From: a virus
Virus record (IMG/VR): IMGVR_UViG_3300008113_008236
Span: 1 to 34,214 of that record
Reading direction: 5' to 3' (one strand)
Length of the DNA: 34,214 nucleotides
Shown: positions 1 through 34,214 of the stretch, piece by piece
Layout of the letters: each line of letters opens with the position of its first letter
How positions within the stretch are numbered: position 1 is the stretch's first letter
The notes under the pieces: generated by a model
Told to the model about the DNA's origin: nothing
Databases searched by the model: none
What the model saw: only the letters and a program-made list of their open reading frames with translations
Program-made: the position numbers and the translations under genes

Positions 1-837
1 TCAAAGGGTAAGATTAAACTAACAGGTAATAGTATTAAGTCTAAGAAACTTCCGTTGTATATTGAGGCCTTTTTGGATAAAGGTATTAAAATGTTATTAC
101 AAGGTGATGGTAAAGCGTTCGTGGAGTATTACTACGAATATCTTCAAACCATTTATGATAAGAAGATTCCACTTAGTAAGATTGCACAAAGAGCTAAAGT
201 TAAATTAAGTCTTGATGATTATACTAAGAGACTAACAACTAAAACTAAAGCGGGTAATAGTATGAGTAGAATGGCTCACATGGAGTTGGCTTTACAGAAT
301 AACTTGAGTGTGAACTTAGGTGATGTGATTATGTATGTTAACAACGGTACTAAGGCGTCTCAGGGTGATGTTCAGAAGATGACAGTGAAACAGATTAAAG
401 ACACAAACGCATATAACGCACTTATGAATCCTAAGGCGAAACCTATTACTGATGGTGTTATGGTAAACTGTTACATGTTGGATAAAGATATTTTAGATAA
501 CGACCCAGACTTAACGGGAGATTACAATGTACCAAGAGCTATTACAACGTTCAATAAAAGAATTGAACCTTTGATGGTTGTCTTTAAAGATGAGGTTAGA
601 AATAGTTTAATCGTTAATGACCCTGCAGATAGAGGTATCTTTACAACAACTCAATGTGAACTTATCAATGGTCATCCTTTAGATGAGGGTTCTCAAGATA
701 GATTACAAGAGGATGTGTTAGATATCACAGAAGCTGAGTTAGCATATTGGGAAAAGAGAGGTCTTAAACCTGACTATATGTACGACTTAGCCGAAGAAGG
801 TTGGGAGGAAAAGTTAGGATTGCTTCAGACCGTCTGA
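1..837 (+). CDS. 43: Family B DNA polymerase, C-terminal fragment (T4 gp43-like)
   Basis: The reading frame is open from base 1, so this is the last 278 residues of a longer protein whose start lies outside the window. The sequence matches the palm-end and thumb region of T4-type replicative polymerases. Visible blocks are KGKIKLTGNSIKSKKLP near the start, then VEYYYEYLQTIYDKKIPL, an AHMEL stretch, NLGDVIMYVNNGTK, and the late DLTGDYNVPRAI block with a following FNKRIEPL. These are the order and spacing I know from T4 and cyanophage gp43 C-termini. The exonuclease and catalytic Asp motifs lie upstream and cannot be checked. The protein would copy the phage genome together with gp32 and the gp41 helicase encoded at the other end of the window. 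Its last 24 bases overlap the convergent minus-strand gene. Confidence 0.87.
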   Translation, partial: SKGKIKLTGNSIKSKKLPLYIEAFLDKGIKMLLQGDGKAFVEYYYEYLQTIYDKKIPLSKIAQRAKVKLSLDDYTKRLTTKTKAGNSMSRMAHMELALQNNLSVNLGDVIMYVNNGTKASQGDVQKMTVKQIKDTNAYNALMNPKAKPITDGVMVNCYMLDKDILDNDPDLTGDYNVPRAITTFNKRIEPLMVVFKDEVRNSLIVNDPADRGIFTTTQCELINGHPLDEGSQDRLQEDVLDITEAELAYWEKRGLKPDYMYDLAEEGWEEKLGLLQTV

Positions 838-1149
838 AGATAAGATATACCAATTACCACTAATAAATCTAAATTCAATACAAGCATACTTATCAGCAAC
901 TATTTCATCATAGTCTTCATCGATTTTACCGATGTCTGGTTTGATTGTAAGTCTTGTCATTGATTTTACAACAACGTGGTCTGTAGTGATAGAATCTAAA
1001 GTTATTGTTGATTCATTAACTCCTCTTACCACAACACAAGATTCTCCTGTTGTACGATATTCTGTTTCGGAAACTACTGAAAGTTCAGATGTTTCAATAA
1101 CTAATCCACTAATGATTTTTCTTGAGGGTATTGTTTTTACTATTGCCAT
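814..1149 (-). CDS. Small beta-rich protein, probably virion-associated
   Basis: A 111-residue protein of unknown function. It is rich in Val, Ile and Thr in short alternating patterns typical of beta strands, with an acidic segment (GKIDEDYDEIVADK, about residues 74-87) and a conserved-looking end, FISGNWYILSSDG. There is no signal peptide or membrane segment. It is the last gene of the minus-strand operon, starting 4 bases after the 373-aa gene stops, and it overlaps the 3' end of the convergent polymerase gene by 24 bases. The ATG is preceded only by A/T-rich sequence without a Shine-Dalgarno. Pairing with the upstream gene suggests a small structural or decoration protein, but no motif proves this. 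Confidence 0.6.
   Translation of the reverse strand: MAIVKTIPSRKIISGLVIETSELSVVSETEYRTTGESCVVVRGVNESTITLDSITTDHVVVKSMTRLTIKPDIGKIDEDYDEIVADKYACIEFRFISGNWYILSSDGLKQS
823..839. repeat. Near-perfect palindrome at convergent gene ends
   Basis: CTTCAGAC-C-GTCTGAAG spans the stop codon of the polymerase gene and the last codons of the opposing gene. With a realistic loop it folds as a 6-bp stem with a 5-nt loop. It has no T-run on either side, so a role as a bidirectional terminator is only a suggestion; it may be a coincidence of two coding sequences. Confidence 0.3.
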
Positions 1150-1153
1150 AAAA

Positions 1154-2275
1154 TTATATTACGTAAATTTGACGAGGCATTGCTCGGAACTTCATTTGTT
1201 TATTTAAGTTCTCAGCGATTAATGCTTCTCTTTCCATTACTTTTTCAGGTCTCATTCTCGTTAACCATCCTTCGGCACCAGTAAGTTCCTCAAGTAATTT
1301 AGTTTTTTCATCTTTAGCCTCAGTTAACAAGGATTGATAATCCATGATAATTTCAGAATCAGGAGTTTTCAAGTTACCACTATACTTACCTCTAACTCTT
1401 GCTAAAGTTTCTTTGCAATAGGCTGTGAACCATCTTCTTACCCACTGTTGGCCAGGTACGTTCAAGTCTGTCCAAGTTAGTTCTTCAATAGGAACATCTG
1501 TAGGTAGTTTTATAATATCAGGATTATTTTTTAAACAATCCGCTCTGCTATCAGGTTCAACATCATAATACCAATACCAAACCGCCTTACCAACATATTG
1601 TCCGTAACTCGACCAGTTGAATCTACCACCTGGGGTATTGTATAAATGAATCATTTTTTTACCATCAGGTAAACCTGTAATTCTATAGGTTAGGGAACCA
1701 CCTAAAATTCTATTAAGGATATTTGATTCTTGTGCTCTAATTAAGTAATCGAATCCTGACATCATAAAGTAAGAACCTTGATTTCCCATTTGGGCAAATC
1801 CCGCCTCACTTGCCCCAAGACCGACACCACCAAAAGGACCTGCCATACCACCTAATCCAAGATTGTACGGACGGTCACTAAACCATAAAAGTTCGTTAAC
1901 CTCTCTACCTGCAGGAATTTCATATGTTTGGACATTCTTCTCAAGAATAAAATAATCTTTCTTTAAAACCCAAGGGCCTTCAGTTTGAAGACCAACGATT
2001 TTAGAATACGAATAACTAAACTGTTGTTCAAAATCCATGGTTCTTGTAACCAAAGCTCTTGCAACAGACCTTTCGTTCATATTTAAGTTAACAAGGTTAA
2101 CCCATTGTGAATCAATTAACCATTGTAGGATATACTCTTCGTAATCCCCAACCGCTAACTCCATTAATGAGTCCATCATTTCATCTTCAAGTTCAACACT
2201 TCTAAGTGGTGCACCCAATTGATGTTTGATTCTCGTATAAATTTTACTTCTTTCTGGTTCTGGTATAACTGCCAT
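1154..2275 (-). CDS. Putative virion structural protein (neck/connector type)
   Basis: A 373-residue protein. The N-terminus (IYTRIKHQLGAPLRSVELED, then an acidic helical stretch) resembles proteins common in contractile phages that begin with a short helical domain and sit in the structural operon. The middle carries a Gly-rich loop (LGLGGMAGPFGGVGLGASEAG, about residues 138-158). The C-terminus has a charged helical segment, ARVRGKYSGNLKTPDSEI, followed by LLTEAKDEKTKLLEEL and a MEREALIAENLNKQMKF end. No enzymatic motif is seen. The protein kind is known to me only as a myovirus structural protein; the neck assignment is inference. The gene sits 17 bases after the SOD fusion gene, and a TATTTATT element ends 3 bases before its ATG. 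Confidence 0.5.
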   Translation of the reverse strand: MAVIPEPERSKIYTRIKHQLGAPLRSVELEDEMMDSLMELAVGDYEEYILQWLIDSQWVNLVNLNMNERSVARALVTRTMDFEQQFSYSYSKIVGLQTEGPWVLKKDYFILEKNVQTYEIPAGREVNELLWFSDRPYNLGLGGMAGPFGGVGLGASEAGFAQMGNQGSYFMMSGFDYLIRAQESNILNRILGGSLTYRITGLPDGKKMIHLYNTPGGRFNWSSYGQYVGKAVWYWYYDVEPDSRADCLKNNPDIIKLPTDVPIEELTWTDLNVPGQQWVRRWFTAYCKETLARVRGKYSGNLKTPDSEIIMDYQSLLTEAKDEKTKLLEELTGAEGWLTRMRPEKVMEREALIAENLNKQMKFRAMPRQIYVI

Positions 2276-2278
2276 ATC

Positions 2279-2286
2279 AATAAATA
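2279..2286 (-). promoter_or_regulatory. TATTTATT late-type element
   Basis: On the minus strand this reads GATATTTATTGATATG, with the ATG of the 373-aa virion gene only 3 bases after the element. It belongs to the set of TATTTAT elements found before late genes here. So close a position would imply a leaderless or near-leaderless mRNA if it is a promoter. Confidence 0.35.
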
Positions 2287-2292
2287 TCTTAC

Positions 2293-3831
2293 TTATTCTA
2301 TTTCGTGAATCAATGAACTCTCATTAAACACGTATTGATTATGATTTTTAATCGGTTTGTTTTCAAAAATCAAAACTTTGTTCGACTTTGTATTAATAAA
2401 TATCAACCAATCCACATCGTAAGGTTTAACATTACCTGTATCCTTCATGGTAATTTTCCCGTCCTCTTTAGTCATCGTTGAATATGGTTTAACTTGAGCG
2501 GTGTGTTTTTTACCATCTAATATAATGGTTATATCAATCCCCTTAAATGCGTCGGTCTTTTGTCCATGACCACTTGTCTTTTCAAGTTTTGCTGAATCAC
2601 CAAAATATTTCTCAATCTTTACTAAAACATCATCTTCAGACTTTTGTCCTCTATCCCATAGTTTCTTTAAAACTTTAATGATGTTAATAAACTCTTCATT
2701 ATTCTTTGTGAATATTTGAGATTTAAAATGGTCCAAAGCTTTTACCAATCTATCAATCTCTTTAATATTTCTATTTTCTTTTTTGGAAAAATCGAATTTC
2801 TTTTCAGGTCGACCAACACTATCAATTTGAGTGTTGATTGCTTTGGTTAATAAACAGAATGAATTGAAGTTTGTGTTTAAGTTATTAAGGATTGACCTTC
2901 CTTCTTTAGATTCTAACCCGTAGAACCCCGACATTTCTTTATTTGTACTATCAACCCAAAATTGACTAAACACTTGTTTTAAAACGTCAGTTACTCCGTC
3001 TTGATAAACTCTTTTGATTTTTGAATTATTGATAAGTTCTTTGTAGAATTGGACCTCTTTAGCGTCACAGAACTTTGCTTCTTTGGATTCGGTTAGAAGT
3101 TTTTCTAACTTAACGGATTCTAATAATTTGGTTTCCGTTCTCATTTCGTATAACTTGGAAACAAATTCCCAGTTTACAACTTTCCAAAAGTTAACGATGT
3201 ATTCGTCTCTTTTGTTTCTGTATTTCAAATAGTAAGCGTGTTCCCACAAATCTAATCCTAATATTGGAAACCCACCACCCTCAATTACGTTCATTAAAGG
3301 GTTATCTTGATTTGGGGTCGACATAATCTTTAATGTGTTCTTGGCTGTAAGTACTAACCATACCCACCCTGAACCGAATCTATCTTTGGCAACAGTATCA
3401 AATTCTTTCTTGAAGGTGGTGAAACTTCCAAATTGTTTTACAATCTTTTTAAGTAATTCCCCTTCTAATTTTTTAGGTGTCGGGGTTAACATATTCCAAA
3501 ATAATGCGTGGTTAAATGCCCCACCTGCGTTATTTCTTATTGTTTTATCAAAACGACTTATCGTTTTAATTATTTGTTCTAACTCTAAATCACCATACTT
3601 TTTCTTTGATAAAGCATCGTTTAATTTATCCACGTACCCTTTATAGTGTTTGTTATAGTGAAAGTTCATTGTCTCTGGGTCAATAAACTGTTTCAGGGCT
3701 GAGTAAGAATAAGGTAATTTTTCTATACCTATTTTCTTCATTTCTGTAATCAATAACTCTTTTTCTTTGGTGACGTGGTTTTCAAGTATCTGTGTTTCGA
3801 GTTGTTGAATTTGTTTTTCTATTTTTTTCAT
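2293..3831 (-). CDS. Mn-type superoxide dismutase fused to a C-terminal nuclease-like domain
   Basis: A 512-residue two-part protein. Residues about 38-228 form a complete Fe/Mn superoxide dismutase. All four metal ligands are visible: H58 in NFHYNKHYKGY, H108 in NNAGGAFNHALFW, and D194 and H198 in GLDLWEHAYY. Second-sphere H62 and Y66 are also present. Q175 in PNQDNPLM together with Gly at the FeSOD glutamine position (NNAGGAF) points to Mn-type or cambialistic metal use. SOD family members usually end soon after the WEHAYY helix, near 200 residues. Here about 285 residues follow: a charged helical region (230-410), then a mixed segment with GID433 and QVK448, which fits the D-x(n)-(E/Q)xK core of PD-(D/E)xK nucleases. 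The N-terminal 36 residues are Lys/Glu-rich and helical, with no signal peptide, so the protein is cytoplasmic or virion-borne. It lies in an operon with a helicase and a virion gene. The SOD call is firm; the nuclease call is tentative. Confidence 0.88.
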   Translation of the reverse strand: MKKIEKQIQQLETQILENHVTKEKELLITEMKKIGIEKLPYSYSALKQFIDPETMNFHYNKHYKGYVDKLNDALSKKKYGDLELEQIIKTISRFDKTIRNNAGGAFNHALFWNMLTPTPKKLEGELLKKIVKQFGSFTTFKKEFDTVAKDRFGSGWVWLVLTAKNTLKIMSTPNQDNPLMNVIEGGGFPILGLDLWEHAYYLKYRNKRDEYIVNFWKVVNWEFVSKLYEMRTETKLLESVKLEKLLTESKEAKFCDAKEVQFYKELINNSKIKRVYQDGVTDVLKQVFSQFWVDSTNKEMSGFYGLESKEGRSILNNLNTNFNSFCLLTKAINTQIDSVGRPEKKFDFSKKENRNIKEIDRLVKALDHFKSQIFTKNNEEFINIIKVLKKLWDRGQKSEDDVLVKIEKYFGDSAKLEKTSGHGQKTDAFKGIDITIILDGKKHTAQVKPYSTMTKEDGKITMKDTGNVKPYDVDWLIFINTKSNKVLIFENKPIKNHNQYVFNESSLIHEIE

Positions 3832-3837
3832 ATTTTT

Positions 3838-3864
3838 GGATTATCCATTTGTTATAAATAATCC
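3838..3864 (-). promoter_or_regulatory. Leader of the SOD fusion gene: inverted repeat plus TATTTATA element
   Basis: GGATTAT (3838-3844) and ATAATCC (3858-3864) form a perfect 7-bp inverted repeat with a 13-nt spacer. TATTTATA on the minus strand (3853-3860) overlaps one arm. The whole lies in the 42-base gap between the helicase stop and the SOD fusion start, 6 bases before the ATG. It could be an operator over a late-type promoter or a weak hairpin. There is no T-run to support a terminator. Confidence 0.35.
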
Positions 3865-3873
3865 AGATTTCAT

Positions 3874-5625
3874 TTAACGACGCATTTCTTGAATTCTCTT
3901 TAGAATTTCCTCGGCAGCGTCTGCCGTGTTTTGATTGTCCCCCATTACTGTGGCAATCACTTGTTTCTTGTTATTTAATATGTCGTAGATAATTCCTTCG
4001 ATTGTGTTTTCGAATATGGGGTAATAAACTAATACATTGTTTTTTTGACCATATCTGTAAGCTCGGTCTTCTGCTTGGGCGTGGTCTGATGGTAAGAATG
4101 AAAGGTCGTTCATAATAACTGCTTCAGCTGCGGTTAAGGTTATACCAACACCTGCAGCTTTTATATTACCGACAAACACTTTTACCTTATCGTTTTCTTG
4201 GAAGGAGTCCACGCTATGTTGTCTTTCAGGTTTGGACATTGACCCATCCACTTTAACCGCCGCTTTACCAAAGTGTTCACATATTTTATTAAGTGAGTCG
4301 GTGAAATTACAGAATATGATTACCTTCTTACCTTGCTCCACAATGTTCTCGGCAAGTTCTATTGTCTGTGAAATTTTTTCATCGGCAATAACTTGACGTA
4401 TCTTTGTTAACTTGGTGAATTGAACTGTAAGTGATTTTGACTCCTCGGGGTTCTTATCGTACCAATCGTAATACTCACCCATAATTTCTTCATACATCTT
4501 GGACTTTAATCTAAGGTATACTGGCGTGATAATCTTATCAGGTAAGTCAAGTACGTTCTCTTTAAGTCTTCTTAATGTAAGACCCGAGGTACGGTCCCTT
4601 AACTCCTCAAGGTTCGATGCTCCCATCACATTCCACACCTTTCTTCCACCAACATTAAATTGATAACCTTGGCAATATCTAATTGCATAAGCCATCCAAT
4701 TTTTGGCAACAGGGGATTCAATCAAACTTAATAGGTTGAAGTAGTCAATAGGTCGAGAGGTCATCGGAGTACCTGTCAATAACCAAAGTCGGTCCACCTT
4801 TTTAACAAGGTCGTTAATTAATTTTGTTCTTTGAGCTGTAGCATTCTTGATATAGTGTGCCTCGTCAACGACCACCAAATCAAAATTTGCATCAAGAATC
4901 TGTGACTCGCCTTTCTTTTTTGTATCATGGAAATTTTTAATAATGTCATAGTTTATAATAACAAAGTCCGCATCCGTACTGAAGTTCTTACCTTCAGCGA
5001 TATAAACTGTTTTGTCTGAATAATTTTCAATCTCTCTTTTCCAGTTAATTTTTAAAGTTGCTGGACAAATGATTAATACTTTCTTAGAACCTGATTCTAA
5101 TGCCGCAATAATCGTTGAGGTTGTTTTTCCAAGACCCATATCATCGGCAAGGATAAACTTTTTATTTTCAACTAATTTTTGAACGGCTTCTTTTTGATGT
5201 TCGAGTGGTGGACGGTGAGAATATTTGTCATAATTAATAACAACATCCTTTACAGTATTGTCTTTAATGATTGCCGCTTTTGGTAACCAAAAATCATGTA
5301 GTTGTTCTGATTCGGTTATTTTCCCCCAAATGTGAAACGCTTTTTCTTTATCGGCAAGTAACTTCTCAACCCATACCTTTTCAGGTATTTCTGTCATAAG
5401 TTTATCGTCGGCAAGTTTCTGAGCAAAATACGCATCAAGTATTACCCACTTCTTCGCAACCTTAGGTTGTTTGTCATGGTTATTTATTATGTATTCTGAT
5501 TGACTTCTCGTAGGGTAAAACCTTTTATTTATTTGTGACTTTCTTTTGAGTTCAATAATATAATTGTTCCCACCATTATAAGTCTCTAATAAGGTCATCG
5601 CCTTTGACTCTAAACTCGCATCCAT
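3874..5625 (-). CDS. SNF2/SWI2-type DNA helicase-translocase
   Basis: A 583-residue superfamily 2 helicase of the SNF2 type. The motifs are in order: motif I DDMGLGKTT (161-169), motif Ia region IICPATLKINW (185-195), motif II DEAH (254-257), motif III LLTGTPMTSRP (282-292), motif IV region KVIIFCNF (434-441), motif V region NIKAAGVGITLTAA (487-500) and motif VI QAEDRAYRYGQ (517-527). The Q/R-YGQ ending of motif VI and the GITLT block are SNF2 hallmarks. The first 140 residues are a divergent N-terminal domain. Such proteins move on duplex DNA and remodel forks or protein-DNA complexes; SMARCAL1-like fork remodelling or a UvsW-like role in recombination are the likeliest jobs. The gene starts 2 bases after the SET gene ends, so the two are probably translated from the same mRNA. 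Confidence 0.93.
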   Translation of the reverse strand: MDASLESKAMTLLETYNGGNNYIIELKRKSQINKRFYPTRSQSEYIINNHDKQPKVAKKWVILDAYFAQKLADDKLMTEIPEKVWVEKLLADKEKAFHIWGKITESEQLHDFWLPKAAIIKDNTVKDVVINYDKYSHRPPLEHQKEAVQKLVENKKFILADDMGLGKTTSTIIAALESGSKKVLIICPATLKINWKREIENYSDKTVYIAEGKNFSTDADFVIINYDIIKNFHDTKKKGESQILDANFDLVVVDEAHYIKNATAQRTKLINDLVKKVDRLWLLTGTPMTSRPIDYFNLLSLIESPVAKNWMAYAIRYCQGYQFNVGGRKVWNVMGASNLEELRDRTSGLTLRRLKENVLDLPDKIITPVYLRLKSKMYEEIMGEYYDWYDKNPEESKSLTVQFTKLTKIRQVIADEKISQTIELAENIVEQGKKVIIFCNFTDSLNKICEHFGKAAVKVDGSMSKPERQHSVDSFQENDKVKVFVGNIKAAGVGITLTAAEAVIMNDLSFLPSDHAQAEDRAYRYGQKNNVLVYYPIFENTIEGIIYDILNNKKQVIATVMGDNQNTADAAEEILKRIQEMRR

Positions 5626-5627
5626 TT

Positions 5628-5993
5628 TTAAAAAATACTTCCGTTACCGTAGTTTATGAATAATTCTTCACCTTTATTAATATCTCTTAAGGAAAAAAAT
5701 ATAAAAGTTCGGTCTTCTTCATTAGTCTTCCAATCAACACTTGGTGTCTCGGAATGATTATAATATGACCCATATCCCATAACTAATGCGTGTGTTGTCC
5801 AATTCTCAGAACGGGGATAACAAAATGTATAGTTTGTAAAAACAGGTATTGTTTCCCTCGAACTTTGAGGGAATGACAAGAAAGGACATACATCTATTAC
5901 TTCACCTTTTTTAATTTTTTGTGAAGAAAAAACCCCTAAGTTATGTAGAGGGCTATCCTTAATGTATATTTTTAACGGAGGACTGATTTTCAT
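5628..5993 (-). CDS. SET-domain protein, putative protein lysine methyltransferase
   Basis: A 121-residue minimal SET domain, counted from the ATG at 5993. The frame extends 16 residues further upstream, but that part does not look conserved and the downstream ATG gives the canonical beginning. Visible motifs are GVFSSQKIKKGEVI (20-33), YYNHSETPS (77-85) holding the Asn-His that contacts S-adenosylmethionine, and DINKGEELFINYG (104-116) with the catalytic-type Tyr115. There is no post-SET cysteine cluster. Known SET proteins of this size in bacteria and viruses are protein lysine methyltransferases. The target cannot be read from sequence; a phage or host DNA-binding protein would be reasonable. 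It is the first gene of the minus-strand operon and is divergent from the gene at 6036. Confidence 0.85.
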   Translation of the reverse strand: MKISPPLKIYIKDSPLHNLGVFSSQKIKKGEVIDVCPFLSFPQSSRETIPVFTNYTFCYPRSENWTTHALVMGYGSYYNHSETPSVDWKTNEEDRTFIFFSLRDINKGEELFINYGNGSIF

Positions 5994-6022
5994 ATTTGAT
6001 TTAAATATAGTTAATGTTTGAG

Positions 6023-6030
6023 TATTTATC
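6023..6030 (+). promoter_or_regulatory. TATTTATC late-type element
   Basis: TATTTATC ends 5 bases before the ATG at 6036, inside the 42-base divergent gap with the SET gene. Its context (GTATTTATCAATATATG) closely resembles that of the minus-strand element before the gene at 2275. Read on the other strand it is GATAAATA, about 30 bases before the SET start, so it could serve either direction. Confidence 0.4.
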
Positions 6031-6035
6031 AATAT

Positions 6036-6548
6036 ATGCAAAAATTAGTCCCAATTACAAGATTAGGTAAGTTCTTCGGAGCTGAGGATTATGCGCTCGA
6101 CATCGGTATGGGTGAGGAGTGGTTATTAGGTGATATGAACTTCACCATAGTATTGTATCGTATTGATAGGTATAAAACCAAAACTGATGACGTTTATGGT
6201 GAAGTAACTGAAGACGGTATCCAATTCATGGCACCTATTGAATTACAAGGTTTAGTTCAAGTTATGGCACCTGTTCATAAATTATTAGGTAATTCTAAAG
6301 TGGAACAACAAGAACCTGGTAATATGAAATTCTCTATTTATCAAAAGACTCTTGATGATATGGGGGTTGAGATATTCCAAGGTGACTATATTGGATATTA
6401 CGAAACAGAAGACAGAGTAAGATATTATGTGGTGTCTGATGACGGATTTGTTAAGTCAGATAATAAACACACTTATGGTGGATACAAACCTTTCTATAGA
6501 AGTGTTATTGCGACATACGTAAGTGAAAACGAATTTAGAGGAATATAA
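6036..6548 (+). CDS. Hypothetical protein, probable neck or tail structural protein
   Basis: A 170-residue protein starting MQKLVPITRLGKFF. A TTG codon at 6018 would add six residues, but it overlaps the TATTTATC element, so the ATG at 6036 is preferred. The sequence has alternating hydrophobic and polar residues (FTIVLYRID, RYYVVSDDGFV) suggesting beta structure, with the block MAPVHKLLGNSKVEQQEPG in the middle and FYRSVIATYVSENEFRG at the end. No catalytic motif, signal peptide or membrane helix is visible. It opens a run of three overlapping plus-strand genes that leads into the sheath gene, the place where T4-like phages keep neck and tail-completion proteins. The function is inferred from position only. 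Confidence 0.6.
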   Translation: MQKLVPITRLGKFFGAEDYALDIGMGEEWLLGDMNFTIVLYRIDRYKTKTDDVYGEVTEDGIQFMAPIELQGLVQVMAPVHKLLGNSKVEQQEPGNMKFSIYQKTLDDMGVEIFQGDYIGYYETEDRVRYYVVSDDGFVKSDNKHTYGGYKPFYRSVIATYVSENEFRGI

Positions 6549-6988
6549 TGAAAGTAATCATAACAGGGTCTCAGTTTGATTCTATCTTTATTGGCAAGAA
6601 AGTTATGGTGTACTATAATTTACATAAACACACTTTCTCGGTTACATATGATAGTAAAGTAATATTACACGCTGACTATGTTAAATTAGGTGATGTTGAG
6701 TTTAGGGTTAGACAAGGTGGAAACGAAAGGGTTCGACAACAAAAGAGTAAGAACGTACACGCGTTTGTTATTGGAAGATTATTAGACTATTGTGAATACC
6801 CTTGTGACGATATACCATCACCATCATCCGATAAGATTGTAACCTATAATCCTTACAAACACAATTCGTTTATATATAAAGATAGTGAATGTCTGCTCGT
6901 AGGGAACAGTTGTTGGAATATATTAATGAAGACGGAACTTACTTACCTAAGTCGGTATTACATGCCGATTTGGATAGGGGGATGTTAG
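6548..6988 (+). CDS. Hypothetical protein with a 3' end overlapping the next gene
   Basis: A 146-residue protein. The ATG shares one base with the stop of the preceding gene (TAATG), typical of translational coupling. The first 110 residues are a compact beta-rich domain (KVMVYYNLHKHTFSVTYDSK, VKLGDVEFRVRQGG, NVHAFVIGRLLDY). The last 34 residues lie over the start of the next gene and look different: they contain three Cys and read as a random out-of-frame tail. A one-base shift would reach a TAA at 6877-6879, 9 bases before the next ATG, so the natural end may be there. The function is not recognisable; the surrounding genes suggest a virion component. Confidence 0.6.
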   Translation: MKVIITGSQFDSIFIGKKVMVYYNLHKHTFSVTYDSKVILHADYVKLGDVEFRVRQGGNERVRQQKSKNVHAFVIGRLLDYCEYPCDDIPSPSSDKIVTYNPYKHNSFIYKDSECLLVGNSCWNILMKTELTYLSRYYMPIWIGGC

Positions 6989-7875
6989 ATTTTGTTAAAG
7001 GAGACTTAGAAGTTATAACCGCAGGTAAAGTTGTACCTATGGTTGATATTATTATTACAACTCAAAACTGGACTCAGTACGTAGAAACTGCGTTATTTGT
7101 TGATTTAGATTATAACCCTTCTCCACCATTCATTACTGTGGTTAGAAATCCTGAAGTAAAGTTTGGAACTAATCCTTCATTACAATATACAATCCCAAAT
7201 AGAAAACAATTTTATTATGCATCGGTTCCAACATGGAACGGTAATGAGCAAGGTATGGATATCTACACGATACCTCAACCTGTTCCTGTAGATATTAATT
7301 ACAGTGTTAAAATTATTTGTAATAGAATGAGAGAGCTTAACCAATTGAATAAAGTGGTTATGCAGAAATTTTCATCGAGACAAGCCTATACGTTTATTAA
7401 AGGTCAATATGTTCCAATTATCATGAACAATGTTTCTGATGAATCTCAAATGAGTTTGGAATCAAGAAAGTATTATGTTCAAAGTTATGACTTCACAATG
7501 TTAGGTTATTTAATCGACGAGGAAGAGTTTGAAGTTAAACCTGCAATTGCTCGAGTTGCTCAGGTTATGGAACTTGATACTTCTACATTTAAAAAGAGAA
7601 GAAACAAATCTCCTGAAAATCCTGACGAATTTCTTTCTAATTTTTTATACGTTGTTGGTAACAATGTTTTAAATGATGTGGTGGCTTATACCGCAAACTT
7701 AACTTGGCTTAGTTCAGATAATGTTGAATCATACGATGTCTACATCAACGGTGACTATTATGGTACTGATGTACAAAAAATTCAAATTACCACAAATGAT
7801 GAATTAAGAATCGAAGTTATTAAAACTGACGATACTCAAGAGTCGTACATCAAGTTTGATAACATCTTAGTTTAA
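6889..7875 (+). CDS. Putative tail completion/terminator-type structural protein
   Basis: A 328-residue protein. The start ATG at 6889 directly follows an in-frame TGA, so it is the first possible start even though it lies inside the preceding gene. The middle part, with PVPVDINYSVKIICNRMREL, SRQAYTFIKGQY and YYVQSYDFTMLGYLIDEEEF, is a pattern seen in myovirus tail-end proteins encoded just before the sheath. The last 65 residues (LTWLSSDNVESYDVYINGDYYG) look like a small Fn3 or Ig-like beta domain. In T4 the sheath gene is likewise preceded by tail completion protein genes 3 and 15, which cap the tail before head joining. The role is inference from position and pattern. The stop overlaps the convergent regulator gene by 4 bases. 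Confidence 0.5.
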   Translation: MSARREQLLEYINEDGTYLPKSVLHADLDRGMLDFVKGDLEVITAGKVVPMVDIIITTQNWTQYVETALFVDLDYNPSPPFITVVRNPEVKFGTNPSLQYTIPNRKQFYYASVPTWNGNEQGMDIYTIPQPVPVDINYSVKIICNRMRELNQLNKVVMQKFSSRQAYTFIKGQYVPIIMNNVSDESQMSLESRKYYVQSYDFTMLGYLIDEEEFEVKPAIARVAQVMELDTSTFKKRRNKSPENPDEFLSNFLYVVGNNVLNDVVAYTANLTWLSSDNVESYDVYINGDYYGTDVQKIQITTNDELRIEVIKTDDTQESYIKFDNILV

Positions 7876-8033
7876 TTCTCTCCGTAGATATCTTTCTTTT
7901 CTTTACACCTCTCTATTATCAAATTTTCTAAAAATTTGTAAATCTTCATTCCACGTTTCTCACAGTACTTTTTTAATATCTCGTGTACTTCAGGGTCAAT
8001 TTTGATGTTCTTAATTTCTTTAGTTGCTTTCAT
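7872..8033 (-). CDS. Small ribbon-helix-helix DNA-binding protein
   Basis: A 53-residue protein starting MKATKEIKNIKIDPEVHEIL and ending KKDIYGEN. The layout fits the ribbon-helix-helix fold: a basic N-terminus, a beta strand (IKNIKID, residues 7-13), helix A (PEVHEILKKYCEKR), a turn at GMKI, and helix B (YKFLENLIIERCKEK). Proteins of this family bind operators as dimers through the strand and usually repress transcription. The gene points against the surrounding tail genes and overlaps the preceding gene's stop by 4 bases. Its upstream region shares the gap before the sheath gene. Tandem TTCTACCT copies sit directly before its start, suggesting self-regulation. The fold assignment is from pattern; the target is inferred. 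Confidence 0.75.
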   Translation of the reverse strand: MKATKEIKNIKIDPEVHEILKKYCEKRGMKIYKFLENLIIERCKEKKDIYGEN

Positions 8034-8052
8034 AGGTAGAAAAAAGGTAGAA
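8034..8052 (-). promoter_or_regulatory. Tandem TTCTACCT sites, candidate RHH operator
   Basis: On the minus strand two copies of TTCTACCT stand 11 bases apart start to start, ending directly at the ATG of the ribbon-helix-helix gene. One helical turn between half-sites is a common layout for RHH repressors. About 8063-8093 on the same strand holds a weak TTTG-N19-TATGAATA promoter-like match, which would place the sites between promoter and start codon. Confidence 0.4.
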
Positions 8053-8112
8053 TTTATTCATACCGTTTACAAATACATATTCAAAAGTCAAGTTTTTTGT
8101 ATTAGTAACGAA

Positions 8113-8120
8113 TATTTATC
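8113..8120 (+). promoter_or_regulatory. TATTTATC late-type element before the sheath gene
   Basis: TATTTATC ends 34 bases before the sheath ATG, in the only sizeable gap of this region. The leader behind it is A/T-rich without a Shine-Dalgarno. This is the best-placed member of the TATTTAT set for a late promoter, since a normal leader fits between element and gene. Confidence 0.5.
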
Positions 8121-8154
8121 AATAAAATAAATCTGCAATAGAATTAATTAAATA

Positions 8155-11100
8155 ATGGCAACAGCACAAGCAAATCAAAAAGTTTTTGTATCACCTGGAG
8201 TATATACATCTGAAACGGACCTTTCGTTCGTAGCACAGAGTGTCGGTGTTACAACCTTAGGGTTGGTCGGGGAAACAATTAAAGGCCCTGCATTCGAACC
8301 TGTTTTTATAACTAACTACGACGAGTTCCAAGCATATTTTGGTGGGACGGAACCAGTAAAATTTGTAAACACACAAATTCCAAAATATGAGGCGGCATAC
8401 ATTGCCAAGTCATACTTACAACAATCTAACCAATTGTTTGTTACAAGAGTATTAGGTTTGTCAGGATATGACGCGGGTCCGTCTTGGAGTATTAGAGTTA
8501 CTGCCAACGTTGACCCATTAACTATTGGTATCGTAGCTCCAACGGGAGGTACAGTATTCAACGCAACATTCACAGGGGCTACAGGTTCTACTACAATTGA
8601 GTTTGTGGGAGGGTCATTACCTAATGATATTCAAGTTAACTTAAATAACCAATACAGATTATCTGATGGTAGTACATCAACTTATAACGATGATTTCAAT
8701 AGTAATTTAAGTAATATTATTGACACCCCATCTTTATCTGCAACAACAGTCGCGTTTTATGGTTCAATACCATCACCTGATTATTGGAGTTTGGTTAGTC
8801 AATATTCAAACCAACTTAATGTTTTTGGTTCTGAATCTAACAATTTAGATACTAACGATTTAAGTTCAGACGCTAACGACCCTTGGTACTACGCAACATT
8901 TAGTAATGACGCAAATCTAAACAACAATTATACAGGATATTCATTCTACTATAATGTGTCATCATTAACCGATAACGGTAATGGAGAATTTATAGGTCAA
9001 ATTACAGGTGAAGTTTTTAGTTTCACAGGAACAGCTTATACTGAGTACAATAACATGGTTATTGCAACTTTACGTTCAAGAGGTATCTCGTTGTATTCAA
9101 ATAATGCAGACCTTGGTCAACATGGTCCTGTTTATGAAGTTAGTGGACTTACTGATGTAACATTAGTTGCATCGGGAGAATACTCAGGTATAACTGATTC
9201 ACCATTTGAAGGATTCTTATTATCAGGTATTACTAAAGACGGTGATAATTTCTCATTTGAAACATCATTATCTGCAGCATCACCTAAATACATAACTAAA
9301 GTATTAGGAACTGATAACTTTGGAAAATCAAGAAACGAAGTTCCTTTGTTTGTTGAAGAGATTTATCCGAGTTCATTAGCTTACGCTTACAACCAAGGAT
9401 ATATCAAAGGTATCAATCCTGAGTTAATTGCGTTAGAAGATGCTAGAAGTGAAAACTCACAATCAATCGCATACAAAGTTGAAAAATATCAATCACCTGA
9501 AACTCCTTTCTTAGTATCTGAGTTAAGAGGTAATAAAGTTTACAGATTATTTAAATTCATTTCAATCTCTGATGGAGATTCTGCGAATGTTGAGGTTAAG
9601 ATTTCTATTGCTAACTTATCATTCAATAATATGACTTTTGATGTGTTAGTAAGAAACTTCTTTGATACGGATGCAAACCCTGTTGTTATTGAAAAATTCA
9701 CTAACTGTAATATGGACCCAGGTTCTAACAACTTTGTGGCTAAGAAAATTGGTTCATCAAACGGTGAATACGCTTTAATATCTAAATATATAATGATTGA
9801 ATTAGCTGATGAAGCTCCAATTGATGCAATTCCTTGTGGATTCTACGGATACACACAAAGAGAATATGAATCAACTGCGAACATTTCACCAGTACCACAA
9901 TTTAAAACAAAATATTATTTCCCAGGTGAGGTTATTTATAACCCTCCATTTGGAACAACCGCTAACGCAACTGAATCTGCGGGGGATATTGTTAGAAGAA
10001 GTTATTTAGGATTCTCAAGTCAATTTGGTATTGATGAATCATTCTTAACTTTTAAAGGTAGACAAAACCCTGTAAATTGGGTTAACTCAGCATTACCTAT
10101 TGAAGGTCAAGCTTGGAACTATTTAAGTAGAGGTTTCCACATGGACTCAGGAGCTACTGTAGTAACAATCTCTAACTCATACTTATCAAGTGGTCAAACA
10201 GCTTTCGAGTGTGGTGTTGCGGATTTCAGATTCGACCCTGAAACTCAAGAGAACCCTTACTACTTCATCTACTCAAGAAAATATACATTATGTTTTGCAG
10301 GTGGATTTGACGGATGGGATGTTTATAGAGAATTCAGAACCAACCAAGATAGATTCCAATTAGGTTCATCAGGTTATTTAGCGGGAGCATCAGCTTCTAC
10401 AAGATATCCAACAGCGACAGGTCAAGGTTTATTCAAGAGAATTGTTGTAGCTAACAATACTCAAGATTTTGCTAACACCGATTACTACGCTTACTTACTT
10501 GGTATATTAACATTCGGTAATCCTGAAGCAACAAACATTAACGTGTTCGCAACTTCATCAATTGATTATGTTAACAACTCAAACCTTGTTGAAGAAGCTA
10601 TCGATATGGTACAATATTCAAGAGCTGACTCTGTGTATATCGCAACAACTCCTGACTACTTAATGTACACTCCAGATGGAACTAACTCTTTAGATATCAT
10701 CTACCCACAAGAGGCGGTTGATAACTTAGATAATACAGGAATTGACTCTAACTACACTGCAACTTACTACCCATGGATTTTAGTAAGAGATACTGTGAAC
10801 AACACACAAATCTACTTACCTCCAACAGGTGAAGTTGTAAGAAACTTAGCGTTGACAGATAACATTGCGTTCCCATGGTTCGCATCGGCGGGTTACACAA
10901 GAGGTCTTGTAAACTCTATCAAAGCGAGAACTAAATTGACTCAAGAAGATAGAGACACACTTTACCAAGGTAGAATTAACCCTATTGCAACTTTCTCTGA
11001 TGTAGGTACTGTAATTTGGGGTAACAAAACGTTACAAGTTGCTGACTCAGCACTTAACAGATTGAATGTAAGAAGATTATTACTTCAAGCTCGTAAGTTG

Positions 11101-11367
11101 ATTTCAGCTGTAGCGGTAAGATTATTGTTTGAACAAAACGACCAAATCGTTAGACAACAATTCTTAGACAGTGTTAACCCAATCTTAGATTCAATCAGAA
11201 GAGACAGAGGTTTATACGATTTCCGTGTAACAGTTTCTTCAACACCTGAAGACTTAGACAGAAACACATTAGTAGGAAAAATCTACTTAAAACCAACGAA
11301 AGCATTAGAATTCATCGACATTGAATTCTTCATTACTCCAACAGGAGCTTCGTTCGAGAATATTTAA
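8155..11367 (+). CDS. 18: Contractile tail sheath protein (T4 gp18-like)
   Basis: A 1070-residue sheath protein. The N-terminus FVSPGVYTSETDLSF followed by VTTLGLVGETIKGPAFEPV is the sheath signature. The last 190 residues match the conserved sheath C-terminal domain: PWFASAGYTRGLV, GRINPIATFSDVGTVIWGNKT, LNRLNVRRLLLQARKLI, and the terminal beta arm YLKPTKALEFIDIEFFI. This domain forms the handshake between sheath rings. T4 gp18 has 659 residues; the extra length here lies between, in long beta-rich stretches (about 120-640) expected to form surface domains. The sheath surrounds the tube encoded at 12326 and contracts on infection. The start ATG lacks a Shine-Dalgarno, and a strong terminator follows the stop. 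Confidence 0.95.
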   Translation: MATAQANQKVFVSPGVYTSETDLSFVAQSVGVTTLGLVGETIKGPAFEPVFITNYDEFQAYFGGTEPVKFVNTQIPKYEAAYIAKSYLQQSNQLFVTRVLGLSGYDAGPSWSIRVTANVDPLTIGIVAPTGGTVFNATFTGATGSTTIEFVGGSLPNDIQVNLNNQYRLSDGSTSTYNDDFNSNLSNIIDTPSLSATTVAFYGSIPSPDYWSLVSQYSNQLNVFGSESNNLDTNDLSSDANDPWYYATFSNDANLNNNYTGYSFYYNVSSLTDNGNGEFIGQITGEVFSFTGTAYTEYNNMVIATLRSRGISLYSNNADLGQHGPVYEVSGLTDVTLVASGEYSGITDSPFEGFLLSGITKDGDNFSFETSLSAASPKYITKVLGTDNFGKSRNEVPLFVEEIYPSSLAYAYNQGYIKGINPELIALEDARSENSQSIAYKVEKYQSPETPFLVSELRGNKVYRLFKFISISDGDSANVEVKISIANLSFNNMTFDVLVRNFFDTDANPVVIEKFTNCNMDPGSNNFVAKKIGSSNGEYALISKYIMIELADEAPIDAIPCGFYGYTQREYESTANISPVPQFKTKYYFPGEVIYNPPFGTTANATESAGDIVRRSYLGFSSQFGIDESFLTFKGRQNPVNWVNSALPIEGQAWNYLSRGFHMDSGATVVTISNSYLSSGQTAFECGVADFRFDPETQENPYYFIYSRKYTLCFAGGFDGWDVYREFRTNQDRFQLGSSGYLAGASASTRYPTATGQGLFKRIVVANNTQDFANTDYYAYLLGILTFGNPEATNINVFATSSIDYVNNSNLVEEAIDMVQYSRADSVYIATTPDYLMYTPDGTNSLDIIYPQEAVDNLDNTGIDSNYTATYYPWILVRDTVNNTQIYLPPTGEVVRNLALTDNIAFPWFASAGYTRGLVNSIKARTKLTQEDRDTLYQGRINPIATFSDVGTVIWGNKTLQVADSALNRLNVRRLLLQARKLISAVAVRLLFEQNDQIVRQQFLDSVNPILDSIRRDRGLYDFRVTVSSTPEDLDRNTLVGKIYLKPTKALEFIDIEFFITPTGASFENI

Positions 11368-11374
11368 TAATAAC

Positions 11375-11396
11375 GGGGGGACTAAATCCCCCCTTT
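11375..11396 (+). terminator. Rho-independent terminator after the sheath gene
   Basis: A GGGGGG / CCCCCC stem with a 7-nt loop, followed by TTT, begins 7 bases after the sheath stop. It is the most GC-rich spot in the area. The T-run is short, so termination may be partial and let some transcription reach the next gene, whose ATG is only 7 bases further on. Confidence 0.75.
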
Positions 11397-11402
11397 AGCC
11401 AA

Positions 11403-12230
11403 ATGAGAAATAAATTAACAGAAGGATTTAAAGGTGAAGGTTCACCAGATATGAAATATTATGCATTCGATTGGGATGATAATATTGTTCATATGCCGAC
11501 AAAAATCATGGTTAAAAGTGAGGATGGTGATGAAGTAGGTATGTCAACAGATGACTTCGCAGAACACAGACATCATTTAGGTAAAGAACCTTTTGAATAT
11601 AAAGGTGAGACAATTGTAGGGTTTGCTGAGGACCCATTTAGAAATTTCAGAACTGCGGGTGATAAAGATTTCTTAATCGATGCGATGAGGGCAAAAGAAG
11701 GTCCTGCGTTTGATGATTTCAGAGAAGCTATCAATAACGGTTCGGTGTTTTCCATAATCACAGCGAGGGGTCACAATCCAAATACATTAAAACAAGCGGT
11801 TTATAATTATATTATAAATGATTATAATGGGATAAGCAAAGATGAACTTATTAAAAACCTTAAAAAATATAGGACGTTTGTAGGTGAAGATGAGATGAGT
11901 GACGAAGAATTAATTAAAACTTATTTAGAACTCAACAAGTACCATCCAGTTTCTTTCGGAGATGAGGGTGGGGCGGTTAACCCTGAAGAGGCGAAGGTCC
12001 AAGCAATGGAAGATTTTGTATCTTATATTAAAGGATTAGCTGCGGTTTTAAATAAAAGAGCGTATTTAAAGAATGATGTTAATAATAACTTTATTCCTAG
12101 TGAACCATCTATAGGCTTTTCAGATGATGACCCTAAGAACATAGAAGTAATGAAAAAACATTTTAAAGATAAACCAGATAATATAGTAAGAACATATTCT
12201 ACTGCTGGAGGACTTAAAAAGGAAGTCTAG
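11403..12230 (+). CDS. HAD-like phosphatase/hydrolase
   Basis: A 275-residue protein with the outline of a haloacid dehalogenase hydrolase. Motif I is YAFDWDDNIVH, with D23 as the likely nucleophile and D25 as the acid. Motif II is SIITARGHN, with T120. Motif IV is GFSDDDPKNIEVM, residues 238-250, supplying acidic Mg2+ ligands. The region in between holds a helical insertion (about 145-215). The family cleaves phosphate or phosphonate bonds; related viral members act as polynucleotide or nucleotide phosphatases. The substrate cannot be deduced. Its place between sheath and tube genes is unusual, because T4 has nothing there. The ATG follows the sheath terminator closely, without a Shine-Dalgarno. 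Confidence 0.75.
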   Translation: MRNKLTEGFKGEGSPDMKYYAFDWDDNIVHMPTKIMVKSEDGDEVGMSTDDFAEHRHHLGKEPFEYKGETIVGFAEDPFRNFRTAGDKDFLIDAMRAKEGPAFDDFREAINNGSVFSIITARGHNPNTLKQAVYNYIINDYNGISKDELIKNLKKYRTFVGEDEMSDEELIKTYLELNKYHPVSFGDEGGAVNPEEAKVQAMEDFVSYIKGLAAVLNKRAYLKNDVNNNFIPSEPSIGFSDDDPKNIEVMKKHFKDKPDNIVRTYSTAGGLKKEV

Positions 12231-12286
12231 TTAAAGAATACCGTTTTTAATTTTTTAAGTAAATAGAAAAATTTTTCAAACGGATA

Positions 12287-12294
12287 TATTTATC
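12287..12294 (+). promoter_or_regulatory. TATTTATC late-type element before the tube gene
   Basis: TATTTATC in the context GGATATATTTATCGTTATAAAC ends 31 bases before the tube ATG. The 95-base gap holds no other gene. A 12-bp A/T palindrome (12266-12277) and a weak CCGTTT/AAACGG pair lie just before it. Confidence 0.45.
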
Positions 12295-12325
12295 GTTATA
12301 AACATAGAAACAAAATTTAAATAAT

Positions 12326-12814
12326 ATGGCTGATTTACTGATGAAAATGCCGATTCCTTATGAACCGAAACGTCAAAACCGATTCATTTTAAGGTTTCCA
12401 TCAAGTTTAGGTATTAATGAATGGTTCGTAGAAAGTACTTCGAGACCACACATTACAATTGCTGCGACTGAAATTCCATTCTTGAACACTTCAACTTACG
12501 TTGCAGGTAGATTCAACTGGCAAACAATTAACGTTGTCTTTAGAGACCCAATTGGACCGTCTGCCGCACAAGCTCTTATGGAGTGGGTTCGTTTACACGC
12601 CGAGTCAGTGACAGGTCGTATGGGATATGCTGCAGGGTACAAAAAAGATATTGACCTTGAGATGTTAGACCCAACAGGTGTTGTTGTTGAGAAATGGATT
12701 ATGTATGGTACATTCTTAACAGATGTTAACTTTAATGCGTTGGCTTACAACACAGATGGTTTAGCGACAATTGCAGCAACTCTGAGAATGGACAGATGTG
12801 TGTTAGTTTACTAA
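12326..12814 (+). CDS. 19: Tail tube protein (T4 gp19-like)
   Basis: A 162-residue protein of the size of T4 gp19 (163 residues). Recognisable features are the N-terminal PYEPKRQNRFILRFPSSLGI, the ITIAATEIPFLNTSTYVAGR strand region, NWQTINVVFRDPIGPSAAQALMEWV, and the C-terminal TIAATLRMDRCVLVY end. These are conserved in T4-type tubes, which stack as hexameric rings inside the sheath. The gene has its own TATTTATC element upstream and a terminator downstream, so a separate abundant transcript is likely, as expected for a protein needed in over a hundred copies per virion. Confidence 0.93.
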   Translation: MADLLMKMPIPYEPKRQNRFILRFPSSLGINEWFVESTSRPHITIAATEIPFLNTSTYVAGRFNWQTINVVFRDPIGPSAAQALMEWVRLHAESVTGRMGYAAGYKKDIDLEMLDPTGVVVEKWIMYGTFLTDVNFNALAYNTDGLATIAATLRMDRCVLVY

Positions 12815-12817
12815 TAC

Positions 12818-12825
12818 TATTTATA
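12818..12825 (+). promoter_or_regulatory. TATTTATA late-type element after the tube gene
   Basis: TATTTATA lies 3 bases past the tube stop and 61 bases before the chaperone ATG. A terminator hairpin stands between it and that gene, which makes its use as a promoter doubtful unless termination is partial. Confidence 0.25.
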
Positions 12826-12846
12826 AAAAATTTAGAACAATTATAT

Positions 12847-12884
12847 TTAACCGTAAAGCACATAAACTTTACGGTTAATTTTTT
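12847..12884 (+). terminator. Rho-independent terminator after the tube gene
   Basis: A 12-bp stem (12847-12858 with 12867-12878, core AACCGTAAAG / CTTTACGGTT) with an 8-nt loop is followed by a T-rich tail, TTTTTT. It ends 2 bases before the next ATG, so the tube mRNA stops just before the chaperone gene or sets a low read-through level for it. Confidence 0.85.
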
Positions 12885-12886
12885 AT

Positions 12887-13630
12887 ATGGATAATCAATC
12901 AAGAGAATACGGTCAAGCAAACTTTTCGCTTCCCCATGACGTGGTACCATTACCATCTCAAGGTACATTCTACAAAAACAAAAAGAAATCAATTAAAGTC
13001 GGGTATCTGACTGCAACTGATGAGAACTTATTAATGGCGGGTGGTGACGATATGACACCAAATCTTTTAAGAACAAAGATTTACGAACCAGACTTACGTG
13101 TTGAGGACATGTTGGAAGGTGATGTTGAGGCGGTCTTAATTTTCTTAAGGAATACCGCGTTTGGACCTGAAATGGAACTTACATTGACGGACCCTTCAAC
13201 AAGAAAACCTTTCAAAACGACAGTACTACTTGACCAATTAACTATTCTACAAGGTCAACAACCTAACGAAGACGGAACATTTACAACGACGTTACCAAAA
13301 TCTCAAACAACTGTTAAGTTAAAACCAATGACTTACGGTGAAATCTTAGAAAATCAAAGAGCTGCGGATTTATATCCTGCGGGAAGAGTAGTTCCTAAAG
13401 TTACTTTAAGATTACAAAAAGAAATTATTGAGGCAAACGGGTCTACCGATAAAGGCGAAATCGCCAAATTTATAGAATCAATGCCAATTGCGGATTCAAA
13501 ATTCATAAGAAAATTTATGGAAGATAATGAACCAAGGTTGGATATGAAACGAATTGTTATGACCCCATCAGGAGAAAGACTTACAGTTAATGTAGGTTTC
13601 GGGGTCGACTTTTTTCGTCCTTTCTTCTGA
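12887..13630 (+). CDS. Tail assembly chaperone / baseplate hub assembly protein (gp26-like), short form
   Basis: A 247-residue protein read in the zero frame, ending VDFFRPFF. The N-terminal part has DVVPLPSQGTFYKNKKKSIKVGYLTATDENLLMAGG, written here in two parts: DVVPLPSQGTFYKNKK and SIKVGYLTATDENLL. It continues with DVEAVLIFLRNTAFGPEMEL, resembling gp26-type hub or chaperone proteins of T4-like phages. Its place between the tube and tape-measure genes is the classic place of the G/GT tail chaperone. Near the end the codons TTT TTT CGT allow a +1 shift into a second frame that continues for 50 more residues. The full-length shifted product would be about 293 residues. The exact T4 homologue is uncertain; the chaperone role rests on gene order and the frameshift layout. 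Confidence 0.7.
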   Translation: MDNQSREYGQANFSLPHDVVPLPSQGTFYKNKKKSIKVGYLTATDENLLMAGGDDMTPNLLRTKIYEPDLRVEDMLEGDVEAVLIFLRNTAFGPEMELTLTDPSTRKPFKTTVLLDQLTILQGQQPNEDGTFTTTLPKSQTTVKLKPMTYGEILENQRAADLYPAGRVVPKVTLRLQKEIIEANGSTDKGEIAKFIESMPIADSKFIRKFMEDNEPRLDMKRIVMTPSGERLTVNVGFGVDFFRPFF

Positions 13631-13769
13631 TTATAGAAAAAGTCAGTTAGACGAGTTCTACTACTTAAACACATTATTAAAGATAAGTTATCAAGATTTT
13701 TTAATAATGCCGTTGTTCACAAGAAAGTATCTTTTAGATAAATGGATTGAAGATAATAAAAAGGACTGA
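13617..13769 (+). CDS. Frameshift extension of the tail chaperone (+1 frame)
   Basis: The +1 frame is open from 13596 to the TGA at 13767-13769 and reads VLSSDYRKSQLDEFYYLN after the slip, ending MPLFTRKYLLDKWIEDNKKD. It is clearly coding-like, with helical periodicity and the neighbours' AT-rich codon choice, yet has no start codon near its beginning. A +1 slip of tRNA-Phe from TTT (13613-13615) to TTC (13614-13616) would join it to the preceding 243 residues. The stem of the following terminator ends precisely on its stop codon, as expected for the true gene end. The alternative is a single-base assembly error in the T6 run. Known tail chaperone genes in many phages make a short and a longer frameshifted form. 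Confidence 0.75.
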   Translation, partial: VLSSDYRKSQLDEFYYLNTLLKISYQDFLIMPLFTRKYLLDKWIEDNKKD

Positions 13770-13785
13770 AAACTCAGTCCTTTTG
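13759..13785 (+). terminator. Rho-independent terminator after the chaperone extension
   Basis: A perfect 11-bp stem AAAAGGACTGA / TCAGTCCTTTT with a 4-nt loop AAAC. The 5' arm contains the stop codon of the +1 frame. The T-tail is the end of the 3' arm (TTTT). A TATTTATA element starts right behind it. Confidence 0.85.
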
Positions 13786-13793
13786 TATTTATA
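13786..13793 (+). promoter_or_regulatory. TATTTATA late-type element before the tape-measure gene
   Basis: TATTTATA begins right after the chaperone terminator and ends 22 bases before the ATG of the tape-measure gene. Between them lies TAGTAACTAACTATA, an imperfect palindrome. The terminator-then-element order fits a separate transcription unit. Confidence 0.45.
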
Positions 13794-13815
13794 TAGTAAC
13801 TAACTATACAAAAAT

Positions 13816-14811
13816 ATGGCAGAAACAAACGATAAGACCGCAGGTCAAATGGGTGAAGAGTTGAAAAACGCGGTAAAATTACCTAACGTACAAGAATTTG
13901 CTGATGCGTACGAACGAATAAGTTCTAGTGCTCGAATGGTTAATAATACTTTTGGCCAAAGTAGAGAAAGAATTGTTGAACTACAAACTGCGATTGCTGA
14001 TACAACACCTGGCATCCTTCGAATGGGTGGTAGTTTTGGGGATGTTAGTAAATCAATGCAAGAGATTGCAGAAGCGTCAAAAAGAAACGTTGTAGCAAGC
14101 TCTGAAGATATTGAAAAACTCTACGCATCATCCAAGGTATTAGATATGAGTGTTCGTGAAATTTCCGACGCCTTCCTAAATGTTGGTGTTGGTATCGAAC
14201 AAGTGGGTACACAGTTAGAAGAGTCTGTTAACTATGTTAGAAGTATTGGTGGAAACACCAAACAAGTAATGGATAGTGTTAGAAGTAACATGGACCAAAT
14301 GAATCGTTACCAATTTGAAGGTGGTGTTCAAGGTCTAACTAAGATGGCAGCTCAAGCATCTATGTTAAGGTTTGACATGTCTAACACATTTGCTTTAGCT
14401 GAAAAAGTTTTAGACCCTGAAGGAGCGGTTAATATGGCATCCGCATTCCAAAGACTTGGTGTTTCTGCAGGAGCCTTAGCCGACCCATTCGCTTTGATGA
14501 ATGCATCAATAAATGACCCATCAGGACTACAAGATGGTTTAGCGAACATATCAAAACAATTTACATATTTTGACGAAAAAACTAAAACATTTAAGATAAA
14601 TCCTCAAGGTGTATTAACACTTAGGGAGATGGAAAAAGAGGCAGGGCTTGCTTCAGGTTCGTTATCTAAAATGGGATTAGCCGCAGCAGAATTAGATATG
14701 AGAATTTCTGATATCAATAAAGCTGGTCTTACAATTGCAAGTGAAGAGGACAAACAATATTTGGCAAATATTGCAACAATGCAACATGGTAAGTACAAAG
14801 TTACTTTGTAA
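13816..14811 (+). CDS. Tape-measure protein, N-terminal part (ends at an in-frame TAA)
   Basis: A 331-residue product with long helical stretches and few aromatic residues: an N-terminal coiled-coil-like region (VQEFADAYERISSSARMV, then RERIVELQTAIADTT), then repeated Ala, Gly, Met and Ser-rich helices (MAAQASMLRFDMSNTF, MASAFQRLGVSAGALAD). This is the usual look of phage tape-measure proteins, and its place behind the tail chaperone supports it. The reading frame runs on past the TAA at 14809-14811 with no loss of coding character. The break comes inside YKVTL-stop-DGTKKELAEL, which would read as one ordinary strand-turn-strand if the stop were a Lys codon (AAA to TAA). With the second part the protein would have 617 codons, close to T4 gp29 (590 residues). 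Confidence 0.75.
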   Translation: MAETNDKTAGQMGEELKNAVKLPNVQEFADAYERISSSARMVNNTFGQSRERIVELQTAIADTTPGILRMGGSFGDVSKSMQEIAEASKRNVVASSEDIEKLYASSKVLDMSVREISDAFLNVGVGIEQVGTQLEESVNYVRSIGGNTKQVMDSVRSNMDQMNRYQFEGGVQGLTKMAAQASMLRFDMSNTFALAEKVLDPEGAVNMASAFQRLGVSAGALADPFALMNASINDPSGLQDGLANISKQFTYFDEKTKTFKINPQGVLTLREMEKEAGLASGSLSKMGLAAAELDMRISDINKAGLTIASEEDKQYLANIATMQHGKYKVTL

Positions 14812-14895
14812 GATGGAACTAAAAAAGAATTAGCTGAGTTAACCCAACCTGAGTTTGATAAATTAATTGAACAACAAAAAAATGCACCTAAAACT

Positions 14896-15669
14896 ATGGA
14901 AGATATTGCGAAATCTCAATTATCTTATAGTGAATCAAGTGCAGGAGACCTTAAAGCTATAAGGTCCGCTATTGTTGGCGGAGCTGTAACACAAAGAGAT
15001 TTACTAAAAGGTGGAGAGGCCGCTAGAAATTTATCAACAAACTTTACAGGGGCAGCCTCAGAAAACTTTAGTAACCCACAAAAAGTTAGAGATACTATAA
15101 CCGAATCTTTTGGGGACATTAAACAGTTGTTTAAAGATATTAATAATAAAGACATTAAAACCACTGACGCAGCCTCAATGTATCTAGAAAAATTAGGTCA
15201 ACAAGGTCTTAAAATTGAAGAAGGGTTTAAACAAGGTATGATAAAAACTTTAGAAGAAACTCGTAAAAAAACGACTGGTACAACGGGAGTTGACGAGGTT
15301 GCTAAAGAATTTTTGGATAAGATGTTAGGTGGTGTAAAATCTGAACAAATTAAAGGTGTTAAAGACGGTAACAAACCAATATCGTCACTAATTGAAGGTA
15401 CCAAAGCCTCCGAAGTCCAACAGAGTGTTGCAAACAACAATCCATTTGCTGGCGGGGGAGGAACTTCAAAGGTTAATGTTGATGGTGGATTTAAAATTGA
15501 TATTAATTTCACAGGAGGTGCTTCAGAATTAACAGCCGCACAAAAAGAACAAGTGACTAAAATGTTAATCGAAAAAATGAATAGTGCTGAAATGCAACAA
15601 TACATGGTTAGTGTTACAGGTAAAGATAACCCAACAAAAGCTCCTTCAGGAAAAACTGTAAGTAGATAA
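14896..15669 (+). CDS. Tape-measure protein, C-terminal part (same frame, after the TAA)
   Basis: This is the continuation of the preceding gene in the same frame. The coding frame is open from 14812; the first ATG is at 14896 and would give 257 residues. The 28 codons before it (DGTKKELAELTQPEFDKLIE and on) are also clearly coding, so a natural independent start is less likely than an interrupted single gene. The protein has helical, charged stretches (KQLFKDINNKDIKT, EEGFKQGMIKTLEETRKK), a Gly-rich hinge (NPFAGGGGTSKVNV) and a final helix (QKEQVTKMLIEKMNSAEMQQ). If the stop is real and not read through, a tape measure cut to 331 residues would be expected to yield short or no tails. Confidence 0.7.
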   Translation: MEDIAKSQLSYSESSAGDLKAIRSAIVGGAVTQRDLLKGGEAARNLSTNFTGAASENFSNPQKVRDTITESFGDIKQLFKDINNKDIKTTDAASMYLEKLGQQGLKIEEGFKQGMIKTLEETRKKTTGTTGVDEVAKEFLDKMLGGVKSEQIKGVKDGNKPISSLIEGTKASEVQQSVANNNPFAGGGGTSKVNVDGGFKIDINFTGGASELTAAQKEQVTKMLIEKMNSAEMQQYMVSVTGKDNPTKAPSGKTVSR

Positions 15670-15689
15670 ACAAAAAATAGTCCTTAACC

Positions 15690-15697
15690 TATTTATT
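15690..15697 (+). promoter_or_regulatory. TATTTATT late-type element before the 1672-aa baseplate gene
   Basis: TATTTATT ends 14 bases before the ATG at 15712, in a 42-base gap. A weak purine stretch (AAAG) follows. It is a less exact member of the TATTTAT set. Confidence 0.35.
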
Positions 15698-15711
15698 AAT
15701 TAAAGATATTA

Positions 15712-18700
15712 ATGGGGAGTCCTTTAGATTTTATTAGCTCGGATGGTTTCAGAAAGAAACTTATAACAAGGAACTTAACGCCTTATGCTAAGTCCCCTAA
15801 CCGACCTACGCTTCCTATTGATACAGAATACATTCAATCAGACACATCAGTACAAGATAGTCCTGACCAATTAATTGATACTCCAACATTTGCGAATCAA
15901 CTATACCCTTTAAACCAATATGGTAATGAAGGTGGTTACGAGCAAGTTCCTGACCCAGGCGCGTTGTTAAATACCAAATCAAACGAAGGTGAGTATGGAT
16001 TTCAAGACGCAAATATTGTAGACCAAGCCTTACCTGAATCTCAAAGATGGAAACCTCTTAACGTATTTTCTAACGGTAATCAACTACCATTAGACAGTGC
16101 TCCATTTTTTGATTCTTTAAATAGACCACAGACAACCAATACATCAAACAACCAACCGTACCCAACAACGTTTGTACCGTCAACATATTCTCCACTATCA
16201 ATATTACTTTCAAGTGACCCAGGAGGAAGTAATGGTTTATTGAGTCAAGATTCATTTATCGTTAAATTAGGTGCGGAAACACTTAGAAGAGAGTTTGAAG
16301 CAAGAATTGCCGCTCAGATTAGACAAGATACTATTGACAGAGCTAACATTTTAAACATTAATAGTGGGACTGACATAGTTAACATTTTGTCAGGCGTAGT
16401 TCCGTTAATTGAGCCAAACTATACAATTACTGTCACAGCAAACCCAATACTTGCTGCCGCCAACTTTGCATTAAGATTAGGTGGAAGTATCTTACCTGTA
16501 TCTCCAATACCTGGTTCATACTTTGACCCAAATGTTAATCCAGGTCCACAGACCACAATACAACAACTGTCTAGTGCATTTATACGTAGTGGGGTTGGTA
16601 AATTCTTTAATAGACTTATGGGTGGTGGAGACACTGGTTCTCAAATCATGTTTAATAACATGGGTGCAGGACAAAGGTCAAGACTATTCAAAAACATTGA
16701 CTACAACAGATACAAACCAAACTTCCCAAGAACGTTTATCGATAGAGCCGCTGGTGTATTAACAGGTACTCAATCTGATGACAGTAATTTCTATATAGGT
16801 AATATTACATCTAATCCTTCACAAGTTTTTTCACCAACTGGTGAGGTACCTGTAAATGCTTATGGTGTTGAACAACAGTCACCTGTTTATGGTCCATCAG
16901 AGTTAGCCCAACTTTATGAAGGACCAAGTAAAGATATTAGATTAGGTGCAAACGGACCTACATATTCTAATGGTGGTGGTATTGAAGGTGGATTCACATG
17001 GGTATCACCAAAATACAAAGGTAATGCTGGTAAGAAAGTTGGACTTGGTGGAGAAGTTACAAACCAAGACGAAGACTTTAAACCTTCATCATACAATACG
17101 ACTGAGTCAACTGAAAGAACTTTTAAACAAGGTTCAATCTTAGACCAAACACAAAGAATTATTGATAGCCAACCTCAGGGGGGTAAAAGATTACAACACG
17201 TTGGTAATGCAATTGACCAAGTGAGTAAAGTATTCCATGATGGATATAAAGAAATGACTAAGGGTTCAAGAGTTTATAGATACGAAGGAGCCATTGGACA
17301 AGAAGTTGGTACTGAATATTGTAGAGTATTTGCTAAAGACGTACCTTACTTACAATACAACGACCTTCAAAAGGTTGATGGTGTAACGGTTAATGGTCGA
17401 AGATTTGCGGATTCAGTATTTGATAACACATATAATCTTAATATCGCACCTAACAAAATGGAAGGTGGACAATCTTCAACTAACCTAATCAACGGTGGTC
17501 CAGGGGGACAAGGATATGCCAAAAAGTATATGTTCTCATTAGAGAACTTAGCATGGAGAACATCAAGTACTCCAGGGTTCTCTGTATCGGATTTAGCGGT
17601 GTGTGAGAGAGGTCCAAATGGTGGTAGAGTAATGTGGTTCGCTCCTTACGGATTGACCTTCAGTGAGAGTGTATCGACCTCGTGGAACCAATCAGACTTC
17701 TTGGGTAGACCCGAACCAATCTATACGTATAAAAATACCTCAAGAACAGGTTCATTATCGTGGAAAATCGTAGTTGACCATCCATCGGTATTAAATGTTA
17801 TTGTTGATAAGGTATTGGGTAACGAAACAAATAGAGTTAGAATTGATAGTATTATTGATTCGTTCTTTGCGGGTTGTAGAAAATACGACTTGTATGAACT
17901 TGCTAAGAAATATTATACAATAAAGCCAGGTGAGTTGTCTTACTTACAAGAAGTGATTTCTTCTAAAGATATGACTAAGGAAGAGTTAATTTTTGCTAAA
18001 CAAACAATTCAGACAGGTAAGGATGCTCCAACAGCGGGGGCAACTACTACCTCACAATCAACTTTAAATTCTGAAGATTTCTTTAAAAAGTATGTTCAGA
18101 TAGGTGGTTATTTTGGTAACGACTTTCCAAAACCTAAGACATCACCAAACTATACTGAGGAGTATACAAGATATACATCACCAGGAAACAAAAAAATATA
18201 TACCGATAAATCAAACGGAGCTCAATTAGGAACGTTTTTTAATGCGGTAGTAACACCAAATTATAATACTTTAAAAGAATTGACTGTTGAGTTAGATAAA
18301 CAATTAACTCAGTATCCGACAGGTAACATTACAATGGTGATTGATTCAAGTTGTTCCGCACCTGCAACAAAGGCGTATAACGTTGAGTTATCTAAAAGGA
18401 GAATCGAATCCGTGATTAAGTTTTTTAATGAAACAGAAACACTTAAAAAATATATTACGGCTCAAAGATTAATTCTTAAACCAGGAACTGCCGCGGGTGA
18501 AAACGCTCAAGTACAACAATTTGATAGTGAGAAGGGTACATATATTGGTGGACAAACAGTTAGTTGTACGGATAATGACCCAAGTGCATCTGGAGGAGAC
18601 ACAAAGGCCGACTCTAAAGAAATTTTCACAACTACAGCCATGGCTTGTAGAAGAGCTTATATTGCCTCAATTACGGGAACACTAACCGCTCCTATACCTA

Positions 18701-20730
18701 CTCCACCACCCGAAACTCAAGAAGTTTTAGTTGGTAACGTGGTAACAAGTACTGTAAAAGTACCTGTTGTAGAACAAGTTAGAAAAGAAAGAAATAACGT
18801 AACTAAAAGAGTGTTAAGGTCTTTATTGTCGGAATGTGACTACTTTGAAACAATCAAAGCGGAAACTCCTATGGTTTATGACAACTTAAAAGATAAGTTG
18901 AAATTTTTCCAACCAGCGTTCCACTCAACAACACCTGAAGGATTGAACTCTCGTCTTACATTCTTACAACAATGTATGAGACCTGGTGATACAATACCTA
19001 CAGTAAAACAAAATACACCACAAAGTAAACCAACATTGGAATACAACAATGCGATTAACACCGCGTTTGGAGCACCTCCTGTGTTAGTATTAAGAATTGG
19101 TGATTTTTATAATACAAAAATCATCCCAACTTCATTGTCTCTTCAATACGAACAATTAGATATCAACCCTGAAGGTATTGGTATCCAACCTATGATTGCT
19201 AACGTAACGATGGCATTCAACTTTGTTGGAGGTAGTGGGTTAAAAGAATCCGTTGATAAGTTACAAAATGCGTTAACATTCAATTATTATGCAAATACTG
19301 AAATGTATGATGACAGGTCAGGTGTTACGGCTCAAGAAGATTTCTTAAAAATACTTGATAGTGAATTCTTAAAACAAGATTCGTTACTTAGTCCTCCAAC
19401 TTTAAATCAGGCGACTCCAAATGCAGGACAGAATAATAATTCAACTGTAGGTACTATTATAACTAATGTTATTAATGACCAAGGAGAAACTGGTACATTA
19501 AATTATTCGGATTTCATGGTTCAAGTGGTTAACGATACCCAAACATATTTTACAACAGTTGTTAATAAAACTAAAGAAACTGTTAATCAATATAATAATG
19601 CGGTTCGTCAACAATGGATGTTAGAACGTTCATATACTCAAGGTAATTTATCTGTTGCAGACCCTGCGGTTGTTTTGTTTGGTAAACCAAGTAGTATTGA
19701 AAAACGTTTTGATGAGATATTCTCTGATTTTGAAAAAAATATTAATAATGGTAGTGACCCATTTATAGAATTTATTAGTTTAAAAAATAAAGATTTTTCT
19801 CCAAAGCTGATTCGTACCGTTAAAGAGAATTATTTCAATTTTGTTAAGAACAAAAGAAGTTCGTTTCAAAATGCGATATCAAAAATTACCCAAGAGTTAA
19901 CAACTGCAGAACAAGGTTATTTACAAACATTAGGTAAAGTAAATCTAATCACATTCGAAGGCGAGACGGGTAAAGGTACGGATGGATACCAAGGTAAGAC
20001 AGGAAACGTTAGGGTGTATGTTACAACTGGAACAGATAAAGTGTCGACAAGTTCAAATGCCGCAAACACCTTCCAAGAATTACGTGATGATATTAGAAAA
20101 GTTCAAACAAATATTGGAGAATTTAACACCGCAATATTTAGTGATAGTAGTTTTACATATGGTAAAGGTAACTATACAGGTAAATTAGTTTTTGAAACTG
20201 CAACAAATGGTATCTCTAAAGCAGTTACTGTTGAGAATGTATTCTTACCTTTTAGTACAAACACATTGATTGTGGATAACAAGGCGTTTAAGAGACAATA
20301 TATGATAGTATCTGACGATGTTTTAGATGAAAAGAAATATCAAACATTTAAAGATGCGTTAATAAGTAATGTTCAAGGTAACAAATCTTTAATTGGTGAC
20401 GGAGCTGATAATATTGACGCTGTGTTTGACGCTTACTGGATAACCCAAGCCAAACCAGTATTTGCAGAAGAAAACAATATAACTAAGGCGTTTATTGATA
20501 ATTTAGAAAAAACTAAATTAAAAGACTTTTTAAAGTATACACCTTTTGATAAGAAGGAAAGAGTGCTTGATTATACGATTGAAAATGGTGCAAGTAATGA
20601 TAAGAAGAAAGCACAAGAAAAAATGATTAAAGGTTTGGGAGCGACAACTAACTTAAACACAAATAATAACACTTGGAATAACGAAAACGGTGCGACAGGT
20701 GCATATACATCAAAAGCAAAATTAAATTAA
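15712..20730 (+). CDS. Giant baseplate protein with an OmpA-like insert
   Basis: A 1672-residue protein. Residues 1-500 are Pro/Asn/Ser-rich and of low complexity, with no recognised domain. About 620-700 holds GGRVMWFAPYGLTFSES, then LGRPEPIYTYKNTSRTGSLS and KIVVDHPSVLNVIVDKVLG, a block seen in baseplate proteins of T4-like phages. Residues 838-985 look like an OmpA-type peptidoglycan-binding domain: a TPNYNTLKELTVELDKQL helix, then YNVELSKRRIESVIKFF, and a late ACRRAYIASI. The usual Asp of the GHTD loop is replaced (IDSSCS). A second baseplate-type block follows (1121-1230: VLRIGDFYNTKIIPTSLSL, INPEGIGIQPMIANVTMAFN). The last 440 residues are charged and helical. It probably sits in the baseplate or hub and may touch the cell wall. 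The exact T4 counterpart is unclear. Confidence 0.7.
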   Translation: MGSPLDFISSDGFRKKLITRNLTPYAKSPNRPTLPIDTEYIQSDTSVQDSPDQLIDTPTFANQLYPLNQYGNEGGYEQVPDPGALLNTKSNEGEYGFQDANIVDQALPESQRWKPLNVFSNGNQLPLDSAPFFDSLNRPQTTNTSNNQPYPTTFVPSTYSPLSILLSSDPGGSNGLLSQDSFIVKLGAETLRREFEARIAAQIRQDTIDRANILNINSGTDIVNILSGVVPLIEPNYTITVTANPILAAANFALRLGGSILPVSPIPGSYFDPNVNPGPQTTIQQLSSAFIRSGVGKFFNRLMGGGDTGSQIMFNNMGAGQRSRLFKNIDYNRYKPNFPRTFIDRAAGVLTGTQSDDSNFYIGNITSNPSQVFSPTGEVPVNAYGVEQQSPVYGPSELAQLYEGPSKDIRLGANGPTYSNGGGIEGGFTWVSPKYKGNAGKKVGLGGEVTNQDEDFKPSSYNTTESTERTFKQGSILDQTQRIIDSQPQGGKRLQHVGNAIDQVSKVFHDGYKEMTKGSRVYRYEGAIGQEVGTEYCRVFAKDVPYLQYNDLQKVDGVTVNGRRFADSVFDNTYNLNIAPNKMEGGQSSTNLINGGPGGQGYAKKYMFSLENLAWRTSSTPGFSVSDLAVCERGPNGGRVMWFAPYGLTFSESVSTSWNQSDFLGRPEPIYTYKNTSRTGSLSWKIVVDHPSVLNVIVDKVLGNETNRVRIDSIIDSFFAGCRKYDLYELAKKYYTIKPGELSYLQEVISSKDMTKEELIFAKQTIQTGKDAPTAGATTTSQSTLNSEDFFKKYVQIGGYFGNDFPKPKTSPNYTEEYTRYTSPGNKKIYTDKSNGAQLGTFFNAVVTPNYNTLKELTVELDKQLTQYPTGNITMVIDSSCSAPATKAYNVELSKRRIESVIKFFNETETLKKYITAQRLILKPGTAAGENAQVQQFDSEKGTYIGGQTVSCTDNDPSASGGDTKADSKEIFTTTAMACRRAYIASITGTLTAPIPTPPPETQEVLVGNVVTSTVKVPVVEQVRKERNNVTKRVLRSLLSECDYFETIKAETPMVYDNLKDKLKFFQPAFHSTTPEGLNSRLTFLQQCMRPGDTIPTVKQNTPQSKPTLEYNNAINTAFGAPPVLVLRIGDFYNTKIIPTSLSLQYEQLDINPEGIGIQPMIANVTMAFNFVGGSGLKESVDKLQNALTFNYYANTEMYDDRSGVTAQEDFLKILDSEFLKQDSLLSPPTLNQATPNAGQNNNSTVGTIITNVINDQGETGTLNYSDFMVQVVNDTQTYFTTVVNKTKETVNQYNNAVRQQWMLERSYTQGNLSVADPAVVLFGKPSSIEKRFDEIFSDFEKNINNGSDPFIEFISLKNKDFSPKLIRTVKENYFNFVKNKRSSFQNAISKITQELTTAEQGYLQTLGKVNLITFEGETGKGTDGYQGKTGNVRVYVTTGTDKVSTSSNAANTFQELRDDIRKVQTNIGEFNTAIFSDSSFTYGKGNYTGKLVFETATNGISKAVTVENVFLPFSTNTLIVDNKAFKRQYMIVSDDVLDEKKYQTFKDALISNVQGNKSLIGDGADNIDAVFDAYWITQAKPVFAEENNITKAFIDNLEKTKLKDFLKYTPFDKKERVLDYTIENGASNDKKKAQEKMIKGLGATTNLNTNNNTWNNENGATGAYTSKAKLN

Positions 20731-21053
20731 TGGCATTTCAATATTGGAACCGATATAGTGATTTTTTAATAAACGGAGAACAGACCGTTGTTCCTTACGT
20801 GCCCATTCCTCAAAAACCAACTGACAAGGCTTACATATATAAAGTGGCTCAGAGTAGGTTAGATAAGGTATCACAAGAGTATTATAATTCACCTTACTTT
20901 AATTGGTTAATACTTCAGGCGAATCCTCAGTTCGGTGGTCTTGAAAACAATATATATGACGGTGCTATATTGATTATTCCTTTCCCATTACTACCATCTC
21001 TACAGGATTATAAAGCGGCGTTAGAAAATCATTTTTATTATTATGGTAGGTAA
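20730..21053 (+). CDS. 53: LysM-like baseplate wedge protein (T4 gp53-like)
   Basis: A 107-residue protein. The centre has YKVAQSRLDKVSQEYYNSPYFNWLILQANPQFGG followed by IYDGAILIIPFPL; in short pieces, RLDKVSQEYYNSPYFNWLIL and YDGAILIIPFP. This is the LysM-type pattern of tail proteins in which a strand-helix-helix-strand unit holds an Ile-x-x-Gly-x-x-Leu-x-Ile-Pro end. T4 gp53 and related baseplate proteins contain such a unit. Its ATG shares a base with the stop of the giant upstream gene (TAATG), and its end overlaps the next start by 11 bases, so the three are almost certainly one operon. The LysM similarity is seen directly; the gp53 equation rests on size and order. Confidence 0.7.
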   Translation: MAFQYWNRYSDFLINGEQTVVPYVPIPQKPTDKAYIYKVAQSRLDKVSQEYYNSPYFNWLILQANPQFGGLENNIYDGAILIIPFPLLPSLQDYKAALENHFYYYGR

Positions 21054-24000
21054 TTTAGGACCAGACAACAGTGGAAGAGTTTATGTAGAGTTTGATTACA
21101 ATAATCTTATTCTGGTTGACCCTAACAAAACTCAAGACGCATTAGGAAATATTAGAGAAAGATTAGTTGACCATGAAAATTTGGTTATGTATGCTAATCT
21201 TGAGGCGGAAGTATTACCAAGAACAAAATTAGCGGTTGGTATTAGTCCTGAGGATAGCGGACTGAGAACCATTTCAGTTGCTAAAATGAATTTCCTAAAA
21301 CCAAGTAAGAACAACTTTTTAGGGACAGGTTATTATGATGAGTTAACAGGACAAAACACTACAAAGTTTGACGGTACTAATCAACCTGCAGAACTTGGAC
21401 AACAAACAGCCGCGGGTTCAAAACCATATATTCTAAACACGGTAGCCAATGAATTAAATGTTATGGACAATGGGTTATTAGGTATAACTCAAATTAACAT
21501 AACAACCAATTCTTCGTTTATCCCATCTGTTGAAATGCAGTTGGAAGATGTACAAGGTAAAGCTTTGTTTCAATTAGGGAACAACTCACCATACTCAGCA
21601 TTCTTTAATTTACCATATCCGCCATTCTATCTTACCCTTAAAGGGTTTTATGGACAAGCTATTAGGTATCAATTAAATTTGGAAAAATTCCATGCAACGT
21701 TCAACTCGTTTAGTGGTAACTACCAAGTTAGATTAACATTCAAAGGATATAAGTTCAACATATTGAATGAGGTTGCTATGGGTCACCTATTAGCGGCACC
21801 ACACATGTATTCTCAAAGATTTAACTTTGGAGCAACACCCGTTACACCACAACAAAGTAATAAGTCAACTGAATCACAATCTAAAACTCAAGCGGCTATT
21901 GGTTCTAATAATCCAAATAGTAGTGATGCGGTGGTAACTGAATTAGTTACTGAAAGAGGGTATCAAAAAATAGTTGAAGTTTATAGTGAGTATAAGGCAA
22001 AAGGATTAATACCTGTTGATTTACCTGAATTAACATTAGCCCAATTAATGGTTAAGTTAGATAATTTTGAAAAACAAATTATGGACTCTTTCCCTAAAAC
22101 GGATGTGGAGTCTTTAACTAACATTAGAAACTATAAGGGAATTTTAACACAATACTTTACAAACGTTAGAGGACCTTCAAACAGTTCTTGGTTTGGAACG
22201 TATTTAAATCCACAACCACTTATTTTATTTGGTGGTGACAAAATTTACGCGTTTAAAAATATTGATGAAGGAGCTAAAGTTAGTGCGATTTCTTTATTAC
22301 AAGGAAATATTAAAAAATATAACGACGCTTTGGCGGCAAATCCTACGGTAGGGGCTGCGGGTAAAGCGCCGATACCAAACCCAATTAAATATGAGATGAT
22401 TCTGAAGGATAATATAGATGAATCACAGATTGATTGGGTTACAACTACAACTGCTCAAACAGGGTTTCCAAATCCAACAACAGAACAAATTGAAAGAGTA
22501 ATTTCACAATATGGTGGATTTACCAAAACACTAAACGAAACAGTTACTAACGGTAAAAAAAGTTATACTGAAAATAAAGAAAAGTATTTTATTTTTGAAG
22601 GAAGTGGAAGATTTGATTCAACTATCTCATCTTTAGAAACTCAAGCAAATAAAAAGTTATCTGAATATGAATCTAAAATAACGGCTGATTTATTAAAAAA
22701 GATTGAAGATAAAGACACTGGTCTTGGATTCAAACCCACGGTTAGGAATATGATTGCGGTTATTATGGCATCCGCAGAAGCTTTCATTAGATTGTTAGAT
22801 GACGTACACACCAACGCTTGGAATGTGAAGTACGACCCTGTAAGAAAGAGCGCAATTTTAGATAACCCATCATCGGCACCTAGTAGTGAAACAAGAGACA
22901 ATGTTGTTTATCGTGAAGGTTCTTTGTTGGGAAATACTGCCGCTGAGAATTCTCAGATTCCTGTTTACCCTTGGCCTCAATATTTTGTTGAAACACCTGA
23001 CGATAAGAAAGGTAGATTCCAATTAAAATATATTGGAGACCCAACTGAAATTGATAGAACACAAGGTGGTAATTATTCCAAATGGCCTGAGGTAGAATTT
23101 GTGGAAGAGTATATGAAAGGACTTACTCAAAAATTTCAAAACCCTATCGCACCACAACCATTAGATAACCAAAGAGATACAAACGTTATTAATATAAACG
23201 CAATTGAGTTTCCATCCGCGGGTATTGCATATGCCAATAAAGAAGAGGTTAAGTTTTTCTATGAAATATGGGAAAGACAATTTTTAACATCTCACTACTC
23301 GGGATTAGTTAGAGCCAATTTAAATCAGATTAATGATTTAATTAAACTTAATATTGAGACGGAGGTTAATAATGTTAAAGACGGTTTAGGAGTTAGTTCA
23401 CCATACATTACATTCAAGTTAAAAAACTACGGATTAAACGCTACTAACTACCCAACTTTTTTAAATAATATCTCAAACATGGGGACAGGTAAGTCCTATC
23501 AAGATTATATTAGGGACTTTTTTGTAACTCCATATATTAAGAGTTTAACTGAAAATTCATTCAGTATTTTAAAGACTAGTGATATTGGTAAGATACCTCA
23601 AGTAACGACATCATCAGATGCTCTTAGAGCTTTAATAACTAATGCATCTAACGAACCGTTAGTTGTTGATACGTTACCATATACCGATGCAACGTGGTGT
23701 ATTAATAATTTAAACCAAGCCCAAAGTGCTGCTGGTAACCAAGTTTACGACACTAAAAAGAGTTTAACTATTTTTGAACCAAGAAAGATTATTGCTAATT
23801 TTAACGATGTAAACAACTATAAATTTAACAGACCTGTTACAGATTTTTCATATTTACAATCAAAAAATCCAAGTATTGTAGCGGCGGCTTTAGGGTCAGG
23901 ATTGTTTCCAGGCTCAATTCCAGGGTTGTCAACGTTTTATATAACAAGAACACCTGATAATTTTGTTGCAACAGAAGGATATTGTGACGTGGTTACACCA

Positions 24001-27000
24001 ACAGGGTTCTTAGGACCAAGAACAACCACTTCAATGTTAAACACTCCTTACTTTATCAATGCGATTCAGATTGGGGTCGATAACTTTAAAAAGAAAGATA
24101 ACTATCCATACGTTCAAGCAGCTTACTTATTTCTTAATTCATTACCACTTGCAACCTTAAGAGAGAAATATAAAACTCTTTCAAATGACATTCCATCTGA
24201 TTTAGATTACATTGCGTCTACATTTAAAAAATTTGGTGCTATTCATAAAATACCGTACGCTTGGATTTTGAAATACGGTTCTATATGGCACAGATATAAG
24301 AAATACAAAGAGAGTGGAGTGGATATTCTAACAAATGTTTGGAAAGACTTTAACTACACAACAAACTATGACCCAATAACCAATCAAACAACAAAACCAT
24401 ATAATTTCAAGTACAATGATATAGATAGGACTGTTGTTTTACAAAGCGAGACTAACGATAACGTTAATATGGAGGTAGGATTTTACCCCAAGTTAATTAA
24501 CGACTTTAACGTGTTTTATAATGGTTATGATTTATATAGTGGATATACAAATACCGAGATTCAAGACAGTGTGAAAGGTGGTATGAAAATGTACGACTTC
24601 CTTGAATCAAACATTTCTGCAAAACAAGGTGATAAACAATTAAGGTTAATTACTTGGTCTGTATTATTACCCGATTTAACTCCAGAGGCGGACGTTGATT
24701 GTAATCCTAAAGATAATACAAAAAGTCCTCAGTACTTTGTTGTACCATCTTTTGGGTCATTTTTTAACCAAACGGTAGGTTCTTGTTTAACAGGAGCAAC
24801 AACATCACCTGGAACTAAAGTACCACTTAGTTCAAATAGTAGTGTATATAATGGTTCTGTAAGATGTTTATGGTCGGCTCCAAACTACGGATATTTCGAT
24901 AGTACACAAATTGCTTATCCAAGCCCTGAATCTTATTTAACTTTAATTAATACGGGTAAAACTCAAAGTCCCGTTCATTTTTTAAATACTAATGTTTATT
25001 CCAAGATTGAAGAGACATTCTCTGTATTTGAAAAAAGAATATTAGATAACTTTGAACAAGAATTTTTAAATTTCTGTAAACCAATTACTGATAATCAAAA
25101 TAGTAATGAAACGGTAACTTATGGACAAAGTCCTGTTAATAACACAAGTAACTTTAGAAACTTCCAATCATTATTTAAGACTTTGATGATAGTACCTGCA
25201 CAGGCCAAAGACGTTATTGATAAAACTTATTTTGAAACTACAATCGATAAACAATATCAATCATTCCAAACAGGGATTCAATCCTTTATGGAATATGATA
25301 TCTTATTAAGATACGGAAATCCTTCAAATTATAATAGAAGGATTTTTGATTCTTATATTTCTTTTAATGGACCCGCGGTTGTTACAGACCCAATAACTTT
25401 TAATCCATATGTGAAAGGTAGTTTACCAACTATTGGGGGAGGAGTTACGTTAACTCAATCTAAATTAGCAAATCCAAAGGCGTGGTTCGCTTTAGAAACG
25501 GAGGTAGGATTCTCAACAATACCAAATGTTGTATATACTTCAAATGGTTCATACATTACTGATTTCTTTGTAGATAACAATATTGAATTTACTGAACAGA
25601 ATGTTGTTTTGTTGGCACAAATCATTAAGATGTATGCAACACAAAAAGTTAAACAACCAACAATTACTGTTTCACAATTTAAGAACCAAATAATACAATA
25701 CCTTGGAGTTGAAACTGAGTTGCAGAACAATTTCCTAAACGGGGTTTTAACGGGGTTAAATAAAGCACTTCCATCACAACAACAAGTACCTCAACAAACA
25801 ATTCAAAGTTCGATAACGGGAGAGCAAAGTAAGGTTGAAAACTATGAAGTCTTTAAAGCGTTAAACGATAAGTGGATTGCGGGAGGAGACTATACCAACA
25901 AAACTTTGTTTGAAGACATAATGTTTTTAGACCGAGCGTCAAGAAATATCGGAGACACAATATTGATTGATATCTTTGACTTAAAAAGTATGTTTAATGA
26001 AAAGTCATTGAATCAAGCAATGAGTGTTTACACGTTCATTAGTGGTATTCTTATTAAGAATAACTTTAATGTGATGAACTTACCAGCCTATGTTAATTTT
26101 TATAATGTACAAGATGTTGATGGTACAACAATACCAAAGGCAGAAGGTTCATTAGACTTTGCCGACAGTTTATGGGGGACTTATTTAGATGTTGATTACA
26201 GAAAATCAGGGCCCAAAATGGTTTGTTTTTATGCTGGCAAACCATCTCAATATTTAGACTTACCAAAAGGTAATTTTAAATTTAGAGACGATGCGTTTGA
26301 AATGAGAAGAGCGTCTGAAAATCCTCTATTGGAAAACCAACAGGGTAAAAAAGATTGGGCGGTTTCTAACAAATGTGTTGGATTTACTGTAGACCTTGGT
26401 ATTAGAAGTCAAAATGTTTTCTTTTCATTCTCGGTATCTCAGGACAATGGTACTGCAACATCTGAGTCAATTAATACTCAGTTGAATATGGTTGACCAAG
26501 CATCAGGTAGACAAACCGCCACACAAAATAATAGTTTATATAACCTATATAAACAAAGAAGTTATAAATGTACGGTTGTATCATTAGGTAACGCTTTAAT
26601 ACAGCCAACAATGTATTTCAACCTTAGACACGTACCAATGTTTAATGGACCGTATATGATTCAGGATGTTCAACATTCAATTCAAGCGGGTAACTTCCAA
26701 ACAACATTTACGGGTGTTAGACAAGGGGTATTTGATTTACCTGCCATAGACAGTTTCTTACAGAGTATTAACCAAAACCTTATAACTAAATTAGAAGAAC
26801 TTCTTAAAGTTAATAAGGATAGTGTTACAGTTTCAGGAACTACCAATACGGTTAAGAGTACAACACTACCTCAAAAGGCTGACAATACTCTTGATACACC
26901 AAATGCGTGTAAGAGTAATGTACTTAAAACTTTTGCGGATGCTGGATTTGGAGACGGGGTTGCGGCAACCTTAACTGAATTTACACCAAAACAACTTGCC

Positions 27001-28800
27001 GACACATTACTTACTGAAATCCCTAACAATAAAGAATTACAAATAATCATATATTGTTTATCGTATATGAGAAGTTTCCAAAAAAGTTCTACAAGTGGAT
27101 TAGGGGCGTTTAATAGTTGGAATAATAACTTGGCAACCATTTCATTAAATACGGATTGGGGTGGTCTTAACTCTACTTTGGAAAAGAGATACAGTTGTGT
27201 TAAATCTAAATCAAACGCATCAACATCACAGTCTTTACCAATAGTTCATTTTACAACTATTGGGAACTACGTGAGATTTATGTCAAATAGATTAAGAGAA
27301 AGAGTACCTCAAATATTGGAAATTGGTTTGGCCAAATACTATGTTTGTTATTGGCCAGACTCTAATATATCTTCAGAATATTATGATTCTCACACATCAG
27401 AATTTAAACAAACTAAGGATACTTTATATGAAGCAATAAATTCGGCGGTTAAAGTTGGACTATCAAGTCTTGATAACTCAAAAGACTTAAAGGCGACCAT
27501 TAAAGTAACTGAAATCAAAGGAACAAGTGGAACATCAGGAACAAGTGGAACATCAGGAACTAGCGGTACATCAGGAACAAGTGGAACATCGGCATTAGAT
27601 TTAACTTGTCCACCACCAGCGCTTAAATCATTTACACCAACTGCGGGTTATACAGGTACTATTGTACAAGTTAATGGTAGTAACTTGGCAACAGCTAGCG
27701 AGGTTAAAGTTGTGGGAGTTGTGGTACCTAAGAAAGATGTTACTGTGTTTAGTGATAGTATGTTACGTTTCATAGTACCTAAAGTATTCACAGGTGAAGT
27801 TAATCTTAATGGAAGAATTGAGGTTAAAACTGACCATGGTTCATTTACAGGGTCTACGTTATTCAATTATAACCCTGCGTTAAATGGTATTGCTAGTCTA
27901 ACTCCAGGAGGTGCGTTTAGTGAGGATAACACAGGTACTACCACTCCAACTACAACTGCAACTGTAAATCAAGAGACAGTAAATTCTAATCCGCAAACAA
28001 CAGGACCGAATCCGTTGGTTGTTGCAACAAATACTAAAAATCCAAATGGAGGTAATGAGTTATTGGTTATTAAAGTTAATACCGACCCTACTTTAGGTGT
28101 ATGGAAGATAGAACCTGAAGCTAAATATAATTATATTATAAACGTGGTTGAAGTGGGTCCAAATAATACAATAACAACTTCAGAGGTAACTAAAGGTGAA
28201 TACGAAACTTTAGAAGGGTTTGTTTCTCAAGACGGTCAAACGTTTTCAATTAATAGACAACAATTTATTGATAGTGTTTCACAATTTAAGAGAGAAATTA
28301 TCGATAATTCTGGAAAAGAGATTAGAATAGACACTCAAATTAATGTAATGGCGATACCAGCGGACCAAGAAAAGTATCCAAAAAATACTGAGACGTTTTC
28401 TAATTTTGAAATTGTAGTACCTAAATCATTATCAAAAACGTTTCCCCCAAAACAATTATCGATAACATTGGCGGATGAAGAACCAACTATACAAGGTAAT
28501 GGGCCACAATTTTATAATATTAAAAAACCTAATGGGGAATATATTACTTTTAAATTTAACACAGAAGACCCATTTAATTCACAGTGGGTTGGAAGTACAA
28601 AGTTTGTAAAGAACGGTAGTACGGTACCATTAGCGTCAGGATGTGTTAGTGGTTCAGATACAAGATATACTCAATCATGCACTGTGAGTGAATTAGGAGT
28701 TATTAGATTAGTTATTGAATATTACCCTTATGGGTTTACATCACCAATTGGTGGGGAGGTTTTAAAACAGACGGTTATGAGTTCTCCTTTCACTTTATAA
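21043..28800 (+). CDS. Giant baseplate hub protein with Gly-Thr-Ser linker and IPT/TIG domain
   Basis: A 2585-residue protein, among the largest here. Residues 140-260 (LEDVQGKALFQLGNNSPYSA, FNLPYPPFYLTLKGFYGQAI) are a conserved baseplate block. Residues about 1840-1905 (YKCTVVSLGNALIQPTMYFN, GPYMIQDVQHSIQAG, LPAIDSFLQSI) resemble hub proteins at the base of contractile tails. A globular part follows (about 1955-2155) with the WGG and YVCYWP patches; I do not recognise it, and a wall-degrading role is possible but unproven. Then come eight Gly-Thr-Ser units (2160-2183) and an IPT/TIG beta domain (2190-2276: SFTPTAGYTGTIVQVNGSNL), as used for surface binding. The last 300 residues are beta-rich. 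The protein likely forms the hub and carries a flexible tip. Confidence 0.65.
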   Translation: MVGNLGPDNSGRVYVEFDYNNLILVDPNKTQDALGNIRERLVDHENLVMYANLEAEVLPRTKLAVGISPEDSGLRTISVAKMNFLKPSKNNFLGTGYYDELTGQNTTKFDGTNQPAELGQQTAAGSKPYILNTVANELNVMDNGLLGITQINITTNSSFIPSVEMQLEDVQGKALFQLGNNSPYSAFFNLPYPPFYLTLKGFYGQAIRYQLNLEKFHATFNSFSGNYQVRLTFKGYKFNILNEVAMGHLLAAPHMYSQRFNFGATPVTPQQSNKSTESQSKTQAAIGSNNPNSSDAVVTELVTERGYQKIVEVYSEYKAKGLIPVDLPELTLAQLMVKLDNFEKQIMDSFPKTDVESLTNIRNYKGILTQYFTNVRGPSNSSWFGTYLNPQPLILFGGDKIYAFKNIDEGAKVSAISLLQGNIKKYNDALAANPTVGAAGKAPIPNPIKYEMILKDNIDESQIDWVTTTTAQTGFPNPTTEQIERVISQYGGFTKTLNETVTNGKKSYTENKEKYFIFEGSGRFDSTISSLETQANKKLSEYESKITADLLKKIEDKDTGLGFKPTVRNMIAVIMASAEAFIRLLDDVHTNAWNVKYDPVRKSAILDNPSSAPSSETRDNVVYREGSLLGNTAAENSQIPVYPWPQYFVETPDDKKGRFQLKYIGDPTEIDRTQGGNYSKWPEVEFVEEYMKGLTQKFQNPIAPQPLDNQRDTNVININAIEFPSAGIAYANKEEVKFFYEIWERQFLTSHYSGLVRANLNQINDLIKLNIETEVNNVKDGLGVSSPYITFKLKNYGLNATNYPTFLNNISNMGTGKSYQDYIRDFFVTPYIKSLTENSFSILKTSDIGKIPQVTTSSDALRALITNASNEPLVVDTLPYTDATWCINNLNQAQSAAGNQVYDTKKSLTIFEPRKIIANFNDVNNYKFNRPVTDFSYLQSKNPSIVAAALGSGLFPGSIPGLSTFYITRTPDNFVATEGYCDVVTPTGFLGPRTTTSMLNTPYFINAIQIGVDNFKKKDNYPYVQAAYLFLNSLPLATLREKYKTLSNDIPSDLDYIASTFKKFGAIHKIPYAWILKYGSIWHRYKKYKESGVDILTNVWKDFNYTTNYDPITNQTTKPYNFKYNDIDRTVVLQSETNDNVNMEVGFYPKLINDFNVFYNGYDLYSGYTNTEIQDSVKGGMKMYDFLESNISAKQGDKQLRLITWSVLLPDLTPEADVDCNPKDNTKSPQYFVVPSFGSFFNQTVGSCLTGATTSPGTKVPLSSNSSVYNGSVRCLWSAPNYGYFDSTQIAYPSPESYLTLINTGKTQSPVHFLNTNVYSKIEETFSVFEKRILDNFEQEFLNFCKPITDNQNSNETVTYGQSPVNNTSNFRNFQSLFKTLMIVPAQAKDVIDKTYFETTIDKQYQSFQTGIQSFMEYDILLRYGNPSNYNRRIFDSYISFNGPAVVTDPITFNPYVKGSLPTIGGGVTLTQSKLANPKAWFALETEVGFSTIPNVVYTSNGSYITDFFVDNNIEFTEQNVVLLAQIIKMYATQKVKQPTITVSQFKNQIIQYLGVETELQNNFLNGVLTGLNKALPSQQQVPQQTIQSSITGEQSKVENYEVFKALNDKWIAGGDYTNKTLFEDIMFLDRASRNIGDTILIDIFDLKSMFNEKSLNQAMSVYTFISGILIKNNFNVMNLPAYVNFYNVQDVDGTTIPKAEGSLDFADSLWGTYLDVDYRKSGPKMVCFYAGKPSQYLDLPKGNFKFRDDAFEMRRASENPLLENQQGKKDWAVSNKCVGFTVDLGIRSQNVFFSFSVSQDNGTATSESINTQLNMVDQASGRQTATQNNSLYNLYKQRSYKCTVVSLGNALIQPTMYFNLRHVPMFNGPYMIQDVQHSIQAGNFQTTFTGVRQGVFDLPAIDSFLQSINQNLITKLEELLKVNKDSVTVSGTTNTVKSTTLPQKADNTLDTPNACKSNVLKTFADAGFGDGVAATLTEFTPKQLADTLLTEIPNNKELQIIIYCLSYMRSFQKSSTSGLGAFNSWNNNLATISLNTDWGGLNSTLEKRYSCVKSKSNASTSQSLPIVHFTTIGNYVRFMSNRLRERVPQILEIGLAKYYVCYWPDSNISSEYYDSHTSEFKQTKDTLYEAINSAVKVGLSSLDNSKDLKATIKVTEIKGTSGTSGTSGTSGTSGTSGTSGTSALDLTCPPPALKSFTPTAGYTGTIVQVNGSNLATASEVKVVGVVVPKKDVTVFSDSMLRFIVPKVFTGEVNLNGRIEVKTDHGSFTGSTLFNYNPALNGIASLTPGGAFSEDNTGTTTPTTTATVNQETVNSNPQTTGPNPLVVATNTKNPNGGNELLVIKVNTDPTLGVWKIEPEAKYNYIINVVEVGPNNTITTSEVTKGEYETLEGFVSQDGQTFSINRQQFIDSVSQFKREIIDNSGKEIRIDTQINVMAIPADQEKYPKNTETFSNFEIVVPKSLSKTFPPKQLSITLADEEPTIQGNGPQFYNIKKPNGEYITFKFNTEDPFNSQWVGSTKFVKNGSTVPLASGCVSGSDTRYTQSCTVSELGVIRLVIEYYPYGFTSPIGGEVLKQTVMSSPFTL
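27520..27591 (+). repeat. 72-bp repeat encoding eight Gly-Thr-Ser units
   Basis: Eight 9-bp units encode GTS eight times. The Ser codon mostly alternates between AGT and TCA, making a higher-order 18-bp repeat GGAACAAGTGGAACATCA. Units 5 and 6 have changed third bases (ACT AGC, GGT). The repeat joins two folded parts of the giant hub protein and acts as a flexible or collagen-like Gly-X-Y spacer. Length is expected to vary between strains through slippage. Confidence 0.92.
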
Positions 28801-28810
28801 CATAACAACA

Positions 28811-28818
28811 TATTTATA
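28811..28818 (+). promoter_or_regulatory. TATTTATA late-type element before the 74-aa gene
   Basis: TATTTATA ends 13 bases before the ATG at 28832, in the 31-base gap after the giant hub gene. AGAAAG follows and is the nearest thing to a purine-rich ribosome site in the window. Confidence 0.4.
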
Positions 28819-28831
28819 TAGAAAGAATATT

Positions 28832-29056
28832 ATGGACATCAATACAGCAATCAGCAATTATCTTGGGAAAAAAATTAATTATTCTGAAAAAGATAATAAC
28901 GACGGAACAAAAGAAGTTTGCGACTTAGCAACGGGCCAATGTTATACAGTAAGAGAACGTGACGGTCTTATCGAAAGAAAAGGTAACAGTACTTACGTTA
29001 ACAGACAAGTTATGGTTGAAACCGATAACGGATTAAAACAATTATTAAACGGATAA
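28832..29056 (+). CDS. Small hypothetical protein
   Basis: A 74-residue hydrophilic protein beginning MDINTAISNYLGKKINYSEK. The middle holds two Cys (VCDLATGQCYTV) and a beta-like pattern, with a short final helix (NGLKQLLNG). No family is recognised. It stands between the giant hub gene and the 195-aa gene, 3 bases upstream of the latter, and probably shares its mRNA and the terminator at 29657. A structural or assembly role is possible from position alone. Confidence 0.6.
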   Translation: MDINTAISNYLGKKINYSEKDNNDGTKEVCDLATGQCYTVRERDGLIERKGNSTYVNRQVMVETDNGLKQLLNG

Positions 29057-29059
29057 AAA

Positions 29060-29647
29060 ATGAGTTTAGATAAAAAAATATTAAGTGAGATAGACAGATA
29101 CAGAAGTATCAACAAATATATCACAGAACAAGCAGCTGATGTTGCAGCACCTGAAGAAGATTTGGGGGCGTTGGCACCATTACCTGGTGATACGGGAGCA
29201 GGAGCTCCACCACCACCATCAGACGCAGCGGCGGTTCCACCACCAGCACCTGGAGCACCTGTATCAGGCCCATTAGATGTTGAGAATGACCCCGACGTAG
29301 AAAAAATTGACGACGAGGGGAATAGTGAAGAGGCAAGTGCGGAAGAAGGTGATTCTGAAGAACTTGATATTACTGAATTAGTAGACTCTCAAAAAAGTAT
29401 TCAAACAAAACAAGATGAGTATTTTGAAAATTTATTTGGACAATTAAATGATTTACAATCAAGATTGGGAGAGATGGATAACATCATGACTAAGTTAAAC
29501 ACTCTTGAGAATAAGATTGAGAAATATAGAGAAAAAACTCCACAAGAAAAATTAGAGTTAAGAACATACGACTCATACCCATTCAATCAAAAACTTTCAC
29601 AGTTTTTTGACGATAAGTCAGAAGAGATGGAAAAGACAGGCATTTAG
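29060..29647 (+). CDS. Pro/Ala-rich acidic coiled-coil protein
   Basis: A 195-residue protein in three parts. Residues 1-25 form a short helix (LDKKILSEIDRYRSINKYIT). Residues about 26-105 are low complexity: Pro-Ala-Gly-rich (GAGAPPPPSDAAAVPPPAPG), then strongly acidic (SEEASAEEGDSEELD). Residues 110-165 have a heptad pattern (LFGQLNDLQSRLGEMDNIM, KLNTLENKIEKY) pointing to a coiled coil. The end is charged. No catalytic motif is present. Such disordered plus coiled-coil layouts occur in scaffolding or core proteins and in tail-associated proteins; nothing here decides between them. It is the last gene of the late block, followed by a strong terminator. Confidence 0.6.
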   Translation: MSLDKKILSEIDRYRSINKYITEQAADVAAPEEDLGALAPLPGDTGAGAPPPPSDAAAVPPPAPGAPVSGPLDVENDPDVEKIDDEGNSEEASAEEGDSEELDITELVDSQKSIQTKQDEYFENLFGQLNDLQSRLGEMDNIMTKLNTLENKIEKYREKTPQEKLELRTYDSYPFNQKLSQFFDDKSEEMEKTGI

Positions 29648-29656
29648 ATAATAACG

Positions 29657-29681
29657 AAGGTGTCGAAAGACACCTTTTTTT
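29657..29681 (+). terminator. Rho-independent terminator with GAAA loop
   Basis: AAGGTGTC / GACACCTT, an 8-bp stem closed by the stable tetraloop GAAA, with a run of seven T starting within the 3' arm. It lies 9 bases after the stop of the 195-aa gene and separates the late block from the replication block. Confidence 0.93.
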
Positions 29682-29682
29682 A

Positions 29683-29713
29683 TTTGACTATATCATATTT
29701 TCACCTATCTTTA
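29683..29713 (+). promoter_or_regulatory. Bacteroidota-type promoter for the gp32 gene
   Basis: TTTG (29683-29686), a 19-base spacer, and TATCTTTA (29706-29713) match the Bacteroidota housekeeping consensus TTTG-N19/21-TAnnTTTG except for the last base. It lies between a strong terminator and the gp32 ATG, 32 bases before the start codon, where a promoter is needed. It lacks the TATTTAT element of the late genes, as expected for early or middle expression by the host polymerase. Confidence 0.65.
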
Positions 29714-29745
29714 TAAAACAATTTAATCATTTTAATTTTAAAAAC

Positions 29746-30609
29746 ATGAGTTCATTAGACGCCGTATTGGCACAGTACGAAAAATCACAAAGTTCATCGG
29801 GCGGGGCCCAAAGCAAGATGTCGCAAGACGAAAGAATGAAAAAGTATTTCGCTTTAATCCTTGGGGATAAAGAGAAATCAGGTCAGAGAAGAGTAAGAAT
29901 CCTTCCTACCACAGATGGTTCCTCACCATTCAAAGAGGCATGGTACCACGAAATCCAAGTAGGTGGTCAATGGCAAAAATTCTACGACCCAGGAAAGAAT
30001 GACAACGAGCGTTCACCTTTAAACGAGGTTTACGAAGAGTTGATTGCCACAGGTAAAGAGTCTGACAAATTGTTGGCAGCTCAATATCGTTCTCGTAAGT
30101 TTTATATCGTTAAAGTTATCGACCGTGACCACGAGGAAGACGGTGTGAAATTTTGGAGATTTAAACACAATTACAAGAATGATGGTATCTTAGATAAAAT
30201 CATTCCAATTTGGAGAAACAAAGGTGACATCACTGACGCTGAAAAAGGTCGTGATTTAATCATCGAGTTAGCAAAAGCAAAAACTCCAAAAGGTAAAGAG
30301 TACACAACTGTATCTACAATTATGTACGACGACCCAACTCCTGTACACACAGACGCAGACCAAGCTAAAGCTTGGGTAGAAGACGAGTTAACTTGGTTAG
30401 ACGTTTATTCTAAAAAACCTGTTGAATATCTTGAGGCTATCGCTCGTGGAGAAACTCCAAAATGGGATAGTGAAAAAGGTGGATACGTTTACGGAGATAG
30501 TTCAGTTGAAACCGAATCATTCGGTGGTGGTGCTTCTAAAAGTAGTAAACCAGCTGTAGTTGCGGACCCACAAGCAAATGACGAACCAGACGGAGACTTA
30601 CCGTTCTAA
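29746..30609 (+). CDS. 32: Single-stranded DNA-binding protein (T4 gp32-like)
   Basis: A 287-residue protein close to T4 gp32 (301). The core has RRVRILPTTDGSSPFKEAWYH (about 48-68, here a few residues over one line of the core: RRVRILPTTDG and FKEAWYHEI), YRSRKFYIVKVIDRDHEEDG, KFWRFKHNYKNDGILDKI and the EKGRDLII strand, typical of the OB-fold. The tail is Ser/Gly-rich, then acidic, ending DEPDGDLPF, like the protein-binding tails of SSBs. T4 gp32 binds zinc through one His and three Cys; here H68 remains, but the matching part (FYDPGKNDNERSPLNEV, 79-95) has no Cys, so the zinc site is absent. The protein coats ssDNA for the polymerase, UvsX and helicase encoded nearby. It has its own promoter and terminator. 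Confidence 0.9.
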   Translation: MSSLDAVLAQYEKSQSSSGGAQSKMSQDERMKKYFALILGDKEKSGQRRVRILPTTDGSSPFKEAWYHEIQVGGQWQKFYDPGKNDNERSPLNEVYEELIATGKESDKLLAAQYRSRKFYIVKVIDRDHEEDGVKFWRFKHNYKNDGILDKIIPIWRNKGDITDAEKGRDLIIELAKAKTPKGKEYTTVSTIMYDDPTPVHTDADQAKAWVEDELTWLDVYSKKPVEYLEAIARGETPKWDSEKGGYVYGDSSVETESFGGGASKSSKPAVVADPQANDEPDGDLPF

Positions 30610-30617
30610 TTTATAAC

Positions 30618-30649
30618 AAGGGTGGGAACTCCCCACCCTTTAATTTTTA
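30618..30649 (+). terminator. Rho-independent terminator after gp32
   Basis: AAGGGTGGG / CCCACCCTT, a 9-bp GC-rich stem with a 5-nt loop, followed by a T-rich tail (TTTAATTTTT). It ends 4 bases before the next ATG. It likely lets gp32 be made in excess of the downstream replication proteins, which would rely on read-through. Confidence 0.88.
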
Positions 30650-30653
30650 TCAC

Positions 30654-30947
30654 ATGACGTTTAAAGAAGAAATTGACTTACAGTTAAAAGACAATAAAAT
30701 ATTGTCTTATGAAATCTTGAGTCAACTAAAAGATAAAGGGTACTTCTCAGGTAGAAGTAAGCAGATTGGTGATACTGTTTTATTTGGTATGTTAAAAGAC
30801 GAAGACGAGGATGGTACTTCGGTTATTAGAATTGTAACTTTCCATGAAGAAGAAATTGGAACTCTTTACGAAGAGGACAGCACCTTTTATAACAGAAACA
30901 AAGTAAACAAGTTACCTAACATTAAAAGAATAGAAAATGGCAATTAA
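30654..30947 (+). CDS. Small acidic hypothetical protein upstream of uvsX
   Basis: A 97-residue protein of unknown function. It starts with a helical stretch (FKEEIDLQLKDNKILSYEIL) and continues with beta-like parts (DTVLFGMLKDEDEDG, SVIRIVTFHEEEIGTLYEED). It is rich in Asp and Glu. Its last 11 bases overlap the start of uvsX (ENGN-stop over ATGGCAATTAA), so the two are translationally coupled. The position between gp32 and uvsX suggests a recombination or replication accessory, but no motif supports a specific role. Confidence 0.6.
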   Translation: MTFKEEIDLQLKDNKILSYEILSQLKDKGYFSGRSKQIGDTVLFGMLKDEDEDGTSVIRIVTFHEEEIGTLYEEDSTFYNRNKVNKLPNIKRIENGN

Positions 30948-31938
30948 GAAAAACGATTTTAAGTCTATCAAAGACAAATTCTCAACATCAGCGAAATATA
31001 AACCTCAAAGGTTTTTTGACTTAGGTCCTGATTTCTTGGACGCGGTTGGTTTGCCAGGTCCTGCTATTGGACACTTGAATATGTTACTTGGTCACTCAGA
31101 TACAGGTAAGACGACTGCACTTGTAAAGACTGCGGTTGATGCTCAAAAGAAGGGTATCCTTCCTGTGTTTATTATTACAGAACAAAAATGGTCATTTGAA
31201 CACGCCAAATTGATGGGGTTTGATTGTGAGGAAGTAGTTGATGAAGAAACGGGTGAGTTAGATTGGGATGGTTTTTACATCTTCAACAATAACTTCAACT
31301 ACATCGAACAAATCACTGACTACATCAACAACTTGTTAGATGAACAAGAGAAAGGTAACTTGGACTACAGTTTGTTATTCTTATGGGACTCAGTTGGTTC
31401 TGTACCATGTAAGATGACATTCGAAGGTAAGGGTGGTAAACAACACAACGCAAGTACGTTAGCCGACAAGATTGGTATGGGTATTAACCAAAGAATTTCA
31501 GGGTCTCGTAAATCAGATTCTAAATACGAAAACACATTGGTTATCGTTAACCAACCATGGGTTGAATTACCTGACAATCCATTTGGACAACCAAAGATTA
31601 AAGCTAAAGGTGGTGAGGCCATTTGGTTGAACTCATCGTTAGTGTTTTTATTTGGAAACCAAAAAGGTGCTGGTACAACTAAAATTACCGCAACAAAAGA
31701 TAAGAGAACTATTAAGTTCGCATCAAGAACAAAAGTTTCTGTAATGAAGAACCACATCAATGGATTGGGTTACGACGATGGAAAGATTATTGTTACACCA
31801 CACGGATTCATTGCAGGTAAAGAAGCTAGTGAAGAAAAAACTTCATTGGAAAAATACAAAAAAGAATACGCGGACTATTGGAAGGACATCATCGGAACTG
31901 ATGGTGACTTCGATTTGAAAGAAGAAAAAGAAGATTAG
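30937..31938 (+). CDS. uvsX: RecA-like recombinase UvsX
   Basis: A 333-residue RecA/UvsX-family ATPase. Walker A is GHSDTGKTT (52-60), and Walker B is the hydrophobic strand LLFLWD ending at D151. An Asn-Gln-Pro motif (VNQPWVELPDNPFG, in the sensor position) and the GGEAIWLNSSLVFLFG block follow, as in UvsX, where the Gly-Gly begins the L2-type DNA-binding loop. The C-terminus is helical and acidic (GDFDLKEEKED). UvsX pairs ssDNA with duplex DNA in recombination-dependent replication, aided by gp32 encoded just upstream. The ATG overlaps the preceding gene by 11 bases. T4 UvsX has about 390 residues, so this form is compact. Confidence 0.92.
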   Translation: MAIKKNDFKSIKDKFSTSAKYKPQRFFDLGPDFLDAVGLPGPAIGHLNMLLGHSDTGKTTALVKTAVDAQKKGILPVFIITEQKWSFEHAKLMGFDCEEVVDEETGELDWDGFYIFNNNFNYIEQITDYINNLLDEQEKGNLDYSLLFLWDSVGSVPCKMTFEGKGGKQHNASTLADKIGMGINQRISGSRKSDSKYENTLVIVNQPWVELPDNPFGQPKIKAKGGEAIWLNSSLVFLFGNQKGAGTTKITATKDKRTIKFASRTKVSVMKNHINGLGYDDGKIIVTPHGFIAGKEASEEKTSLEKYKKEYADYWKDIIGTDGDFDLKEEKED

Positions 31939-31968
31939 TATTATTGTTTCACCCTTTAAATCACACCA

Positions 31969-32970
31969 GTGATTAAGACATTATTAGTAGACGGAGACAA
32001 TCTGTTTAAGATAGGATTTCACGGAGTTAGAGAGATGTATGATAATGGAGACCACTTAGGAGGTCTCTATCACTTCATCAACATCTTAAGACGGTTTCTA
32101 GAAGAGCACAACTTGGATAAGGTTGTGGTCTTTTGGGACGGTGATTCAAACTCATCAATTAGGAAATCTATATACCCCCAATATAAGGCGAATAGAAGGC
32201 AGGATATGAACGAGTACAAGTACGAGTCATACCTCCAACAAAAATCTCGAGTTAAACAATACCTCGAGGAGATATTCGTACGCCAAGTTGAAATGATTAA
32301 CAACGAGGCTGATGACTTAATTGCTCACTACTGTAAAGTCGCAACGGATGAAGACGTGATAATCTTCTCAGCAGACAAAGACTTAACCCAACTCATATCT
32401 GAAAAAGTTACCATATATTCTCCAATCTCAAAACAGTATTTTAAGAATGGGGATGTAATAACAATCAATAAAGTTGAGATACCACATTATAACGTTTTAT
32501 TAACTAAAATTTTCACAGGAGATAAGTCCGATAATATCGATGGTATTGAAGGATTGGGGGAAAAAACTTTGGTAAAATTCTTTCCTGATTTGATGGGAAA
32601 ACCATGTACTATGGACGAATTACTCGATATTGCACGAAATAACGAGCAAAAGAAAAAACCAAAAGCTCTTGAGAATATTTTGACTGGTAAGACAAAAAAT
32701 GGTATACTTGGTGAGGAGTTCTATAACACAAACATGAAGATTGTAGACCTTGGGAACCCACTTATTACCGATGAAGGTAAAGAACTTGTCGAACAAATAT
32801 ATACAGACACAATTGACCCCACAGATAGAGGATATAAAAACTTAATGAGACTTATGATGGAAGATGGTCTCTTTAAATACCTCCCCAAAAATGACGAAGC
32901 TTGGGTAAACTTCCTTCGACCATTTATGAAATTAACAAGAAAAGAAAAAAGAAACACAAACAAAAATTAA
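31969..32970 (+). CDS. 5'-3' exonuclease of the FEN-1/T4 RNase H family
   Basis: A 333-residue protein starting at GTG; no ATG is available before the conserved start LLVDGDN. The conserved acidic residues are all visible: D8 (LLVDGD), D57 (VFWDGD), E113/D115/D116 (NEADDLIAHY), D136/D138 (FSADKDL) and D185/D188 (TGDKSDNI). The helix-hairpin-helix GIEGLGEKTLVKFF (192-205) follows, which binds duplex DNA. A basic arch region (KSIYPQYKANRRQ) stands where FEN-family proteins thread the 5' flap. T4 RNase H has about 305 residues. It removes primers and 5' flaps at the lagging strand. The gene lies 30 bases after uvsX. Confidence 0.93.
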   Translation: MIKTLLVDGDNLFKIGFHGVREMYDNGDHLGGLYHFINILRRFLEEHNLDKVVVFWDGDSNSSIRKSIYPQYKANRRQDMNEYKYESYLQQKSRVKQYLEEIFVRQVEMINNEADDLIAHYCKVATDEDVIIFSADKDLTQLISEKVTIYSPISKQYFKNGDVITINKVEIPHYNVLLTKIFTGDKSDNIDGIEGLGEKTLVKFFPDLMGKPCTMDELLDIARNNEQKKKPKALENILTGKTKNGILGEEFYNTNMKIVDLGNPLITDEGKELVEQIYTDTIDPTDRGYKNLMRLMMEDGLFKYLPKNDEAWVNFLRPFMKLTRKEKRNTNKN

Positions 32971-32975
32971 ATCGC

Positions 32976-33428
32976 ATGAGAGAGCAAGACAGCACAAAAA
33001 TGGAATTCCTTTTGACATTGAATGACAATATTGTAGTTCAAAGATTCTTTAACGTTAGAGGGTATAACCCAAAGGCAAAAAACTCAACTGAGTTGTATGA
33101 CTTCATTCTAAGTTTAAAAGATGAATTACAATATGCTTTGAAAATGAAGACAGTAATTTACATGATGGACAACAAAGACGCAATTGCGCATGACCCATCA
33201 ATTATGAACACATCTTACACAGATGGTCCTGAAGTTTTTAACATTTATGTTAAAGTTGGAGACACGACAATTTGTCATAGAGTTTTTGATGGAAAATTTT
33301 ATCCGCCAAAAGTTCGTTATACAGTCGACGTACGACCATTTTTAAAAGAGGTCCTTCGTGAGTTAACTGACATTTTTTCAAATAACAAATTAACTTACGA
33401 ATATTTGGAATTCGACCTAAGTAAGTAG
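32976..33428 (+). CDS. Hypothetical protein between the exonuclease and helicase genes
   Basis: A 150-residue protein. The ATG at 32976, 5 bases after the exonuclease stop, is taken as start; the frame runs 25 codons further up but would overlap the exonuclease end with a Lys-rich tract, which is unlikely. A second ATG at 33000 (MEFLLTLND) is possible. The sequence shows beta strands (EFLLTLNDNIVVQRFF, VFNIYVKVGDTTICHRVF) and helices (STELYDFILSLKDEL, RPFLKEVLRELTDIF). I recognise no family. Its place in the replication cluster suggests a replication accessory. Confidence 0.65.
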   Translation: MREQDSTKMEFLLTLNDNIVVQRFFNVRGYNPKAKNSTELYDFILSLKDELQYALKMKTVIYMMDNKDAIAHDPSIMNTSYTDGPEVFNIYVKVGDTTICHRVFDGKFYPPKVRYTVDVRPFLKEVLRELTDIFSNNKLTYEYLEFDLSK

Positions 33429-33465
33429 GTATTTAATAATACAAGGGACAATTTTAAATTAATAT

Positions 33466-34214
33466 ATGAACAAAAATTTCGATTATTTAGGTAACACATT
33501 TCAAATTCAATTACTAAATCAAATAGTAGTTGATAAGGACTTCTCATCGTCTATTATGGACGTGATTGAGTCATCGTACTTTGACAACAAGTACTTCAAA
33601 ATCATCTTGCAGATGATAAAAGAATACTATGTAAAGTACGAATCAACGCCTAATTTCGAAACTCTTGACCAAATTGTTAAGTCAGAAATTTCACAGGAAA
33701 TCGTTGCAAAAGTGGTCTTAGATACCTTGAAACAGGTAAAAGATGCACCTTTTGAAGGTACAGTATTCGTTCAGGAGAAAGCTTTAAAGTTCTGTAAACA
33801 ACAAGAACTTCAAAAGGCGATGGACAAAGCTCAGAAAATCATTACAGAAGGTGATTTCGAGTCTTACGATAAGGTTGAAGGATTGGTGAGAAACGCGTTA
33901 CAAGTCGGTGAAATCGACAAAGGACAGACGGACATATTCGCTAACTTGGATACCGTATTAGACGAGGATTATCGTCACCCAATTCCAATGGGAATCCCTG
34001 GAATTGATAGACTACTTAAGGGTGGTTTGGCCAAAGGTGAGATTGGTGTTATTCTAGCTCCAACAGGGGTGGGTAAGACAACTATCTTAACCAAAATTGC
34101 GAACACAGCATTCAACTTGGGGTATAATGTTCTCCAAGTATTTTTTGAGGATAACCCAAAGATTATCCAAAGAAAACACTTCACACTTTGGACGGGTATC
34201 GAACCCGATAACTT
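33466..34214 (+). CDS. 41: Replicative DNA helicase (T4 gp41/DnaB-like), N-terminal part
   Basis: The gene begins at the ATG at 33466 and runs off the right end of the window; 249 residues are visible. The first 150 residues form the helical N-terminal domain (FDYLGNTFQIQLLNQIVVD, DVIESSYFDNKYFKIILQMI) characteristic of DnaB-type helicases. The ATPase domain begins with IPMGIPGIDRLLKGGLAKGE and has Walker A APTGVGKTT (198-206), followed by an acidic residue pair (FFEDN) at the end of the next strand, as in RecA-fold helicases. In T4, gp41 unwinds the fork as a hexamer and partners the primase gp61. Walker B and later motifs lie beyond the edge. There is no Shine-Dalgarno; the leader reads TTTTAAATTAATAT. 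Confidence 0.9.
   Translation, partial: MNKNFDYLGNTFQIQLLNQIVVDKDFSSSIMDVIESSYFDNKYFKIILQMIKEYYVKYESTPNFETLDQIVKSEISQEIVAKVVLDTLKQVKDAPFEGTVFVQEKALKFCKQQELQKAMDKAQKIITEGDFESYDKVEGLVRNALQVGEIDKGQTDIFANLDTVLDEDYRHPIPMGIPGIDRLLKGGLAKGEIGVILAPTGVGKTTILTKIANTAFNLGYNVLQVFFEDNPKIIQRKHFTLWTGIEPDN

Follow-up and report, generated by a model that had tools for sequence, protein, structure and literature searches.

A superoxide dismutase-nuclease fusion protein with an exchangeable nuclease module in T4-like lake phages

The fusion gene and its genomic context

The window analyzed here (34,214 nucleotides, positions 1 to 34,214 of IMG/VR record IMGVR_UViG_3300008113_008236) is a fragment of a T4-like phage genome and contains genes for sheath, tube and neck proteins, DNA polymerase, a UvsX-like protein, SSB, an RNase H-like protein, and a helicase (names assigned by eye, except for the neck and SNF2 genes). 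This gene content agrees with the phage origin proposed in a preliminary description of the sequence. Distant relatives of the neck protein were found in Flavobacterium, Microcystis, and Stenotrophomonas phages. The open reading frame and its translation confirm the coordinates 2293-3831 for the gene of interest and place it on the minus strand, a detail that had escaped the preliminary description, as had the LxE motifs at the domain borders, the nuclease alleles, the SOD-only allele, and the stand-alone megaphage nuclease described below. The 512-aa product consists of a 30-aa leader, an Mn-type superoxide dismutase (SOD) domain (residues 31-238), and a C-terminal nuclease domain (residues 249-512). 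The features of the locus are listed below, a slash marking each proposed cut.

5628..6041 (-): SET-domain protein gene, upstream of the SNF2 helicase gene (PF00856, 1.5e-16)
3874..5625 (-): SNF2-type helicase, upstream gene (PF00176, 3.5e-29; immediately next to the fusion gene in 67 of 71 loci)
2293..3831 (-): SOD-nuclease fusion gene, 512 aa (open reading frame and translation; same architecture in 123 distinct viral proteins)
3742..3831 (-): helical leader, residues 1-30, ending L27-[IL]-[TNQSK]-E30, a proposed head-targeting propeptide ([LI]xE at E30 in 123 of 123; kept in the SOD-only allele as ILSE/MKKI)
3118..3741 (-): Mn-type superoxide dismutase domain, residues 31-238, 208 aa (PF00081 and PF02777; best solved relatives are MnSODs, E 1e-58; active-site residues invariant)
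3118..3126 (-): proposed prohead-protease site 1, LLE/S, residues 236-238, inherited with the SOD ([LI]xE in 123 of 123; swap breakpoint just downstream)
3088..3096 (-): proposed prohead-protease site 2, LTE/S, residues 246-248, inherited with the nuclease cassette ([LI]xE in 114 of 123; 8 others have M or V at P3)
2296..3087 (-): exchangeable nuclease module, residues 249-512, helical at about 254-380 and with the PD-(D/E)xK core at about 381-512 (AlphaFold model, Foldseek matches, allele swap)
2488..2637 (-): predicted catalytic residues E399, D433, and Q446-V-K448, also D427 (invariant in 123 fusions; conserved in the megaphage homologue)
1154..2275 (-): neck or head-tail adaptor gene (gp13-like), next downstream, at the downstream edge of the swapped cassette (phrog_211, 4.7e-10; synteny; identity recovery)

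The neighbors named in the preliminary description, an SNF2 helicase and a virion gene, are thus both present, and the order SNF2 - fusion - neck gene is kept in 67 of 71 loci. The T4 late-promoter motif TATAAATA was no commoner than expected by chance in the window, where no late promoter could be recognized; one exact copy, on the strand opposite to the fusion gene, occupies 3853-3860 in the short space just before that gene. The only GenBank phage match found in a search with the SET protein is in LR756501/LR756503 (39% identity), where it adjoins a stand-alone nuclease of a 735-kb phage (see below). The SET gene differs widely (35-100% identity) between otherwise similar contigs, one of which (L153) carries it at 5518-5916 (-); no clear coupling of SET allele to nuclease type was found, SET identity being 35-100% within type T0. 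Elsewhere in the window, 21043-28800 (+) encodes a 2585-aa protein with a tandem GTS repeat followed by an IPT/TIG-like stretch, as judged by eye.

At least 592 related stretches were found in IMG/VR. Among the best 80 of these, the fusion was full-length throughout, with 78 loci spanning residues 1-512 and two spanning residues 9-512. Several searches of viral contigs yielded 123 distinct complete fusions of 507-513 aa and one SOD-only allele. In loci anchored on the neck gene (gp13), the fusion was present in 72 of 73. The dN/dS ratio was far below 1 in the SOD half as well as in the nuclease half, indicating strong purifying selection on each. The gene is not an assembly join, given 123 distinct complete examples from viral contigs, and the comparison shows that the fusion is real, as the preliminary description had supposed, far from a chance product, and common in T4-like lake phages. 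Nothing but the unusual architecture speaks for an artefact of assembly or recombination joining two genes; the recurrence of full-length fusions across many samples, with conserved length and synteny, makes its probability practically negligible. No match spanning 80% of the fusion was found in GenBank phages, and no publication on a SOD-nuclease fusion was found in the literature searched.

Two predicted enzymes in one chain

Both Pfam domains of the Fe/Mn SOD family were detected: Sod_Fe_N (PF00081) at residues 36-115 (4e-22, 78.9 bits, cut-off 27) and Sod_Fe_C (PF02777) at residues 123-226 (6.6e-40, 135.7 bits, cut-off 20.9). The metal ligands H58, H108, D194, and H198 and the outer-sphere Q175 are invariant in the 123 fusions, as are H62, Y66, W158, E197, and Y201. 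Together with the MnSODs found as solved relatives, this bears out the earlier assignment of an intact Mn-type SOD. The nearest cellular SODs are about 50% (46-55%) identical and mostly from Bacteroidota, which hints at a Bacteroidota host for the phage; all 80 of those checked are unfused. The full-length AlphaFold model, in which the SOD part was poorly modeled because of the shallow alignment, was set aside, and the C-terminal model alone was used.

No family was found for the residues after about 230 in Pfam, NCBIfam, or PHROGs, and a sequence-only profile search of the nuclease domain against PDB gave no significant match. The AlphaFold model of residues 250-512 (mean pLDDT 82.8) was informative. 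In a Foldseek search of PDB, its first match was the homing endonuclease I-Ssp6803I (E 1.3e-3, probability 1.0), followed by the nuclease subunit of SPARDA and by Hjc resolvases, with probabilities near 1.0 throughout (1.0 for Hjc). Among viral models (BFVD), several matches were below 1e-3; the best (5e-17) was to a protein of 501 aa from an uncultured phage, which bears the name superoxide dismutase. TM scores were only moderate. The core fold of the PD-(D/E)xK superfamily and its catalytic E ... D ... (D/E/Q)xK pattern are both found in the domain, and E399, D427, D433, Q446, and K448 are invariant in the 123 fusions. The preliminary description had read a PD-(D/E)xK core from GID433 and QVK448 and proposed a structure prediction of the C-terminal part as a check; the predicted fold contains that core. 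The model and the residue conservation thus strongly support a PD-(D/E)xK-type nuclease, for which metal-dependent DNA cleavage is predicted, and the sequence shows intact active sites in both domains.

A stand-alone nuclease of 290 aa, encoded by the 735-kb phage LR756501, is 25-29% identical (28% over the whole C-terminal domain) and retains the E, D, and QxK catalytic residues; it starts at the position expected for the start of a cut nuclease. No Fe/Mn SOD was found in the records with a stand-alone nuclease (LR756501 and contig 3300042261_000981). The nuclease domain did not turn up in the bacterial and archaeal genomes scanned, and no viral contigs were matched with the megaphage nuclease alone as the query. 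In BFVD, a 1113-aa uncultured marine phage protein, A0A8D9CCA0, has the same nuclease domain (Foldseek 1.4e-14) and about 800 further residues, representing another carrier for the nuclease module.

Nuclease exchange and conserved border motifs

At 50% identity the 123 nucleases fall into clusters of 76, 39, 7, and 1, all of them homologous. In the neck-anchored loci, the other nuclease types are 30-39% identical to that of the window, with SODs that are 82-99% identical; SODs up to 98.5% identical accompany nucleases that are just 34% identical. Between the window and a related contig (L392), DNA identity is about 0.90 in the SNF2 and SOD regions, 0.44 in the linker, and near 0.55 in the nuclease, returning to mostly 0.85-0.98 in the neck gene. 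Identity drops just past residue 241 and is restored from the neck gene on; the breakpoint lies just 3' of the KLLES codons, between sites 1 and 2, in three independent pairs. On the SOD tree, a quick tree with some long branches, at least 16 changes of nuclease type are required, against a possible minimum of 4, and its well-supported branches alone force 7 changes for type T1. The flanking genes, compared across nuclease types, showed no difference by type. These comparisons argue strongly that the nuclease is a cassette exchanged between phages by recombination at the SOD/nuclease border.

One allele (contig L406) encodes only the SOD, whose C-terminus, ...MKTKTDL, falls precisely at the expected start of site 1; the leader site is kept. 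The place of the nuclease is filled there by a cytidylyltransferase-like gene, whose PF01467 match is weak and below the curated cut-off; by eye, the frame resembles heptose-phosphate adenylyltransferase. The leader of this SOD-only allele (L406:3657-4971) is longer and has the further LxE motifs TISET, RLLES, and ILSEM.

The domain borders coincide with a conserved motif. The T4 protease gp21 cleaves its substrates behind an L/I-x-E motif; Alt and the internal proteins of T4 undergo packaging, trimming, and injection (PMC9026906). Among 70 fusions, [LI]xE was conserved at 95% or more at just 3 of 512 positions, E30, E238, and E248, which flank the SOD and start the nuclease. In the full set of 123, it occurs at E30 in 123, at E238 in 123, and at E248 in 114. 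Of the exceptions at site 2, eight have M or V at P3 and a single fusion (L405) truly lacks the site; in some sequences the E is shifted by one position, an LxE or VIE motif still being there. The linker around these sites is among the most variable stretches of the protein. A conserved LxE followed by a small residue was found twice in the fusion (both in the linker), once in SNF2, and not at all in the neck, sheath, or h328 proteins. Since the swap point falls between site 1 (upstream) and site 2 (downstream), each nuclease cassette appears to bring its own LxE.

A protease of the gp21 type (PF03420) is encoded in 8 of 10 related contigs, and the capsid protein of the relatives has SFLINE/ASS aligned with SFLTE/AEIGG of T4 gp23, an alignment that suggests cleavage at that point. 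An L/I-x-E motif closing an N-terminal propeptide, as in Alt and the internal proteins, is present at E30 in all fusions, which is consistent with cleavage but is not proof of it. The leader, used as a query against 6 related contigs, retrieved this protein alone, besides one weak match (E 0.08); a leader common to other proteins was thus not found in these contigs. The evidence, circumstantial but coherent, suggests that the LxE motifs at the borders are gp21-type cut sites. Elsewhere in the window, 11403-12230 (+) encodes an FDWDDN-motif protein, HAD-like by eye, that starts MRNKLTEGF. Its relatives have [LIFV]xE-GF near the start, with F often at P3, less clean than in the fusion; going by this motif, it is possibly another head-targeted enzyme.

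A packaged precursor, its alternatives, and known systems

The best explanation appears to be a head-packaged, protease-processed protein that, in the manner of T4 Alt and the internal proteins, delivers two enzymes, of which the SOD is constant and the nuclease variable; judged from sequence and analogy, its chances are about even. The leader would steer the chain into the prohead core, where a gp21-type phage protease would cut after E30, E238, and E248, yielding a SOD of normal length (residues 31-238, 208 aa) and a nuclease (residues 249-512). Both would be retained in the head and delivered into the host together with the DNA. From the chemistry of its family, the SOD would clear superoxide at entry and in the early stage of infection. 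The nuclease might attack host, competitor, or satellite DNA, or counter a defence, and swapping of its allele beside a constant SOD could then be accounted for by an arms race. At least 10 internal proteins have been reported in T-even phages, three of which block different restriction-enzyme subtypes (PMC12373910), and their variability resembles the rapid exchange of the nuclease in the fusion. Several points weigh against packaging: LxE is short, and one conserved LxE-G occurs by chance in the neighboring helicase; Met at P1' of the first site (after E30) is unusual; the fusion of L405 is without site 2; cleavage of the phage's own capsid protein is deduced from its alignment with T4; no late promoter was recognized; and products of 24-30 kDa must pass the portal, although T4 Alt is even larger. 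Packaging into the head and cleavage of the fusion thus seem about equally probable to be right or wrong, and the fuller version, a modular injected-effector system in which the maturation protease splits a packaged precursor into an antioxidant enzyme and a nuclease, both injected, with the nuclease swapped between phages as a cassette on a SOD carrier, falls a little short of that.

Alternatively, the protein could stay uncut in the cytosol as a bifunctional enzyme, with two nuclease domains joined through the SOD dimer and a structural function for the conserved LxE residues; its role would be late in infection, in recombination, trimming, or breakdown of host DNA, with DNA ends shielded from superoxide. 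The near-universal retention of the fusion in gp13-anchored loci, the invariance of the dimer-interface residues E197 and Y201, and the adjoining SNF2 helicase gene would fit such an enzyme, as would the fact that PD-(D/E)xK enzymes often act as dimers. However, the LxE positions alone are held in an otherwise highly variable linker and are maintained across nuclease types with 30-39% identity, and each part works alone, as the SOD-only allele and the stand-alone nuclease demonstrate; we regard this possibility as unlikely, though still appreciable. The suggestion in the preliminary description of a redox- or metal-gated nuclease, its cutting controlled by SOD activity or state, draws on the presence of two metal-binding domains in one chain. 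It is very improbable: at least four nuclease types work with the same SOD, the SOD also occurs alone and the nuclease also occurs in a phage without SOD, and no conserved coupling element was found. Exchange of the nuclease next to a persisting SOD shows the two parts to follow separate evolutionary paths, and gating is left unsupported.

Acquisition of a homing-type endonuclease by the 3' end of sod, with the cassette spreading and being replaced through cutting of alleles without it, would account for I-Ssp6803I as the best solved fold match, for cassette exchange with sharp edges, and for the existence of a nuclease-less allele. Homing genes, however, usually show empty sites and decay, whereas only a single nuclease-less allele was seen, with another gene in place there, and the nuclease, under purifying selection, keeps its catalytic residues in all 123 fusions. 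Moreover, homing leaves the LxE sites unexplained, and the other nuclease types, being homologous and located at one and the same site, do not represent independent insertions. Capture by homing is therefore improbable as the sole explanation, but it is compatible with the packaged precursor, to which a homing-like drive may be an alternative or an addition; in phages, nuclease genes are known to lie where genetic exchange has its edges (PMC10448857).

The usual interpretation of phage SOD genes is that they aid host metabolism. In the present locus, which many aquatic T4-like phages retain, the SOD appears to stay constant and to carry a DNA-cutting module that is rapidly exchanged. Should the cut sites be real, a packaged antioxidant enzyme would be delivered with the DNA, and it would become testable whether superoxide, met as the DNA enters, is an obstacle that phages have to disarm. 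The swappable nuclease offers a natural allele series for finding the nuclease target.

The SOD part shares all ligands and second-sphere residues with the Mn type of the Fe/Mn SOD family, to which the fusion adds a 30-aa leader and a nuclease. A phage-borne Fe/Mn SOD is also known from freshwater phages and PA5oct-like jumbo phages, where, unlike in the fusion, it is a separate gene in annotated GenBank records; defence against reactive oxygen species has been proposed for freshwater phage SODs (PMC6802176). With I-Ssp6803I, the SPARDA subunit, and archaeal Hjc, the nuclease shares the E399 helix followed by beta strands with D433 and Q446-x-K448; it differs from known PD-(D/E)xK nucleases in a large extra helical part and in belonging to no Pfam or NCBIfam family. 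The best BFVD match, A0A6J5L953 (uncultured Caudovirales, 501 aa), is 29% identical over the C-terminal domain and, by its name and model match, is apparently another fusion already in the databases, annotated just as SOD. The nucleases of LR756501 and contig 3300042261_000981 are 28% identical over the whole C-terminal domain and share all catalytic residues, but are without SOD, leader, or LxE border sites; a SET-domain gene adjoins the nuclease in LR756501, and SET is also found upstream of the fusion. The closest parallel is with T4 Alt and IPI-IPIII, which the fusion resembles in the proposed L/I-x-E end of the leader, the gp21-type protease, and the combination of a variable effector with a conserved packaging part. 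It differs from them in having two enzymes per chain, internal sites, a constant SOD and a variable nuclease, in a leader of about 30 aa with no apparent similarity to T4 targeting sequences, and in that we infer its packaging.
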